From Desulfurellaceae bacterium bin18 (GTDB lineage: Bacteria > Desulfobacterota > Binatia > Bin18): a stretch of 64,000 bases of DNA. The translations under genes were made by a program, and so were the position numbers. The notes below the pieces were generated by a model that saw only the letters and a program-made list of their open reading frames with translations, was not told the origin of the DNA and made no database searches. Shown here piece by piece: positions 1 to 64,000 of this stretch (its first letter is position 1; every line of letters begins with the position of its first letter). The stretch is from the NCBI GenBank assembly GCA_002238415.1, contig MPMI01000027.1:1-64000 (forward strand), given 5' to 3'.

Positions 1-87
1 CGGGCCGCCCCTCCCGAGAGGGGATCAGGGCAGGCCCCATCCCTTCGCTTCTCAGTTCTACAACTATCGGGCGCGCAGTCCTCTGCC

Positions 88-1530
88 TCAGGCACACACC
101 GGCGGCAGTTTATCGATCCACGGCTGAGCCTGCTCAAGCTGCGCCGCAACGCTGAGCAATACGTCTTCCCGGCCGTACGCAGGCATGAGATGTACGCCAA
201 CCGGCAGGCCGTCTTCACTCCAGTGTAAGGGCAGTGAAATTCCCGGCTGGCCGGTCACATTCGCAACCGGGGTATATGGGATAAGGTCGATCACCCGCCG
301 ATACACTTCATCCGGGTCGGCCGCGGCGCTGCATAATTGGCCTAAAGGCGGTGCCGGTGAACTCAGGGTCGAAGTGAGGAGCAGGTCAAACCCGTCTGCC
401 CACCAGGCGGCGAGACGCCGTTCCCAGCGTTCCAGCCATTCGAGCGCGGCAATATACTCCGTCACGCCTATGGACCGGCCCCGGTTCATGAGGTCCCAGG
501 TGTAGCGCTCAAAATCGCCAGGCCCGACTTCGCGGCCAAGCGCATCGGCAACGTCTTCTGCGGTCCGTGCGGAGTGGGCAAGCACAATCGTGCCAAAGGG
601 AGCCCCCCATTGCTCGTCCAGCGCTTCCGGATACGCAACCTCGACCCGATGCCCCAGAGACTCCAGCAGCTTTGCCGTGTTTTCTGCCGCGGCTATGGAT
701 TCGGGATGCAGGGCGTCTTGATTACCCGGTCGCTTGGTCATCAGGCCGATACGGAGCGAGCCTGGCTCACGTTGGGCGGCCTCGGCGAACGAGCCCTCAC
801 ACGCGGGGGCCGTATACGGGTCGCCCGGCATACTCCCGGCGGTCGCATCAAGGACGGTGGCCGCGTCCCGCACGGACAGAGAGACCACCCCTTCGGCAAT
901 ACAGCCGGCCCAGGCTTCGCCATAATCCGGCCCGAGCGATAAACGCCCCCGGCTGGGTTTCAGGCCGACCAGACCACATGCGCTGGCCGGGATACGAATT
1001 GATCCCCCGCCATCATTGGCGTGCGCCACGGGAACTATACGCGATGCCACCGCCGCTGCACTGCCGCCGCTCGACCCGCCGGTCGAGTGGTTGGTATTCC
1101 ACGGATTCCGGGTCGGGCCGTAGGCTTCCGGCTCCGTCGTGGTGGCGAAGCCGAATTCCGGGGTATTGGTCTGGCCAATCGTAATCAGACCGGCGGCGCG
1201 GAATTTATCGGCCAGATAGGTGCTGTGCGGGGCCGTGTATCGCGCCTCTTTGAGCCCCTTACAGCCACTATGGATTTCATCACCCGCATGCACGCAGAAC
1301 AGGTCTTTCAGCAGGAAGGGTACGCCCTTGAGCGGGCCGTCGGGTAAGCTGGCCGAGTCCGCTTCGGCACGCGCTTTGTCATACCGCGGACGGATCACGG
1401 CATTCAGTTGCGGATTGAGCTTTTCCACCCGCTCGATAGCGGCATCCACAAGCTCACGCGGACTGACTGCTCCGCTCCGCACCAGCTCGGCCTGCGCGGT
1501 TGCATCCATTTTTGTGAGATCGTCTGCCAT
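88..1530 (-). CDS. Amidase signature family hydrolase
   Basis: A 480-residue protein of normal length for the amidase signature family, which hydrolyses amides with a Ser-cisSer-Lys triad. The signature is plain: a GGSSGGS loop at residues 151-157, [10 protein letters not shown] at 173-182, and a Lys in PFLLKD at residue 75. By the usual 24-residue spacing the triad is K75, S153 (cis-Ser) and S177 (nucleophile). The start is supported by AAAGGAGGA just upstream. There is no signal peptide, so it is likely cytosolic. It stands alone and converges on the left window edge. It could be a GatA-like or a catabolic amidase; no GatB or GatC lies nearby, so catabolism is more likely. The substrate is unknown. 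Confidence 0.9.
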
Positions 1531-1693
1531 GATCGGTCCTCCTTTATGGTTGATCGTGAATTATCCTGCCAGGTGAGAAAGTTTGTCAAGGAAGAGCCAG
1601 TGTTTGCTTGTCATTCAGTATTCCCGCCGCTACTCTTTTCTTTATCGTCGCCATTGGGCATGAAGCCTGATTGGCGAACATGATAGTGTTATT

Positions 1694-1981
1694 ATGGAAT
1701 TTGTGTGGAACGAAGAGAAGGCAAAAGCGAATCTCTCTAAACATGGTGTAGGGTTTGACGAGGCTAAAACCGTATTTGATGATCCACTCTGTATCGATTT
1801 CTATGATCCCGATCATTCCGACGACGAGCATCGCTACATTATTGTAGGAGAGTCTCAATATGATCGCTTGTTGATCGTAGCCTACACAGAAAGAGAAGAT
1901 ACAACACGATTGATCAGTGCTAGGGAAGCCACAACGGCAGAAAGAAAAGCCTATGAAGAAGGATACGACACCGAAAGATGA
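1694..1981 (+). CDS. brnT: BrnT-family toxin
   Basis: A 95-residue protein with the BrnT pattern: MEFVWNEEKAKANLSKHGV at the start, then FDEAKTVFDDP, a central DEHRYIIVG stretch and a C-terminal RLISAREAT motif. BrnT is a small ribonuclease toxin of type II toxin-antitoxin systems, normally held inactive by a BrnA antitoxin encoded directly downstream. Here the next gene overlaps its 3' end by 29 bp, the usual toxin-first order. No clear ribosome binding site precedes the ATG. The gene is more AT-rich than the neighbouring catabolic genes, which suggests horizontal acquisition. Confidence 0.88.
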   Translation: MEFVWNEEKAKANLSKHGVGFDEAKTVFDDPLCIDFYDPDHSDDEHRYIIVGESQYDRLLIVAYTEREDTTRLISAREATTAERKAYEEGYDTER

Positions 1982-2189
1982 TGAATTGCGCCCAGAATAC
2001 GATCTCAAAAACTTGCGGGTCCGAAAAATGGGGCCGGGCCGTAAAAGTTTTGGCGATACGGTTCGCTTAGAGGCTGATGTAATAGAAATATTCCCTAGTG
2101 CGGAGGCTGTAAATGAGGCGCTGCGCTTTCTCATCAAGGTCACGAAAGACAGCACCCTCACTCTTCGAGGGAGTAAAGACGATATTTAA
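1953..2189 (+). CDS. Antitoxin partner of BrnT
   Basis: A small protein of 78 residues starting at the ATG for MKKDTTPKDDELR. An upstream in-frame start would add 12 residues inside brnT. It begins with a charged stretch (DDELRPEYDLKNL) seen at the N-terminus of many antitoxins paired with BrnT. It has one predicted helical segment near SAEAVNEALRFLIKV and lacks the full ribbon-helix-helix pattern of classical BrnA. The 29-bp overlap with the toxin gene implies translational coupling. The role as antitoxin is inferred from position and the N-terminal motif rather than from a full domain match. Confidence 0.68.
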   Translation: MKKDTTPKDDELRPEYDLKNLRVRKMGPGRKSFGDTVRLEADVIEIFPSAEAVNEALRFLIKVTKDSTLTLRGSKDDI

Positions 2190-2245
2190 CCCCTAGCTTT
2201 TATTAGGGATAGTCTGCCTGAGCAATCCCACTGGAGAGAACGCGT

Positions 2246-3289
2246 ATGGACCGTATCGGGGTTGGTTTCTGGGGTGGGATGGCGGTCAATGAACTCATTG
2301 ACTGCATCAGCCTGGCGGATCAAAAAGGCTATGAGTCTGCCTACCTGATCGAAAGCTTTGCCGATGCCTTTGGCGTCCTGTCGGCCTGCGCGCGTGAGAC
2401 GTCCAAGATTATTCTTGCGACAGGCGTAGCCACAGTCTTTACGCGCAATCCGACGACCATTGCCACCGCGGCCGCAACCGTGGATGCTATTTCAGCCGGC
2501 CGCTTTCGGCTCGGCTTGGGCATCGGTCACTCGGAAATCCACCGGGCGCGAGATAATCCGGAACCGGGCCGCCCCTTCCCTTTTGATCGGCCCCTGCGCC
2601 GGCTGCGCGAAACAACCGACGTTGTCCGTACTATCCTGAAAGGCGCAACCGAGGGCAAGCACGTCAATTATAGCGGCCAGATCTTCCGGATTACCGACTA
2701 CGAGCCGTGGCTCCACCCCTACCGCGATACGATCCCGTGCTACTTTGGGGCGCTGTCGGAAAAGACCCTGGCGTTAGCGGGTGAGATCGCCGACGGCATC
2801 CTGCCCATCTTTGTCCCGCTCGACAGCGTTCCTGAGGTCCTGTCAGCGGTCCAACGCGGGGCGCGGCGGGTTGGTCGTGATCCGTCTGCCATTGATATTG
2901 GCTGCTATCTGCCGTGCTGTGTCAGCCCGGACCCCGCAGCGGCAAAACGCGCCATGCAGTACGTGACGGCCATTCATATCACTGCGTATGGCTTGTACGC
3001 CCAGTATTTTGAAAGACACGGCCATGCGGAGACGGTCGCGCGTATGCGAGCCTGCGCGGCGCGGGGCGATATGGATGGGGCAGCCGCCCTGGTCGCGGAT
3101 GAGATGGTCGACGCCTTTGCCGTCTATGGTTCCGCTGAGCAGTGCCACCAGAAGATCACTCGCTACCGAGAGGCCGGGGTGACGCTGCCCATTGTCTACC
3201 CCATACATCCGACTTTCACCAACTACCTGCCGGATGCCGCGGCCCGGGACGGTATTCGCTATACCATTGAGGCTCTGGCTCCGGGGTAA
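2246..3289 (+). CDS. LLM-class flavin-dependent oxidoreductase
   Basis: A 347-residue TIM-barrel monooxygenase of the bacterial luciferase-like superfamily, which uses FMN or F420. Family marks: an early beta strand (DRIGVGFWGG), the strand with LATGVATVFTRNPTTIATAAATVD, then ISAGRFRLGLGIGHS, which is the phosphate-binding part of the barrel. The order fits the MER-like (F420-type) branch more than LuxA. GGAGAG precedes the ATG. It is transcribed alone between a toxin-antitoxin pair and a convergent CoA-transferase gene. It is one of six LLM genes in the window; their substrates are unknown. Confidence 0.88.
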   Translation: MDRIGVGFWGGMAVNELIDCISLADQKGYESAYLIESFADAFGVLSACARETSKIILATGVATVFTRNPTTIATAAATVDAISAGRFRLGLGIGHSEIHRARDNPEPGRPFPFDRPLRRLRETTDVVRTILKGATEGKHVNYSGQIFRITDYEPWLHPYRDTIPCYFGALSEKTLALAGEIADGILPIFVPLDSVPEVLSAVQRGARRVGRDPSAIDIGCYLPCCVSPDPAAAKRAMQYVTAIHITAYGLYAQYFERHGHAETVARMRACAARGDMDGAAALVADEMVDAFAVYGSAEQCHQKITRYREAGVTLPIVYPIHPTFTNYLPDAAARDGIRYTIEALAPG

Positions 3290-3332
3290 GAGAGCTTCAG
3301 CAGCGCGTGGCTCTTTGTCGGCCATTGGATCC

Positions 3333-4553
3333 TCACTCCGCCCGCTTGAGCACCCCCTCGCTTTCCAGCGTCCGAACCTGCTCCGGTGTATAGGACAAAT
3401 AGGTCGCAAGGACCTCTTCGTTGTGCTCGCCCAGGGACGGCGTCTCAAGTGGCAACTCGTTTGGAAATTCGGAGAACTTGAGCGGCATTCCCGGAATATC
3501 AAGTTCTCCAAACTCACGGTCAACTATCGTCCGGACGGTGCGTCGATAGCGCAGGTGGGGATGATTCACCGCTTGCTCTATGGTCAGAACCGGGGCAACC
3601 GGCAGACGCGCCTCTTGGAGGATACGAACCGCCTCATCGTCGCTCGCGGTTGAGGCCAACCAGCCTTCGATGACGGCGGCGACCTGATCCATATTTGCAA
3701 CCCGCTGGGCGTTGGATGAAAAACGGGGGTCGTCCGCCAACTCGGGACGACCTATGGCCTTGCACAGTGGTGCCCACTGATGGTCGAGCGCGATAATAAA
3801 GAGGTAGGTCTCTTTGCCTTTGAACAGCCCGATGGGACAGAGGGCGTAGTGCTGCGAGCCCGAGCGGATAGGGTTCACCGCGCCTTTGCTGCCGCTATAG
3901 ATCTGGACGTTCATCTCGTGGCAGTGGAAATAGGAATCCAGCAGGGAGATGTCTACATGCTGGCCCTTGCCGGTCCGTTCCCGATACAGCAGCGCACACG
4001 CAACAGCTCCCATCGCATGCACCCCCGTCCCGACATCCCCCAAGCCCAACATGGGAAACGAAGGCGCACCATCGGGATCGCCGATCATATGCGTCACACC
4101 CGCATAGGCTTGCGCAATATAATCATAGCCGGGTTGATCCGACAGTGGACCGGTTTGCCCAAAGGCGGAGACCGAACACATCACCAGGCGGGGATTGATT
4201 TCTTTCACCACATCATAGCCTAAGCCCAAACGCCCGATTGTTCCGGGTGCGAAATTCTCAACCAGGACATCGACCTGCTCCACCATCGCGCGCAGGATTT
4301 CCCTGCCTTTCGGACTCTTGGCATCAATACACAGGCTTTTTTTACCCCGGTTCTGTTGGATGAAATAGGCGCTCCGACCATCCTTGAGAAAGGGCATCGC
4401 CCGCGAAAAATCGCCTTTGGGCGCAAGCTCCACCTTGATAATCTCAGCGCCCATCTCGGCCATCAGCCGCGTCACCGTCGGGCCGGCCAGCACCTGCGTA
4501 AAATCCAGCACCTTGTAGCCGTCTAAAACGTGGATCAACTCTTCGTTCGGCAT
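3333..4553 (-). CDS. CaiB/BaiF class III CoA-transferase
   Basis: A 406-residue protein with the class III CoA-transferase fold. The N-terminus VLDFTQVLAGPTVTRLMAEMGAEIIKVE is diagnostic, as are the QNRGKKSL and NFAPGTIGRLGLGY motifs. The catalytic Asp that forms the aspartyl-CoA thioester falls in LGDVGTG. Such enzymes move CoA between acids and start catabolism of carboxylates such as oxalate, carnitine or aromatic acids. A strong GAGGAGG site precedes the start. The gene stands alone; a second family member lies at 48515-49711. The substrate cannot be read from sequence. Confidence 0.93.
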   Translation of the reverse strand: MPNEELIHVLDGYKVLDFTQVLAGPTVTRLMAEMGAEIIKVELAPKGDFSRAMPFLKDGRSAYFIQQNRGKKSLCIDAKSPKGREILRAMVEQVDVLVENFAPGTIGRLGLGYDVVKEINPRLVMCSVSAFGQTGPLSDQPGYDYIAQAYAGVTHMIGDPDGAPSFPMLGLGDVGTGVHAMGAVACALLYRERTGKGQHVDISLLDSYFHCHEMNVQIYSGSKGAVNPIRSGSQHYALCPIGLFKGKETYLFIIALDHQWAPLCKAIGRPELADDPRFSSNAQRVANMDQVAAVIEGWLASTASDDEAVRILQEARLPVAPVLTIEQAVNHPHLRYRRTVRTIVDREFGELDIPGMPLKFSEFPNELPLETPSLGEHNEEVLATYLSYTPEQVRTLESEGVLKRAE

Positions 4554-4687
4554 AGGCTCCTCCTCAATATGGCGTCACTCTATCCTGTCCGTTTTTGACG
4601 GAGCAAGTAGCGCACAGACTCGCCCTGCGCGCCGTCCTGAGCTAAGAGAGAATACAGGCACAGAACAGGCAGTACAGGAGGAAGCAC

Positions 4688-4978
4688 ATGTCAGCCTATA
4701 TTATTGTGGATGTTCAGGTGACCGACCCCGAGGTGTACGCCGGCTACATCAAACTCGTTCCGGCAACCGTTGAAGCCTACGGCGGGAAGTTCATCGTCCG
4801 GGGGGGAGCCGCCGAAAATCTGGAGGGCGATTGGGAACCCAACCGGGTGGTTGTGCTCGAATTCGAGAGCGTGGCCCAGGCCAAGGCGTGGTATAACTCG
4901 GAAGAGTACCGTGAGCCCAAGGGTATCCGGCACGGTGCCTCTCACGGGAAAATGATTGTGGTTGAAGGGGCATCGTAA
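4688..4978 (+). CDS. DUF1330 domain protein
   Basis: A 96-residue dimeric alpha-beta barrel type protein. The pattern AYIIVDVQVTDPEVYAGYIKLVPATVEAYGG followed by VVLEFESVAQAKAWYNSEEY is the DUF1330 signature. The family is related in fold to ferredoxin-like monooxygenase and EthD proteins but has no settled biochemical role. GGAGGAAGC supports the ATG. Six bases separate it from the RraA-like gene downstream, so the two are probably cotranscribed. Confidence 0.9.
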   Translation: MSAYIIVDVQVTDPEVYAGYIKLVPATVEAYGGKFIVRGGAAENLEGDWEPNRVVVLEFESVAQAKAWYNSEEYREPKGIRHGASHGKMIVVEGAS

Positions 4979-4984
4979 TCGCGT

Positions 4985-5479
4985 ATGCAATTCCTGACGA
5001 CAGATTTATGTGACACTCATCCAGACCTTGTCCGTGTTGTGGAACCACTGTTTACCAATTACGGCGGCAAGGTCTGTTTTGGTGGTGAGATCGTGACCAT
5101 AAAATGTCACGAGGATAACTCCTTGGTAAAAGAGAACGCCAGCAAGCCGGGACAAGGAAAGGTACTAGTCGTGGACGGGGGCGGCTCCATGCGACGCGCC
5201 TTGCTGGGCGATATGATCGCGGCCTCGGCACTCCGGAATGGCTGGGAAGGGTGCATCATCTATGGCTGCATTCGGGATATTGATGCTATCCGAGTGTTGG
5301 AGCTTGGAGTGCAGGCGCTCGGAGTCATGCCCCTGCGAACAGAGAAACGTGGCATTGGCGAGCTGGATGTTCCGGTCACGTTCGGGGGCGTCACCTTTCA
5401 GCCGGGTGAGTTTGTGTATGCGGACAATAACGGCATTATTGTGTCAGCCGAACCGCTTATCACGCCTAACGGGGGATAG
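4985..5479 (+). CDS. RraA-like protein (HMG aldolase/regulator of RNase E family)
   Basis: A 164-residue protein of the RraA family. The core [20 protein letters not shown], then [13 protein letters not shown], holds the conserved glycine loop, the GD pair and the RD pair that bind metal and substrate in 4-hydroxy-4-methyl-2-oxoglutarate aldolases. Family members act either as class II pyruvate aldolases or as RNase E inhibitors. In E. coli-like RraA the fold and length are the same, so the sequence does not decide. The catabolic surroundings favour an aldolase role. It follows the DUF1330 gene by 6 bp. Confidence 0.88.
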
Positions 5480-5485
5480 CTTGAT

Positions 5486-5505
5486 TTGCACATTCTCATG
5501 TGCAA
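5486..5505. promoter_or_regulatory. Perfect inverted repeat, likely VapB operator
   Basis: TTGCACAT, four spacer bases TCTC, then ATGTGCAA: 8-bp arms with no mismatch, ending 10 bp before the vapB ATG. VapB-type antitoxins bind such repeats through an N-terminal DNA-binding domain and autorepress with VapC. The role as operator is inferred from position and symmetry. Confidence 0.55.
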
Positions 5506-5515
5506 GTATCCGCAC

Positions 5516-5716
5516 ATGGCGACCAATTTGCAGATTGACAATAATTTAATGCAAGAAGCCTTGAGACTGGGCGGACATCGGACGAAGCGGGCAGTTGTTG
5601 AGGCAGCGCTCCGTGAGTATGTCCAGCACCGCAAACAAATCAAAATCATAGGGTTGTTCGGGACTATCGAGTATGACACCGGCTATGATTACAAAAGACA
5701 ACGGAAAAGAAAGTGA
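5516..5716 (+). CDS. vapB: VapB-type antitoxin
   Basis: A 66-residue protein starting at MATNLQIDNNLM. The N-terminal 45 residues form a ribbon-helix-helix domain (NLQIDNNLMQEALRLGG, then TKRAVVEAALREYVQ). The C-terminal tail, GLFGTIEYDTGYDYKRQRK, is the part that would plug the VapC active site. No clear ribosome binding site is seen, and an inverted repeat covers the leader. The last codon overlaps the GTG start of the next gene, so translation is coupled. Confidence 0.85.
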   Translation: MATNLQIDNNLMQEALRLGGHRTKRAVVEAALREYVQHRKQIKIIGLFGTIEYDTGYDYKRQRKRK

Positions 5717-6114
5717 AGGTCATCGTCGACACGTCAGTATGGTCACTGGCATTGAGACGTAATCGAAAACCAGATGTCCCACATGTAACGGTATTCCGAG
5801 ATTTAATCATTGACGGCCGGACCGCGTTATTAGGGGCCGTTAGACAAGAAATTCTCTCCGGGATTCGCCATGTTGATCACTTCGAACGGTTGAAAAATCA
5901 TCTTCGTGCATTCCCAGATATTGAGCTGAGCATAGAGGATTATGAGCTGGCATCGGAGTTCTATAACACCTGCCGGAGTAACGGCATTCAGGGAGCAAAT
6001 ACGGATTTCCTTATTTGTGCGGCTGCCGTGCGAAGGAGTTATGGCATTCTGACGACGGACAAAGACTTCCACATTTTTCGCAAACACATACCTATCGTTC
6101 TGGTGGAACCGTAA
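5713..6114 (+). CDS. vapC: VapC-type PIN-domain toxin
   Basis: A 133-residue PIN-domain ribonuclease. Acidic residues expected for metal binding are visible: D6 in VIVDTSVW, Glu in AVRQEILSG, Asp in GANTDFLICAAA, and Asp in LTTDKDF. It starts at GTG 5713, overlapping the antitoxin stop by GTGA, a typical coupled arrangement. VapC toxins usually cut tRNA or rRNA. Codon use is more AT-rich than in adjacent catabolic genes, which fits a mobile module. Confidence 0.92.
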   Translation: MKVIVDTSVWSLALRRNRKPDVPHVTVFRDLIIDGRTALLGAVRQEILSGIRHVDHFERLKNHLRAFPDIELSIEDYELASEFYNTCRSNGIQGANTDFLICAAAVRRSYGILTTDKDFHIFRKHIPIVLVEP

Positions 6115-6156
6115 GGGAGAGCCCCACTGAACTGCAGGTCAGCCAAAGGAGGCCCC

Positions 6157-6906
6157 ATGCTTATCGATCAACCCGACGGCAATTTCACCTTCATTAAAAG
6201 TAGCGGTCCTTTTTCTTCGGGCTGTCGGGCTCAGTCCGGCTATGAGGTGGCGCACGCTACCTTTCATCCGCTGCCGGCGCTGGAAAAAGGCTATGATCTG
6301 ATTGCACGTCATCTCCAGCAGTTCGGCCGGCCCATCCAGGCCCTGTGCGGTATGGAGCTGCGCATCCCGCAACCGCTCTCGCCCCAGGGGTTTGCCGAGT
6401 TCAATGAACCCTACGTCCAGCGGATTGCGGACTGGGGTGTCCTTGTTGATGGCCTCAACCCGACGGCGCGGACCAATGTGGCGCTGGCCGTCCACCCGGT
6501 TGCCGAGCCCTCGCTCTACGGGTTTTCCTACACCGTGCCCACAGACCACGACCGTCCCAGCTTTATGCTGTCCGGGGCGGCTGAAATCCAGCGGTCCGAA
6601 AAAGGAACTGAAATCGTCAGCCGCGGAGACGTGTCGCCGCAGGGTATCAGCCAAAAGACGCAGGCGGTGCTTGAGGTCCTGACGGACCGCTTACAGGAGT
6701 TCAGCCTCGCCTGGACCGATGTGACGGCCGTCGAGCTGTACACCGTTCACAATGCGTATCCGCTACTGGAAACGGAGATTCTGCCGGGTCTGGCGAGCGG
6801 GGGGCATCACGGCCTGCGCTGGCACTATGCCCGTCCGCCGGTCACCGAGGTCGAGGTCGAGATGGGCGCGCAGGGGGTCTATCAGGAGTTGGTCCTGCCG
6901 GGGTGA
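6157..6906 (+). CDS. Rid-like deaminase, possibly CnbZ-type
   Basis: A 249-residue protein with strong AAAGGAGG before the ATG. Recognisable parts are CGMELRIPQPLSPQGFAEFN, a central GLNPTARTNVALAV, and a C-terminal YTVHNAYPLLETEILPGL followed by LRWHYARPPVTEVEVEMGAQGV. The last block has the beta-strand layout of Rid-family proteins. The whole resembles proteins annotated as 2-aminomuconate/2-amino-5-chloromuconate deaminase CnbZ, recalled from memory and not searched. If correct it would release ammonia from an aminomuconate-like ring-cleavage product. It is a lone gene between VapBC and an accessory patch. Confidence 0.55.
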   Translation: MLIDQPDGNFTFIKSSGPFSSGCRAQSGYEVAHATFHPLPALEKGYDLIARHLQQFGRPIQALCGMELRIPQPLSPQGFAEFNEPYVQRIADWGVLVDGLNPTARTNVALAVHPVAEPSLYGFSYTVPTDHDRPSFMLSGAAEIQRSEKGTEIVSRGDVSPQGISQKTQAVLEVLTDRLQEFSLAWTDVTAVELYTVHNAYPLLETEILPGLASGGHHGLRWHYARPPVTEVEVEMGAQGVYQELVLPG

Positions 6907-6910
6907 GCGC

Positions 6911-6932
6911 AGTCCTGTGATATCACAGGACT
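6911..6932. repeat. Perfect 22-bp palindrome
   Basis: AGTCCTGTGAT followed directly by its reverse complement ATCACAGGACT, with no mismatch and no spacer. It lies 5 bp after the stop of the Rid-like gene and overlaps the first copy of a 38-bp direct repeat. It may be a terminator-like structure, a protein-binding site or a recombination scar. There is no T-tract. Confidence 0.6.
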
Positions 6933-7039
6933 TCCAAAGGAATTATGCTAGCGGACTTTACACGAGATAGGCTCGCCATTCACGCGTAAGGTAGGCCCTG
7001 ACACAGGACTTTCAAAGGAATTATGCTAGCGGGCTTTAC
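6924..7039. repeat. 38-bp direct repeat pair
   Basis: Copies at 6924-6961 and 7002-7039, 78 bp apart, agreeing at 36 of 38 bases. Copy two is the coding end of the minus-strand gene at 6980-7609 (VKPASIIPLKVLC). Copy one, read in the same direction, gives VKSASIIPLEVL followed by a stop. It therefore looks like the tail of a second, mostly lost copy of the gene. Confidence 0.75.
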
Positions 7040-7609
7040 CTGAAACTTGTCCGTGTATCTTTGTATGTGCCTTGTCAACTTTCTCGCCTCGGCTGGACTG
7101 CTTACAAGGGCGGCAAATGCATTCGGGGGAAGCTTGAAGTCGGTCTTGGCTCTCCACTCCCGTTCATGTAACCAATTGACATCTCGCTCTTCCACACCTT
7201 CCAATCTCACAACTCGCCACAGCTCTTGTTCGGGGATTTCGATTCGCTCCAGTTCTGCATTCGAAAGATAGAGTACTGGTCTGCACCCCTTACGGTATGC
7301 GTTCTTCTTCGTCACAACGACTCCGTACGGTTCATAGCGAGGATTTTCAGGGTCTGCGTTCTCTTCATTTAGGACATGCTTCAGAGCCGCGAACGGAATA
7401 TCCATGAAGCAGGCCGCGCGATTTGGCCCCTTGATGAATCCTTTTTTTGTACCGCTGCCCAATATCTTTCCAGTCTGGAGAATATTCACTAGGTTCTTGT
7501 ACGCGGAACGGCCGTTTTCGTCCTCAGAGTTCTTTGTCAAGTGTACTAAGAATGGAGTGAGATCCGGTCGATCGTAGAACGGAAAATCATGGTTTTCACG
7601 GTCTATCAT
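6980..7609 (-). CDS. Uncharacterised AbiGi/DUF2971-like protein
   Basis: A 209-residue protein I cannot assign firmly. Near the N-terminus it has LVHLTK, then NLVNILQTGKILGSG and AACFMDIPF. Later it has VLYLSNAELERI and WLHEREWRAKTDF. The series H-x-T, a helix ending 'NIL..GKI', 'CFxxIP' and 'xEREWR' occurs in AbiGi-type abortive-infection proteins, DUF2971 and ADP-ribosyltransferase-like proteins. I infer a defence or stress role only from this resemblance and from the TIR gene 317 bp upstream. Its last 20 codons are duplicated just downstream. The start has a weak AGTTAGG site. Confidence 0.5.
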   Translation of the reverse strand: MIDRENHDFPFYDRPDLTPFLVHLTKNSEDENGRSAYKNLVNILQTGKILGSGTKKGFIKGPNRAACFMDIPFAALKHVLNEENADPENPRYEPYGVVVTKKNAYRKGCRPVLYLSNAELERIEIPEQELWRVVRLEGVEERDVNWLHEREWRAKTDFKLPPNAFAALVSSPAEARKLTRHIQRYTDKFQVKPASIIPLKVLCQGLPYA

Positions 7610-7706
7610 GTGTCAGTTACCTAACTCTAATACGGTGCCTTGATATCGTACTTTGCTGAAACGGTGAATGAATCTATTCGTCATGCTACAGGCGCTTGGC
7701 AGCCTT

Positions 7707-7779
7707 GTAGGTCGGGTTAGCCGCAGGCGTAACCCGACAGCCCGTCCTTGTCGGATTACGCTCCGCTAATCCGACCTAC
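7707..7779. repeat. REP-like double hairpin
   Basis: Two adjacent hairpins, at 7711-7738 (GTCGGGTTA with TAACCCGAC) and 7750-7775 (GTCGGATTA with TAATCCGAC). They are enclosed by outer arms GTAGGTCGG (7707-7715) and CCGACCTAC (7771-7779). This GTCGGRTTA family is a common dispersed palindromic element in bacteria. It overlaps the stop codon of the BrnA relic. Confidence 0.75.
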
Positions 7780-7925
7780 TGACCTACCTCTGGTGTCAAA
7801 GCTTGCTCGGTGAGACCAACTTGCCCCTTGAGGGCTTCATTGATGAGCGTTTCATAGTCTCGGCCTATCTGCTCCGACATCGTACGAAAATGGTCGAGCA
7901 CCTCGTTGTCTAGTTACAGTGTAAG
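7776..7925 (-). pseudogene. BrnA-type antitoxin remnant
   Basis: Reading the minus strand, codons from 7913 to 7779 give LDNEVLDHFRTM, then GRDYETLINEALKG. This is the DNA-binding C-terminal pattern of BrnA antitoxins (xLDxEVLxxF...YxTxINxAL). Directly before it is an in-frame TAA where the family pattern would have Tyr (xTLYLD). No start or N-terminal half remains, because the TIR gene ends at 7927. No brnT is adjacent. I read it as a dead antitoxin left by a lost module. Confidence 0.7.
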
Positions 7926-7926
7926 G

Positions 7927-8817
7927 CTAGAGATTCTTCTTCAGGAATCTCGTGAGCTGCGTTTCGATCGGCGCAATGTCTTCAGTGCTCTTCAGGTGCA
8001 AATAGATCGCTCCCCCCAGATCAGCAGGCATCTTGGCATTACCTTGCCGGATGATGAGGCATCGCTCAGGACCTTTGGAACTCATGAAATAACCCGCTTC
8101 AAACACGACGTTGTCGCGTGGCGCAGCACTTCCATCGCTCCCTTCCAGAGGATCATTCTCTGCGAACAGAAAAATACCGGAAGAACAGCAGGCAGACGCA
8201 TCCGCGATCTCCTTCAGAATAGACGATCCCGAACGGAAATCCATCATGTAGTTGAGGACTGTAGCACCTTCCCGGGTCAAGTGATTCTCAATCTGTGCAG
8301 CCGTCCCACTGTTCTGGCTACAGTAGCCAAGAAAAACATCTCTGCGGGAACCGACTTCACGGGTCCAAGCCTCGAATCTTTTCTGGAACTCCGCTTCGTC
8401 TACCCAGTTGGCCTGGGCATCCTCAGGTATAAATGTGATGAGTTTGCCACCTCCCGTCCATACGATACCGCGATCCTCAACGCCACGCTCCGCAAGCAAA
8501 AACGTGGGCAGGTGATGGCTTAAGGCGACAGCTCCCTCGTACTGATTGTAGTCGCCGACCAGTCCGACAGAGGGTACGGAACCGGAAAGCGTCCATCGTG
8601 GGAAGCCTATCACCATAGCACCAACGCACTTTCTCATAACGCGATCGACGTTCTCGAAGCTCCAAGCTAAGGTTTCTGGCTCTCCAGATTCAAAGAACAT
8701 TTGCGGATCGAGGCCTTCGTCCCGGAGCTTCTCCAGAATCGCCGCTTTCAGCGCATTCCGTCGATCGTCGAGATTCCTGTTAGTGCTAACACTCACAAAT
8801 ACTCGCCTCTTTGGCAT
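7927..8817 (-). CDS. Double-domain TIR-like NADase candidate (CAP12/PF10137-type C-terminus)
   Basis: A 296-residue protein in two halves. Residues 158-296 match the TIR-like domain of CAP12-type effectors: DVFLGYCSQNSG, then RSGSSILKEIADA, GIFLFAENDPL, and APRDNVVFEAGYF with the likely catalytic Glu at 240, ending in KMPADLGGAIYLHL. Such domains cleave NAD+ when triggered. Residues 1-150 form a second Rossmann-like domain (RVFVSVSTNRNLDDRR, CVGAMVIGFPRW, YNQYEGAVALSHHLPTFLLAE) that looks like a diverged TIR or nucleotide-binding sensor. AAGGAG lies 7 bp before the ATG. It sits 32 bp after a P-loop gene and a nucleotidyltransferase gene on the same strand. A role in NAD+-depleting immunity is inferred. 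Confidence 0.8.
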   Translation of the reverse strand: MPKRRVFVSVSTNRNLDDRRNALKAAILEKLRDEGLDPQMFFESGEPETLAWSFENVDRVMRKCVGAMVIGFPRWTLSGSVPSVGLVGDYNQYEGAVALSHHLPTFLLAERGVEDRGIVWTGGGKLITFIPEDAQANWVDEAEFQKRFEAWTREVGSRRDVFLGYCSQNSGTAAQIENHLTREGATVLNYMMDFRSGSSILKEIADASACCSSGIFLFAENDPLEGSDGSAAPRDNVVFEAGYFMSSKGPERCLIIRQGNAKMPADLGGAIYLHLKSTEDIAPIETQLTRFLKKNL

Positions 8818-8849
8818 CCCCTGTCTCCTTGGCCTTGTGGAACTGGAAG

Positions 8850-9446
8850 CTAACCTGTTTCCGGCCCTCTCCTTCCTTCGATTTTCGATTCAGCCTGCGA
8901 TCCCCACACCGGCTCTGGTATCCCAGCCAACCAGGTACGTATAGCCGATGGTGAGCGAAGCCGAACGATCCGCATATGTGCGTATCTCGGATGCGTGAGC
9001 AGTTCTTCGTAGAGTTGACGGCGGCGGCTGTGGGATCGAACCGCCCAAATCAGAATGGATTGGCGACTGAACACCCGCCTAAGCTGTTCCCGGTTTCCAT
9101 TGGCTAACACTTCCCCCGTCAAGAGTCGGCCTAATGTGCGCCGCATGAGTCGCCACAGAGCGAGGGGTAACGGGAAGTCAATCCACACGAGGAGCTGTGC
9201 TCGAAGCCAAGTGAGGTCTTGCACGTTTGCATAGTTGCCGTCGATCACCCATCGATCCGTTCCGACATGTGCCGCAACTTTGCTCCGAAACGCTTCGTCC
9301 AATACTACGACCCATCCTTGTCGATATCTCAACGCATCGAGTTCAACGTGTGGGGCACTAATTCGACGTGCGACCTCCCGAGCAAGCGTTGTCTTTCCGC
9401 AGCCCGTTGCACCAATTACGGCAACTCGCTGAAAAGAGGCCGACAT
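8850..9446 (-). CDS. P-loop nucleoside-kinase-like NTPase
   Basis: A 198-residue protein starting at MSASFQRVAVIG, with GGGAG upstream. The Walker A loop is GATGCGKTT. It is followed by PHVELDALRYRQGW and WVIDGNY, the layout of the adenylate-kinase-like AAA_17/18 proteins often annotated 'DNA topology modulation protein' or FlaR. An Arg-rich region (RLMRRTLGRLL, RSHSRRRQ) resembles a LID. The tail after residue 175 is polar and probably disordered. It begins within 6 bp of the nucleotidyltransferase stop and is followed by the TIR gene, so the three look like one transcript. Substrate unknown. Confidence 0.75.
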   Translation of the reverse strand: MSASFQRVAVIGATGCGKTTLAREVARRISAPHVELDALRYRQGWVVVLDEAFRSKVAAHVGTDRWVIDGNYANVQDLTWLRAQLLVWIDFPLPLALWRLMRRTLGRLLTGEVLANGNREQLRRVFSRQSILIWAVRSHSRRRQLYEELLTHPRYAHMRIVRLRSPSAIRTWLAGIPEPVWGSQAESKIEGRRGPETG

Positions 9447-9451
9447 CCCTT

Positions 9452-10399
9452 TCAACTCCCTACGTATTCCCGGATGTTATTTTGGATTTCGACGAAGGGC
9501 AAATCAACGAACAAGGATCGTACTTGCTCGAAGTAGTCGGCCTCTGGAAGAGGAGTTCCAGGTCTCTTGCATGCAGCAACGATCCCTTCATACTGCTCAT
9601 CGAGTGCAAAGAAGGGTTCGAACTGGGCAAGCAAGGTCTTTGACCAGGGTTCTTCTAACGTTGAGAATGCTTCTCGCACATCAGAAGCCTGGTCCGGGCA
9701 CGGATAACGACCCAAATCGCCGAGGATGCGCCTCATCAGATTGACCGGGTAGTTTTCCGACTTGCTGATGAGGTCCAATTGCTCAGGGGTGAACCGCCCA
9801 TCCGGACCGCCGTCTAGCTGATGAAGTGGCTGTTGAGCCCACGCCCTTGTCATTCTTCCCACATAACGCTTGGTCTCCTCACGCCGACCCCGCCGACTTC
9901 CGTCAACCGAGGACAAATGTCGCTCAAGGAAAGTCTGCCACGGATCTCCCCTGAGGTTCGCAATCGAGCCAATGTGGTCGGCGAATCGGACCGCAGTCTC
10001 CACGAAAACGTCCGAGACCCGATCCCTCTTCCCCAGTATTCCACCGGAGACTCTGGAGGAGGAGACGCCTTTGTCATTGTTGACGAGGGTCAGGGATTCG
10101 GCGCCAATCGGGATCACATCGACCCGCGGCACGATGCATTGGTTACATGTGCGATTGGCATACTGTTGGATTACCTCCCTGATCGGTTGCTCGACGTGAG
10201 GATATGAGATCGTACTGAAGTGTGCGACGTCTATGTCGCTTCGCCAGCAGTGCCCACCCCAGGAAACAGAGCCGCACAAGACCGCATTCCCCTCGACGAA
10301 TGGCGGCAGGTTCTCAATTTGGCCGGCGAGCCACTGAATATCCTTTACCGGCGTCAGCATACGGGTAACGATTTCGTCGTAGGGAAAGAAACGTGCCAT
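9452..10399 (-). CDS. Pol-beta-fold nucleotidyltransferase
   Basis: A protein of 315 residues if started at the ATG for MARFFPYDEI. An in-frame GTG at 10573 would add 58 Arg-rich residues and overlap the RidA stop, which I consider less likely. The active site is clear: GSVSWGG at G43-S44, SDIDV with D55 and D57, and a third acidic strand RVDVIPI with D94. The remaining 200 residues are mainly helical and match no domain I know. It is not a canonical CD-NTase, MNT or AbiEii protein by sequence. No strong ribosome binding site is visible; a palindrome lies just upstream. Being first in a cluster with a TIR gene, it may make a nucleotide signal or modify a target; this is inference. Confidence 0.7.
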   Translation of the reverse strand: MARFFPYDEIVTRMLTPVKDIQWLAGQIENLPPFVEGNAVLCGSVSWGGHCWRSDIDVAHFSTISYPHVEQPIREVIQQYANRTCNQCIVPRVDVIPIGAESLTLVNNDKGVSSSRVSGGILGKRDRVSDVFVETAVRFADHIGSIANLRGDPWQTFLERHLSSVDGSRRGRREETKRYVGRMTRAWAQQPLHQLDGGPDGRFTPEQLDLISKSENYPVNLMRRILGDLGRYPCPDQASDVREAFSTLEEPWSKTLLAQFEPFFALDEQYEGIVAACKRPGTPLPEADYFEQVRSLFVDLPFVEIQNNIREYVGS

Positions 10400-10410
10400 A
10401 AAGATATAGA

Positions 10411-10430
10411 GTCTAACGGCCTGGTTAGAC
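10411..10430. promoter_or_regulatory. Inverted repeat before the nucleotidyltransferase
   Basis: Perfect 7-bp arms GTCTAAC and GTTAGAC around a 6-bp centre, 12 bp from the proposed ATG at 10399. The minus strand next to it carries TATAT just before the start. It could be an operator for the three-gene cluster, or chance symmetry inside a longer coding region if the upstream GTG start is used. Confidence 0.4.
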
Positions 10431-10569
10431 CGAGCCACTTTAGCAGCAAGGTACGAGCGAAGGCGGAGCCATTGCACCGCTGGCCGCCATCGCCGTGGCA
10501 GCTGCCTTAGAATCATTAGGGGTCCGGGGCGGCTGGAAGAGATACGCCGCCCCAGCCGCCCCGTCAGCG

Positions 10570-10971
10570 TCACGCCTCATCCGGCAAATAGGCGATGGCC
10601 TCAACTTCCAGCAGGAGGTCTTCAAACGCCAGGGCGGCAACCTGGACACCGGTACTGGCCGGGTTGAACTTGGTGAAGTATTCCCGTCGGACCGCGAAAT
10701 ATTCCTCGTAATTCTGGATATTGGTGGTGAAATAAGATGTCATTTTCACCACGTTATCGAAGCCCGCACCCGCCTGCTCCAAGACCGTTTTCATATTCTC
10801 AAAGACTTGTCGCGTCTGTGCCCCCAGGTCGCCCTTGCCAACGATTTGACCGTCAGTATCGACCGCGACCTGGCCCGAGAGAAACAAGAGGTTGCCGATC
10901 TTCAGTCCTTGTGAGAGCGGAAAATTCTCGTCCCATTTCCAACCCGGATCGATGATGTGCGGCGTAATCAT
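10570..10971 (-). CDS. RidA-family protein lacking the substrate arginine
   Basis: A 133-residue YjgF/YER057c/UK114 protein. It has LKIGNLLFLSGQVAVD, the middle helix QTRQVFENMKTVLEQAG, and the C-terminal VQVAALAFEDLLLEVEAIA. In RidA enzymes that deaminate 2-aminoacrylate, an Arg sits in the VxVARL strand (Arg105 in E. coli); here it is Ala113. That places it outside the classic RidA deaminases. AGGAGGG supports the start. It is the last gene of the HyuA-HyuB-HyuB operon, 27 bp after HyuB. A role in binding or converting an intermediate of that pathway is likely but unproven. Confidence 0.9.
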   Translation of the reverse strand: MITPHIIDPGWKWDENFPLSQGLKIGNLLFLSGQVAVDTDGQIVGKGDLGAQTRQVFENMKTVLEQAGAGFDNVVKMTSYFTTNIQNYEEYFAVRREYFTKFNPASTGVQVAALAFEDLLLEVEAIAYLPDEA

Positions 10972-10998
10972 TGGCTCTGCCCTCCTGTCCGTATACGT

Positions 10999-12747
10999 TT
11001 ATTTTCCGTTGGTTCGTGCAGCACGCCTCTGTTGGGTAGCGGTTTCGTCAACAGTGAGTGAAATCGGATCTATCACGACCCCGTAATCGCTCTCGGCCCC
11101 CTCAATCGAGACATATTCGTTTCTCACATCGCCCAGGACCGCGGCGGGGTCACGCTTGAGCGGGTCACCCCAACCACCACCGCCACAGCTCTGAAAAAAC
11201 AGGACATCGCCCCGCTCCGAGGGCTCAAGAAAGGCCACGTCCGTGACTGTCCGCGCCTGTTCACTGTCATAGTGGACAACCGCATAATTCCCCACCCCGT
11301 CCTGCCCTCCGCAGTAGCCCTGCAAGGCGTGGCGTGCACCCTGGACCCAGATATTCAAATAGATGGGCGAGTCGGTCTGGTAGGCCATGCGCCTCATGCT
11401 ATAGGACGGAGCGCCGCGCCACTGGCCCGCCGCAGCCGAGTCCGTGGAATACTCCCCCTCCAAATACAGGAAGGGATACTGGATCTCGGTCATTTCGACC
11501 GAAGCCAGTTGGAGGGCGCAGAACAGCGCCGACCAGCCGCCCCAGCCATCGACTCCATACGTTCCTCCGGAGCTGACTGGCGAGGCGTGATAGTCATAGC
11601 TGATAAAGAAATTCTTGGTGCGGGGGTCCTCGCCGTGCGTCCAGAGCATGCTCAGGTCTATGCTGGTGGTGCCGACCCGTTCGGGCACAATCTTTCCCAG
11701 CGCCTGCATGACTGCTTCGCCAATCGTGCAGCCGATGCAGATGGTGGCATACCCGGCCGCGGCCGGCGGGTCGGGATTCACCACCGAGCCTTCCGGCAGG
11801 ACGACCCGAATTGGCCGGAAAAATCCTGAATTAATTGGCACTTCCGGACATACCGCGGAAAAGCAACCGTAGACGTAGGAAATAGTATTCCCCACGACGC
11901 TGTTAATAACCCCCGGGCTCTGGGCGTGGGAGCCGCTGAAATCCACGACCACCTCACCTTCTTTCACTTCAATGCAGACATCCACATTGATGTTCTCGTT
12001 GCCTCGAAAGTCCTGGTCTAAGAGGCTGCGGCCGGTATAGGCGCCCGTGGGCCACTGGGCGATGGCATTGCGGAACTTCTTCTCGCTGTAGTCGAAGGTG
12101 TACTGGACACCCTCCTGAACGGTCGCCAGACCGTATTTATCGACCACCGCCCGAATGCGTTCCTCGCCTATTTTGCAGGCACCGATCATGGCGTTAATGT
12201 CCGCAATGGCAATGTCGGGTAAGCGGTTGTTTGCCTTCAGCAGATCCCAGACGTCTCGCCGCCGTTCGCCCTTTTCAAACACCTTGACCGGAGGAAAGCG
12301 AAAGCCTTCCTGCCAGACTTCCTCGGCCTCGGCGTTGAGTCCACCCGGCACCGGGCCACCGACATCCAGCATATGGGCGCGTACCGAGGCAAAGAAAACC
12401 GGTTTGTTATTGCAGAAGACGGGCAGGATGATGGTGTAGTCGCCGATATGGGTTCCGCCAAAGAACGGGTCACAGGCCAGAATCACATCGCCGTCGTTCA
12501 GGTCACCGCGGAAGAACCGAATACAGGCCTCGACCGAGGTCAGGCAGGCATAAATATGCACCGGCACAGCATCTCCCCGAGAAACCAGCCCGACCTGTTT
12601 ACCGTCGTAGGAGAACACGCCAGCCGAACAATCGTGGGCTTCGTTAAAAATAGGCGAGACCGAAGCCCTGACCATGGTCTTGATTATTTCTTCGGCAACC
12701 GACTCGAAATATTCCCGAATGATTTCCGCGGTGATTGGGGTAATCAT
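10999..12747 (-). CDS. Hydantoinase B/oxoprolinase-type subunit (HyuB-2)
   Basis: A 582-residue HyuB-family protein. Marks are EIIREYFESVAEEIIKTMVRASVSPIF at the N-terminus, GDVILACDPFFGGTHIGDYT, AHMLDVGGPVPGG, VDFSGSHAQSPGVINS, and a C-terminal QSCGGGGWGDPLKRDP. HyuB pairs with HyuA in ATP-dependent opening of cyclic amides (N-methylhydantoinase, oxoprolinase) or in carboxylases such as acetone carboxylase. It is the second HyuB in this operon, 36 bp after the first, which suggests two B chains with one A chain. AGGAG precedes the start. Confidence 0.93.
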   Translation of the reverse strand: MITPITAEIIREYFESVAEEIIKTMVRASVSPIFNEAHDCSAGVFSYDGKQVGLVSRGDAVPVHIYACLTSVEACIRFFRGDLNDGDVILACDPFFGGTHIGDYTIILPVFCNNKPVFFASVRAHMLDVGGPVPGGLNAEAEEVWQEGFRFPPVKVFEKGERRRDVWDLLKANNRLPDIAIADINAMIGACKIGEERIRAVVDKYGLATVQEGVQYTFDYSEKKFRNAIAQWPTGAYTGRSLLDQDFRGNENINVDVCIEVKEGEVVVDFSGSHAQSPGVINSVVGNTISYVYGCFSAVCPEVPINSGFFRPIRVVLPEGSVVNPDPPAAAGYATICIGCTIGEAVMQALGKIVPERVGTTSIDLSMLWTHGEDPRTKNFFISYDYHASPVSSGGTYGVDGWGGWSALFCALQLASVEMTEIQYPFLYLEGEYSTDSAAAGQWRGAPSYSMRRMAYQTDSPIYLNIWVQGARHALQGYCGGQDGVGNYAVVHYDSEQARTVTDVAFLEPSERGDVLFFQSCGGGGWGDPLKRDPAAVLGDVRNEYVSIEGAESDYGVVIDPISLTVDETATQQRRAARTNGK

Positions 12748-12783
12748 GAGCTTGCTCCTGTCTGACGCATATTCACTCGTCGG

Positions 12784-14364
12784 TTAACGTCTGCGAGCAG
12801 CGGCGCCTTTACCTTGGGCTTCCGCTTGCGCACGGCTGGTGTGTCCTCCCCCGGCCGTGCGCAAGGTCAGCACCCCGCTCGCAAGGCGCCGGTCGGCGCA
12901 GAAGGTATCAACGGAGAGCTCCGCGTCTTCCGTCTGGATACTGAAGACCGGCCTCCTCTCCAGACTTTTCTCATCGGGCGGTCCATTGAGACAGGCCGTC
13001 ACCGAGGCTGGTTGGCGAAGCGCAACCCTGACTTCGGAAGCCGGTGCGCCGTGCCCGTCCCCAGCGGCTCGCCCATCAGAAACGATTTCTAAACGTTCGA
13101 TAGATATTTCGGGAAACGCGATCTCGCATTTTTCGACCGACGGCAGTTTACGCCGGGCTGAATAACCGGGGGGACCCCAGCCGTTTACCCCGTCCACACT
13201 CGCCGCCCCAGGATAGATCAGAGCGTCAAGCGAAAAAATCCGATACTTGGCAAAACAACACTGCACCAACGCCTGGGTGGGCATGCGGGGTAAAGGCTGA
13301 TCCGTACACGCGCTCAGTGCTCCCGAAACCGCGTTGATGATCTCACTGCCTGGGTGAGCCTGGCCCCAGCCGACTGCCGCGGGGTAAGCCGGCCGGACGA
13401 GCGAGCCTTCTGTGGCCTGGAATCGAACGACGCGCAGGACCCCGGAATTCATGGGCAGATCATCCCCCAGCAGACTGATCAGCGGTAGCAGGGCACTCCC
13501 GCAGCTTGCACCCCAGGCGCTATTCATGAACGAGGGGCTTTGGGCATCCGAGCCGGAAAAATCAAGCGTCACCTGTCCGTCCCGCACTTCCAGTTGACAG
13601 CGGACAACCGGCGAGCGCTCGGCACAGTCATGGCCTAGTGTGGCCTGACCGTGGAAAACGCCCGGCGACCAGTCGCGGATCAGCGTCCGGGTCGCCGCTT
13701 CCGAATAGTCCAGCGCATATTCCAGCCCTTCGACAAAAGGCTCGAAACCGTACCGGGCCAGCATCCGCTGGACGCGCTCCTGCCCCAGCGCCAGGGTCGC
13801 CAGCATGGCGTCCAGCAAACCCCGGGTCTGGTCCGGCACCCGGCTGTTGAGCAGAACGGTCTGATGGATATCTCTGTCCAGCCGGCCAAAGCGAGCAAGT
13901 TTGATCGGAATAATACGCACCCCTTCGGCCCATACTTCCAAGGCCGGCGGATTATAGCCGCCCACGACCTGGCCGCCCAAGTCCGGCACATGGACCCGGA
14001 CGAGGAGGCAGCCCACCAATTCCTCTGTCGCATAGACCGGCGCAAAAACTGTCAGGTCCTGGGTCTGCGTCCCCCCCCGATACGGATCGTTGGTCACCAC
14101 CAAATCGCCGGCCCGCAGATTAAACTCATAATAGTCGAGAATGGCTTGCGCGGTGAGTGCCAGAGAGGGGATATGAAACGGGTTTTCGGCAACAACCACC
14201 TCACCACTCGCATTAGTGAAGGCAACCGCATAGTCGCGGGCTTCACTCACCGTCTCGGACGGACTGTTATGTTCCAGGGCGATGCTCATATCGTCCACAA
14301 TCGCCCGCAGATTATGACGCAGGATTTCTCGTTTGACGGGGCTTAATTTCGGTCTCTGGTCCAT
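12784..14364 (-). CDS. Hydantoinase B/oxoprolinase-type subunit (HyuB-1)
   Basis: A 526-residue HyuB-family protein, shorter than the usual 550-600. It carries LRAGDLVVTNDPYRGGTQTQDLT, VHVPDLGGQVVGG, VTLDFSGSDAQSPSFMNSAWG and a shortened end, LRTAGGGHTSRAQAEA, followed by a Lys/Arg-rich tail. The C-terminal 'GGGG.G' motif typical of HyuB (present in its neighbour) is reduced to AGGGH. It starts 5 bp after the hyuA stop, so it is translationally linked to the A subunit. Two HyuB chains of different C-terminus in one operon may give a heteromeric enzyme. Confidence 0.9.
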   Translation of the reverse strand: MDQRPKLSPVKREILRHNLRAIVDDMSIALEHNSPSETVSEARDYAVAFTNASGEVVVAENPFHIPSLALTAQAILDYYEFNLRAGDLVVTNDPYRGGTQTQDLTVFAPVYATEELVGCLLVRVHVPDLGGQVVGGYNPPALEVWAEGVRIIPIKLARFGRLDRDIHQTVLLNSRVPDQTRGLLDAMLATLALGQERVQRMLARYGFEPFVEGLEYALDYSEAATRTLIRDWSPGVFHGQATLGHDCAERSPVVRCQLEVRDGQVTLDFSGSDAQSPSFMNSAWGASCGSALLPLISLLGDDLPMNSGVLRVVRFQATEGSLVRPAYPAAVGWGQAHPGSEIINAVSGALSACTDQPLPRMPTQALVQCCFAKYRIFSLDALIYPGAASVDGVNGWGPPGYSARRKLPSVEKCEIAFPEISIERLEIVSDGRAAGDGHGAPASEVRVALRQPASVTACLNGPPDEKSLERRPVFSIQTEDAELSVDTFCADRRLASGVLTLRTAGGGHTSRAQAEAQGKGAAARRR

Positions 14365-14369
14365 GGGGC

Positions 14370-16436
14370 TTATTTGGCGACCTGAATGACATAGGTCAGA
14401 AACTGATCAAGCATCGCTTCCTGGTTCGGATAAATGACCACATTCGTGTTTGTTTCCTCGATAATCGCCGGGCCGGTAATGAGGTTGCCGGGCCGGATCT
14501 GCTCACCCGCGTAAATATCCGTTTCCACAAAGCCGTGGGGCTCGAAGTACACCGGACGACTGCCTGTGCGCGCATGGCCGGCATCTTCGTCTTCAAACGG
14601 ATGGCTTTCAAAATGCAGCGGCGCACGCACCCCGATCATGTCCAGGCGCACACTGACGATCTCCACGGACTGCTCGGGCCGCTGAAATTTATAGATCTGT
14701 TGGTGCAATTCGTGAAACTCCTCCAGAGTTTGCGCCAGACTGACCTCGCTCAGACGGCGCGTCCGTGCCTGGATGGGCACGATCACTTCCTGGACCTGAC
14801 CCTCGTAGCGAATATCGAGGAAACGGTGGACCAGCATTTCGCGGATGCGGGAGCGGTCGCCTAACAGGGCCTCGGCCTCCTGGTGCAGACGCGCCAAAAC
14901 GCCGTTCAGCTCCTCCAGGTCAACGCGGTCGGACTTGGCGATAAACGATTGCACCTTGGAGACCTTGAAGTTGGCGATGAGGTTTCCCAGCGCGGATAAG
15001 ACCGAAGCGTTTTTCGGGACCAGAATGGTGCGGATGCCAAGGTCGCGGACTTGCGTTCCCGCGTGGACCGGCCCGGCTCCCCCAAAGGCCAACAGCGCAA
15101 AATCTCGCGGGTCCCGCCCCCTGGCAACCGATACATAGCGGATGGCGTTAATCATGCTGTTGTTGGCAATGTCAAAAATCCCGCTGGCCGCTTCTTCCAC
15201 GCTGATATTCATGGGCTCGGCAATATGATGCTGGATCGCCTGGTGGGCAGCCTGTCGATCAAGCTCCATTTGTCCATCCAGAAAAGAGCCCGAGTCGAGA
15301 TAGCCCAAGACAAGATCGGCGTCCGTCACCGTGGGCTCGGTTCCGCCCCGGCCATAGCAGGCCGGCCCAGGCTGGGCGCCAGCCGAGCGCGGCCCGACCC
15401 GGAGTGCCCCGGCGTCGTCGAGCCAGGCGATCGAGCCGCCGCCAGCCCCAATGGTATGAATATCGATCAGCGGGACGGCGACCCGATAGCGGCTGATCCA
15501 GTTATCCACGCCAACCTCCGGGGCGGAATCCTTGATCAGACAGACATCGTAGCTCGTGCCGCCCATGTCGGCCGTAATAATATTCTTATAGCCGGACTGT
15601 CCGCCTAAGAACGTCGCCGCCACCACACCGCCCGAAGGACCGGACAAGACGGCTTCCACGCCGTGCTCGCGCGCAAAGCCGATATCCATCATCCCGCCGT
15701 TGGACTGCATCAGGAAGAGTCCACCCCGGAACCCCTGGGATTCGAGCCTGGCAGACAGCTGTTCCAGGTAGGCCCGCAATTTCGGGCTGGTATAGGCATT
15801 CACGACCGTGGTGCTGACCCGCTCGAACTCCCGTACCTGGGGCAGTACGTCCGAGGACAGCGTGACAAACAGGTCCGGATCAACCCCGTGGATAATGTCG
15901 CGCACGCGCCGCTCGTGGACAGGGTTCACAAAGCTGAACAGGAGACACACGGCAATGGCCTCGACCCCAACCCCGCGCAGGCGCTCCAGCGCGGTATATA
16001 CCTCCCGCTCGTCCAGCGGCGTGACAATCCGACCGCCGGCATCAATGCGCTCGGTCACACCCAGTCGTTTCCCGCGCTCAACAATGGGATGGGGAGGCGG
16101 CAGCCGGATATCGAACAGGCTTTCTTTATACCCGCGGCGCAGCTCAATGACGTCTCGAAAGCCCTTGGTTGTAATCAGGCCGATGTTTGCGCCGGCAAAC
16201 TCCAGCATGGTGTTCGTCACAACGGTCGTACCAAGGACAATAGGATCAGTCTCGGCCAAGAGCGTCTGAAGAGAGATGCCAAAATGGGCCGCAATCTGCT
16301 CCAGCCCACCAAAGACACTGGCCGCTTCATCAGTGGCAATCGTCGGCGTCTTCCCGCTATACATCTGCTGGTCGGTATTGACCGCAACAAAATCGGTAAA
16401 AGTCCCGCCAACGTCGATCCCAATACGATAGCTCAT
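14370..16436 (-). CDS. Hydantoinase A/oxoprolinase-type subunit (HyuA-1)
   Basis: A protein of 688 residues started at MSYRIGIDVGGTFTDF. A TTG 45 bp upstream would only add a tail before the conserved beta strand. The N-terminal actin-like ATPase domain is plain (GIDVGGTFTD, VLGTTVVTNTMLE). The hydantoinase-A domain follows: SGPSGGVVAATFLG, ADMGGTSYDVCLI, IGAGGGSIAWLD, GPACYGRGGTEPTVTDADLVLG. HyuA uses ATP to activate an amide carbonyl while HyuB completes the reaction. It is second in an operon RidA-HyuA-HyuB-HyuB-RidA. The cyclic amide or ketone attacked is unknown. Confidence 0.93.
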   Translation of the reverse strand: MSYRIGIDVGGTFTDFVAVNTDQQMYSGKTPTIATDEAASVFGGLEQIAAHFGISLQTLLAETDPIVLGTTVVTNTMLEFAGANIGLITTKGFRDVIELRRGYKESLFDIRLPPPHPIVERGKRLGVTERIDAGGRIVTPLDEREVYTALERLRGVGVEAIAVCLLFSFVNPVHERRVRDIIHGVDPDLFVTLSSDVLPQVREFERVSTTVVNAYTSPKLRAYLEQLSARLESQGFRGGLFLMQSNGGMMDIGFAREHGVEAVLSGPSGGVVAATFLGGQSGYKNIITADMGGTSYDVCLIKDSAPEVGVDNWISRYRVAVPLIDIHTIGAGGGSIAWLDDAGALRVGPRSAGAQPGPACYGRGGTEPTVTDADLVLGYLDSGSFLDGQMELDRQAAHQAIQHHIAEPMNISVEEAASGIFDIANNSMINAIRYVSVARGRDPRDFALLAFGGAGPVHAGTQVRDLGIRTILVPKNASVLSALGNLIANFKVSKVQSFIAKSDRVDLEELNGVLARLHQEAEALLGDRSRIREMLVHRFLDIRYEGQVQEVIVPIQARTRRLSEVSLAQTLEEFHELHQQIYKFQRPEQSVEIVSVRLDMIGVRAPLHFESHPFEDEDAGHARTGSRPVYFEPHGFVETDIYAGEQIRPGNLITGPAIIEETNTNVVIYPNQEAMLDQFLTYVIQVAK

Positions 16437-16504
16437 GAGTGCGTCTCGAATAATCCTTAGCTGAAATAAAGAGAAATGCAAAAACCCTATGCGACCTGTC
16501 CCCC

Positions 16505-16909
16505 CTAGGGTACGACAGCCATTGCCTCAACTTCGATCCGGACCTCATCCGAGACAAGCCGGGCTACTTGGACCGTGGCCGAGACCGGCGGCTCACTCGG
16601 CCAATACTCGTTCCGAACCTCTTGGATGGCCAACACATCGTCCATGTCTTGAATATAGACCGTCATTTTGACAACGTCGTTCAAGGTCGCACCGGCCTCG
16701 GCAAAGATCGCCCGCATCTGCTCAAAGATACGCCGTGTTTGCGCCTTCACATCGCCGGGGGCGACCGTATTCCCGTTTTCGTCTCGCGCAGTCATGCCCG
16801 TTGTAAAAACAAGGTCGTGCCCCGTAGGCACCTGGATCGCCTGCGCCCAAGGCCCGAACTCGCCTGGCCGCGACCAGAACGAGGTGTTCAGGATCTTCTT
16901 TGTGCTCAT
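16505..16909 (-). CDS. RidA-family deaminase
   Basis: A protein of 134 residues starting at MSTKKILNTSFWSRPG, chosen for GGGAGAG 6 bp upstream; a start at 16984 would add an unconserved tail. It has HDLVFTTGMTARDENG, QTRRIFEQMRAIFAEAG and VQVARLVSDEVRIEVEAMAV. R117 is in the position of the carboxylate-binding Arg of classic RidA, so deamination of a reactive enamine/imine is plausible. It is the first gene of the Hyu operon. The last gene of that operon is a second Rid protein in which the Arg is lost. Confidence 0.9.
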   Translation of the reverse strand: MSTKKILNTSFWSRPGEFGPWAQAIQVPTGHDLVFTTGMTARDENGNTVAPGDVKAQTRRIFEQMRAIFAEAGATLNDVVKMTVYIQDMDDVLAIQEVRNEYWPSEPPVSATVQVARLVSDEVRIEVEAMAVVP

Positions 16910-17130
16910 TGTTTCTCTCCCTGGTTCATCGGCGGTGTCCAGCACTTGAGACGCCGCACTCGTAACGCACCACTCCCGCGCCACCAGCCTGTATGGACCG
17001 ACATCTCCCCTCGCGCCTAAACCTTCTCTATTGGGATATCGGACATTTTCAGATTCGGCCGCATGGAATTAGTCAGTCAATGTGATGTACCACCCTCCGG
17101 AATCGAATTCGACGCTCACTGCGGCCATGT

Positions 17131-18174
17131 TCAGGTTCCGTTTATCACAGCTTCGGCCTGTCGAAGCTGATCCGTGACCCATCCGAAGTCCGGGGCCTCA
17201 CCGAGGATCATGCCCTGCATAGCTCGGTAGTCTTGTTCGATCACCGTGCGCAGTTCCGCTTGAGGAACCAGTCGCACCGATCCGGGAACCGCTTCTTCGA
17301 ACCGTTTCCAGGCCTGCCGGAACGCGACAAGGTTGTGGTTCCGAACCGCATCCAGCAGGTCGGTGTCGACCAAAGCCGACTGGCCGACTTCCGTCGCCGT
17401 GATCACCGCGACATCGTAGTAGTGACGCGAAACGCGGTCCTTATCAACCGGCAGGCGACCGTCATCCCGGTATCCGCAATGTGCGCCATGCAGGATCAGC
17501 AGCTTCTCCCAATAGGTGCGCTCGGGCGCGCTCACTCGAATGCCCGCCGAGGCGAACGACCAGTTCGGAAGCTCATCGGCGATGTAAGGCATAAGCGTGC
17601 AGTGTACGCAGGGGTCAAGCGCCGACTTGGCCCCCGCCTCGATCTTCACTCGTGGGGCCACATACGTGACGCCACCGCTGGGATAGAAGGTGGGGTACTC
17701 GATGAAGAGCGTCTGTCCATCAACATCGCCCTCATCCGGAACAACCTGACAGCCGGTGGAGAGTTCCTCGATCCGACTCGCCAGAACGGTCCGCAGGTCT
17801 CCACGAATATATCCGCTGCACGCCGCCCCGAGTTCCTTGAACAGCGCGGCCCGTTTCTTGTTCGACAGGTGGCTCGCTGCGGTCGGGTCGCGCTCCCCTT
17901 CGAAGCCCAGACCGTCGCGGAACACCACGAGATCGATGTCCTCCGAAAAGCGTTTGATGAGCCCGAAGGCCTTGGACAGCGACGTCCCGCCCTTGAAGAG
18001 TAGCTTCGGATGCCCCTCCGGCCGGCGGTTGAACAGCGCGTCGAGCACCAGGCAGACCCAGAAGTCCTTCTCAACGTAGCCCGGCAACGTATCGAGGCGA
18101 GCTGCCGCCGCTTCGAAGACATCGCGCCTGTCCTGCTCTGGCAGGGCAAGGAACGATTCAAAGCCACCGGTCAT
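17131..18174 (-). CDS. abiEii: AbiEii-type nucleotidyltransferase toxin
   Basis: A 347-residue type IV toxin of the AbiEii/AbiGii family (PF08843). The canonical motif KGGTSLSKAFGLIKRFSEDIDLV is at residues 61-83, with the metal-binding Asp pair at D79 and D81. Later blocks ERTYWEKLLILHGAH and KDRVSRHYYDV are also standard. The Salmonella/lactococcal relatives and MenT toxins transfer nucleotides to targets such as tRNA. Its ATG overlaps the antitoxin stop codon by ATGA when the antitoxin reading frame is corrected. The toxin frame is intact while the antitoxin frame is not, so either the sequence has an error or the toxin is inactive or silenced. Confidence 0.95.
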   Translation of the reverse strand: MTGGFESFLALPEQDRRDVFEAAAARLDTLPGYVEKDFWVCLVLDALFNRRPEGHPKLLFKGGTSLSKAFGLIKRFSEDIDLVVFRDGLGFEGERDPTAASHLSNKKRAALFKELGAACSGYIRGDLRTVLASRIEELSTGCQVVPDEGDVDGQTLFIEYPTFYPSGGVTYVAPRVKIEAGAKSALDPCVHCTLMPYIADELPNWSFASAGIRVSAPERTYWEKLLILHGAHCGYRDDGRLPVDKDRVSRHYYDVAVITATEVGQSALVDTDLLDAVRNHNLVAFRQAWKRFEEAVPGSVRLVPQAELRTVIEQDYRAMQGMILGEAPDFGWVTDQLRQAEAVINGT

Positions 18175-18879
18175 ACAGCAACGGCCTGATCACTCGCTAT
18201 GCTGCGCGCTAGCGGCAATGCCCAACCGGGCAGATCTCGGCTGTTGTGCAACAAGTTGAGCTTCACGTCGTCGGGAAGATGACGATTCAGCGTCGAGACG
18301 ACCTCTCCGTCCGCAGCCGCGCGGGGACCCAGCCAACGCAGGGCCTGAACCACCGCCGCGGCGGGGCGTCCCCCCCCCCCGCCGACGCCCGCACCCCGCC
18401 GCCGCGCGGGGCCCCAGCCAACGCAGGGCCTGAACCACCGGCGCGGCGGGTCTTCCCGCCCACTGCATGACGCTCGGACCCGCATGCCGGAACCGGACAG
18501 TCCTTCCGTCGATCTTGAGCGTCCTCGAGTGGCCGTCCGTCACGTAGCTGACCTTCGCGGGCACGGCATTGGTGAGGCCAAGCTGATTCGCGGCTACCAA
18601 GCCATCCGGCATGATCCGCACACCGTCCCGTCGTGCCAGCGCTGCAATGGCGGCATCCAGATCGACAGGCGCTGGCCGATTCAGCACGTTGCTGATCCGG
18701 GGCATGTCGTACAAGCCGTGGCCCACCCGGCGCAGCCGTCCCGCCTTGACGAGACGAGACAAAGCCTGGTCGATGGCCTCGCGGCTGCCGAGGTCCAGGA
18801 AGTCTCTGGGCGTGCACACCCAGCTTCCGCTATCGTGGGCGGACACCCTTTGCCTGATCTTGTCGGCGATTCCAGTCAT
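18171..18879 (-). pseudogene. abiEi: AbiEi-type antitoxin, frameshifted
   Basis: The N-terminal part reads IADKIRQRVSAHDSGSWVCTPRDFLDL, a winged-helix domain with QALSRLVKAGRLRRVGHGLYD, then VAANQLGLTNAVPAKVSYVTDG: a standard AbiEi/DUF6088 antitoxin. After PVVQALRWLGPRAAA the frame breaks into Arg/Gly-rich junk. The expected C-terminus (DGEVVSTLNRHLPDDVKLNLL, ending SDQAVAV) lies in another frame and stops at 18171, overlapping the toxin ATG. An 85-bp near-duplication, which is not a multiple of three, explains the break; removing it restores about 207 residues. It may be a true mutation or an assembly fault. Confidence 0.85.
18311..18452. repeat. 85-bp-period duplication with C11 tract
   Basis: Two copies of about 55 bp, around 18313-18367 and 18398-18452, differ at only a few bases and lie 85 bp apart. 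Each holds CCAGCCAACGCAGGGCCTGA. Between them is a run of 11 C (18370-18380) and very GC-rich sequence. The event lies inside the AbiEi antitoxin and shifts its frame. Confidence 0.85.
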
Positions 18880-18928
18880 TGGATCACGTTCATTGCGTTC
18901 GGATGTCTCTTGGTGCGTGTGTCAGAAA

Positions 18929-18955
18929 TCTATACTATTTATCTTACTATATCAA
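18929..18955 (-). promoter_or_regulatory. Possible promoter of the AbiE operon
   Basis: On the minus strand TTGATA (18955-18950) and TATAGA (18934-18929) are spaced by 15 bp, 50 bp before the antitoxin ATG, in the only AT-rich stretch of this region. The spacing is short for sigma-70, so this is tentative. Confidence 0.3.
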
Positions 18956-19069
18956 GGATGCCGTCTTCCGGCGAGAGTTCCGGGTCAGCCCAGCCACGCC
19001 CAGAGTGACGAACGCCGGCTCACCGAGGCTTCCAGGTCCAGGCTGGGCAGGAAGCGGCCCCTGCTCCCG

Positions 19070-20881
19070 TTACTTGCCGAGCTGCTCGCGTAGCTCTCGC
19101 GTGGCCTCTTGGTCGATAGCGAGCGTTCCATCCTCGATACTACCGGTCAGGACAACTCCATACGCGACTCGTGCCTGCTCGACCGACACCCAGCGTTCAA
19201 GGACGTCACGACGGACATCTTCCGGATTACGCTCGGTCGGCGGACCATAACCGCCGCCGCCACAGTCCCGGTAGCGTATGAGCTCACCAGGCAGCAGGTC
19301 TCCGGTAAAGATGTTCGGCAACGGAATCTCGTTCCCGTCCCGGTCGATCTTCATTGCCCAGGCCTTACTGCCCGCCTGACCGCCCCGCACACCTTTGGCC
19401 GGAGTCTCGTAGCCTTCCATAGGAAAGGTACAGGTCACGGGGTCGCCTTTCGGACCGTATTCCGCTTCAATCGCAGGCGCGCCCCGAAACCGTCCCGGTC
19501 CACCACTGTCCTGGGCTAATTTTTCAGACTTTACGAACAACGGGTACTTCTGTTCGTCGATCTCAACGCTGTCCCGGTACAAGAGGCCCGAGATGACGGC
19601 AATACCGTAGGTCACCCAGCCGTCGCACACAGGAGAAGCCGGCCCGCCATTGCCCCCCAGGATGAGTTGGTTGACGTAGGCAGCACCGTTGCGCCGCGTG
19701 TCCGTACCCGAGATAACTGCATAGCCCGCGTTTTGGGCAACCCCGCCTTCCGCAGTGCCCCAGCCATCACCGAGTTCGGCAAAGGCCGACTGGGTGATGC
19801 CCACCAGCCGGTTGGCCGGATTCGTGGTCGCGAGTGAACAAGAATGCGGAAAGCGCGGAATACCGGCCACACACCCTTCTCGCAGCTTGACGTGTATACG
19901 CCGGAAGCTGCCGGCATTGTGGGGTACGTCAGGGTCCAACGCGCTAAAGATGCCTTGCATGACGCTCGATATCGAACATGCCTCCGACGAGTTCGCCCCG
20001 CCGGCAACGTTGTCCGGGTTGTCGCGGAGGTCGACTTCAATCCGACCATCCTGCGTATCGATAGCAATTGCGACCTTGAGCGGCAGGCCATCGGGCAGAC
20101 CTGGAAACGGGTCGTGCCGACCAGTCCCGATCACGTCGCCACTTGGCAGCTGCCGGATGGCGTGTATCATCCGCCGTTCCGAATAATCCAACCACTCGTG
20201 AACAAATGTCTTGATCGTCTCGGATCCGTACTTTGCGACAAGGTCCTGAATCTTGCGCTCACCAACCCGGGCCGCGCCTACCATCGCCAGATAGTCACCA
20301 TACCACTGCTCGGGAACGCGGATGCGCCGGCGACACAAGCGGATAATGTCTTCGACATCTGCGTAAGCGCGTTGAACGCGGACGCAGGGGAAGAGCAAGG
20401 CACCCTCTTCGTATACGTCGCGCGCAGCCGGCATATACGAGGTAGGCAAAGCGTTGCCGATATCGGACAGGTGGGCCTTCGCAACCGCCGTGAAAAGATG
20501 CTGTCCCTCGCAGAAAACCGGCACGAGGATGGTGTGATCTGCGGGATGGGAGTTCCCCAAGTATGGGTCGTTATGCAAAAAGGCATCGCCCTCGGCAAGA
20601 TCGGGATGCAGCTCGCACATGGCCCGGGCCTGAAGATGAGAGCCATAGATATGAGCCGGCAGCCCTTCCGCTGCGGCCAGGAGCTCGTGCGGGCCAGTAA
20701 CACTGGTTGTGATTGAGCACGAAAAATCACGCGCAATACTGATCGCGGCTGAGCGGCCGGCCCGGAGCAGGGTTTGGGTCATCTCACGCACGATCGCTTC
20801 AAATCGATTTGCCAGCACGGCGAGCAAGGTCGGATCAAGCGTTGTCTTCTGCACCTCTCGACTGTGTGTCTGCGCTGCCAT
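19070..20881 (-). CDS. Hydantoinase B/oxoprolinase-type subunit (HyuB-3)
   Basis: A HyuB-family protein of 603 residues from the ATG at 20881, which has AAAGG upstream; an ATG at 20899 would add six residues. Key blocks are EGDAFLHNDPYLGNSHPADHT, AKAHLSDIGNALPTSY, GRIEVDLRDNPDNVAGGANSSE, and the end RYRDCGGGGYGPPTERNP. The Asp-rich and GGGG motifs are intact. The expected Gly-Gly after 'NDPY' is LGNSH, a sub-family variation. It follows HyuA-2 by a short gap, forming a two-gene unit separate from the RidA-flanked operon. Confidence 0.93.
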   Translation of the reverse strand: MAAQTHSREVQKTTLDPTLLAVLANRFEAIVREMTQTLLRAGRSAAISIARDFSCSITTSVTGPHELLAAAEGLPAHIYGSHLQARAMCELHPDLAEGDAFLHNDPYLGNSHPADHTILVPVFCEGQHLFTAVAKAHLSDIGNALPTSYMPAARDVYEEGALLFPCVRVQRAYADVEDIIRLCRRRIRVPEQWYGDYLAMVGAARVGERKIQDLVAKYGSETIKTFVHEWLDYSERRMIHAIRQLPSGDVIGTGRHDPFPGLPDGLPLKVAIAIDTQDGRIEVDLRDNPDNVAGGANSSEACSISSVMQGIFSALDPDVPHNAGSFRRIHVKLREGCVAGIPRFPHSCSLATTNPANRLVGITQSAFAELGDGWGTAEGGVAQNAGYAVISGTDTRRNGAAYVNQLILGGNGGPASPVCDGWVTYGIAVISGLLYRDSVEIDEQKYPLFVKSEKLAQDSGGPGRFRGAPAIEAEYGPKGDPVTCTFPMEGYETPAKGVRGGQAGSKAWAMKIDRDGNEIPLPNIFTGDLLPGELIRYRDCGGGGYGPPTERNPEDVRRDVLERWVSVEQARVAYGVVLTGSIEDGTLAIDQEATRELREQLGK

Positions 20882-20906
20882 CCGTACTGCCTTTCTCATA
20901 CGTCAG

Positions 20907-22988
20907 TCAGGGTATGCTGATGAGATAGTTATTAAGCGGCGCCACCTGGGCGACGCTGTGTGGGTAGAGCACTATCGTAGTCGTTGGCTCCTCGATGATG
21001 GCTGGTCCGTGGAGCTGCATGCCGGGCTCAAGCGTTGATCCCAAGTACAGCGGAGTATCAGTTCGACCCTGACCCGCGAAATGCACACTCCGGTGCGCAT
21101 GTGGTATTGCCCCCCGCGGTGTGTCCTGCGCAGGCGGACGGTCTGGTTGAATCCGATCCAGGAGCCCGGTCAAACGGCCCTTCCAGTACAGGCACTCGAC
21201 CTCGGCCCCTTCTTCCTTGACAGCAAAAACTCGCTCATGCACCCGATGGAAGCCCTGGACCAGGGCTGCAACGTCGGGCGGCCCATCAAAGCTGTCCTTT
21301 TTCAAGGGAATCTCAAGTTCCCATACCTGAGTGGGGTAGCGGGCTTCAACAAAGAAGTCCCGCTTAAAATTGTGGAGGCCCCGCCCCCGCAGCTCCGACT
21401 CAAGTGTATCCATTTCGGCGTGCAGGGACTGTAAGGCCTCATTCACCTCGGTGTAGGCGAAATCGTCCGTCACAGCCAGTCTACTCAGACTGAACTCAGC
21501 GACAATGTCCGAGTACTGTGCGCCGCAGGCGCTGAGCGCACTCGCGGTCCGGGGGATGAGCACCTGAGGGCAGCCCAGGGCTTGGGCAATAGCAACAATG
21601 TTCAGTCCTGCGGCTCCTCCACCAGCGACAAGCAGTGTCTCGCGCGGGTCAATACCTTCGTTCACCGAGATCTCCTGGATCGCCTGCACCATGGCCTCAC
21701 CGGCAATAGTCAGAATAGCCTGTGCGGCTTGGTCGATGGTCTGCTCCAGCGGCTCGGCAATGGTTCCAACGGCTCGCCGCGCGGCTTCCATATCCAGTTG
21801 CATCTGTCCTCCCAGGAAGTAGGCGGGGTTCAAGTAGCCAAGCACCAGGGCCGCATCCGTGACAGTCGGCCGTGTTCCCCCCCGTCCGTAGCAGGCCGGG
21901 CCAGGCTCAGCGCCTGCACTGTGGGGGCCAATACGGAGCAGACCACCGGGGTCGATCCAGGCGATCGAGCCGCCGCCTGCGCCAATGCTCCGGACATCAA
22001 CGGACGAGAGGCCGGTCATGTGTCCAACCCACTGACCACCGAGCCAGGTTTCACGCGTAGCCTTTACAAGGTTGTCCCGCACCAGACTGACGTCGAAGCT
22101 CGTCCCACCCGTATCACACGTGATGACATCTCGGCTGCCAACTTCAGCCTGCGCGTAATGCAGCGCAGCTACCGGCGCAAGCGCGGGACCCGAGCGAACG
22201 GTATTAATAGGACGCTCCGCCAGCTCCTGAATGTGCATGACGCCACCGGACGATGTTGCGCCGAGAATCTCGCCACGAAAGCCGGCGCTACTCACATCCT
22301 GGGCAATCTCACGCAGATGGTGCTGCATGAGCGGTTTGAGTGAGGCATCGATGACTGTTGCCGATGCCCGACGATATTCACGAATAATCGGATTGAGCCG
22401 GGATGAGAGCGTGTAGGCGACCCCGGGCAGTTCCTCCTCAATCAACCCGCCCAGAGTCGCCTCGTGGGCCGGGTTGACAATGGACCACACCAGACAGACA
22501 CCAATCGCCTCAATGTGGTGCGCACGGAGGCGCTTGAGAACACTGCGCGCGTGCTCCACATCGAGCGGGACAACAACCTCTCCCTCCGCATTCACCCGCT
22601 CCCGTATTTCAAAGGTGAGACGCCGCGGGACATAGGGCTCCGGGTAGGGTGCAGTGAAGTCATAGGCATTGGTCTTGCCGCCCTCGCGTAGCACCAGAAT
22701 GTCAGGAAAGCCCTCAGTTGTCAGAAATGCAGTCTTGCCGGTCTTCCCCTCGACCACGGCGTTCGTCGCGGTGGTCGTCCCATAGATAAAGAGGTCGGCC
22801 TGGCTGAGAAGGGTGGACACATCGGGCTCGCCAAGCTGCTGGGCCGCGACTGTAAGGCCCTGCTCCACACCGTGAAAGATCCGCTCTCGGGTAGTGAGGC
22901 CCTTCCCGATCGTCATGCGCCCCGTGTTGTCAGCGACAACAACATCGGTAAACGTGCCGCCAACGTCGATGGCAATGCGATAGCCCAT
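20907..22988 (-). CDS. Hydantoinase A/oxoprolinase-type subunit (HyuA-2)
   Basis: A 693-residue protein from the ATG for MGYRIAIDVGGTFTDVVVAD (a TTG start would add four residues). It shows the ATPase strand IYGTTTATNAVVEGKTGKTAF, then CDTGGTSFDVSLV, GAGGGSIAWIDPG and GPACYGRGGTRPTVTDAALVLG. It is a paralogue of the protein at 14370-16436 but pairs with only one HyuB and has no RidA. Function is ATP-dependent amide or carbonyl activation; the substrate is unknown. Confidence 0.93.
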   Translation of the reverse strand: MGYRIAIDVGGTFTDVVVADNTGRMTIGKGLTTRERIFHGVEQGLTVAAQQLGEPDVSTLLSQADLFIYGTTTATNAVVEGKTGKTAFLTTEGFPDILVLREGGKTNAYDFTAPYPEPYVPRRLTFEIRERVNAEGEVVVPLDVEHARSVLKRLRAHHIEAIGVCLVWSIVNPAHEATLGGLIEEELPGVAYTLSSRLNPIIREYRRASATVIDASLKPLMQHHLREIAQDVSSAGFRGEILGATSSGGVMHIQELAERPINTVRSGPALAPVAALHYAQAEVGSRDVITCDTGGTSFDVSLVRDNLVKATRETWLGGQWVGHMTGLSSVDVRSIGAGGGSIAWIDPGGLLRIGPHSAGAEPGPACYGRGGTRPTVTDAALVLGYLNPAYFLGGQMQLDMEAARRAVGTIAEPLEQTIDQAAQAILTIAGEAMVQAIQEISVNEGIDPRETLLVAGGGAAGLNIVAIAQALGCPQVLIPRTASALSACGAQYSDIVAEFSLSRLAVTDDFAYTEVNEALQSLHAEMDTLESELRGRGLHNFKRDFFVEARYPTQVWELEIPLKKDSFDGPPDVAALVQGFHRVHERVFAVKEEGAEVECLYWKGRLTGLLDRIQPDRPPAQDTPRGAIPHAHRSVHFAGQGRTDTPLYLGSTLEPGMQLHGPAIIEEPTTTIVLYPHSVAQVAPLNNYLISIP

Positions 22989-23120
22989 GAACAACCCCAA
23001 ACGATGCTGAGCTGAAATGCCGGATAAGTCCGGGCATTATACTCTCAGTCTTCCAGATATCCAGCTCTCCCTGCATATCTCACTGTTTTTGGTAAGGTAC
23101 GGCTTTCTGGTTTGGCTATC

Positions 23121-23234
23121 GTGACTATCTTCACCGAATCTATCGTCGAAGACGCCACCTTGGCTTGGCTCGAAAGCCGCGGCTGGAGTATCGCTCACAG
23201 TTCCGATATCGCTTGGTATACGCGGTCCGCTTGA
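23121..23234 (+). pseudogene. hsdR N-terminal remnant
   Basis: From GTG 23121 the frame reads [21 protein letters not shown], then [11 protein letters not shown] and a stop after 37 codons. 'FTESxVEDAxLAWLExLG....HGxDIA' is the N-terminus of type I restriction endonuclease R subunits (normally about 1000 residues). Only this piece remains. A second, independently decayed copy of the same start lies at 23996. Confidence 0.72.
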
Positions 23235-23255
23235 AGTGAGGCCAACAGGGTCATA

Positions 23256-23648
23256 TCACGCGGCAAGAACGTTGATATCTCGACACTCGATCAGGCGCTG
23301 GTCCGCCGTGACAAGGGTCAGATCGAATGTCTTTGCAGTGGCGGCGATGAGACGGTCCGCGGGGTCGCGCTGCGGAAGAGTGATGGACGCGCTCACCAGC
23401 ACCACATCCATCGTTAGAGGGATCTCTGAGACCGGACTTTCGGACATTGCCTTGCGCAACCATCTCGGCCCGTCCGGTTCCAGGACGAGCCGCCCCCGCT
23501 CGGCCAGCAGCAGAGTCTCCCACAAGCTGATAGACGCAAGGCGCAGCGCCGTCCCTCGCGCGGTTAGGATGCGACGCAGTGAGGTTGAGAGCCTGTCCGG
23601 TTCGAGCAGACTCCAGAGCCAAATATGCGTATCAAGAAGCAACGACAT
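23256..23648 (-). CDS. VapC-type PIN-domain toxin
   Basis: A 130-residue PIN ribonuclease: MSLLLDTHIWLWSLLEPDRL with D6, Glu in SISLWETLLL, DPADRLIAATA, and a last Asp in LVTADQRLIE. This sub-type usually pairs with a Phd/YefM antitoxin, which is encoded directly upstream with no gap (TAA then ATG). The module lies between two hsdR fragments, as if it entered or outlived a restriction locus. Confidence 0.92.
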   Translation of the reverse strand: MSLLLDTHIWLWSLLEPDRLSTSLRRILTARGTALRLASISLWETLLLAERGRLVLEPDGPRWLRKAMSESPVSEIPLTMDVVLVSASITLPQRDPADRLIAATAKTFDLTLVTADQRLIECRDINVLAA

Positions 23649-23909
23649 TTACGGGTTTGTCTTCTCAGGGATATCGACCAAAACCTCCCAGTCGCCCGGC
23701 GCGGCGGCGGGCTCGATGAGGTCGCTGATGATGGCGCCCCGTCTCCGCATGGCGCCCAACCAGGCGTCGGAGGGAGCCTTTGTCGGAGGGATGATCTCGG
23801 CGACCGGCTTGCCGAAACGAGTTATCAGGACCGGCTGTCCCGTTCTGCCAACACGGTCAAGGACGGCTAGGCATGTGGCCTTGAATTTTGAAATCTGAAT
23901 TTCCTCCAT
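23649..23909 (-). CDS. Phd/YefM-type antitoxin
   Basis: An 86-residue protein starting at MEEIQISKFKATCLAVLDRV. The block QPVLITRFGKPVAEIIPP is typical of Phd/YefM antitoxins: an N-terminal DNA-binding and dimer domain, then a toxin-binding tail (DWEVLVDIPEKTNP). There is no ribosome binding site near the ATG. Two palindromes directly upstream are likely its operator. Confidence 0.87.
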   Translation of the reverse strand: MEEIQISKFKATCLAVLDRVGRTGQPVLITRFGKPVAEIIPPTKAPSDAWLGAMRRRGAIISDLIEPAAAPGDWEVLVDIPEKTNP

Positions 23910-23919
23910 GATCGAATCG

Positions 23920-23942
23920 TACCATGGTATCAGACCATGGTC
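23920..23942. promoter_or_regulatory. Twin ACCATGGT palindromes, likely Phd operator
   Basis: TACCATGGTA at 23920-23929 and GACCATGGTC at 23933-23942 share an 8-bp palindromic core with centres 13 bp apart, 11 bp before the antitoxin ATG. Phd-family antitoxins cover paired palindromes to repress their own operon; the assignment is by position. Confidence 0.5.
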
Positions 23943-23995
23943 TATTCCTTCGGTCATCAGAGAATGCTGCATCATGAGGACAGGCTGAAAACACG

Positions 23996-24139
23996 ATCGG
24001 ATTTGTCGAATCCACCGTCGAAGATGCCGCCCTGACTTGGCTCGAAAGCCTCGGCAGAAACATCGCCCAGGACATCGTCGTCCACTTTGAGCAGCGCCTG
24101 GAAGCCCGCACTCCCAGGGGAGGAAGCCCGCCCTCCTAG
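23996..24139 (+). pseudogene. hsdR remnant with internal deletion
   Basis: The open frame reads IGFVESTVEDAALTWLESLG and passes straight into RNIAQDIVVHFEQRLEA before ending in repeat sequence. The first part is the HsdR N-terminus. The second matches the segment before the 'KAMIVCMSRR' helicase motif, several hundred residues further on in intact HsdR. The piece therefore records a large in-frame deletion. No start codon is visible. Confidence 0.65.
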
Positions 24140-24646
24140 AGCGCCACCCCACCCCTCGTGCGCCACCCCACCCCAGCGGGGCGCGTTTTTGATCCCCTCA
24201 TTGGACGTGTGATGCATATTGTGGCGTGAGCCTCCCAGGGCCGGGCCGGCCGGGGGAAGGGCAACCACAGGGGGTTGCCCCTACGAGGCATATGCCCGCT
24301 CCCCTGGCGGGCTGAGAGCCCGCCCTCCTGGAGTCCCACCCCGCCGAGGACCCACGAAATACTAGGCAGCACACGTCAAGCGGGGATGGCGCGTTCCCTG
24401 CGCCGGCGTCCGTCGGACTGGCGGGCCGTGAGCCCCGGCGAGAGAGCCTGTCCTGAGCGTACTTCGACTTCGCCCCTGTGGGGCTGCGCTCAGTACGAAC
24501 GGAGGTGAAGGGCATGTCCTAAGCGGAGCGAAGAGAGTTGGGAATAAGCAAACTGAACTACAATCGGGTTTGAAGTCACCCCTCGCCTTGACCTCCAAAT
24601 ATAAACACGCGATGGTGCGAGAACTGACACAGTGGGAGGGAACCCC
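24140..24646. other. Intergenic repeat-rich spacer
   Basis: No credible gene is seen in about 500 bp. It holds two pieces ending in AGCCCGCCCTCCT (near 24126 and 24314), a REP-like element at 24253-24287, and GC-rich low-complexity sequence up to the xanthine-dehydrogenase-type gene. Promoter elements are not clear. Confidence 0.6.
24253..24287. repeat. GGGCAACC/GGTTGCCC dispersed palindrome
   Basis: GGGCAACC and GGTTGCCC arms around ACAGGG, followed by CCTACGAG. The same element recurs at 51981-52014, 27 kb away, which marks a dispersed repeat family of this genome. Confidence 0.75.
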
Positions 24647-27028
24647 ATGACCACGGTCGGCACGGGTAAGATGGTTGGCGCCCAGGTGAAACGGGTCGAA
24701 GATCCACGGGTGCTGTTGGGTCAAAGCCAGTATGTCGATGATATCCATCTGCCCGGCACCCTCGGAGTCGCCTTTGTCCGCAGTCCCTACGCCCATGCCC
24801 GGATACTCACGATCGATGTCAGCACCGCTCAAGCGTATCCCGGTGTAGAGGCGGTCTTGACCGGGGCGGATATCATCCCGGCGATCCGTCCACTCCGCGT
24901 GGAGTATGATCCGGCCAAGGCCCCGAAACACAAACCGTGCAACTGGTCGGTGTTAGCCCAGGACAAGGTTCGTTTCGTGGGAGAACCCGTGGCGGTCGTC
25001 GTGGCTTCGGACCGCTACACGGCAGAGGATGCCGCAGCGCACGTGACAGTCGACTATGAGCCCCTGGAGGTTGTGAGCGACATAGACCAGGCCATGCAGC
25101 CGGACGCACCGCTCATTCATGAGGAATGGGGCGACAATCTCATGCAGTCGGTAGACATGGAGGCCGGCGCGATTGCCCAGGCATTCCAGACGGCAGACTG
25201 CATCGTAGCCGAGCGCTTCACGACTGGCCGGCATCTGGCCCTGCCCATGGAAGCCCGCGGCTGTCTGGCCCACTATGAGTCGGCCTTGGGCTCCCTGACA
25301 TTGTGGTCCTCGACCCAGGTGCCGCATCTGATGCGCGCCCACCTGACCCGTCTGCTGGACTTTCCCGAGCACCATATTCGGGTCATTGCGCCGGATGTCG
25401 GCGGGGGGTTTGGACCCAAGGCATATGTCTATCCCGAGGAAGTCCTGCTGACCTTCCTCGCCAAGCATGTCGGCCGCCCGGTCAAGTGGATCGAAGACCG
25501 ACGCGAAAACCTGTCTGCCTCGACCTTGCAGGCCAAGCAGCAAGTCGTGCAGGCGGAACTCGCCCTGACACAGGAGGGGGAGATCCTGGGGGTGAAGGGG
25601 CGTTTTATCTGCGACGTGGGCGCATACTCGGCCTATCCGTGGGGCTCGGCCCTGGAGGCCGGCATGGCGGCTTCGGCCTTCCCCGGAGGCCCCTATAAGG
25701 TTCCGGCCTTCCGCTGCGAGGCCCTTTCGGTTGTCACCAATAAGGTGACGAGTGGGGCCTATCGTGGGGTGGGCTTGCCGGTCAGCATCCTGGTCATGGA
25801 ACGCCTGCTCGACTTGGGGGCACAGAAACTGGGGCTCGACCCAGCCGAACTGCGTCTGCGCAATATGATTCGTAAGGAAGAACATCCCTATCAGATCGTC
25901 ACCGGGGTTGAGATTGAAAGTGGCAGTCACCGGGAGGCCCTGCAAAAGGCCCTGAACATGCTCGACTACCAGGCTTTCCGGGCCGAGCAGCAGCGGGCGA
26001 GACAACACGGGCGCTACCTCGGTGTCGGCCTGGGCTGTTATGTCGAGAGCTCGTCCTACAGCTATCGCAGTTTCGAGCCGGTCGGCATCACTTGGGGCGG
26101 CTATGAATCCGCCACCGTGCGCATAGACGCGAACGGCAAGGTCACCGTCCTGGTCGGCACCCACTCACACGGCCAGGGCCATGAGACGACGTTTGCCCAG
26201 GTTGCGGCAGACGAGTTGGGCGTGCCCGTGGCTGACGTCAGAGTGATCCAGGGAGATACCACGACCGTTCCGCACGGCTGGGGGACGTGGGCCAGCCGCA
26301 GTGCCGTGCTCGGCGGCGGCGCCATTATTCAGGCGTCGAGCCGGCTGCGGGAGAAAATTCTGCGCACGGCATCACGTCTGAGCGAAGTGCCACAAGATGA
26401 TCTTGAGCTGGCCGAGGGGCAGGTCCGGCGCAAGACGGACGGCCTGGCGCTCATGCCTCTCCAGGATATCGCCCACCTGCTGGTTGTCCAGGCACCGGCC
26501 GGTCTGCCGGAAGACGAAGAACCGGGTTTGGAAGCGACCGCGCACTACACCCCGCCGCCCTGGACTCACGCCAACGCTACGGTTCTGGCAACAGTCGAGG
26601 TGGACATCGAAACCGGCTACGTCCGGCTGCTGCGTCTGATTGTGGTCGAAGACTGCGGCACAATAATCAACCCGTTGGTGGTTGATGGGCAAATCCAGGG
26701 CGGCGTGGCCCAGGGGATCGGCTCGGCCCTGTACGAGCAGACGGTATACGACGACAACGGCCAACTGCTGACGGGCACGCTGATGGATTATCTGGCCCCC
26801 ACCGCAGTGGACGTCCCGCGGGTCGAAATCGGACATATTGAAACCCCGGCCCCGAACACGCCGCACGGTATCAAGGGCATGGGCGAAGGCGGGGCCATTT
26901 CACCGCCGGCAGCCATAGCCAATGCCGTGGCGGACGCCCTGGCACCGTTGGGGGTACGGGTCAACGAGATTCCGCTCACCCCGGAGCGCGTTCTCGCTCT
27001 AATTGACCAGGGGCGCAGTGGGGCATGA
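24647..27028 (+). CDS. Xanthine dehydrogenase-family molybdopterin subunit
   Basis: A 793-residue large subunit of the molybdenum hydroxylase family, started at the ATG after GGGAGGG. It has VKRVEDPRVLLGQSQYVDDI, FVGEPVAVVVA, the Moco-binding PDVGGGFGPKAYVYPEE, GAYRGVGLP, HGQGHETTFAQ, and the catalytic-Glu loop GMGEGGAISPP. Form I CO dehydrogenase has a Cys in the AYRCSFR loop; here it is AYRGVGLP, so a hydroxylase of another substrate is more likely. The FAD and 2Fe-2S subunits normally encoded beside it are absent in this window. Confidence 0.93.
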   Translation: MTTVGTGKMVGAQVKRVEDPRVLLGQSQYVDDIHLPGTLGVAFVRSPYAHARILTIDVSTAQAYPGVEAVLTGADIIPAIRPLRVEYDPAKAPKHKPCNWSVLAQDKVRFVGEPVAVVVASDRYTAEDAAAHVTVDYEPLEVVSDIDQAMQPDAPLIHEEWGDNLMQSVDMEAGAIAQAFQTADCIVAERFTTGRHLALPMEARGCLAHYESALGSLTLWSSTQVPHLMRAHLTRLLDFPEHHIRVIAPDVGGGFGPKAYVYPEEVLLTFLAKHVGRPVKWIEDRRENLSASTLQAKQQVVQAELALTQEGEILGVKGRFICDVGAYSAYPWGSALEAGMAASAFPGGPYKVPAFRCEALSVVTNKVTSGAYRGVGLPVSILVMERLLDLGAQKLGLDPAELRLRNMIRKEEHPYQIVTGVEIESGSHREALQKALNMLDYQAFRAEQQRARQHGRYLGVGLGCYVESSSYSYRSFEPVGITWGGYESATVRIDANGKVTVLVGTHSHGQGHETTFAQVAADELGVPVADVRVIQGDTTTVPHGWGTWASRSAVLGGGAIIQASSRLREKILRTASRLSEVPQDDLELAEGQVRRKTDGLALMPLQDIAHLLVVQAPAGLPEDEEPGLEATAHYTPPPWTHANATVLATVEVDIETGYVRLLRLIVVEDCGTIINPLVVDGQIQGGVAQGIGSALYEQTVYDDNGQLLTGTLMDYLAPTAVDVPRVEIGHIETPAPNTPHGIKGMGEGGAISPPAAIANAVADALAPLGVRVNEIPLTPERVLALIDQGRSGA

Positions 27029-27076
27029 AATAGGTAGAAGGGGCTGCCAGAGGAGAGGCCTCTACGCTGCCGCTCA

Positions 27077-27628
27077 TCAACCGCCGGTCTTCATCTTGAA
27101 CCGAAAGTCGCAGTAATTGGCACCCTTCATGATCGTTTGTGTCCGGGTCATGGTGATTCCAGGACCGCCCACCGCTTCTATATCCACGTCCATCTCACAC
27201 GTCAGCAGCGCTCCGAGTTCCGGTTCTCCCAGTTGCCGGAAAAAATCCGCGTAGCGGCAACTGGTGATATTAAACTCCCAGGTGTCCGGCGTCTGCTTGA
27301 GCGTCTCAAGGTCCACATCACCGCCGACCTGCTTAAAGAGGGCCTTATTAAAGGCGTCCCATTTCTGCCGAGGGCTGCCGGAGAGCTGATCCCCAATGTC
27401 CTGGAAGAGTTTTTCCGACCACTCCCGGAGTGCCTGGTTGGCAATCCGGTTCGCTTGCTCCTCCCCCAACTCGGCCCGAAAGGCGCGGAGCAGCGGCACG
27501 AGCACCTGGGCTTGAATCTTGACTTTTTCAAGCAGGGAGAGACCGGTTTTGCCAAACGCTGGCGCAAAGATATCCGGAGCAGCGTCCTCTTGCTGCTCGT
27601 TCGCCTTCAGCTCATGAGTACTCGCCAT
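27077..27628 (-). CDS. L-2-amino-thiazoline-4-carboxylate hydrolase-like protein
   Basis: A 183-residue protein resembling the ATC_hydrolase family (PF14196). An N-terminal helical part (FRAELGEEQANRIANQALREW) precedes the characteristic end: SCRYADFFRQLGEPELGALLTCEMD, ITMTRTQTIMKGANYCDFRF. The founding enzyme opens the thiazoline ring of a cysteine precursor; most members are untested. CAGGAGGGA precedes the start. It is convergent with the xanthine-dehydrogenase-type gene and divergent from a Rieske oxygenase. A longer protein with similar features lies at 62690-63778. Confidence 0.75.
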   Translation of the reverse strand: MASTHELKANEQQEDAAPDIFAPAFGKTGLSLLEKVKIQAQVLVPLLRAFRAELGEEQANRIANQALREWSEKLFQDIGDQLSGSPRQKWDAFNKALFKQVGGDVDLETLKQTPDTWEFNITSCRYADFFRQLGEPELGALLTCEMDVDIEAVGGPGITMTRTQTIMKGANYCDFRFKMKTGG

Positions 27629-27841
27629 GACATCCCTCCTGTATCAATGGACTGCACATAGAGCAGCCGAGTTATGACAGTACCAGAGCAAACCCTGAGG
27701 CGGCGTGTCAACGGGCGGAGCGCAATTAGTTCGTCGTAGCTCTTGACACCATCGATTTGAAAGATGCAGAAGGGCTGTGAGAGCGGGTGAACGCAGCCGA
27801 CGATTATAAAGAAGATCGCGCCAGAATAGGGAGGGAGTGCC

Positions 27842-29035
27842 ATGCAAACCGCCACGGAGAACAGACGCTGGTCAAAGGAATACCCCGAGCTGGGGACCGG
27901 ACCCGTACCGGCGGAATCGTGCATTTCCCCGGAGTATTTTGAGCTTGAACGCGAACGGGTCTTTCGCCGCACCTGGCTCAACGTGGGCCGCGTCGATGAT
28001 ATTCCCAATGCGGGCGACTTTTTCGTGCGCGAGCTGGCGGTGTGTAAAACCTCGATTCTGGTCATCCGAGGAAAGGACGGCGTCATACGTGGCTTTCACA
28101 ATGTCTGTTCGCACCGCTCCAACAAGCTGGTCTGGGAAGAACGCGGAACCTGCCGAGGAGCCCTAGCCTGCCATTTTCATAGCTGGGGGTATAACGCCCA
28201 GGGGCAACTCACCGGCGTCCCGGATGAAGAGAACTTCCACGATCTTGATAAGAGCAAGCTGGGACTCACCTCGGTGACCACCGACATCTGGGAAGGGTTT
28301 ATCTTTGTGCATCTGGGTCCACAGCCCCAAGAGACACTCACCGACTATATGGGCGGCGTGGCCGAACAGTTCAAAGGTGCCGCCTTTCATAAGCGCCACC
28401 TCACCCATACCTATAAAGTCGAAGAGCAGGCCAACTGGAAGGTCGCCCTGGATGCTCAGAACGAGGCGTATCACCTGCCCTTCCAGCATCGCTACTCCTT
28501 TCCGGGGATGTTCGTCCTCAAAGACAACCGCTATCTGCGTCTCTCGGGTGTGAAGCTGTACAATCACCACGCGGTCTGGTCGACCACCTATAATTCAGAA
28601 AGTACCCCGACGCCGACCGGCGCGCTCATGAACCAACTCAATACGGCGACAACCAACAGCCGCCTGCCTATGCTGGGGGACTTTGATTTTTTTGTGATCT
28701 TTCCCAATTTTGTCATTCTCCAGTTTCGGGGCATCGAAGACGACTATTACATGACGTATAATTTCTGGCCGCTGGCGGTTGATCGCTGCATCTGGGAGAT
28801 CAAATTCCATTTCCCGCCCGCCGAAACCGCCGGCCAGCGACTCAGCCAGGAATACCTCAAACACCGCATCTGTGATGTGCTCCAGGAGGACGCCGTGGCG
28901 CATGAGACCCTGCAAACTGGTCTGAATTCGCGGGCGAAAACGCATCTCATCCTCCAGGACGATGAGATCCAGATTCGGCATTTTCACACAGTGTTGGAAG
29001 ACTATATGGGCTTTTTCAACGGACGGGGACACTGA
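27842..29035 (+). CDS. Rieske oxygenase alpha subunit (copy A, with small partner)
   Basis: A 397-residue ring-hydroxylating-type oxygenase. The Rieske cluster ligands are C89-x-H91 and C110-x2-H113. The mononuclear iron site is near NEAYHLPFQH: H211 and H216, with Glu208 where many dioxygenases have the bridging Asp. Glu at this place is known in carnitine monooxygenase CntA. GGAGGG precedes the ATG. The next gene starts in the stop codon (TGATG), and no classical beta subunit or reductase follows. A paralogue with the same arrangement is at 42663-43907. Confidence 0.93.
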   Translation: MQTATENRRWSKEYPELGTGPVPAESCISPEYFELERERVFRRTWLNVGRVDDIPNAGDFFVRELAVCKTSILVIRGKDGVIRGFHNVCSHRSNKLVWEERGTCRGALACHFHSWGYNAQGQLTGVPDEENFHDLDKSKLGLTSVTTDIWEGFIFVHLGPQPQETLTDYMGGVAEQFKGAAFHKRHLTHTYKVEEQANWKVALDAQNEAYHLPFQHRYSFPGMFVLKDNRYLRLSGVKLYNHHAVWSTTYNSESTPTPTGALMNQLNTATTNSRLPMLGDFDFFVIFPNFVILQFRGIEDDYYMTYNFWPLAVDRCIWEIKFHFPPAETAGQRLSQEYLKHRICDVLQEDAVAHETLQTGLNSRAKTHLILQDDEIQIRHFHTVLEDYMGFFNGRGH

Positions 29036-29358
29036 TGGCCGGAGTGTCCCTGCCGGAGCCGTTTCAGAGCCTTGAACCGTTCGGCGCCTGGGCTCTGGCC
29101 ACAGAGCGCGAGCGACGTGCCAAACGCCTGTCCAGCAGCATGGAGGAGATTCAGGCGTTCTACGACGCGCTCTTTCCTCAACTGGAAGCCGTGGTTGCCT
29201 ATCTCGACCAGTTTCCGCTTGACCAACTCCCCGCAGAGGCGCAGCCGCTCTACTATCTGACGCTTTCGCTGGTGGAAGTCACCAGCGCCGTAGAACTGTA
29301 TCACAATCCCCATATCTTTGAGGCTATTGAGCCCGCCCGCTTCCGGCGAGTGGAGTAA
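29035..29358 (+). CDS. Small helical partner of the Rieske oxygenase (copy A)
   Basis: A 107-residue protein without a family I recognise. It reads SLPEPFQSLEPFGAWALATERER at the start, then IQAFYDALFPQLEAVVAYLDQFP, and LTLSLVEVTSAVELYHNP; it looks all-helical and soluble. It shares about half of its residues with the protein at 43911-44261, which also follows a Rieske alpha gene. Its start overlaps the oxygenase stop by one base. The tight coupling and the repeated pairing suggest a structural or regulatory partner of the oxygenase. Existing names do not fit: it is too short for a beta subunit (about 160-180 residues). Confidence 0.78.
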   Translation: MAGVSLPEPFQSLEPFGAWALATERERRAKRLSSSMEEIQAFYDALFPQLEAVVAYLDQFPLDQLPAEAQPLYYLTLSLVEVTSAVELYHNPHIFEAIEPARFRRVE

Positions 29359-29367
29359 ACCTCCCAC

Positions 29368-29397
29368 GAACGGTTTTCATCAGAACGGTTTTCATCA
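29368..29397. repeat. Two tandem 15-bp units
   Basis: GAACGGTTTTCATCA occurs twice without a gap in the leader of the SDR gene, directly before AAAGGAG. It may be replication slippage or a protein-binding site. Confidence 0.7.
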
Positions 29398-29413
29398 GAA
29401 AGGAGCAGCGGCC

Positions 29414-30187
29414 ATGGCTGGGCGATTAGACACAAGAGTAGCACTGGTGACCGGTGGCGGTTCGGGCATTGGACGCGCCTCGGCTGTGGCTTTTGCCAGA
29501 GAGGGCGCCAAGGTCGTTGTTACCGACGTGGATGTGGACGGCGGACAGGAGACGATCCGCATAATCGAATCGGCTGGTGGAACGGCGCAGTTCGTTCGTG
29601 CCGATGTCTCCCAGGCGGCGGAGGTAGCCGCCCTGGTCGAGCAGGCAGTGGCAGCCTATGGCCGTTTGGACTGCGCCCTGAACAACGCCGGTATCCAGGG
29701 AGACATCAAGCAGACCGCCGAGTGCAGCCAGGAGAACTGGGACCGGATCATTGCGACCAACCTGACCGGCGTGTGGCTCTGCATGAAACACGAGATCCCG
29801 CACATGTTGAGCCAGGGTGGGGGTGCGATCGTCAACACCGCCTCGAACTTCGGGTTGGTGGGATCGAACGGGATGCCGGCCTATTCGGCCAGCAAGCACG
29901 GCGTCCTCGGCCTGACGAAAACCGCGGCCCTGGAGTACGCCAAATCGGGCATTCGGGTCAACGCCGTCTGCCCGGGACCGGTCCAAACGCCGCTGGTCGA
30001 TAAGGTCCTGGCCGCCCAGCCTGAACTGGGCGACCAGATCATCAAGGCTATTGAGGCCAGGGAGCCGGTAGGGCGCATGGGGCAACCGGAGGAGATTGCC
30101 GAGGCGGTAGTCTGGCTGTGTTCCGATGCCGCCTCTTTTGTGACCGGAACGGCCATGTCCGTAGATGGCGGCTTTGTCACGCAGTAG
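29414..30187 (+). CDS. Short-chain dehydrogenase/reductase
   Basis: A 257-residue classical SDR. Cofactor loop TGGGSGIG, structural NNAG, and catalytic Tyr/Lys in PAYSASKHG; the end GTAMSVDGGFVTQ is typical. The ATG for MAGRLDTRVALV is chosen because AAAGGAG lies 9 bp upstream; a farther start would run back into the preceding gene. Asp in VVTDVDVDGG after the second beta strand suggests NAD rather than NADP. It lies between two Rieske oxygenase genes on the same strand, so oxidation of a hydroxylated (cis-diol or alcohol) product is plausible. Confidence 0.94.
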   Translation: MAGRLDTRVALVTGGGSGIGRASAVAFAREGAKVVVTDVDVDGGQETIRIIESAGGTAQFVRADVSQAAEVAALVEQAVAAYGRLDCALNNAGIQGDIKQTAECSQENWDRIIATNLTGVWLCMKHEIPHMLSQGGGAIVNTASNFGLVGSNGMPAYSASKHGVLGLTKTAALEYAKSGIRVNAVCPGPVQTPLVDKVLAAQPELGDQIIKAIEAREPVGRMGQPEEIAEAVVWLCSDAASFVTGTAMSVDGGFVTQ

Positions 30188-30232
30188 CAGCGCGAATCAG
30201 GAGAGTGAGAGAGACAAAGCTTAGGAGGTATC

Positions 30233-31378
30233 ATGTCCGCCCATCTCGACCTTCAAGACTTCTCAAGAACACGGCAGGACCTGCTGCACGCCAGGCATCT
30301 GCCGGGCGAGTTTTATACCTCGTCCGAGATCTTCCAAAAAGAGATCGAACAGATCTTCATGAAAGACTGGATCTGCGTCGGACGGGTCGAGCAATATACT
30401 GAGCCGGGCGACTACCGCGCCCTGCGCATTGCCGGCGAGCCCGTCCTTGTCTGTAAGGATAAGAACGGCACGCTGCACGCCTTTGCCAACGTGTGTCAGC
30501 ATCGCGGTGTCGAGGTGGTCCAGGGCGAGGGGAATACCCAGGAGTTCAGCTGCCCGTATCACGCCTGGACGTACGGTCTGAACGGCGAGCTGACCGGCGC
30601 ACCCTATAGTGCACAGGTCACGGATTTCGACTGGAAGTCCTGCCGTTTGCCCAGCGTTCAACTCGACACCTGGGCGGGCTATATCTTTATTAACTTCGAT
30701 CCTCAGGCAGAAAGCCTGGCCTCCTATCTCGCCGTCGACCGCGTGCAGGAAGCCGCCGGGTTTCTACGCGCCGAAGAGACGCGCATCGCCGACGAGCACA
30801 CCTTTGAGCTGGACTGTAACTGGAAGTTTATCCCGGAAAACCTGATGGACATCTATCACGTCGGGGTGATTCATGGTTCGTCTTTTGGCAAGGTCTTTCC
30901 CGTAGATAAATTTCCGTTCTACCTGACCCCCAACGGCTACCATTCGGAGTACGAAAGCCTGACCATGGCCCCGGATGGCGCCTGGCTGTTTGGCAAGGCC
31001 ATGCCCTGGCTGGAACAGAAATCGAAGTCCTTTGCCTTCACCATCTTCATCCGGCCGAGCTTCAATATGTTCGCCCGGCCCGACATGTTACAGCCGTGGT
31101 TCTGTCATCCCATTGCGCCGGACAAAACGCGCATTACCATATTGACCCAATACCCGGACGAGTGGTTTGAGCAGCCGGCCTTCGAGGCCAAGAACACGGT
31201 GGTCAAGGATTTCATTCGGCTGGTCGCCGGCGAAGACACCGAGATGATGCTCTCGCTCCAGAACGGCGTCGGCTCCCGCAACTTCCGACCGGGTCCGACT
31301 ATGGGCCTCGAAAAGGCTATTCATCATTTGCTGAACTCCTATCTCGACCGCATGTTCGGGGCGGCGGTGGCGAGCTAG
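30233..31378 (+). CDS. Rieske oxygenase alpha subunit (stand-alone)
   Basis: A 381-residue oxygenase. Rieske ligands C88-x-H90 and C107-x2-H110 (CQHRG and CPYHAW). The mononuclear iron motif NLMDIYHVGVIH supplies Asp206, H209 and H214, the standard form. AGGAGG precedes the start. Unlike copies A and B in this window it has the bridging Asp and no small partner gene. It follows the SDR gene by 45 bp and is followed by a deacetylase-like hydrolase gene, so all may be one transcript. Substrate unknown. Confidence 0.93.
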   Translation: MSAHLDLQDFSRTRQDLLHARHLPGEFYTSSEIFQKEIEQIFMKDWICVGRVEQYTEPGDYRALRIAGEPVLVCKDKNGTLHAFANVCQHRGVEVVQGEGNTQEFSCPYHAWTYGLNGELTGAPYSAQVTDFDWKSCRLPSVQLDTWAGYIFINFDPQAESLASYLAVDRVQEAAGFLRAEETRIADEHTFELDCNWKFIPENLMDIYHVGVIHGSSFGKVFPVDKFPFYLTPNGYHSEYESLTMAPDGAWLFGKAMPWLEQKSKSFAFTIFIRPSFNMFARPDMLQPWFCHPIAPDKTRITILTQYPDEWFEQPAFEAKNTVVKDFIRLVAGEDTEMMLSLQNGVGSRNFRPGPTMGLEKAIHHLLNSYLDRMFGAAVAS

Positions 31379-31450
31379 GCCCATCGATTCACCCCTCTAT
31401 TTTGGGTGGGCGATAATACGTCATCAAACGCATCGGGATGGGAGACCAGC

Positions 31451-32320
31451 ATGGAGCACCAGCGTTTCAGTTATTCACCGATTGTCGACCGTAAACCTCT
31501 GCGCTTTCCGAACGGCGCTCGCGTCGCGGTCTGGGTGATTCCGAACATTGAGCACTTTCACTTCGACAAGCCCGCGACCTCGATCACGCCGGTTACGGCG
31601 CATCTGAAACCTGATGTCCTGAACTACTCCTGGCGCGATTACGGCGTGCGGGTCGGCATTTGGCGCATGATGGAGGTGATGGATCGATACGACGTGCCGG
31701 GCACGGTCGCCCTGAATTCGGAGGTCTGCGCGCACTATCCGCAGATCATTAAGGCCGGCAATCAGCGCCACTGGGAATGGATGGGACACGGCACGACAAA
31801 CTCGGTGCTCCTCAACGAGCAACCCGAGGCCGAGGAACGGGCGCTGATCCGGGACGTGGTAGACACCATCCGGTCGGCAACCGGGACGGCACCCAAAGGC
31901 TGGCTGAGCCCGGCGCTGAGCGAATCCTACCGGACGCCGGACCTTCTGGCGGAGAATGGAATCGAGTACGTCTGCAACTGGGTCAATGACGAGCAGCCCT
32001 ACCCGATGCGGGTCGCCCAGGGACGCTTGCTCTCAATGCCCTATTCGGTCGAGCTCAATGACATCCCGGCCTTTCTTGAGCATGGCATGTCCGGGGAGGA
32101 GTTCTACCAGATGGTCGTGGACCAGTTCGACGTGCTGTACGAGGACGGGGCAAAGACCGGACGGGTCATGGCGATCTGTCTGCATCCCTTCCTGATCGGC
32201 CATCCTTTTCGCAGCAAATACTTCGCCAAGGCGCTCGCCCACATCACCCAGCGGGAAGAGGTCTGGGTGGCGAAGGGCGGAGAGATCGCAGACTGGTATA
32301 CGACCCACTATCTGGAGTAG
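31451..32320 (+). CDS. Polysaccharide deacetylase-family hydrolase (PuuE-like)
   Basis: A 289-residue NodB-fold metal hydrolase starting at MEHQRFSYSPIVDR, with GGGAGA upstream. Family marks include VWVIPNIEHFHFD, YDVPGTVALNSEVC, EWMGHGTTNS and a C-terminal LHPFLIGHPFRS. Cytosolic members of this branch, such as PuuE allantoinase, act on C-N bonds and not on cell-wall sugars. No signal peptide is present. A partial relative starts at 63789. Confidence 0.85.
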   Translation: MEHQRFSYSPIVDRKPLRFPNGARVAVWVIPNIEHFHFDKPATSITPVTAHLKPDVLNYSWRDYGVRVGIWRMMEVMDRYDVPGTVALNSEVCAHYPQIIKAGNQRHWEWMGHGTTNSVLLNEQPEAEERALIRDVVDTIRSATGTAPKGWLSPALSESYRTPDLLAENGIEYVCNWVNDEQPYPMRVAQGRLLSMPYSVELNDIPAFLEHGMSGEEFYQMVVDQFDVLYEDGAKTGRVMAICLHPFLIGHPFRSKYFAKALAHITQREEVWVAKGGEIADWYTTHYLE

Positions 32321-32377
32321 GTCGATTAGGAGGGATCAGGCGTGAAATGCGGCGGCGTTTTAGCGTAGCGGATTTTA

Positions 32378-32785
32378 CTATTTTCCCTCTTGCTCAAGCA
32401 GCGTTTCTACCCACATAACAACTTCTTCCGCCAAGTGTATGGCGCTCTGATACTCCTCTTCGGTTATCGGCTCAACAATGCCCGGATATCGTGTTTCCAC
32501 CGCATACCGGGTGAGAATGATCGCTTCTTTCACCTCAGGCGGAACTTCTATCCCCTCGTCCTCAAGTCCCTTACCCAATTCTTCCAAGTCATGAATATAT
32601 CGAAACGGAAGCGCTCTTGATTGGTAGACCGCTTTAAGCGCCTTTTCCGCTGCTTGCTGAGCTAAGAAGCACAAATCTTCCCGGAAGGCTCCTTCGACTT
32701 TCGACTGCTTGGCCAAAGCGAGATTCCCCTTAGCCCGAGCTAGCCATTCCTGTGGACTGCCCGGAATAGGGTTATCCCGAGGCAT
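32378..32785 (-). CDS. HEPN-domain protein, toxin candidate
   Basis: A protein of 135 residues from the ATG for MPRDNPIPGSPQEWL. The PF05168-type HEPN pattern is clear: EWLARAKGNLALAK, REDLCFLAQQAAEKALKAVY, YIHDLEELGKGL, AVETRYPG. In HepT-type toxins an R-x4-H motif cuts RNA; here only a reduced form, R-Y-I-H, is seen, so RNase activity is uncertain. It overlaps the nucleotidyltransferase gene by 14 bp. Confidence 0.87.
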   Translation of the reverse strand: MPRDNPIPGSPQEWLARAKGNLALAKQSKVEGAFREDLCFLAQQAAEKALKAVYQSRALPFRYIHDLEELGKGLEDEGIEVPPEVKEAIILTRYAVETRYPGIVEPITEEEYQSAIHLAEEVVMWVETLLEQEGK

Positions 32786-33095
32786 GATAGAGTTCCTCGC
32801 CCGTTTCGAGCGCCCCCTTAATAACGAGAGAGGGATTCGCAGCGTGTTCTCGGACATCACTTTCCGTGACCACCACGATATCCTTGGCGAAACCAAGACC
32901 CCACAGGTGGCGGTATATCTCTTGAGCAGTCTTTCCACGGTGGCTACCGTCGGGCATGACGACCAGAGTATCCAGATCGCTATTCGGTCCCATCTCTCCG
33001 CGGGCGGCAGAACCAAAGAGGATAATCCGCAGGGGATGTACCGCATCAACGATGCGACGCACAAGTTCGTGAAGGAGTCTCTGGTCGGGTTTCAT
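32772..33095 (-). CDS. MNT-type minimal nucleotidyltransferase, antitoxin candidate
   Basis: A protein of about 107 residues from MKPDQRLLHELVRR; earlier in-frame ATGs add up to 15 residues. The active-site motif GSAARGEMGPNSDLD is intact. In MntA-HepT systems such a protein transfers AMP to the HEPN toxin and silences it. It lies upstream of and overlaps the HEPN gene, so the two form one module. The reading direction is opposite to flanking catabolic genes. Confidence 0.88.
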   Translation of the reverse strand: MKPDQRLLHELVRRIVDAVHPLRIILFGSAARGEMGPNSDLDTLVVMPDGSHRGKTAQEIYRHLWGLGFAKDIVVVTESDVREHAANPSLVIKGALETGEELYHASG

Positions 33096-33235
33096 GACGG
33101 CTCTCTCACCAGATGTTTTTAGCATACCATAATGTGTCACCGACAGAAGCGATTATTCGTCATCAGGGTCGATACGTTGACAGCGTCCTCACCGCGTCAT
33201 ACGACTGCTGACAGCAAAAAGGGGGCGTGAGACCT

Positions 33236-34228
33236 ATGACCGCTGTCAAACTGGACGAACCGTTATCGATTCTCGTTCTGCTCGGGCTGACCCTGCCCGA
33301 AGTGTCCGAGGGCGACCTTGCAAAGATTCGGGCCGCGACGCCCGGCTCGACCGTCAAGGTTGCCCCTCGGGTCGGCGATGCTATTGACATGGCCGCCGAT
33401 GTTGAGGTCATCCTCGGCTTCCTGCCCGAAACCTTGTTTCAGGCCGCTCCCCGCCTGCGCTGGGTGCATGCCATCGCCTCGGGGGTGGATATGTTTCTCT
33501 ACCCGGCGATGCGGGACTCCGATGTGGTGCTGACCGGTGAAAAGGGCCTGGTGGGCGGACATTTGGCGGACACCGGGTTCGGCCTGCTCCTGGCGCTCAC
33601 CCGCCAGATTGCGACCGCTATCCGCCTCGGCTCGGCCAGTTGGCAGGAACGTGAGGCCATGCGCCGCAAAGAAATCGAGCTTGAAGGGCTGACGATGGGC
33701 ATTGTCGGCTTCGGGGGGACCGGTCGGGCGATGGCCCGTCGGGCGGTGGCGTTTGGTATGCGCGTCTTAGCTCTCGATGAGCACCCCGTCCCGGCGTCGG
33801 ACGGAGTGGATGCGGTATGGGGACGGGATCGGTTGGCCGAGTTGCTGGCGTCCTCTGACGTGGTTGCGATCTGTTGTCCGCTCACGGCCGAGACGCGCCA
33901 GATGTTCAACGCGGCAACATTTGCCGACCTGAAGCCGGGCGCGCTGCTGGTCAACGTCACCCGGGGTGAGATCATAGACGGGGAGGCGCTGGTACAGGCG
34001 CTGCAAGACGGGCTGTGTGGCGGCGCGGCGCTTGATGTTGCCCCGGTTGAGCCCCTGCCGGCCGATCATCCCTTGTGGACGTTTGAGAACGTCGTCATGA
34101 CGCCGCACACGGCCGGCGCCAGCCAACTGCGCGCCACGCGCAACCTCGACCGCTTTTGTGAAAACCTGCGTCGTATCCAGCGGGGTGAACCCCTCCTCGG
34201 GGTGGTCGACAAACAGCTGGGGTACTAA
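33236..34228 (+). CDS. D-2-hydroxyacid dehydrogenase family protein
   Basis: A 330-residue NAD(P)-linked dehydrogenase. The Rossmann loop is GIVGFGGTGRAMARRA. Catalytic Arg lies in LVNVTRGEIID, Glu in the VAPVEPLP block, and His in MTPHTAG. Asp in ALDEHP after the second strand favours NAD. The ATG at 33236 is preferred over a GTG 9 bp earlier. It reduces 2-keto acids or the reverse; the exact acid is unknown. It stands alone. Confidence 0.93.
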   Translation: MTAVKLDEPLSILVLLGLTLPEVSEGDLAKIRAATPGSTVKVAPRVGDAIDMAADVEVILGFLPETLFQAAPRLRWVHAIASGVDMFLYPAMRDSDVVLTGEKGLVGGHLADTGFGLLLALTRQIATAIRLGSASWQEREAMRRKEIELEGLTMGIVGFGGTGRAMARRAVAFGMRVLALDEHPVPASDGVDAVWGRDRLAELLASSDVVAICCPLTAETRQMFNAATFADLKPGALLVNVTRGEIIDGEALVQALQDGLCGGAALDVAPVEPLPADHPLWTFENVVMTPHTAGASQLRATRNLDRFCENLRRIQRGEPLLGVVDKQLGY

Positions 34229-34303
34229 GGACGGTCGTAGAGAAAAGGCAAAGGCTGCGCGCAACGATTCCTGAGTATTTCCCTTCGATATCATCGCCGG
34301 GCT

Positions 34304-35551
34304 TTACGGAGGGGTGACGGGTGCGATCTCCTTCAGCCGGGGCAGCACGTCCCTGGCGAAGAGTCTGATGCCCTTCTCGGCCTCGGCATGGGTCATGAAT
34401 CCCGACCGCCCAATCATGACCAGATGACCAAAACCGCCGACCTTGCGGTAAAAATCCATGATCTGCTGGTAGACGGTGGCAGGGCTGCCGGCGAACAGGA
34501 TCCCCCGCGCCATAGCTTGCGCTGTGTCTATATTCGTGAGCCCCCCGACGTTGAGGATAGCCGGAGCGGCGGGCTTGTTTGCCTGCGCCTGCTGCGCTCG
34601 GCTGCCGTCCGTCGGCCCCTTGGCCGGGGTGTCCGGCCCGGATGCGGTGCGGTAGACCTGAGGCGCAAAGTGTGGCGGCGTTGCCCCAGGCAGAAACTGG
34701 GCGTACTGGGGCGCCATCTTCAGACTCGTGTTGAGAAACCACAGCAGCTTGCTCCCAATCTCCACACCCTCTTCATGGGTGGCGCCGACATAGACCAAAG
34801 CCGCATACGCAAAATGGTCGGTCATGACCTCGGGCAGCCCAGCCTCCTCGCGCGCCTGACGATACGCGGACCAGGCGCGCCTGGTCCCTTCCTCGCCGCG
34901 CAGCACGAGCACATTGACCATCCCCCGCCGGCCGACCTCGCGCGCCGTTTCCGGGTCGCCCGTCGCCGCCCACAGTGGCGGATGCGGCTGCTGCCACGGG
35001 CGCGGCCAGATGTTCACGTGCCGATGCGTGTAGTGCTTGCCCTCCCAACTGAACGGCCCCTCCTGAAAGGTCAACGCTTTGGTAACGAGATCGATCGCCT
35101 CCCAGTAGCGCTCAATATTCGTCACCGGGTTGGCATTGTTCGACGCCATCTCACTCGCGCCCGACTTCACGAAGCCGATATCCAGACGTCCACGGGAAAT
35201 GACATCCGCCGTGGCGTACTCCTCTGCGACTCTGACTGGGTCTGGCCGCAGCGAGATCAGGGTCCCCATACTGAGAATGCGGACCTTGCGTATCTGGCGG
35301 GCGAGGATACCCAGGACCAACGGGTTGGCCCCAAACAGGGAATTGATTCCGGCATGATGCTCGATGGCGACAACATTGATTCCCCGCTCGTCACACAGCA
35401 TGAACTCGTCAAAGGTTTCCTCGAACAAGTCAGCAGCGATCTGTGGATCGCAATATTTATTCGGCAGGCTGGCCCGGACGGAATCGGCGCAATCGAGCAC
35501 GTCTGGTGGGACGAAGGGATACGGGTTCTCGTTGTGATACCAGACTTCCAT
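34304..35551 (-). CDS. LLM-class flavin monooxygenase
   Basis: A 415-residue luciferase-like protein, longer than its paralogues because of an insert around residues 270-330 with a Pro/Ala/Gln-rich stretch (GPDTPAKGPTDGSRAQQAQANKP, shortened here to its bounds). Barrel marks are VVAIEHHAGINSLFGANPLVLG, MGTLISLRPDPVRVAEEYATAD and SRGRLDIGFVKSGASE. GAGGA precedes the ATG. It runs 38 bp downstream of an alpha/beta hydrolase gene, and the two are probably cotranscribed. Confidence 0.88.
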   Translation of the reverse strand: MEVWYHNENPYPFVPPDVLDCADSVRASLPNKYCDPQIAADLFEETFDEFMLCDERGINVVAIEHHAGINSLFGANPLVLGILARQIRKVRILSMGTLISLRPDPVRVAEEYATADVISRGRLDIGFVKSGASEMASNNANPVTNIERYWEAIDLVTKALTFQEGPFSWEGKHYTHRHVNIWPRPWQQPHPPLWAATGDPETAREVGRRGMVNVLVLRGEEGTRRAWSAYRQAREEAGLPEVMTDHFAYAALVYVGATHEEGVEIGSKLLWFLNTSLKMAPQYAQFLPGATPPHFAPQVYRTASGPDTPAKGPTDGSRAQQAQANKPAAPAILNVGGLTNIDTAQAMARGILFAGSPATVYQQIMDFYRKVGGFGHLVMIGRSGFMTHAEAEKGIRLFARDVLPRLKEIAPVTPP

Positions 35552-35589
35552 GCGCGGTCCTCAGCCTCTTCCCGGCTCAACTCTATTCT

Positions 35590-36381
35590 TTATTCTTCCA
35601 AGAAGGCAGCTACGCGATCAACAAAAGCCTCGGGCTGCTCGATCTCGGGATGATGCCCCGCCTCAGCAATGACATCGAAGCACGAGCCGGGAATCAACGC
35701 GCTGTAGGCTCGTCCGTAGGACGGCGGCACGATCCCGTCGCTCGCCCCCCACAGCACCAGCGTCGGCCGCCTGATCCGACGCAGCCAATGCTTGAGCTGA
35801 GGGTTGTACATATAGGGCTGCCAGCCGTACAGGCACAGCGCGTCCCAGTTCCGGGCGTGGACGACGATTTCGTCATCCGATAGCGCGTTAAAGTCCGGCG
35901 TCCATTTCTCGGGGTCATGCCAGCTGTGCTGCTGTACTTCCTGGGGGGAGGTATTAAAGACGTCCAGGATATCCGGGGTCTCGCGATCGCTGATCTTGAT
36001 GCCAAAGGCATCCACCAGGACGAGCCGGTCAATACGATGGCTGCACGCAGCCGCGATTTCCGCCGCCAGCCAGCCGCCAAAGGACAATCCCACGAGGCTG
36101 ACCCGCTCATGGGGCAGCGCTTCAAGGACGTCTAAATACAGGTGGACCAAGTCGTATACGGTATCGAAGTCCGCCGGACGTTCTGAGTGGCCGAAGCCTG
36201 GGTGTGAGGGGACTATGACCTCTGCCCGCCTGCCGAGCAGATCGAGAAAGGGCGCCTGTGGATCGACGGTGTGCAGGCCGTGCAGAAGCAGGACTGGCCG
36301 TCCCTGGCCCCGGCGTATCACTTCGAGCTCAATGTCCTCGACTGACAACCGCTCTCCGACCGCCGCCTCGATGTCATTCAT
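35590..36381 (-). CDS. Alpha/beta hydrolase
   Basis: A 263-residue alpha/beta hydrolase. Nucleophile elbow GLSFGG, oxyanion region LLHGLHTV, acidic residue in VLWGASDG, and catalytic His in AEAGHHPEIE. This layout is common to meta-cleavage-product hydrolases and esterases. AGGAAG precedes the ATG. The next gene on the strand is an LLM monooxygenase, so the hydrolase may act on its product; this is inference. Confidence 0.92.
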   Translation of the reverse strand: MNDIEAAVGERLSVEDIELEVIRRGQGRPVLLLHGLHTVDPQAPFLDLLGRRAEVIVPSHPGFGHSERPADFDTVYDLVHLYLDVLEALPHERVSLVGLSFGGWLAAEIAAACSHRIDRLVLVDAFGIKISDRETPDILDVFNTSPQEVQQHSWHDPEKWTPDFNALSDDEIVVHARNWDALCLYGWQPYMYNPQLKHWLRRIRRPTLVLWGASDGIVPPSYGRAYSALIPGSCFDVIAEAGHHPEIEQPEAFVDRVAAFLEE

Positions 36382-36619
36382 CCTGACTTCCTACGGCTAT
36401 TCGTTCTCCGTGCTCCACTGTCGTGGTCCCGACCAGATCAAAAGTACGGATTGTATGCTCGTCCAGGAGACCATAAGCGACCCGGATCGTGTTCTCAAGC
36501 TCTGTGTGGGTACTAACGATGAGGACTGCGCCGCATGGCGGCTCTGCCGTACAGTCTTTTCTGTACGGTACGCAACCGTTACAGTGCAGTCTTATGGGGA
36601 ATCCCAAAAGGAGGCAGCA

Positions 36620-37633
36620 ATGAAATTCGGACTGATGCATGACTTCCGTAATCCCGCGCCTTGGTTCCGGCCCTATTCCGACCTCTACCGGCTCTTGCTT
36701 GACCAGTGTGTACGGGCCGATGAACTCGGCTATGACAATATCTGGCTGACCGAACACCACTTCAGCGGGGACTATAACCCCACGCCCTTACAAGCCGCGA
36801 CCGCCATTGCGGCGCGGACCGAACGCATCCGCATTGGCACGTTTGTGCTGCTGCTGCCTTTCTATCATCCTGTGCGCGTGGCCGAAGAAGTCGCTTTCAT
36901 TGACAACCTCTCCAAGGGACGGTTTGACCTTGGGGTAGGACAGGGCTATCGCGTCGATGAATTCTCCGGCTTTTGTATGCCCCGCAAAGAGCGTTCGGCC
37001 CGTCTGGCTGAGGGGCTCGACCTGATCCGACGCCTGTGGACCGAGGATACGGTTACGTTCGAAGGAAAATTCACCCAGATCAAAGATGTGCATATCCAGC
37101 CCGAACCTTTACAGCAGCCCCATCCCCCTATCTGGATTGGGGCGCGCACCGAAAAAGCCATGCAGCGAGCGGCCCGCGAGGGCTATCACCTGCACCTCAC
37201 GTTGGGACCGGACTGGGCTCCCCGCTACTATGAGCTGCTGGAACAGCAGGGCCGCACACCGGCTGACTTTTCGACCACCCAACTGCACTTCGTGTATGTG
37301 GCACCGACTGAGGACGAGGCCTGGGAGGACATCCAGGACCAGGCCCACTGGATGATGCAAGTGTACGACGGCTGGTTTAAGACCAGCGGAGATGTCGCCG
37401 GCGACGAACGGCTGTGGGACATCAAAGAAGCACGAGACATTCGCCACTCGTCCTATGGGCAGGCGTGGATGGTAGGCAGTCCGGACCAAGTAGCGCGCAA
37501 AGTCGAGGCGTTTGTCAAAACCTCATCCTGTACCCACTTAGTCATGGCTATGCAGGTCCCAGGAGTCGAGCCGGCCAAGGGTACCCGCTCGATGGAACTG
37601 TTCGCGCAAGAGATCATGCCGGCATTCCGCTAA
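36620..37633 (+). CDS. LLM-class flavin monooxygenase
   Basis: A 337-residue luciferase-like enzyme started at MKFGLMHDFRNPAPWFRP, with AAAGGAGG upstream; an open frame extends far upstream but lies over the opposite-strand hydrolase gene. Marks: NIWLTEHHFSGDYNPTPLQAATAIAARTERIRIG (bounds given), HPVRVAEEVAFIDNLSKGRFDLGVGQGY. The TEHHF motif is shared with LuxA-like members. Single transcription unit before a glyoxalase-fold gene. Confidence 0.9.
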   Translation: MKFGLMHDFRNPAPWFRPYSDLYRLLLDQCVRADELGYDNIWLTEHHFSGDYNPTPLQAATAIAARTERIRIGTFVLLLPFYHPVRVAEEVAFIDNLSKGRFDLGVGQGYRVDEFSGFCMPRKERSARLAEGLDLIRRLWTEDTVTFEGKFTQIKDVHIQPEPLQQPHPPIWIGARTEKAMQRAAREGYHLHLTLGPDWAPRYYELLEQQGRTPADFSTTQLHFVYVAPTEDEAWEDIQDQAHWMMQVYDGWFKTSGDVAGDERLWDIKEARDIRHSSYGQAWMVGSPDQVARKVEAFVKTSSCTHLVMAMQVPGVEPAKGTRSMELFAQEIMPAFR

Positions 37634-37781
37634 GGGCACTCTTCCTCATCCTTCGGTCGGTTACGCGCCGGAGCGCTCTGAACCTTTCGTTCCAGCGAGG
37701 GCCTGTCGCCCACTTGTTGGCTTGACAAACCCTTTCCAATGGCAGGACAATCCAGGCTACCAAGACTAAAAGGAGGTCAGT

Positions 37782-38240
37782 ATGCTCGGAGCTGTCGCAC
37801 ATGTAGGGATTACCGTCCCAGATATGGAGAAGGCCATTGCCTTCTACCAGGGTGTATTGGGGCTGACGGTGATTGGTGATTTTAGCATCGAGGGGGAAGA
37901 GATTAGCGATCTGGTCCAAGAGCCCGGTACCAAAGTGCGCTCGGTATTCCTGCGTAACGAAGACGACCGCCAGAGCGCCCCGGTTGAACTGCTCCACTTT
38001 AGTGAATCTGCGGAGCAGGGTGGCCAGCCGTATGCAGGCGTCACCCACAACGGGATTACGGAGATTGCCTTTTGGGTAAAAGACATTGAAAAGACCTATG
38101 AGGCGCTGCGGAATCAAGGTGTAGAGTTTTACTCGCGGCCCCACACCTTTACCCTCGACAACTATGGCACGGCGAAGGCGGTGTATTGCAAGGATCCGTT
38201 CGGCACGACCCTGGAACTGATGCAGATGGTCAAGGAATAG
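37782..38240 (+). CDS. Glyoxalase/VOC-superfamily protein
   Basis: A 152-residue protein with two beta-alpha-beta-beta-beta modules. The first begins AVAHVGITVPDMEKAIAFYQGVLGLTV, and the second VTHNGITEIAFWVKDIEKTYEAL. A metal-binding set is suggested by H in AHVGIT, E in VELLHF and the terminal GTTLELMQM. AAAGGAGG precedes the ATG. Members are extradiol dioxygenases, epimerases or lyases; nothing here picks one. Confidence 0.9.
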   Translation: MLGAVAHVGITVPDMEKAIAFYQGVLGLTVIGDFSIEGEEISDLVQEPGTKVRSVFLRNEDDRQSAPVELLHFSESAEQGGQPYAGVTHNGITEIAFWVKDIEKTYEALRNQGVEFYSRPHTFTLDNYGTAKAVYCKDPFGTTLELMQMVKE

Positions 38241-38261
38241 CAGCAGTAAGCTGGATGAGAG

Positions 38262-38466
38262 GTCAGGTCCTGAACTGACTCCCTGGCGCGACTGAAGCGA
38301 TTTCCACCTGGGCTTACCACGCTTTTTCTCTTACCCCGCTTACCTTGCTCCTGTTTCCCTCTCCCGCGGGGAGAGGGTTCTTCCTGATTGCCTCTCTCTG
38401 CAAACGCAACGGTATATTGCTTTAGGACCAGGGGTCAGGTCTTGCATTTGCCCCCTGGCGAGAAAC
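38262..38466. repeat. Possible short mobile-type repeat
   Basis: The phrase GTCAGGTC occurs at both ends, followed each time by a variable stretch and CCCTGGCG (near 38264-38290 and 38433-38462). Between them is a perfect hairpin at 38357-38377: CCCTCTCCC, GCG, GGGAGAGGG. 'GGGGTCAGGTCTTGCAT' resembles ends seen beside REP-associated transposases. No transposase is present, so a MITE or REP cluster is a guess. Confidence 0.4.
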
Positions 38467-38523
38467 GGCGCCCCCGGAAGATTGGGTTGAATTAATCAAA
38501 CACTAAGCGTGCGGAGGGACACG

Positions 38524-38706
38524 ATGAACCACCGGCAAATCGTTGAGGCAAAGCTTTTAGAAGTGGGGATCACACTCAGTAACGATGACCTTGAGCAGCT
38601 CACTACGGCCTATGCGGCGTTGCTCGAATGGGAATCTGTCGTGCAGGGCATGGTGCGACCGGAGACAGAACCCGCCTTGATCTTTAAGGCAGCAGTGGAG
38701 GACTGA
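38524..38706 (+). CDS. AtzG/DUF4089-like small amidase partner
   Basis: A 60-residue helical protein from the ATG for MNHRQIVEAKLLEVG, preceded by GGAGGG. Its end, MVRPETEPALIFKAAVED, recalls the 'xEPAPxF' tail of AtzG, a small protein that forms a complex with the amidase AtzE in cyanuric-acid metabolism, and also resembles GatC. The amidase gene starts 3 bp after its stop. I infer a required partner of that amidase; AtzG members are about 65 residues, so the length fits. Confidence 0.65.
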   Translation: MNHRQIVEAKLLEVGITLSNDDLEQLTTAYAALLEWESVVQGMVRPETEPALIFKAAVED

Positions 38707-38709
38707 ACA

Positions 38710-40110
38710 ATGGCACGCTCAAGCTCCGAATTCGCTTATATGTCGCTCGCAGAGGCTGCTGACCTCATCAAGAACGGTGAACTGTCCCCAGTTGAACTGA
38801 CCCAAGCCATGGTGGAACGCATTGCCGCGCTCGACTCACAGGTCCACGCCTACGTCACAGTCTTTGCCGAAGAGGCGCTGGCTGCCGCTCAGGAGGCAGA
38901 AGAGCAAATCCGGGCTGGGGACTATCGAGGCCCGTTGCACGGCATTCCTCTGGCCGTCAAAGACATCTATGAAGCAGGCCGGACGACCGGAGGCTCAAAG
39001 TTACGCAGAGATTATACGGCTCAGCAGGACTGCACCTCCGTTGCGAAACTCAAGCAGGCCGGGGGGCTGCTGCTCGGGAAGTTGGCAACCTACGAGTTTG
39101 CTGCAGGAACGCCAACCCTGGCTTCGCATTTCCAGCCAGCCCGTAACCCCTGGAACCTTGAGATTGACCCAGGCGGATCGAGCAGCGGTTCAGGAGCGGC
39201 CCTGGCCGCCGGAATGATTTTCGGTGCCATGGGGAGTGATACGGGCGGCTCCATCCGCTGGCCTGCTTTCTGCTGTGGTATTGTCGGTATGAAGGCCACA
39301 TACGGCCGGGTGAGTCGCACGGGCGTTTTCCCCCTGTCATGGAATCTCGACCACACGGGGCCCATGACTCGAACCGTTCAAGATAGTGCGCTCATGCTCC
39401 AGGCCTGCGCTGGCTACGACCCCCTCGATCCGGCGTCCGCTAAGGTGCCGGTTCCCGATTTTAGTGAAAAGCTGGGTCGCGATATCAAAGGCCTGCGTCT
39501 CGGCATTCCGCGCACGCTCTTCCAGGACAACTGCGGGGAGGAAATCCTCGCTACGTTTGATGCGGCCGTGACACAAATGGAAACGCTTGGGGCTGAAATC
39601 GTCGACGTGGAATCAATCACACTTGGCGAGCTACAAGCAACATTCTGGCCGCTCACCTGTGCCGATGCCGCTGCGTATCATCTGGCCGACATGCAGACTC
39701 AGGCCGAGGACTACAACCAGGACCTGCGACTCATCCTTGCGCTGGGCAATCTCGTGCGAGGGACGACCTATCTGCAATGTCAGAGAGTCCGAGAGCAAAT
39801 CCGTACTCAGCTGCTGCAGCAATTGGAGACCGTTGACCTGTTCATGCTCCCCACTACTGGGGTGATGCCCGCCCCGATCCGGTCGGATTCGCCGGGCCTG
39901 TATCTGATGGCTGAAGACTTCGCGATTTACACGCCGTTGTTCAACCTGACAGGCTTCCCCGCGCTTGCGCTCCCCTGCGGCTTCAGTAGTAGCGGGCTGC
40001 CCATTGGCTTCCAGCTGGCAGGCCGGCCGTTTGACGAGGCGACGGTTTTTCAGGTTGGGCATAGCTACGAGCAGTCAACACCATGGCACACCCGTCATCC
40101 GTCGCTCTGA
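38710..40110 (+). CDS. Amidase signature family enzyme (AtzE/GatA-like)
   Basis: A 466-residue amidase. Triad by motif: K84 in PLAVKDIYEA, S157 in GGSSSGSG and S181 in DTGGSIRWPA. It differs from the amidase at the left end of the window (about a third of residues shared by eye). The preceding 60-residue gene is likely its AtzG/GatC-type partner. With no GatB in the window, a catabolic role, such as carboxybiuret-type or indoleacetamide-type hydrolysis, is more probable than tRNA amidation. Confidence 0.92.
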   Translation: MARSSSEFAYMSLAEAADLIKNGELSPVELTQAMVERIAALDSQVHAYVTVFAEEALAAAQEAEEQIRAGDYRGPLHGIPLAVKDIYEAGRTTGGSKLRRDYTAQQDCTSVAKLKQAGGLLLGKLATYEFAAGTPTLASHFQPARNPWNLEIDPGGSSSGSGAALAAGMIFGAMGSDTGGSIRWPAFCCGIVGMKATYGRVSRTGVFPLSWNLDHTGPMTRTVQDSALMLQACAGYDPLDPASAKVPVPDFSEKLGRDIKGLRLGIPRTLFQDNCGEEILATFDAAVTQMETLGAEIVDVESITLGELQATFWPLTCADAAAYHLADMQTQAEDYNQDLRLILALGNLVRGTTYLQCQRVREQIRTQLLQQLETVDLFMLPTTGVMPAPIRSDSPGLYLMAEDFAIYTPLFNLTGFPALALPCGFSSSGLPIGFQLAGRPFDEATVFQVGHSYEQSTPWHTRHPSL

Positions 40111-40153
40111 ACGAATACAGGATTCGCCCCTACGAACAGAGTGGCACATTGCG

Positions 40154-41227
40154 CTAGCCGGTGGCCACGCAATAGACCTGGTCGGCGTCCGCCGGCAGCG
40201 CCTGTGCACTCCAGGTCGCCCCGGCGTCAGCGCTGGTGAACACCTGACCCTTTTTGCTGGCGCAGACCATACGGTCGGTATGGCGTTGGTCGATGGACAT
40301 GGCAAAAAGGGTGCTGTTGACCGCATGGCCGATATCCACCCGCTCCCAGCTCAGGCCGCCGTCCTCGCTGTGGAACAGGCCACCGACGTTACTCTCAAAA
40401 TCGCCCCCGCCAGACAGCCACAGCCTGGTCGGAGCGCCCGGCACCTCGCGCAGGCAGCGGCAATAGGTGGTGCCGTGGTCATTCAGCGGCTCGATGGGCA
40501 CGCGCTGCCAGTGGTCGCCTCGGTCGGTGCTGCGGAACATGCCGACGCGGCAGATGGCCGTGACCGTTCCCGGACTCAGACGGCTGGCCAGCACGCCGTG
40601 CATGTCCACGGTATCGTCGGTGAGATATTGGCCGTGACTGAGGTTCTGCCAGTGTTCCCCCCCGTCCAGAGACCGGAGCAGTCCCCCGACTTCCAGGGAG
40701 GCGTACAGTTCGTCCCGGTCGGCAACGCTGCCGGACATCATCAGCACCCGCTTGGCCGGTATGCCCTGAGGAGGCATGGTCACATCCGGGAAGCGGACGC
40801 TCACCGGGAGCTGGCACCAACTCTCTCCGGCGTCGTCGCTCCGATATATCTCCGCAGACTCGTACCCGGCGAACATGATCTGCGGGTCGGCCGGATGGAA
40901 TAATAACGACCACATGGGCAGGCCGTGGTCGGGGACAGCCACCTTCTCCCAGTGATCGCCGTGATCATCGCTGCGGTACGGGCCATCTTGAGTAGCGACG
41001 TAGACCACCTCGGGCCGGTGGGGATGGATGGTGATGGCGCGAACCTCGGGCGCGTCCGGCAGCCCCTGCGTGATCGGCTCCCAGTCCCCCTGCCCGAACA
41101 CACTCCGATACAGACCGCTTTTGACGACCAGCTTGATACCCATATGCTTTTCTACCCATTCGATGCCTGGGCTGGTGTCACCGGCCAGACCGGCGAAAAC
41201 GTACGATGTGCTGTTGTCCGTTGCCAT
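40154..41227 (-). CDS. BNR/Asp-box beta-propeller protein
   Basis: A 357-residue protein from the ATG after AAGGAGGA; a longer frame upstream lies over the neighbouring gene. It contains six Asp-box (S-x-D-x-G-x-x-W) repeats: SDDHGDHW, SDDAGESW, SLDGGEHW, STDRGDHW, SEDGGLSW, SADAGATW. This is a sialidase-like propeller fold without visible sialidase catalytic residues, close to the VPS10/YCF48-type stress proteins. No signal peptide. It lies 13 bp downstream of an acyl-CoA-dehydrogenase-type gene, so they are probably cotranscribed. Confidence 0.85.
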   Translation of the reverse strand: MATDNSTSYVFAGLAGDTSPGIEWVEKHMGIKLVVKSGLYRSVFGQGDWEPITQGLPDAPEVRAITIHPHRPEVVYVATQDGPYRSDDHGDHWEKVAVPDHGLPMWSLLFHPADPQIMFAGYESAEIYRSDDAGESWCQLPVSVRFPDVTMPPQGIPAKRVLMMSGSVADRDELYASLEVGGLLRSLDGGEHWQNLSHGQYLTDDTVDMHGVLASRLSPGTVTAICRVGMFRSTDRGDHWQRVPIEPLNDHGTTYCRCLREVPGAPTRLWLSGGGDFESNVGGLFHSEDGGLSWERVDIGHAVNSTLFAMSIDQRHTDRMVCASKKGQVFTSADAGATWSAQALPADADQVYCVATG

Positions 41228-41240
41228 AGCCTCTTCCTCC

Positions 41241-42434
41241 TTATTTGAGCGGCGGCACGATCTCGCCCGGATCGAGCCCGAGTTCCAGGGTGCCGACGCT
41301 GGACAGACAATAGTCGCTGGGTGGAAACTGGACCGGACCAACGGCGCCGTCCCGGAACAGCCGCTCAAGCGGGACGGTCTTGAAGAGCGCATGGGCGCCT
41401 CCCAGCGTGAGCGCCGTCCGCGTGATCCGCGCCCCGGCCTCGCCGACCAGATACTTGGCGCGGAACAGCGCCGCCACGGTCTCCGAGGTCGGTCCCTGGG
41501 TGTCGCTGAGCCAAGCCGAATGATAGGTCAGCAGCCGGGCGGCCTCCAGGTCCACGCTCATGTCGGCCACCCGCCGGCGCACATCCGGATGGTAGGCCAT
41601 CGGCTGAGTATAGCCCCGCGGAACCCTTTCCTGCACCAGCTCACGCACGGCGTTGTAGGCCGCGGCGGCCACCCCCAGGTACACCGCCGTATAGGAGGCC
41701 CACAGCCAGTTCGCCCCGCTGCGGATGAAAGGCAGGATATCGTCGGTCTGGTAGAGCACAGCGTCCTGAGACACGAAACAGTCTTCGAGAATAAGAGAGT
41801 CACTACGCGTCGCCCGCATACCGAGCGTATCCCATATCTCATCGACGCGCCGTCCCTGCGCCCGGCGTGGAACCATCAGCAGGAGCGCGGCCCCAGGCTT
41901 ATCGACCTCCTCGGGATGTGCCAACACGGCACAGAAGTCAGCCGCTTCCAACATGGACGCAAACGCTTTTCTGCCTGTGATCTGATATCCGCCCGCAACC
42001 TGCCGGGCGCGCGTGGCCGGTCGGTAGGTGGCCAGCAGTCCGGACGTCCTCGGCTCGGAGAAGTTCCCGGCAATCAGCCTTTGCTCTTTGACGACCAGAT
42101 CGGCCAGGCGCTGCTTGGTGTCCGGGGGGACGATTGGACTTTCGAACAGGGGACCGATGATCGACAGGTGCATATTGAACGAGAGGGCCGTGGCCGGACA
42201 GCCCTGGGCGAGTTCCTCGGCCGCCAGGGAGTAGTTGAGCAGCCCGACGCCCTCTCCGCCCATCTCTGGGGGAACATTGAGACTGTAGAAACCCTCCCGG
42301 CGCAGGGCCGCATAGTTTTCCAGCGGATGGCTGGCTTCCTGGTCATGCGTGGCGGCGCGGGTGGCGAAGTCTGCTGCCAACCGCCGGCTTCGCTGCTGGA
42401 GGCGTGTCCCTTCTTCGCTGATCTGAAAGTTCAT
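41241..42434 (-). CDS. Acyl-CoA dehydrogenase-family flavoprotein
   Basis: A 397-residue protein with the acyl-CoA dehydrogenase fold: FYSLNVPPEMGGEGVGLLNYSLAAEELAQG (bounds given), GNFSEPRTSG, GYQITGRKAF, LGMRATRSDSLILEDCFV. The usual catalytic Glu near 'YEG' is not evident at the end (ALTLGGAHALF), so it may be a flavin monooxygenase of the DszC/SfnB type rather than a true dehydrogenase. AAGGAGGG precedes the ATG. It is divergent from the Rieske gene downstream on the plus strand. Confidence 0.85.
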   Translation of the reverse strand: MNFQISEEGTRLQQRSRRLAADFATRAATHDQEASHPLENYAALRREGFYSLNVPPEMGGEGVGLLNYSLAAEELAQGCPATALSFNMHLSIIGPLFESPIVPPDTKQRLADLVVKEQRLIAGNFSEPRTSGLLATYRPATRARQVAGGYQITGRKAFASMLEAADFCAVLAHPEEVDKPGAALLLMVPRRAQGRRVDEIWDTLGMRATRSDSLILEDCFVSQDAVLYQTDDILPFIRSGANWLWASYTAVYLGVAAAAYNAVRELVQERVPRGYTQPMAYHPDVRRRVADMSVDLEAARLLTYHSAWLSDTQGPTSETVAALFRAKYLVGEAGARITRTALTLGGAHALFKTVPLERLFRDGAVGPVQFPPSDYCLSSVGTLELGLDPGEIVPPLK

Positions 42435-42662
42435 GACCGCCCTCCTTATCTTCGGCTACGGGGTCAGGCTGTCCAGAATCGGGAAAGAGCCCTGCACTAT
42501 ACGGCTTTATCTCCCCACAGCAGCCGGCCTGTCAACCCGACGGCTCCCGAGCAGGAAAATTTGTTCAGATGCAAAGCGACGGCGCGGCGTCCATTGTATT
42601 CCCGACCGAGATGGAGCAGGATAGCGTCATCATTCGAGGACAACACATCGACGAGGGATGCG

Positions 42663-43907
42663 ATGCAAGACAGTACAGACACACACGTGAACGGTAAACG
42701 CTGGACGCTCGACCATCCGGAGCTGGGAACCGGGTCCTTACCGATCACACCCTATCTTTCCACGGAGTATTTTGAACGGGAGCGCGGGAAAATTTTCAGC
42801 CGTACCTGGATATGTACGGGCAAGAAGGTCGAAGAGATCCCGCAGCCGGGCGATTATCTGGTGCTGGATATTGCGGTCGGCAAAACCTCGGTCCTCCTCG
42901 TCCGGGGTAAGGACGGTCGGGTGCGCGGGTTTCACAACGTGTGCAAACATCGCGGTAATCGGCTGGCCTGGAACGACCGTGGTGCCTGCGGGACCGGGTT
43001 GACGTGCCGCTTCCACGGCTGGACCTATGCCTCGGACGGCCGCCTGATCGGGGTGCCGGAAGAAGATATGTTCTTTGACTTTGACAAACGGGACTACGGC
43101 CTGAGTCCGATCGCCACGGATGTCTGGGAAGGGTTTATTTTTATCAATCTTGATCCCGACCCACCGGAAACGCTGCACCAGTATCTGGGCGAAGTAGTTG
43201 ACCTGCTGCGCGGCTATGCGTTTGACCGCTTGCCGCTGAGTTGGTCGTATACGGCCGAGCAGAAATGCAACTGGCGGATTCTGCGCGACTCGCAACTCGA
43301 ATTCTATCATGGCAAAGCGCTGCATCAGCAGTTCGCCGGCAAGGTGATGATCAACAAGCAGCAGCCGTCCTGCCACGTCCTTGACGCCAAACTCTTTCGC
43401 CGCCACAGCATGATGTCGTTTTACGGCGACCGCCGGAATACCCAACGCACGCCCATGGAGCTATTGATGGCCCAATTCGGGGCCAGCTTCAAAACCTTTC
43501 CCAGTGCGCGGGATATGGACCGCTGGCCCCTGGGGGTCAATCCCACGCGCAGCAGACAGTGGTTCTTTGACATTTATTATATCTTTCCCAACTTTCATCT
43601 GGTGATTCTGAGCCCCTTTCTGTTTGTCGCCCATACCATGTTGCCGGAGACGGTGAATCGCTCGACCTGGAACGCGCGGGGCTATTTCCCGCAGCCCACG
43701 ACTGCCGCGGAGACGGTGACGCGCGAATATAATAAATGCCTGGCGCGGGACGTGTGGCTGGAAGACGGCAGTACCCTGGAAAACACCCAGCGCGGGATCG
43801 AGTCGGGCGTCCTGAGCCACTATCCGGTCCAGGATCAGGAATTGCTGATCCGCCACGCCCATAAGGTGGCGGAAGAGCTGCTCGCCAGCGACGGGCAAGC
43901 GGAGTGA
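42663..43907 (+). CDS. Rieske oxygenase alpha subunit (copy B, with small partner)
   Basis: A 414-residue paralogue of the protein at 27842-29035. Rieske ligands C94-x-H96 and C115-x2-H118. The iron site is LEFYHGKALH, with Glu213, H216 and H221; as in copy A, Glu takes the place of the bridging Asp. The ATG for MQDSTDTHVNGKRW follows GAGGGATGCG. A far longer open frame upstream runs antisense to the acyl-CoA-dehydrogenase-type gene and is not real. It is followed after 3 bp by a small helical gene, the same pairing as copy A. Confidence 0.93.
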   Translation: MQDSTDTHVNGKRWTLDHPELGTGSLPITPYLSTEYFERERGKIFSRTWICTGKKVEEIPQPGDYLVLDIAVGKTSVLLVRGKDGRVRGFHNVCKHRGNRLAWNDRGACGTGLTCRFHGWTYASDGRLIGVPEEDMFFDFDKRDYGLSPIATDVWEGFIFINLDPDPPETLHQYLGEVVDLLRGYAFDRLPLSWSYTAEQKCNWRILRDSQLEFYHGKALHQQFAGKVMINKQQPSCHVLDAKLFRRHSMMSFYGDRRNTQRTPMELLMAQFGASFKTFPSARDMDRWPLGVNPTRSRQWFFDIYYIFPNFHLVILSPFLFVAHTMLPETVNRSTWNARGYFPQPTTAAETVTREYNKCLARDVWLEDGSTLENTQRGIESGVLSHYPVQDQELLIRHAHKVAEELLASDGQAE

Positions 43908-43910
43908 GGC

Positions 43911-44261
43911 ATGTCCGATACGAGCCTGCCCGAGCCGTTCACCGACCTTGAGCCGCTGGCCGCGGTCTGGGCGCTGGCGACCGAAACCGAGCGTAACCAG
44001 CAGCGCCTCAGCAGCACCATGGCGCAGATTCAAGCCTTCTACGACACCCTGCTGCCCCGCATGGAGGCCGTCCTCACCTATCTGAGTACATTCCCGCCAG
44101 AGCCGCCGGACGCGCTGCCCCAAAAGGCCCGGCGGCTCTTATATCTAGCCCTGGCTATGGCCGAAATCACGACCGCCGTGGAACTCCATCAGCAGCCCAG
44201 CGTGCCCGCCGGCTTCGAGCCGCGGCGTTTTATTCCCGACCACGAGCGAATGGAACGATAA
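43911..44261 (+). CDS. Small helical partner of the Rieske oxygenase (copy B)
   Basis: A 116-residue protein homologous to that at 29035-29358: both share SLPEPF, WALATExER, RLSSxM, IQAFYD, EAV and AVEL. It starts 3 bp after the oxygenase stop and ends 4 bp before the converging LLM gene. No known domain is recognised. Its conserved pairing with a Glu-type Rieske alpha subunit in two separate loci supports a functional role for the pair. Confidence 0.78.
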   Translation: MSDTSLPEPFTDLEPLAAVWALATETERNQQRLSSTMAQIQAFYDTLLPRMEAVLTYLSTFPPEPPDALPQKARRLLYLALAMAEITTAVELHQQPSVPAGFEPRRFIPDHERMER

Positions 44262-44265
44262 CGAG

Positions 44266-45306
44266 CTACGCGCTTTTTTGAAAATGGGGCATCACCTCTT
44301 TGGCAAAGAGACGCATGGCCCGCACCGTTTTGGCCTGATCCACCCCAGGGAACTGCATCCAACACAGCAGATAATCCATGCCTAATTCCTGTTGGTATTT
44401 CTCGATCTCCCGGATGCAGTGATCCGGGTCGCCGATAATGAACCGCTCCCGGTGGGTGTCAAAGGTCACGCTCGCCGGGTCCTTGACCAACTCGCCCTTA
44501 TCATCTTTGAGCGGGCGGACATTGGCCCACTTGCCGTACATCCCGGCGTGCAGATACATGATGCCCTCCCGGGCCTCTTCCTCGGCTTGGGCCGTGGTCT
44601 CAGCCACATAGACCTCGCGAATGACCGGCGTGGCGCTGGCCGTCTTATTGAACCGCCGGAGCTGCTGCCGATACATCCGGTAGTGCTCTTTCAGTTCATT
44701 GAGATGATGCCGGGGCGAAGCCACCAAGGCCGACCCCCACTGGGCCGCCCGGCGCACCCCGCCGCGGGTTGAGGCACCGATCCAGATCGGCGGGTGCGGC
44801 TGCTGGACAGGCTTGGGGGTAATGGACAGGTCTTCCACCTGGTAGTACCGGCCTGAAAACGAGAAGCGTTCAGTTGTCCAGCCCCGAATCATCAGATCGA
44901 GCTGTTCTTCCATCCGTGGCTCACGCCCCGAACGCTGTTCTTCGTACGCGGCGAACTCCTCCGGTCGGTAGCCGGTCGCGACGCCGAAGATAAAACGACC
45001 CGCCGCGATATTATCGAGCACGGCCACGTCCTCGGCGGTCTGGACCGGCCGATGGAGCGGCAAGAGATACATGCTCGTCCCGATGGTGAGCTTTGATGTC
45101 CGCGCGGCCATGGCCGCCGCCGTCACCAAGAGCGAGGGGCAGATACCGTCTTCCAGAAAGTGGTGCTCAACCAGCCAGGCCGATTCAAACCCAATCTCTT
45201 CGGCAATGACAATCTGGTCCAGCATCTCGCGATAGAGCTGTGCGTGGGTCTGGCCGGAGTCTGGCCGGAGCTGCATAGAGAACGGACCGATCCCGAATCG
45301 CATCAT
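44266..45306 (-). CDS. LLM-class flavin monooxygenase
   Basis: A 346-residue luciferase-like enzyme, close to the LuxA-like group: FESAWLVEHHFLEDGICPSLLVTAAAMAARTSKLTIG (bounds given), HRPVQTAEDVAVLDNIAAGRFIFGVATGY, and PHPPIWIGAST. AAAGGAGGG precedes the start. It ends 4 bp from the small helical gene on the opposite strand. No transcription partner on its own strand. Confidence 0.92.
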   Translation of the reverse strand: MMRFGIGPFSMQLRPDSGQTHAQLYREMLDQIVIAEEIGFESAWLVEHHFLEDGICPSLLVTAAAMAARTSKLTIGTSMYLLPLHRPVQTAEDVAVLDNIAAGRFIFGVATGYRPEEFAAYEEQRSGREPRMEEQLDLMIRGWTTERFSFSGRYYQVEDLSITPKPVQQPHPPIWIGASTRGGVRRAAQWGSALVASPRHHLNELKEHYRMYRQQLRRFNKTASATPVIREVYVAETTAQAEEEAREGIMYLHAGMYGKWANVRPLKDDKGELVKDPASVTFDTHRERFIIGDPDHCIREIEKYQQELGMDYLLCWMQFPGVDQAKTVRAMRLFAKEVMPHFQKSA

Positions 45307-45610
45307 ACCCTGCCCTCCTTTGGTGAAGCCGTCAAAATTATTCTCCTCTGAGCAGGGACTGTCAACGTTTGGAGCGGCCGCAGCCGGCTCTCGAATCAGC
45401 GTTATGGCGTGAGCGAGTCAGGAACGTGTTGACGTCCCTCGTCGAGTGTGCGAAGCGGAGAAATAGTCACGGTATAAGCGGTTTCGGCTTGAGCTCCAAT
45501 CCGGTCGGATGTTTTCGTTCCGTTCGCTTCCTCTGAGCTCGGCATTGCTTCGCTGTATGTTCAGGTCGGAATGATGAGCGGCAAGACCGTCTCGCACAGG
45601 AGGGGCAATT
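45307..45610. other. Divergent intergenic region
   Basis: About 300 bp between the start of the LLM gene (minus) and of the amidohydrolase (plus). It must hold both promoters, but I see no clear -35/-10 pair, operator or repeat. Confidence 0.5.
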
Positions 45611-46738
45611 ATGGACAGTTACCGAGTCATTTCGTCGGATAGCCATATTTTTGAACCGTCCGACTTGTGGACCAGCAGAGTAGAGCCCCAGTTCAGAGAG
45701 CGCGCCCCCCGCGTTGTCCACCGCGCCGAAGATGCCACCGACTGGTGGGTCTGCGAGGGGTTGAAGGGCGTCAGCGGGGCGTCCGGGGGAGCACTGACGG
45801 GCGTACGGTTTGAGGATCCCGAGAAGGTAAGTTTTACCGGGTCACTCAAAGACGTCTGGCCTGGGAGCTATATTCCCGAGGCCCATCTGAAAGACATGGA
45901 ACTCGATGGAGTTGAGGGGAGCGTTATCTATCCCACCCAGGGGCTTGTGCTGTACGGCCTTCCCGATGGCGCTCTGTTCTCCGCTCTGTGCCGGGCGTAT
46001 AATGACTGGCTGGCTGATTTCTGCCGGCCGTTCCCACACCGGATAAAAGGTATCGCGATGCTCAACCTTGATGAGGTTCAAGAGGCGATTAAAGAGCTCA
46101 CGCGATGTGCCACGCTCGGCCTGGCTGGCGCTATGATTACCGTGTCGCCTCCTGCCGGGCGATCCTATGATTCAGCTGAGTATGATCCGCTGTGGGCTGC
46201 TGCTCAGGATCTGGATATGCCGCTGAGCCTGCACGTCGCGACGAACAGGACAGAGTCGCAGAACTCGGCATTAGATGTCGAGGATATTCCGCCGGCCTTT
46301 TTCACCAATATTGACCACTGGGTGCGCATGTCTCTGGCCCATATGATCTTCGGTGGTGTCTTCGAGCGCTATCCGCGCCTGCGGGTCGTTTCTGTAGAGC
46401 AAGAGCTGTCGTGGGTCCCACATTTCTTGAACCGGCTGGACAACACCTATACCCAACGCCCTCAAGCAAGGAGCCACCGCCGGTTCAAGAACGCGCTGCT
46501 GCCCAGCGATTATTTCCACCATAATGTCTTTCTGAGTTTCCAAGAAGACGCCTTGGGCATTCGTGACCGGCACATTATTGGAGTGGAGAATCTCATGTGG
46601 GGCTCTGATTATCCCCATCCCGAATCCACCTTTCCCCGGTCGCGGCAGATTCTCGATCAGATTCTCGCCGAGTGCACCCAGGACGAGAAGGCCAGGATAG
46701 TCGGGAGCAACGCAGCCAGGATATATCATTTCGATTAA
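45611..46738 (+). CDS. Amidohydrolase-2 family protein
   Basis: A 375-residue TIM-barrel metal hydrolase/decarboxylase. The first metal motif is SSDSHIFEPSDLW. Later marks are GVEGSVIYPTQGL, LGLAGAMITV and the C-terminal MWGSDYPHPESTFPRS with the metal Asp and His. This family includes ACMS decarboxylase and gamma-resorcylate decarboxylase, so non-oxidative decarboxylation is a candidate. CAGGAGGGG precedes the ATG. It is convergent with an HpaB-type gene. Confidence 0.92.
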   Translation: MDSYRVISSDSHIFEPSDLWTSRVEPQFRERAPRVVHRAEDATDWWVCEGLKGVSGASGGALTGVRFEDPEKVSFTGSLKDVWPGSYIPEAHLKDMELDGVEGSVIYPTQGLVLYGLPDGALFSALCRAYNDWLADFCRPFPHRIKGIAMLNLDEVQEAIKELTRCATLGLAGAMITVSPPAGRSYDSAEYDPLWAAAQDLDMPLSLHVATNRTESQNSALDVEDIPPAFFTNIDHWVRMSLAHMIFGGVFERYPRLRVVSVEQELSWVPHFLNRLDNTYTQRPQARSHRRFKNALLPSDYFHHNVFLSFQEDALGIRDRHIIGVENLMWGSDYPHPESTFPRSRQILDQILAECTQDEKARIVGSNAARIYHFD

Positions 46739-46776
46739 TGGGAGCCCACAAGCGACGCAGCAGGGGAGCCAGGCTT

Positions 46777-48249
46777 TCATATCTTGCTTGTCTTGCCCTG
46801 CTTGGGTGGGCCATAGCCTGCCATCAACTCATCGACGATAGCGTGGAACTCGTCCCACGGGGTCTCCCGATAGGCGTGGCCGCGCACGATAAATGAGGCC
46901 CCGGCATAGAACTTCTCATACTGCTGATGCCGGCCCGCGAACTCGGAGCCAACCATATCCCAGGCCAGCTTGAACAGCTTCATACGCGACACCGCGTCTG
47001 CCTGGGGTGTCTGAAAGTATGTCTCAAACTGCTCGGCGAGAAGCTCATCCTCCATGACAGAGATATCCGCCGGCATTTGGAATACGCCCCCACCGCACAG
47101 GTCACGCAATTGGTCGATAAACTGAGTATAGTTCTGGGTGCACCAGTCGAGGGCCGCGTACATCATCCGCCGGTTAAAACACACATAGCCGTCCGGCCAG
47201 CTCTCACAGGCGTTGATCTGGCCGTGTACCATGCCGGCAATGGCGCCCTCGACCGAGGCCATTTTTCCGAGTGCCTCTCGCACGGCCGGAATCTGGGCCG
47301 CACCGGTTGTATGGGCAATCTTGCTACACAGGCCGAGCAGCAGGCGCATCTTCGACCAATACCGCACGTTGGACTGATGATTGCCAAAGCAGTGGCTCGG
47401 AGTCTTGAGGTAGATGTCCCGGGATAACACCGCATCGTTATGAACAAAAACTTTCTCCCAGGGTACCTTCACCTGGTCGCACATGACCATGCTGTCGGTT
47501 TCGTCATAGCGGTAGGCCAGTGGTGAATCAAATTCCGAGCGGCAAGCAGCTTCCATGGATTTACGTGACCACAGGCTCAGCCCTGGGGCATTGCACGGCA
47601 CGGCGCCCGTGATCGCCTCTTTTTTCTGGTCAGGTGACAGGGGGATGACATTCCCGATCCAGATGTCATTGGCGAACACCGCGCCCGTCGCCAGCATCTT
47701 CATACCGGATATCACGACCCCGTCGTCTTCCTCACGGACGACACGGAGGGTGGGGACCGGCAGATTCCGGCGCTGGTAGAACTCCGGGTCTCGGGCGGCC
47801 TGGGGAGGCAGCACGGCATAGACGGTGTAGATATCGTTGTCACGCACATAGCGATAATACGCGAGCAGATTGTCCGGATTGCCGCACGGCGGCTTGAGTT
47901 CGTCCGGCTTCATGGCCATACCGGCCACAAAGCTGGCTACGTGGTCGGGCGAACGCCCGAACATGCCGTATGTCAGGTCCGCGATTTTTTGGTGTCCGAC
48001 CATCCGCCGCTGCAAGTCGTCGCGCGACTTGGCCCGTAAATAGTAAATCGAGTGCCGGCTGCCGTCCTCTTCGTAGCTCAGCGTCTCGCGATTTGCCGGG
48101 TCGGCCTTCATGTCGTAGATGGCAGCTACCGTGCGCGCGGCGTTACGGAACGCTGGGTGGGTTGTGACATCTTCCACCCGTTCACTGCCGATATAGACCA
48201 CCCGTCCATCCTGAAGGGATTCCAAATGCTCCTGGCCGGTCTTCAGCAT
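46777..48249 (-). CDS. 4-hydroxyphenylacetate 3-hydroxylase-family flavin enzyme (HpaB-like)
   Basis: A 490-residue protein of the usual HpaB length. Marks are EHLESLQDGRVVYIGSERVEDVTTHPAF (bounds given), DGVVISGMKMLATGA, YDETDSMVMCDQVKVPWEKVF, RYWSKMRLLLGL and GHAYRETPWDEF. The family includes phenol hydroxylases that use free FADH2 and 4-hydroxybutyryl-CoA dehydratase relatives. The Cys/His cluster ligands of the dehydratase are not apparent, so hydroxylation is preferred. No HpaC-type reductase gene is near. AAAGGAG precedes the ATG. Confidence 0.9.
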   Translation of the reverse strand: MLKTGQEHLESLQDGRVVYIGSERVEDVTTHPAFRNAARTVAAIYDMKADPANRETLSYEEDGSRHSIYYLRAKSRDDLQRRMVGHQKIADLTYGMFGRSPDHVASFVAGMAMKPDELKPPCGNPDNLLAYYRYVRDNDIYTVYAVLPPQAARDPEFYQRRNLPVPTLRVVREEDDGVVISGMKMLATGAVFANDIWIGNVIPLSPDQKKEAITGAVPCNAPGLSLWSRKSMEAACRSEFDSPLAYRYDETDSMVMCDQVKVPWEKVFVHNDAVLSRDIYLKTPSHCFGNHQSNVRYWSKMRLLLGLCSKIAHTTGAAQIPAVREALGKMASVEGAIAGMVHGQINACESWPDGYVCFNRRMMYAALDWCTQNYTQFIDQLRDLCGGGVFQMPADISVMEDELLAEQFETYFQTPQADAVSRMKLFKLAWDMVGSEFAGRHQQYEKFYAGASFIVRGHAYRETPWDEFHAIVDELMAGYGPPKQGKTSKI

Positions 48250-48514
48250 GGGCGTCTCCTTTACGTCGGCTCAGTATGAGCCGTGCATAGCACGCTTTGT
48301 GGGCGAAATCGCGTTGGCTACTCAATTGAATATGAGAGGGGGCAGCGGGAGGACGCCCCTCACAGCAGGTGATGGCAGGTGAGCTAAGGGGGAGGAGGCT
48401 CACTTGACTTTTACCGCCGACTGACCCAGTTTCTCTCCAATAGTTGTCGTTGTCCGGATGAGTCCGCCACCACTGAAGAGCGCACGCACGGGCGCACGCA
48501 ATAAGGAACGTCAG

Positions 48515-49711
48515 ATGTACGAAATGTTATCCGGCCTTCGCGTGGTCGAAATGGGCCATATTGCCCTTGGCCCCCTAGCTTCCCAGATGTTGGGTGACTA
48601 CGGCGCGGAAGTCATCAAAATCGAGCCGCCAAGCGGCGATGTGTACCGCGCCCTCGGAGTAAGCCGCAACCAGGGCATGAGCGCCCAATGGATGGCTTGC
48701 AATCGCAACAAACGCAGCGTGGCTATCGACCTCAAGCGTGAGGAAGGCCGGGAACTGCTGCGCGACTTACTGAAGACGGCGGACGCGTTCCTACACAACA
48801 TGCGTCCACCCGCTATTCGCCGCTTAGGCTTCGACTACGCGGCGGTGCGCAAAATCAATCCCGACATCGTCTACTGCTTCTCCGGCGGCTTCGGACAGAA
48901 TGGTCCGTATAAGGATTACCCGGCGTTCGACGATATCATCCAGGCGTACTCGGGCATCGCGGCTGTCAATAGTCTGCAAACAGGACAACCTGAACTGGTC
49001 CCCATGGTGATATGCGACACCATGACCGGACAAGCGCTCGGACAGGCCCTCCTCGCAGGGCTACTCGGTCGTCAACTGCACGGCGAAGGAGTCTGCATCG
49101 AAGTGCCGATGTACGAGTTGGTTGTGAGCGCGCTCATGAATCAACACCTGAACGGCGAAGGCTTCGTTCCCGCGGAAGGGCCACTGGGTTACAACCGCGT
49201 GCTGAACCCATCAAGACGCCCGTGTCGAACGAAAGACGGCTTCATGGTGCACGGCGTCTACAAGGTCGAGAACTGGCGCAAGTTGTGCGAGGCGGTGGGC
49301 CGCCACGATTTGCTCGATAGCGGCATGCTGGACGACCAGCACACCGTCGCGGCCAACATCTCAACCCTGTACAAAATCATGCTCGAAGAGATCATGCCGC
49401 AACGCACGAATACCGAATGGGTCGCTCTCTTCAATGCATTGGACATTCCTTACGCTGAAGTCCAGCAGCTGGACACGTTAATGGACGACGCGCACTTGCG
49501 TGCCGTTGGGTTGTTCGAAGAATATGAGCATCCGACAGAAGGTGCCGTGCGGCAAATTCGCCAACCGATCAATGTGACCGGACGTGACCGCCACGGCGAC
49601 CGGCCACCGCCGCAGGTCGGCCAGGACACCGTAAACGTCTTGAACGAGCTATACGGCGATGAGGACCAGGTGCGCCAGCTCATCGATGACGGCATTGTCG
49701 TCGCCAAGTAA
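48515..49711 (+). CDS. CaiB/BaiF class III CoA-transferase
   Basis: A 398-residue CoA-transferase from MYEMLSGLRVVEMGHIALGP; an upstream ATG would add 19 unconserved residues. Marks: MLGDYGAEVIKIEPP, NRNKRSVAIDLK, NMRPPAIRRLGFDY, YCFSGGFGQNGPYKDYPAFDDIIQAYSG (bounds given). The catalytic Asp is in VICDTMTGQALG. It is followed 71 bp later by an acyl-CoA-dehydrogenase-type gene, a common pairing for CoA-ester catabolism. The compound is unknown. Confidence 0.94.
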   Translation: MYEMLSGLRVVEMGHIALGPLASQMLGDYGAEVIKIEPPSGDVYRALGVSRNQGMSAQWMACNRNKRSVAIDLKREEGRELLRDLLKTADAFLHNMRPPAIRRLGFDYAAVRKINPDIVYCFSGGFGQNGPYKDYPAFDDIIQAYSGIAAVNSLQTGQPELVPMVICDTMTGQALGQALLAGLLGRQLHGEGVCIEVPMYELVVSALMNQHLNGEGFVPAEGPLGYNRVLNPSRRPCRTKDGFMVHGVYKVENWRKLCEAVGRHDLLDSGMLDDQHTVAANISTLYKIMLEEIMPQRTNTEWVALFNALDIPYAEVQQLDTLMDDAHLRAVGLFEEYEHPTEGAVRQIRQPINVTGRDRHGDRPPPQVGQDTVNVLNELYGDEDQVRQLIDDGIVVAK

Positions 49712-49782
49712 ACGCATGCGAAGGAATCGAAAGTGGTACAATTCATTCTGCACGCGTAACCGTTGCCCAGGAGTAAACGCCC

Positions 49783-51045
49783 ATGCCTACTCACGATAAA
49801 AACGTCGAGTTTGACGCGGCCGGCATCGCACCGGTGCGTTACGGCACGCCGGAAATGAAAGCCTTGTTGGCCGCAATTGGGGAGAGTGCCGCGGCAAGTA
49901 AAGCGACCGGGAATAACCCTTTTCCCGCGATCGACCTGGTACGCGATTCGCGCCTTGGCGCGATCAGAGTCCCGGTCGACGATGGCGGCGGCGGTTGTAC
50001 GCTACGAGAATATTTCGCCATGTTAATGGATCTCGCAACCGCGGATTCCGATGTTGCGCAGATCTTGCGCGTGCATTTCTGGTTTACCGAAGATCGTCTC
50101 CGCACACCGGACGAAACCGTCCGGCAACGGTGGTTGTCGCGAGTTGTGGCCGGCGAGATATTCGGCAACGCATTTACCGAGATTGGCACCAAAGAAAAAG
50201 CCGGCAGCTCTGCGATGCAGACTCGCCTTGAGCCGGTGGACGCTGGCTACAGGCTGAACGGCACCAAATACTTTTGTACCGGCAGCATATTTTCTGATTG
50301 GGTCCTGGTGGCGGCCTCAACACCAGAAGGCAAAATCACCACTGTCGTCGTGCCATGCGCTCGCGAAGGTGTGACGTTCGAAGACGATTGGGACGGCGTC
50401 GGCCAACGCTTTACGGGCAGCGGGACTGGCCGATTCGAAAATGTCGCGGTCGCGGAAGAAGAAATATTGCGACAAACGAAGTCAGCGAACACCGCAGATG
50501 ACGAAACGCCCTTGCCGACAAACACCTACTTAGGCGGTCAGTTTTTGCAGTTGATCCTGACTGCGATCGTGGTGGGTAATATGCGGAACGTCGTCGCCGA
50601 CGCGATTCGCCTGGTGCGCACACGGAAACGGACGTTTACTCACGCGAGTGCCGATACTGCCGCCGCCGATCCGCAATTCCAGGAAATGATCGGGCGCTTG
50701 TCGAGCTCGACGCTCGCGGCTGAGGCGGTTGTTCTCGCTGCCGCGGAGGCGCAAGGGCTGGCGCTCGATTCCGCCGACACGGGCCAAATCGGTTTCGAAC
50801 TCGCGCATCGCGCCTCCTTACTCTCGGCGCAAGCCAAGGTCTTTATCGATGAGGTCGCGCCGCGCACGGCGAGCCTGATGTACGAACTCGGTGGCGCGTC
50901 TTCGACTTTGCGGACAACCGGACTCGACGAACACTGGCGCAACATCGTGACCCTCTCGTCGCATAATCCTGCGGCGTTCAAGGCACGTGCGATCGGGGAT
51001 TATCTGGTCAACGGGACGAAGTTGCCGACGAATTTATATTTTTAG
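49783..51045 (+). CDS. Flavin monooxygenase of acyl-CoA dehydrogenase fold (DszC/SfnB-like)
   Basis: A 420-residue protein. RLGAIRVPVDDGGGGCTLREYF, GNAFTEIGTKEKAG, LNGTKYFCTGSIFSDWVLVAA, WDGVGQRFTGSGTGRFENVAV and a C-terminal LDEHWRNIVTLSSHNPAAFKARAIGDYLVNG (bounds given) match the SfnB/DszC/isobutylamine-monooxygenase branch, where 'HWRN..T...HNP' is diagnostic. Such enzymes oxygenate S or N atoms using reduced flavin from a separate reductase. CAGGAG precedes the ATG. Confidence 0.88.
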   Translation: MPTHDKNVEFDAAGIAPVRYGTPEMKALLAAIGESAAASKATGNNPFPAIDLVRDSRLGAIRVPVDDGGGGCTLREYFAMLMDLATADSDVAQILRVHFWFTEDRLRTPDETVRQRWLSRVVAGEIFGNAFTEIGTKEKAGSSAMQTRLEPVDAGYRLNGTKYFCTGSIFSDWVLVAASTPEGKITTVVVPCAREGVTFEDDWDGVGQRFTGSGTGRFENVAVAEEEILRQTKSANTADDETPLPTNTYLGGQFLQLILTAIVVGNMRNVVADAIRLVRTRKRTFTHASADTAAADPQFQEMIGRLSSSTLAAEAVVLAAAEAQGLALDSADTGQIGFELAHRASLLSAQAKVFIDEVAPRTASLMYELGGASSTLRTTGLDEHWRNIVTLSSHNPAAFKARAIGDYLVNGTKLPTNLYF

Positions 51046-51061
51046 GAGGAGCGCCCATCTG

Positions 51062-51835
51062 CTAGCCCATATTCTTCACCATTCCGCCGTCGATGTCATA
51101 CGCCGCACCCGTGATAAAGCTGGCTCGTTCTGAGCACAGAAAGGCGACCAGGTCGGCAATCTCTTCAGGGCGGCCAAACCGACCGAGCGGAATATGGGCG
51201 GCAGCAAAGTCGTTGATCATGCCGTCCGGGTCGTCGGGATTCAACGTCTTTGCCAAACCATCCCACAGTGGAGTCCGCGTCGGCCCTGGGCAGACGGCGT
51301 TCACCAGGATGTTATCCTTAGCCAGTTCGTCGGCTAAGGTTTTGCTCAGACTGATGACAGCCGCTTTCGTTGTGTTGTAGTCGATCAATCCAGCGTTGGG
51401 CTGTTTGCCGAAGATCGACGCAATATTGATAATCCGGCCCCATTTTTGTTTTTGCATCAGGGGAATGGCAAGCCGGGAGCAGCGAATCACGCTGAACAGA
51501 TTGATATCAAGATTATCGTGCCACTCCTCATCTGACAGGCCCAGCCCCTGACTCAGATGGTACCAGCCAGCATTATTGACCAGGATATCAAGCTTGCCGA
51601 ACTGCTGTGCCGTTGTGTCAAAAAGGGTCTGGATGCCTGCCACTTTACTGACATCAGCCTGGACTGCTAGAGCATGCGGACCTAAAGCTTGGGCGGTGCG
51701 AGCTAATTGCTCCTCACCGCGGGCGCAAATCACGACGTGGGCTCCCTCTTTGACCAGGCGCTGGGCCATGGCCTCGCCCAGACCGTAGCTCGCTCCAGTA
51801 ACGACCGCTACGCGGTCTTTTAAACCAAGATCCAT
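51062..51835 (-). CDS. Short-chain dehydrogenase/reductase
   Basis: A 257-residue SDR from MDLGLKDRVAVVTGAS, preceded by GGAGGGAGAT; a longer start at 51886 is less likely. Loop TGASYGLG, NNAG, catalytic IDYNTTKAA with Tyr and Lys, and a C-terminal ITGAAYDIDGGMVKN. Arg-like cofactor choice is not clear (VVICARGEEQL suggests NADP). It converges on the flavin monooxygenase gene. Confidence 0.93.
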   Translation of the reverse strand: MDLGLKDRVAVVTGASYGLGEAMAQRLVKEGAHVVICARGEEQLARTAQALGPHALAVQADVSKVAGIQTLFDTTAQQFGKLDILVNNAGWYHLSQGLGLSDEEWHDNLDINLFSVIRCSRLAIPLMQKQKWGRIINIASIFGKQPNAGLIDYNTTKAAVISLSKTLADELAKDNILVNAVCPGPTRTPLWDGLAKTLNPDDPDGMINDFAAAHIPLGRFGRPEEIADLVAFLCSERASFITGAAYDIDGGMVKNMG

Positions 51836-51940
51836 ATCTCCCTCCTTCCTACACCATCGCTTATCAATTCGGGGGTGCAATATCAAACGATACCGGGTCG
51901 TGGTTCAGTTTTACATCGCGCTTACCCTCTGCCGGCGGAG

Positions 51941-52014
51941 GGGGAGGGGCACCCACAGGGGGGGAAGGGCAACCACAGGGAGGAAGGGCAACCACAGGGG
52001 GTTGCCCCTACGAG
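51941..52014. repeat. GGGCAACC dispersed palindrome with tandem copies
   Basis: The palindrome GGGCAACC-ACAGGG-GGTTGCCC at 51987-52008 with CCTACGAG after it is the same element as at 24253-24287. Before it, near-copies of GGAAGGGCAACCACAGGG stand in tandem (51962 and 51982) and a weaker one at about 51946. Confidence 0.75.
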
Positions 52015-52274
52015 ACACATTCGCGCTCCACCGCAGCGTGATGTGCTGTGCTCTCGCGCGGCACCCCTCCCGAGCGGAAATGACGATTTTCTGTTTGGCC
52101 TCAAAGCCGGGCTGCTGAATCGCTCTTGACCGCTGAGGCGGAGCGCCCCCCTCCCTGGCCCTCCCCCTCAGCGGGGGGAGGGACAATCTGCTCCCTCTCC
52201 CCTGGAGGGAGAGGGCTGGGGTGAGGGGGAACAAGCAAACTGAACCACGACCCAATCGTGGAATGACTTTACAA

Positions 52275-52340
52275 TACGGTAGGCAGGTACTAGAAGGTGA
52301 ATTGCCATACGGTAGGCAGGTACTAGAAGGTGAATTGCCA
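52275..52340 (+). repeat. Two exact 33-bp tandem repeats
   Basis: Copies at 52275-52307 and 52308-52340. The period is 11 codons and the frame is that of the amidohydrolase gene, giving YGRQVLEGELP twice. Translation from ATG 52263 would add this to the N-terminus, but GGAGG before ATG 52371 is a better start. Confidence 0.8.
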
Positions 52341-52370
52341 TATGGACAGGTGATGCAGAAGGAGGCAACG

Positions 52371-53591
52371 ATGGCGATGGGACTGGACCAGGTGCAACCA
52401 GCGGCCCCGCTGGATTTTTTGATGATTGATGCCGACCACCATTATTATGAGCCGGATGATTGCTTCACGCGTCATATGGAATCAGCCTATGCCGACCGTG
52501 CGGTCAATATTCGCAGAGGCGAGGGCAAGTTTGGACGGGTGTATATCGGCGATGAACGTATGCGATTTTTTAGCGTCATTCCTGGTGACCACACGGGCGG
52601 GCCTGGCGCACTACAGAAATTTCTCAAGAGCCACTCAGGCGAGGGCGACGGCCTGGTCTCGGGCGAGACGGTCTCAGCGCCAACGTTTCCCGAATCAACA
52701 GACTCCAACGTGCGGTTGCGCAAGATGAATGAACAAGGGGTCGAGGCAGCCCTGATGCTTCCGACGCTGGGTGTCGGCATCGCACATGAGCTCCGCCACG
52801 AGCCGCAAGCCTTGTTCGCCAATTTGCGCGCGTTTAACCGTTGGCTCGAGGAGGACTGGAGCTTTGGGAAGGATGGCCGTCTCTATGGTATTCCCGTCCT
52901 GTCGCTTGTGGATATTGACCTCGCAGTCGCCGAACTCGAACGGGTTCTCGCCTTAGGCGCGCGAAGTGTGAACTTAACGCCAGGTCCGGTCAATGGGCAC
53001 TCACCGGCAGACCCGCTGTATGATCCGTTCTGGGCATGCTGTCAGGAAGCCGGCATTCCGGTTGTGTTTCATCTGGGCAATGACGGCCTGACCGAAATAT
53101 ACTCCTCACAATGGAGTGAGAACCCCTCCCCTCCGAGCCACCGGCTCAGTCCGTTCCAACGGGTGATCGCTTCGACGGAACGCGCGACGGCTGACACCCT
53201 GAGCGCGCTCGTGTTCCACAATCTGTTCGGTCGATTTCCGAGTTTGCAGGTCGTAAGCATTGAGAATGGGGCCACATGGATTGCGCCCTTACTCAAGGCT
53301 ATGGACCACGCGGCGCGGTTGTCAGGTCCACGAGATTGGACATTCGGCCATGCTCCGGACCGACCCAGCGAAATTTTCAAGCGACATATTAAAGTCTCTC
53401 CCTTTCCGGAAGAGGACATTCCCGCGCTGGTCGAGGTCCTCGGGCCAGAAAACGTGTTGGCCGGGTCCGACTGGCCGCATCCTGAGGGATGTGCTGAGCC
53501 GATTGATTATGTGGAAGGGCTGGAAGGCTTGTCACCTGAGGTAGTGCGTGCGGTGATGCGCGATAACACACAGAAGCTCTTTGGCGTCTAA
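52371..53591 (+). CDS. Amidohydrolase-2 family protein
   Basis: A 406-residue metal-dependent hydrolase/decarboxylase from MAMGLDQVQPAAP, with GGAGG upstream. The metal motif is DADHHYYEPDDCF, then GVEAALMLPTLGV and the C-terminal VLAGSDWPHPEG. Related in family to 45611-46738. It is followed by a Baeyer-Villiger monooxygenase gene, and the start of that gene's frame overlaps its 3' end, so the two may be cotranscribed. Decarboxylation or lactone/amide hydrolysis after BVMO action is possible but speculative. Confidence 0.92.
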   Translation: MAMGLDQVQPAAPLDFLMIDADHHYYEPDDCFTRHMESAYADRAVNIRRGEGKFGRVYIGDERMRFFSVIPGDHTGGPGALQKFLKSHSGEGDGLVSGETVSAPTFPESTDSNVRLRKMNEQGVEAALMLPTLGVGIAHELRHEPQALFANLRAFNRWLEEDWSFGKDGRLYGIPVLSLVDIDLAVAELERVLALGARSVNLTPGPVNGHSPADPLYDPFWACCQEAGIPVVFHLGNDGLTEIYSSQWSENPSPPSHRLSPFQRVIASTERATADTLSALVFHNLFGRFPSLQVVSIENGATWIAPLLKAMDHAARLSGPRDWTFGHAPDRPSEIFKRHIKVSPFPEEDIPALVEVLGPENVLAGSDWPHPEGCAEPIDYVEGLEGLSPEVVRAVMRDNTQKLFGV

Positions 53592-53655
53592 TCCGACCCC
53601 ACAGGTCAAACTGTGTTACCAACCCGTGGGGCCGTTCTCCTTAGGAGGGAACAGC

Positions 53656-55329
53656 ATGGCTCACATGGATCAACACTCACCCGAGCCGCAAGGCATCGGA
53701 GCGGTTGAGCACTATGACGTGGTGGTCATCGGGGCGGGCTTTGGCGGCCTGTATGCCCTGCACCATCTGCGCGGAATGGGTCTTTCGGTGCGCGTCTACG
53801 ACGGCGCTGCCGGTGTGGGCGGCACGTGGTGGTGGAACCGCTATCCCGGTGCACGGGTCGATTTTCCAGGCAGCCCCTTCTACTGCTACACGTTCTCAGA
53901 AGAGCTCGTACGGGAGTGGGACTGGCCCGAGACCCAGCCCGGTCAGCCCTCGGTGCTGGCCTATTTGGAGTACGTCGCCGACCGGTTCGACCTGCGCCGC
54001 GATATCCAGTTCGAAACCTGGATGCGCGACGCCTGCTACGACGAAGAGGCGCAACGCTGGAGGCTCGAAACCAGCGCCGGCGAGCGCATCTCGGCCCAGT
54101 TCCTGATCTGCGCGGTCGGCACCCTCTCGGCGACGCATAAGCCAGATATCCCAGGGCTCGACACCTTTGCCGGCGAGTGTTATCACACCGGCCGCTGGCC
54201 GCATGAGCCCGTCTCCTTTGCGGATAAGCGCGTCGGCGTGATCGGAACCGGCTCCTCGGGAGTGCAGGCGATTCCCGAGATCGCCCGCGAGGCGGCATAC
54301 CTGACGGTGTTTCAACGTACGCCGCAGTACAGCATCCCGGTCCGCAATCGCCCCATGGACCCCGAGTTGGTGCGGCAGGCCCGCGAGAACTGGGCCGCAA
54401 TCCGTGCGAAGATGACCGCGTCGCCCCTGGGCGCGCCGTTCGAGGTCTCCGAGCGCTCGGCCTTCGAAGATACGCCCGAGCAGCGTCAGGCGCTCTACGA
54501 AGAGCTCTGGCAGAAGGGTGGCTTCCATATCCTCTTTGGCAGCTATGCCGACATCCTGACCAATAAGGAGGCCAACCACACGCTGGCCGACTTTGTGCGC
54601 GGCAAGATCGGTGAGATCGTGCGCGACCCCGCGACCGCCGGGAAATTGATGCCCGACTACTATCTGGGTACCAAGCGCCAGCTCCTCGACAACGGCTATT
54701 ACGAAACCTTCAACCGCGACAACGTCGCTCTGGTCGACCTGCGCCAAGACCCGATTCAGGAGATCCTGCCCGAAGGCGTGCGCACCGCCAACAGCGAACA
54801 CCTGCTCGACATGCTCGTGCTGGCGACGGGCTTCGACGCCATCACCGGCGCGCTGCTGCGCCTCAACCCGAGGGGACGCGGCGGTGCCAGCCTTGAGGAG
54901 AAATGGCGCACGCGCTTCGACTCTTACCTCGGCATGACGGTGGCCGACTTCCCCAACCTGTTCATGATCCACGGCCCTGGGTCGCCCTCGGTGCTCTTCA
55001 ATATACCGCTCGGCGCTGAGCTCGAGTCGGCATGGATCGGCGATTGCGTGCGCTACCTGCGTAAACACGGTCTGGGCGCCATCGAGCCGACCCCCGACGC
55101 CGAGCAGCGCTGGGACCGAGAGGTCGCCGCGATCGCCAACGAGACGCTCTACCCCCTCACCGACTCGTGGTATACCGGGGCCAACATCCCGGGTAAGCAC
55201 CGCCAGTTCTGCGTGTACCTGGGCGGCCCCGACTACTTCCGGCGCCTTTCCGAGGTCGCCTCCCAGGGCTACGAGGGCTTCGTGTTCGAGCAGGGGGCCC
55301 GTCAACTGACCGAGAAACTCGCCAGCTAG
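53656..55329 (+). CDS. Baeyer-Villiger flavin monooxygenase (CHMO-like)
   Basis: A 557-residue class B flavin monooxygenase, the normal size for cyclohexanone monooxygenase relatives. FAD loop VVIGAGFGG; the BVMO fingerprint appears as FAGECYHTGRWPHEP, with Arg in the variable position; NADPH loop GVIGTGSSGVQ. It inserts oxygen next to a ketone to make an ester or lactone. TAGGAGGG precedes the ATG. Upstream is an amidohydrolase gene. Confidence 0.95.
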   Translation: MAHMDQHSPEPQGIGAVEHYDVVVIGAGFGGLYALHHLRGMGLSVRVYDGAAGVGGTWWWNRYPGARVDFPGSPFYCYTFSEELVREWDWPETQPGQPSVLAYLEYVADRFDLRRDIQFETWMRDACYDEEAQRWRLETSAGERISAQFLICAVGTLSATHKPDIPGLDTFAGECYHTGRWPHEPVSFADKRVGVIGTGSSGVQAIPEIAREAAYLTVFQRTPQYSIPVRNRPMDPELVRQARENWAAIRAKMTASPLGAPFEVSERSAFEDTPEQRQALYEELWQKGGFHILFGSYADILTNKEANHTLADFVRGKIGEIVRDPATAGKLMPDYYLGTKRQLLDNGYYETFNRDNVALVDLRQDPIQEILPEGVRTANSEHLLDMLVLATGFDAITGALLRLNPRGRGGASLEEKWRTRFDSYLGMTVADFPNLFMIHGPGSPSVLFNIPLGAELESAWIGDCVRYLRKHGLGAIEPTPDAEQRWDREVAAIANETLYPLTDSWYTGANIPGKHRQFCVYLGGPDYFRRLSEVASQGYEGFVFEQGARQLTEKLAS

Positions 55330-55518
55330 CGATTTCGTAAAGCCGCCTCGGGGGACGCCTCATTCGGCCTCATGCCGAGTGAAGTTCGTTTCCCACCCTG
55401 ATAACCCGACAGCCCCCCGCCGGTATTTATCGTTGGGGTCGTGTCCAGTACATTATGCGGGGCACAATGTAATCCCTGCCCTTCAAAAACTGTCGGGTAA
55501 TATTGGAAGGAGAGACTG

Positions 55519-56499
55519 GTGTACGATCCCAAGTTTGGATTACTTCTACCTGCGGACGACTTTACCGCTGCCAAGCAGGCGACCTTGCAGGCAGAAAGCA
55601 ACGGCTTTTACTCAGTATCGATGATCGATCACTTCTTTACTCCGCTCGGAGAACCTCAAACACCTATGTTTGAGTGCTATACAACGCTGACGGCTATTGC
55701 CGCGGTGACCGAGCGTATCCGCCTCACGCCATGCGTGACGTCCGTTTCGTTTCGCCCGCCGCCGATGTTGGCCAAAATTGCGTCTACCCTCGACAACATC
55801 AGCAACGGCCGTCTGACGCTCGGGTTAGGCGCGGGCTGGAAGCCGGACGAATACCACGCGCATGGCTATCCCTATCTCTCGAATCGGGAGCGATTGGATC
55901 AACTCGCGGAGGCCATTCAGGTAGTGAAGGCGATGTGGACCCAGGAAAAACCGAGCTTTCAGGGCAAGCATTTCTCGATTCACAACGCCTACAACAATCC
56001 CCGTCCCGTCCAGAAACCTCATCCGCCGCTGATGATTGGGGGCTCGGGCAGCGGTCTCCTCAAGATCGCCGCCGCCGAAGCGGATATTCTGAATATCAAC
56101 CCGCCGGTCTTTAATGGTAAAGATTATCCGAACGATCCGGCTATGACCTTGAAGTTCGACACGCCCTATCTGAAAAAGCGAATCGGCATGCTGCACGGCT
56201 ATATGGAAGAATGCGGGCGCGACCAAAAAGAGATAGAGTTGGGCTCTTTAATGGTACTCCACCTCACCCGAGACCCCGCAGACGCGGCGCTCGCCCAAAC
56301 CGCGACCTTTCTCGGCTTCCCCGATGCGGACGCCGCGCTCCGGTCGCCCCTGACCTTGATGGGTACGCCAGACAGGGTCAAACGGGAGATCCACACCCGC
56401 ATTAAGGAGATGGGTCTCACCTATACGATCGTTATCCCGGTCTCCCCCGAGTCTCATGAACTGTTTGTGAATGAGGTCATGCCTGAGTTTGTGTCGTGA
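55519..56499 (+). CDS. LLM-class F420/FMN oxidoreductase
   Basis: A 326-residue luciferase-like protein starting at GTG with AAGGAGAG upstream. Marks: FGLLLPADDFTAAKQATLQAE, TPCVTSVSFRPPPMLAKIASTLDNIS (bounds given), GRLTLGLGAGWKPDEYHAHG, PHPPLMIGGSGSG. The 'GLGAGW..E' motif is typical of F420-dependent MER-like proteins. It is followed by a methyltransferase and an amidohydrolase gene in the same direction with short gaps. Confidence 0.9.
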   Translation: MYDPKFGLLLPADDFTAAKQATLQAESNGFYSVSMIDHFFTPLGEPQTPMFECYTTLTAIAAVTERIRLTPCVTSVSFRPPPMLAKIASTLDNISNGRLTLGLGAGWKPDEYHAHGYPYLSNRERLDQLAEAIQVVKAMWTQEKPSFQGKHFSIHNAYNNPRPVQKPHPPLMIGGSGSGLLKIAAAEADILNINPPVFNGKDYPNDPAMTLKFDTPYLKKRIGMLHGYMEECGRDQKEIELGSLMVLHLTRDPADAALAQTATFLGFPDADAALRSPLTLMGTPDRVKREIHTRIKEMGLTYTIVIPVSPESHELFVNEVMPEFVS

Positions 56500-56530
56500 G
56501 GGGGCAGTGCCAGTCGAACGGAGAAAAACA

Positions 56531-57298
56531 GTGAGCGACATCAAGCAATCCATACACGATCAATTCGGTCGGGCAGCCGCCCAGTATAAAACCAGCCAGG
56601 TCCATGCCACAGGCGAGGATTTGGTCCGGATTGCCAAGCTGGTGCAACAGCAGGAGCAGCCGTACGCCCTGGATGCGGGCTGCGGAGCGGGCCATACCTC
56701 GGTGGCCATCGCTCCGCATAGCCGCCGGGTCGTCGCCCTTGACCTCACCCCGCATATGCTGGAACAGGTCGAGCAGTTGGCCGCCGAACGTGGATTCTCC
56801 CATATCGAAACGCGTCAGGGTGATGTCGAACAGATTCCGTTCGCCGATAACAGCTTCGACGTGGTGGTCTCCCGCTATAGCGCCCATCACTGGCCGGATC
56901 CCCTGACGGCGCTCCAAGAATGCCATCGCGTACTGAAGCCTGGCGGGCGATTTATCCTGAGCGATATTGTGTCGCCTGAAGAGCCGGCGTACGACACCTT
57001 TTTACAAACGTTCGAACTCCTGCGTGACGCCTCGCACGTCCGGGATCACACGGTTGCCCAGTGGCAGGCCATGTTTGAACGGAGCGGGTTTCAGTCACAT
57101 GTCGTTTCCGCCTGGCGTCTGCCGCTGGACTTCCAGGCCTGGACGGCACGGATGGCGACCCCACCCGAAAGAGTCGCCATGGTACAGCACTTGTATGATA
57201 ACGCGCCTGAGGAGATCCGAACGGCTTTCGCTATTCAAGACAATTATGATTTTGCCCTGTACGGAACGTTATTTGAGGCGACCCGTCAGGGCGGCTAG
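56531..57298 (+). CDS. Class I SAM-dependent methyltransferase
   Basis: A 255-residue UbiE/COQ5-type methyltransferase. A GTG start (VSDIKQSIHDQFGRAA) after GGAGAAAA is chosen, because the frame from 56471 overlaps the LLM gene. Motif I is ALDAGCGAGHTSVAIA; acidic loop VVALDLT; motif post I VEQIPFADNSFDVVVSRYSAHHW; then VLKPGGRF. The GAGHT and FD pairs are intact. It lies between an LLM gene and an amidohydrolase gene 12 bp downstream. The substrate is unknown. Confidence 0.92.
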   Translation: MSDIKQSIHDQFGRAAAQYKTSQVHATGEDLVRIAKLVQQQEQPYALDAGCGAGHTSVAIAPHSRRVVALDLTPHMLEQVEQLAAERGFSHIETRQGDVEQIPFADNSFDVVVSRYSAHHWPDPLTALQECHRVLKPGGRFILSDIVSPEEPAYDTFLQTFELLRDASHVRDHTVAQWQAMFERSGFQSHVVSAWRLPLDFQAWTARMATPPERVAMVQHLYDNAPEEIRTAFAIQDNYDFALYGTLFEATRQGG

Positions 57299-57310
57299 CG
57301 GGAGGCAGCC

Positions 57311-58537
57311 ATGGGCACGATAGTCTTACGCGATGGTGTCATTTTCGACGGCCACAGTCCCGAGTTGCTCGACGGGGCGGACGTCCTGATAGAAGACGGC
57401 GAAATCAAAGAGATCTCCGAACAGCCGCTCAAGGCTGCTAGCGCCCAGGAAGTCCGTCTGGACGGTCGTTTTCTCATGCCCGGTCTGATCGACGCCCACT
57501 TTCACGCCTATGCCGCCCATGTCAATCTCGCCAGCCTGGACGATTGGCCCATGTCGCTTTTGAGTCAACACGCCCGCACGCTACTGGAAGGCGCTCTACA
57601 GCGTGGCTTTACCAGCGTACGGGATGCGGCCGGAGCCGATTTTGGCCTGGCCGCCGCGGTTGAGCAGGGATTGATCAAGGGGCCCCGTCTCTTTTTCTCG
57701 GGCCGGGCCTTGAGCCAAACCGGCGGGCATGGCGATACGCGGCCGGTCAAACATTTTGAACCGTGCGCCTGCGGCTTTCAGGGCTGTCTGTCACAAGTAG
57801 CGGACGGGGTGGATGCGGTCCGCCGGGCGGCCCGGGAAGAACTGCGCAAAGGGGCACATCAGATCAAAATCATGGCCACGGGCGGCCTCTCCTCACCGAC
57901 CGACCCGGTGTGGATGCTGCAATACTCGGACGAGGAAATCCGCGCCGCGGTCGAGGAGGCGGCTTCGCGGCGCACCTATGTCATGGCCCACGCCTACACC
58001 GCGGAAGCCATTGCCCGCGTCGTCAAGCTGGGGGTGCGCTCAATCGAGCACGCCAATCTGATCGACCAGCCAACGGCAGCATTGGTCGCCCAGCACGGCG
58101 CATATGTCGTCCCCACCCTGGTGACGTATAAAACCCTCGGCGAGCTGGGCAAGGAGTTGGGCCTGCCCGAGGGCAATATCGCCAAGCTGAAAGAAATCCA
58201 GACTGCGGGACTGACCTCTCTTGAGCTGTGTCAGGCCGCCGGGATCAAGCTGGGCTACGGAACCGATCTGCTGGGGAGCTTGCACGCTCAGCAGTGCCGC
58301 GAGTTTCTGATCCGGCGGGAGGTTCTCAGCCCCATCGACATCCTGCGTTCGGCAACGACGATTAACGCCGAAATCCTGAACCAGTCGGGAAAACTTGGAA
58401 CGATCGCTCCGGGAGCATACGCCGACCTGGTTGTGTTTGATGGCAATCCGCTTGAAGACCTCGGCGTCTTACAGCCCGAGAACGGCGGTCCGCGGCTGAT
58501 CATGAAGGCCGGTGCGATCTACAAGAACTCGCTGTGA
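57311..58537 (+). CDS. Amidohydrolase (imidazolonepropionase/prolidase-like)
   Basis: A 408-residue cyclic amidohydrolase. Metal motif LIDAHFHAY (HxH), bridging Lys in KIMATGGL, His residues in VMAHAYT and SIEHANLI, and Asp in GYGTDLLG. These are the residues of the binuclear Sgx9260/Xaa-Pro dipeptidase group. Both short beta-sandwich ends are present. GGGAGG precedes the ATG, 12 bp after the methyltransferase. Confidence 0.93.
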   Translation: MGTIVLRDGVIFDGHSPELLDGADVLIEDGEIKEISEQPLKAASAQEVRLDGRFLMPGLIDAHFHAYAAHVNLASLDDWPMSLLSQHARTLLEGALQRGFTSVRDAAGADFGLAAAVEQGLIKGPRLFFSGRALSQTGGHGDTRPVKHFEPCACGFQGCLSQVADGVDAVRRAAREELRKGAHQIKIMATGGLSSPTDPVWMLQYSDEEIRAAVEEAASRRTYVMAHAYTAEAIARVVKLGVRSIEHANLIDQPTAALVAQHGAYVVPTLVTYKTLGELGKELGLPEGNIAKLKEIQTAGLTSLELCQAAGIKLGYGTDLLGSLHAQQCREFLIRREVLSPIDILRSATTINAEILNQSGKLGTIAPGAYADLVVFDGNPLEDLGVLQPENGGPRLIMKAGAIYKNSL

Positions 58538-58556
58538 CGATGCGGTTTATCCGCCA

Positions 58557-59051
58557 CTAGCCCTCCACCTGTTCGGCGAGCCGCTGGGCCGTATCGATCA
58601 ACGGTTGGGTCAGCGCCGCCACCTCGGGGTCGGCACACATCATAATCTTGTCCGGGTCCGCGGCGAGAGGATCAACATCCACATGGCGGTGCGCGATGCG
58701 CCACTGCCCAGCCTGTTTCACCAAACGGTCCACGTAGCGTCCCTGGCCGAAGATCTTATACCCCCCTGGGGTCGCCAGCGCGGCCAGGACGCTGACCTGT
58801 CCGGTCGCTTCATCCCCGTTGACCTCATACAGTAAGTTGCTGGTCATATGCCGACAGCGAATTTCCTGCACATGCACACGGGCATACTCGCGCAGTGCAG
58901 CATGACCGCGCACCACCCAGGTTGCGACCTGAAAGCCTCCGTCGGGGGTGAAGCACTGCACCCAGGCTTCCGGCTCCAGATTGTCTATCGCATGGGCATA
59001 GCGAGCACACAATTCTTGGATAGCGAGTTTCTCGATCCAGGTCTGTTCCAT
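58557..59051 (-). CDS. SnoaL/NTF2-like protein
   Basis: A protein of 164 residues from MEQTWIEKLAIQELCARYAHAIDN, the typical start of SnoaL-like ring-hydroxylase beta-like or cyclase proteins. Later parts are EAWVQCFTPDGGFQV, CRHMTSNLLYEVNGDEA and YVDRLVKQAGQWRIAHRHVDVD. The frame upstream to 59441 lies over the LLM gene and is rejected. Same fold as Rieske oxygenase beta subunits, but no alpha gene is beside it. Confidence 0.87.
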   Translation of the reverse strand: MEQTWIEKLAIQELCARYAHAIDNLEPEAWVQCFTPDGGFQVATWVVRGHAALREYARVHVQEIRCRHMTSNLLYEVNGDEATGQVSVLAALATPGGYKIFGQGRYVDRLVKQAGQWRIAHRHVDVDPLAADPDKIMMCADPEVAALTQPLIDTAQRLAEQVEG

Positions 59052-59222
59052 ACCGCACCTCTCTTTCTCCTCACTCTCTTTCATGAAGAGAGCGCCGGAT
59101 TCAAGAGCGAGACCTGAGGCAGTGCGACTCGTCTGAGGGACAGTCCCCTCCCATGCGGCGACAACACCTCGTTGCCAGTGCAGGAGGAATGGTGCTAGGG
59201 ATCGGGCAGGAGGGACCCCTCG

Positions 59223-60233
59223 ATGAATCGCTTCGGTATCTCTATGGGTGTCAGTCCCCGCGAGCCGCTCGTCAAGGTCGGGGAGCTGGCCAAAGCAATT
59301 GAGGCGAGAGGGTTTGAGACCCTGTGGTTCATTGATTTTCAGCTCGGTCTGAAGGATGTCTATACGAGCATGTCTCTGGCCGCTTTGGCGACCGAAAAGA
59401 TCGCCATCGGTCCGGCGGTGACGAATGTGATTACCCGGCACCCCACGGTCACTGCCAACGCCATAACCGCCCTGGATGAGCTTTCAGAGGAACGCGCCCT
59501 GTTGGGGCTGGGCGTGGGTTGGTCGGCCGTACAGGGGGCTGGCTGCAAACCGTCTACAGTGAATGAGGTTCGCGCCGGGATAAGCGCGTTCCGCCAGATG
59601 TTTACCGGCGAGGAGGTCGCCCTGTACGGTACGCGCGTTCAGCTTGCGACTGCCCGCCGTCAGATCCCGATCTACCTTGCGGCGGCACAGCCGCGCATGC
59701 TCCGCTTGTGCGGTGAAACCTGCGACGGACTCATCCTCATGGGGGCTGCCGAGCCTGACTTTTGTCACTGGCAGCTCAACTCTCTGTATGAAGGTTTGGA
59801 GAAGACGGGTCGAAACCGGAGCGAGCTCACCATCGACCTGTTTGTGACGATGAGCGTCAACGAGGATGAAAACCTGGCCCTCAACGACGTTCGCGCTTGG
59901 GCTACCAGTCAGGCGGCAACCTTCCGTACGTGGAAACATCTGCCCCCGGCCTGGGAGCGCTTTCGGCCGGATTTCGAACGCGCGGCGCAGCACTACCAAC
60001 TGGTTGAGCACTTGTCCTTACGAGCCGGTCACAAAGAAATTGTGAGTGATGAATTTGTGCAGTCCGTCGCCATTGCGGGCAATAGACGCACGTGTATCGA
60101 TCGACTGAACGAGTTGGCCCGGCTTGATATTGACCGGATCACGTTTGCTCTCCTGTCTGGGGGACGGATACGCCGCTTAGACGAGTTGGCAACCCATGTG
60201 ATGCCCGCCCTTGCCGGGGTCGAGCCGGGCTGA
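59223..60233 (+). CDS. LLM-class flavin oxidoreductase
   Basis: A 336-residue luciferase-like protein. NRFGISMGVSPREPLVKV, AIGPAVTNVITRHPTVTANAITALDELS (bounds given), ERALLGLGVGWSA, and IPIYLAAAQPRMLRLCGE. F420-type MER-like motifs dominate. AGGAGGG precedes the ATG. It is divergent from the SnoaL gene and converges on a cupin gene 3 bp away. Confidence 0.9.
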   Translation: MNRFGISMGVSPREPLVKVGELAKAIEARGFETLWFIDFQLGLKDVYTSMSLAALATEKIAIGPAVTNVITRHPTVTANAITALDELSEERALLGLGVGWSAVQGAGCKPSTVNEVRAGISAFRQMFTGEEVALYGTRVQLATARRQIPIYLAAAQPRMLRLCGETCDGLILMGAAEPDFCHWQLNSLYEGLEKTGRNRSELTIDLFVTMSVNEDENLALNDVRAWATSQAATFRTWKHLPPAWERFRPDFERAAQHYQLVEHLSLRAGHKEIVSDEFVQSVAIAGNRRTCIDRLNELARLDIDRITFALLSGGRIRRLDELATHVMPALAGVEPG

Positions 60234-60236
60234 GCA

Positions 60237-60575
60237 TTAGGTCAGTGGTACAAAATCGTATTCGCCGGCCTGCAAAACCAGGAACACAACCGACTCCTCC
60301 CCCGCGTTCGTCACAAGGTGGGGACGGCGTGGCACTACTGCATACGTCTCACCGGGTGCCAGGCAAACGTTTTCTTTGGGGTCTCGCATAAATATACGCA
60401 GGCGGCCGTGGAGAACGTAGAAGGTATCCTGGGCATCGGTATGGGAGTGCCAGGGGACTTTCTGGCTTGGGCTGAGTTGTAGTTCGGCGATCTGAAATCC
60501 CGGTCGCTCGGCGTGGTAGACCAGGCGCTCGACTTCCAATAGCGACCTCGGATTCTTGATCGGTTCCTTTTTCAT
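60237..60575 (-). CDS. Single-domain cupin
   Basis: A protein of 112 residues from MKKEPIKNPRSLLEVER, with GAGGAA upstream. The cupin motifs are HSHTDAQDTFYVLHGRL (metal His, His and Glu-like positions) and PGETYAVVPRRPHLVTNAG. The role may be small-molecule binding, isomerisation or dioxygenation. Converges on the LLM gene and is divergent from a RidA gene. Confidence 0.9.
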   Translation of the reverse strand: MKKEPIKNPRSLLEVERLVYHAERPGFQIAELQLSPSQKVPWHSHTDAQDTFYVLHGRLRIFMRDPKENVCLAPGETYAVVPRRPHLVTNAGEESVVFLVLQAGEYDFVPLT

Positions 60576-60766
60576 TGGCGTGTTCCTCGTTGGCTCGATC
60601 TCATGCGTAGATAGACCAAGAGAGACAGGCAAGGCAACGCTGGCCGCAACATGAAGTTCCGTCCGGCTTTGCAATACCGGGCGGGCTTGCACTATCCTGT
60701 GTCCGGCAATTGTTCACTCAGCTCTGCTCTGTCTGAAAAGAGAGAGCAAAAGAAGGAGGTGTCCGC

Positions 60767-61216
60767 ATGAAAAAAGAATCTATCAACCCCGACAACGTCT
60801 GGAAGCCGGAAGACTACTTCAATATCTACCACTCTCCCGGTTTACCTAAAGTCCCACCCGAAAAATCAGGCTGGGAACAGGCCGTTAAAAAGGGTAACTG
60901 GCTGTTTATCTCGGGCCAGACGCCGACCACGCCAGACGGAAAGACGGTTGCCACCGATATGCACGCCCAACTCCGACAGGCGCTACAAAACACCCGGAAT
61001 ATTGTCGAGACGGTGGGCGGTACGACCGATGACATTGTCTCGATCCGCTACTACTTCAAGGCCGGCTATATGGAGGAGGGGTTGGCTGCGCTGCGGGATT
61101 TGGGCGGCGAGTATTTTCAGAGCCCCTACCCCTCCACGACGTGCGTCGAGGTTGTGCGGGTGGCCTGGGCCGATCATCTCTTGGAGGTTGAGGCCATCGC
61201 CATGCTCGATGCGTGA
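60767..61216 (+). CDS. RidA-family deaminase-like protein
   Basis: A 149-residue Rid protein. NWLFISGQTPTTPDGKT, QALQNTRNIVETVGG and the last strand TTCVEVVRVAWADHLLEVEAIAM. The Arg that binds substrate in RidA is kept (R131). It has an N-terminal extension of about 20 residues (INPDNVWKPEDYF). AAGGAGGTG precedes the ATG. It converges on an MhpD-type hydratase gene. Confidence 0.9.
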   Translation: MKKESINPDNVWKPEDYFNIYHSPGLPKVPPEKSGWEQAVKKGNWLFISGQTPTTPDGKTVATDMHAQLRQALQNTRNIVETVGGTTDDIVSIRYYFKAGYMEEGLAALRDLGGEYFQSPYPSTTCVEVVRVAWADHLLEVEAIAMLDA

Positions 61217-61235
61217 GGGAAGCTCCCTCTACGTA

Positions 61236-62033
61236 TTACTCGGCAAAGGTCGCCTCGACGCGCCCGAGTGGACCAAAGTCGCCCAGCACCCGGACACCCG
61301 GAGCGATATCAGTCGGCTGAATACACGTTCCGGTGGTCACGAGCTGTCCGGCCTTGAGACCGTCTGCCCGGACCGTGAGCTCATTGGCCAGCCAGGTGAG
61401 GGCAATACGCGGGTCGCCGAGCACGTTGGCGCCGCATCCTTCGCCAGCCCGGACGCCGTTCAGGCTGAGCGAGACGGGATGGGTGGCAAGGTCGCGCGTT
61501 CGCCAGTCAGCCGTGGCCGCGCTTCCCCAGACGAACAGCCCGGCACAGGCACTGTCCGCGATGAGCTGGGCGGGACCGGCAGTGCTGAAATCCAGGAATC
61601 GCGAGTCGGGGACCTCAATGGCCGGATGCAGGCTGGCGACACTGGCCATGACCTCGTCCATCGAGTATTCATGATCACGCGGTGGCAGGTCGCGCGCCAG
61701 CCGGAAAGCAAACTCAAGCTCCGCCACGCGCATCCCATTCGCACCGAGCGAGAGCGTTGCCGGGCTCCGGCCGATCTTCCCCGCCAGCAACCGCCCCGCC
61801 AGTGGCCCGTCCACCCCGATATGCGCTTGTCCGGCCTGACTGGTGGCGGCAATCTTCCAGCCCGAAACGGACTGCCCCGAACTGCTGGCCAGCCTGGCCT
61901 GAACCGCATACCCCTCCTCAATGGTCTGCGGCCGGCACGCATCGGGTAATTGTTCGAGCTTTCGGCCATCCTGCCAGGCGTTCCAGAGTAACTGGGCAGC
62001 CGCGTGTATGTGCGCTTGGTCCATGCGTTTCAT
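61236..62033 (-). CDS. 2-keto-4-pentenoate hydratase-family protein (MhpD-like)
   Basis: A 265-residue FAH-fold hydratase/decarboxylase. Marks: VSGWKIAATSQAGQAHIGVDGPLAGRLLAG (bounds given), ELEFAFRLARDLP, PAIEVPDSRFLDF and LVTTGTCIQPTDIAPG. The metal-binding E-x-E set is in the ELEFAF strand. In meta-cleavage pathways this enzyme hydrates 2-oxopent-4-enoate, which would fit downstream use of ring-cleavage products in this region. Confidence 0.9.
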   Translation of the reverse strand: MKRMDQAHIHAAAQLLWNAWQDGRKLEQLPDACRPQTIEEGYAVQARLASSSGQSVSGWKIAATSQAGQAHIGVDGPLAGRLLAGKIGRSPATLSLGANGMRVAELEFAFRLARDLPPRDHEYSMDEVMASVASLHPAIEVPDSRFLDFSTAGPAQLIADSACAGLFVWGSAATADWRTRDLATHPVSLSLNGVRAGEGCGANVLGDPRIALTWLANELTVRADGLKAGQLVTTGTCIQPTDIAPGVRVLGDFGPLGRVEATFAE

Positions 62034-62080
62034 CCAGTCTCAATACGGAACGATCCTCAGATCGTGTCGGGGTGATACTA

Positions 62081-62554
62081 CTATTGTGCAGCTTTTACTT
62101 GCCACTCCTTCGTAATCCGTTCCTCTTCTCCACCAGGAGTCCAAATCACTAATGCGTGCACCGGGTCCTTGGATTTCACCGTGTGACGCGTCGTTGTGTT
62201 GGCCGGGACCAGACAGGCCATGCCGGCGCTGAGCGTCTGTACCTTGCCCTCACTCGTCTGTTCCATCTCTCCGGACAGAATATAAAAAGTTTCGGTCGAC
62301 TGATGGATATGGTTGGGCACATCCACCCCAGGCGGCACGACCAAGTACCCGAGCGTGAGCTCGGTCGTCCCCCCGAGGCGTTGGTCAATCAGGATAGTCA
62401 CTTCTGTCTTCGTGACCGGATCGATGTATGTCGTTGCCTGTTCGGGACGGACAAACCGCGACACCTCCTCGGCCAGGGCTGTTGGAACAATGAACACGAG
62501 CCCCGCCAGTATCACAGGAAGACTCGTCCAACGTGAGAGACACAGGATAGGCAT
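62081..62554 (-). CDS. Secreted cupin
   Basis: A 157-residue protein with a signal peptide (LPVILAGLVFIVPTALAEEV, likely cut at ALA). The cupin motifs are VPNHIHQSTETFYILSGEM and AGMACLVPANTTTRHTVKS. It is likely exported to the periplasm. Alone in this small-molecule cluster with an export signal. Function unknown. Confidence 0.87.
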   Translation of the reverse strand: MPILCLSRWTSLPVILAGLVFIVPTALAEEVSRFVRPEQATTYIDPVTKTEVTILIDQRLGGTTELTLGYLVVPPGVDVPNHIHQSTETFYILSGEMEQTSEGKVQTLSAGMACLVPANTTTRHTVKSKDPVHALVIWTPGGEEERITKEWQVKAAQ

Positions 62555-62689
62555 CGTTGAAATCTCCTTTTGACATTCGCTCCCGTTTGGCGGGATAATA
62601 CCGGACAGTCAGCACCGGAAACGCTTCAGGCCACCTTAGGACGATCACTCGGGCGACGGCAAGAGCCGTACAGAACAGGAGGGATTCTT

Positions 62690-63778
62690 ATGGCCGGCAA
62701 AGACAGCAGCGATCGCAGCCTGCGTATCGCCTCGATGACCACCATGTTGGATTATCACTGGATGTTTCTACGTACCCTCTCGTCTTCGGTCCGGGAGTAT
62801 TTAGGCGAGGCTGGCCTGGAGGCGCTTGAGCGCGGCTTCCGACGGGCGGGGTATTATCGCGGCCAGCGCATTCGCGACCGCCCGGAGACCTTTGCCGAAG
62901 GACGCGACGCCCTGTCGCTGATCCGCCACTGGGATATGGGCGAGCACGCCATGGCCGCGGAGGCGGGCTCGTTTGCGGTCAGCGGTACCGGGGCGCGGGC
63001 AACCGTTACCCTCCCCCGTGTTCCGGGCGCGGACTACTTCAGCACCCATGCCGGGGGTGACATACTGGAGCCCTATTGGCGCAATACCTTGACGGGTATG
63101 GCGGAAGGCTATGATGCGGCAACCGGGGTCGAGTTCTCGGCCGTGACCTTGGACCTGAACACGCCCTGGCAGCTCACCTGGACCTACCGGGGCGAGTCCG
63201 AAGAGGTCACTGCCGGGCCCGTGGAGGATGTTTTTGCTCAGCCGTCCAAGGCTATCCAGCTTACCCGCAGTACCTTTGCCGCGTTTGCCGTGATGCAGAT
63301 GTATATCGGCTTTGAGCTGATTGATCGGTTTGACGCCTCGGGCGAGCGCGCGTTGCGCGAGGCCCTGTATCAGTTCGGGGTCGAGCGCGGCCAGGGCATG
63401 CGCGCACAGGCGCTGAGCCAGGGACGGCCGCTGGACTTTCAGTCCTGGTTCGAGGTGCTTCAGGAGCGCGACCCGGCCGAATCGGTTTTTGTCTTTCGCG
63501 GCGATACCCATATTTCACCCGGCGTTATGCAGGCCGAGTGCACCTACTGTCCGCTGGCCGAGGTCTGGTCGGAAGAGGGCGAGCGCGGCCTGAAGCTCGG
63601 CTATATGTACGATGTCGAAGTCCATCGGGGTTTGGTGGAATCCTACCATCCGGGTGGCAGGATTCGCTGGAATACGGTCAAGACCCGTGGAGACCGGACG
63701 TGTAAATTCTATTTTTCCATTCCCGAACTGGTGACACGGAACGATCCCGACTGGGCTCAGCCGCGCCGTCAGCACTAG
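62690..63778 (+). CDS. Tandem ATC-hydrolase-like protein
   Basis: A 362-residue protein from the ATG after CAGGAGGG. It appears to have an internal duplication: 'AL..GF...GYYRGQRIR' near residue 50 resembles 'AL..ALYQFGVERGQGMR' near residue 250. Its last third (ECTYCPLAEVWSEEG, then RTCKFYFSI) resembles the end of the L-2-amino-thiazoline-4-carboxylate hydrolase-like protein at 27077. No full catalytic assignment is possible. It is followed after 10 bp by a deacetylase-like gene. Confidence 0.65.
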   Translation: MAGKDSSDRSLRIASMTTMLDYHWMFLRTLSSSVREYLGEAGLEALERGFRRAGYYRGQRIRDRPETFAEGRDALSLIRHWDMGEHAMAAEAGSFAVSGTGARATVTLPRVPGADYFSTHAGGDILEPYWRNTLTGMAEGYDAATGVEFSAVTLDLNTPWQLTWTYRGESEEVTAGPVEDVFAQPSKAIQLTRSTFAAFAVMQMYIGFELIDRFDASGERALREALYQFGVERGQGMRAQALSQGRPLDFQSWFEVLQERDPAESVFVFRGDTHISPGVMQAECTYCPLAEVWSEEGERGLKLGYMYDVEVHRGLVESYHPGGRIRWNTVKTRGDRTCKFYFSIPELVTRNDPDWAQPRRQH

Positions 63779-63788
63779 GAGGCTCACT

Positions 63789-64000
63789 ATGTTAGAACTG
63801 CTCGACAACCCTGTCCCGTGGCCCAACGGCGCGCGCTGTGCGGCCTCCATTACCTTCGACATGGATACGGACAGCGCCCTGCACCTGTCGCATGCCGACG
63901 CCTATAAACGGGTGGCCGCCCTGTCGTGGCTACGCTACGACGAGGTGGCGGTGCCGCGGATTGTGAAGCTGTTTAACCACTACAATATCAAGGGGACTTT
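63789..64000 (+). CDS. Polysaccharide deacetylase-family hydrolase, cut by window end
   Basis: The first 70 codons: MLELLDNPVPWPNGARCAAS, then ITFDMDTDSALHL, and NHYNIKGTF at the edge. The ITFDMD strand supplies the metal Asp of the NodB fold. AGGAGG precedes the ATG. It is cotranscribed with the ATC-hydrolase-like gene and resembles the complete gene at 31451-32320 in starting with a PNGARxA strand. Confidence 0.83.
   Translation, partial: MLELLDNPVPWPNGARCAASITFDMDTDSALHLSHADAYKRVAALSWLRYDEVAVPRIVKLFNHYNIKGT

Follow-up and report, generated by a model that had tools for sequence, protein, structure and literature searches.

Does this organism carry an intact AbiEii toxin next to a dead antitoxin, or has the antitoxin gene been broken only on the way from DNA to assembly? 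The question arises in the window, by which we mean the whole stretch of 64,000 nucleotides analysed here, part of genome G000 (5.24 Mb, 83 contigs). A sequence-only reading had found the antitoxin frame lost in an 85-bp near-repeat beside a run of 11 cytosines, and had offered three ways out: a fault of the assembly, a phase-variable tract, or a toxin that is tolerated in another way. The features on which the answer depends are the following:

17131 to 18174, minus strand: AbiEii toxin gene, 347 aa, intact (Pfam AbiEii, PADLOC AbiEii; 98% identity in L034)
18190 to 18879, minus strand: N-terminal part of the AbiEi antitoxin, in frame as far as residue 161 and frameshifted thereafter
18171 to 18485, minus strand: antitoxin, C-terminal frame; about the last 66 residues and the stop, by comparison with L034
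18311 to 18395, no strand: copy 1 of the 85-bp stretch, corrupted over its final 40 bases
18370 to 18380, plus strand: C11 run, within the corrupted half of copy 1; absent from L034
18396 to 18480, no strand: copy 2 of the 85-bp stretch, equal to the relative save for three differences

The toxin is intact, as the sequence-only reading had it: the gene is full length and matches AbiEii in both Pfam (E 1.9e-36) and PADLOC (E 4.2e-93). Its motifs, KGGT at 61 and RFSEDIDL at 75, give GG-x15-DID with the Arg in motif II; AbiEii (DUF1814) toxins are described by GG-x15-DhD and an Arg in motif II, and the two differ in the residue preceding GG, which is K in the window toxin and hydrophobic in the motif as published (PMC3985639). 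The antitoxin is divided between two frames. The N-terminal frame, read from 18879, carries DUF6088 over residues 7-157 (E 1.3e-30), matches PADLOC AbiEi (E 1.2e-53) and is collinear with the L034 antitoxin over residues 1-161 with one difference. The C-terminus had been placed in another frame overlapping the toxin start; it is found there, with a 4-nt overlap between its stop and the toxin ATG at 18174. Measured against L034, the two frames between them account for every one of the 207 antitoxin residues and encode about 20 twice. With the antitoxin complete in this sense, there is no need to suppose a toxin tolerated beside a dead one. With the AbiE type IV system as described (PMC3985639) the locus has in common a nucleotidyltransferase-like AbiEii toxin, an AbiEi-type antitoxin upstream and a 4-nt gene overlap; it differs in that the window antitoxin is DUF6088-type and is split in this assembly, though intact in the relative. 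Judged by sequence, the pair is most likely an ordinary AbiE type IV module.

L034, the near-identical relative, is the same locus from record OX638322.1 (Candidatus Binatia, single contig), and its DNA is 97-98% identical to that of the window. There the stretch occurs once, the C run is absent, and the antitoxin is intact at 207 aa and overlaps the toxin by 4 nt; a single unbroken antitoxin frame is therefore present in L034 and absent from this assembly. Among 16 family genomes searched, the window toxin was found in two, G000 itself and the single-contig genome G005.

The anatomy of the break can be described directly. The two copies are direct repeats with a spacing of 85 and 84% identity, and 28 consecutive bases are identical between them at offset 85; the antitoxin frame is lost because 85 is not a multiple of 3. 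The C11 run inside copy 1 is the sole C/G run of at least 9 in the whole window. When 300 random positions of the window were sampled, a duplicate of at least 20 bp lay nearby at six, three of which were the 85-bp repeat itself; the repeat is not due to chance. A hairpin as the trigger at this site was unsupported (z -1.43). Elsewhere in the window, at 52274-52342, a 33-bp unit is repeated 2.1 times with zero mismatches.

The differences between the copies are of one kind and lie in one place. In the flanks compared with the relative (1180 and 395 bp) there are 23 differences of mixed kind, ten of them to C or G. Within the repeat, one difference from the relative belongs to the strain, since it is common to both copies, and the remaining 14 are specific to a copy: 12 in copy 1 and two in copy 2. 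Copy 2 thus departs from L034 only by the strain difference and by its own two, both located within its bases 1-17. Every one of the 14 is a change to C or G (in the flanks 10/23; Fisher p 3.5e-4), and they are confined to the neighbourhood of the join: those of copy 1 lie no more than 40 bases to its left, those of copy 2 no more than 17 to its right. In copy 1 the dense cluster begins at the last base of CGGCGGGT, with one isolated difference 10 bases earlier; seen from the opposite strand, both differences of copy 2 are T>G changes, one immediately preceded by GGG and the other by GGC. Published Illumina context-specific error sites include NGGCGGGT, GGCGGGGT and GGGT, and GGC is likewise discussed as an error context (PMC3622629). 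The window agrees with that account in the contexts concerned: CGGCGGGT for the onset of the dense cluster, GGG and GGC for the opposite-strand reading of copy 2. It departs from the errors described there in the outcome, here a probable false duplication in an assembly. The error motif alone would be insufficient, because the window, counting both strands, contains NGGCGGGT 14 times, mostly harmlessly. Taken together, the differences look like miscalls, each side appearing to deteriorate toward the join in the manner expected of the ends of two reads or contigs.

Comparable sites exist elsewhere in the same assembly. G000 has 50 C/G runs of at least 9, 21 of them of at least 11 and the longest of 38, against 33, two and 11 in G005; a run of 11 is by itself not odd, as the relative has two of that length. 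The runs of G000 group into 41 places, seven of which are no further than 600 bp from the end of a contig, an over-representation (p 1e-5). Four of the 40 places other than the window's were checked against the six other genomes of the genus, and extra sequence was found at two. At L146 (C62), G000 is 75 bases longer than each of the five genomes, out of six, that have a match, and one stretch found in the relatives (24 bases in three aligned loci) is matched twice in G000. At L141 (C46), the alignment breaks in all six genomes and G000 has 64-97 additional C-rich bases relative to three aligned loci. These two sites probably represent the same kind of fault as the window repeat. Of the other two, L117 loses its match to the relatives about 50 bp before the run, with a dispersed repeat beyond, and L126 has a partial match in only one of the six genomes. 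Comparing the assembly with itself gave duplicates of at least 20 bp near the run at six of the 41 places, the window's included, by a method weak enough to have missed the L146 duplication; at least one of these, L122, is a coding repeat. The extra stretches at L146:1021-1088 (G- or C-rich, in C62 of G000) and L141:963-1036 (likewise, in C46) are absent from the relatives.

We therefore hold, with high confidence, that the assembly created the 85-bp repeat as a false tandem duplication and that the AbiE operon of the organism is ordinary. Of the three original ways out, the assembly fault is the one strongly supported, by the single-copy L034, the one-sided spectrum of differences and the similar sites in the assembly. 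As the cause we infer read errors followed by a failed overlap. The antitoxin gene contains a GC-rich spot at which the sequence arriving from either side would have degraded into miscalled C and G; two ends that truly overlap by 85 bp would then have ceased to look alike, and would have been joined end to end because the errors hid their overlap. The stretch would thus be present twice, with the C11 run in the corrupted second half of copy 1. The organism itself would most likely carry the stretch once, within an unbroken AbiEi gene that belongs to an ordinary AbiE type IV operon.

The alternative that survives best, and it is still very unlikely, takes the assembly as it stands: a real and recent 85-bp tandem duplication would have split the antitoxin, and the toxin would either not be expressed or be tolerated, perhaps because the C-terminal part continues to be produced. 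Some substance is lent to this by Streptococcus agalactiae, where the C-terminal domain of AbiEi is reported to be enough for antitoxicity (PMC3985639). Fresh copies would be identical, however, whereas these carry 14 differences packed around the join, each of them to C or G, and the assembly has comparable faults at other sites. The narrower version, in which the duplication is real in the population and the split antitoxin is tolerated since a C-terminal product persists and keeps the toxin neutralised, is a shade less probable again.

That the C tract switches the antitoxin on and off by phase variation, the second of the original ways out, could draw on the position of the C11 run within the antitoxin frame. 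The wider family of toxin loci bears on this: among the 79 loci that were the best kept from 371 confirmed toxin relatives in named genomes, a C/G run of at least 9 within 750 bp upstream of the toxin occurs in none, three of the 79 being loci without that upstream DNA. The tract is missing from L034 and from copy 2 as well, and no gain or loss of cytosines in the run would remove the 85-bp duplication. With relatives that do without the tract, phase variation was rejected; we consider it exceedingly improbable. Just as improbable is that the repeat is false because two strains from a single population were fused in the assembly. The 83 contigs and an estimated contamination of 2.08% speak for such a fusion; against it, both copies carry the one strain difference outside the corrupted parts, and differences between strains would be expected to include changes other than those to C or G.

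In the same set of best-kept loci, an antitoxin-like frame ends at the toxin start in 74 of 79. The five without one are L069, L072 and L099, whose upstream DNA is missing, cut by contig ends; L104, which matches toxin residues 196-347 only; and L088, where a broken AbiEii relic (930-1394), N-terminal part only and with no antitoxin upstream, lies behind a VWA-domain gene. The toxins of L034-L042 are 80-98% identical to that of the window, and their genomes are labelled Binatia, Latescibacterota, Gemmatimonadota, Bryobacterales and Terriglobia, a distribution that may reflect either spread between phyla or misbinned contigs.

The AbiE pair itself sits on a small island (window about 16936-19059). 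To its left lies an L-PSP/RidA-like gene (16505-16984, PF01042) and to its right a gene at 19070-20899 that we take to be hydantoinase-like. Among the other six genomes of the genus, three (G002, G003 and G004) contain about 50-70 bp at this locus in place of the AbiE pair, and G005 carries the pair together with about 2.1 kb of further sequence; in G001 only the right flank matches, and in G006 no match was found at the island locus. L034 carries extra cargo beside the toxin (4120-6215), with frames of 111 and 403 aa that have no Pfam match at E 0.01.

The "broken" antitoxin thus probably describes the assembly and not the organism. The case is also a warning: short false duplications driven by read errors can create orphan toxins and broken antitoxins in draft assemblies. 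Among the papers on false duplications that a literature search listed, most dealt with large eukaryote assemblies. A simple test can be put to tandem near-repeats, namely whether every copy-specific difference is a change to C or G and whether these changes gather where the copies meet.
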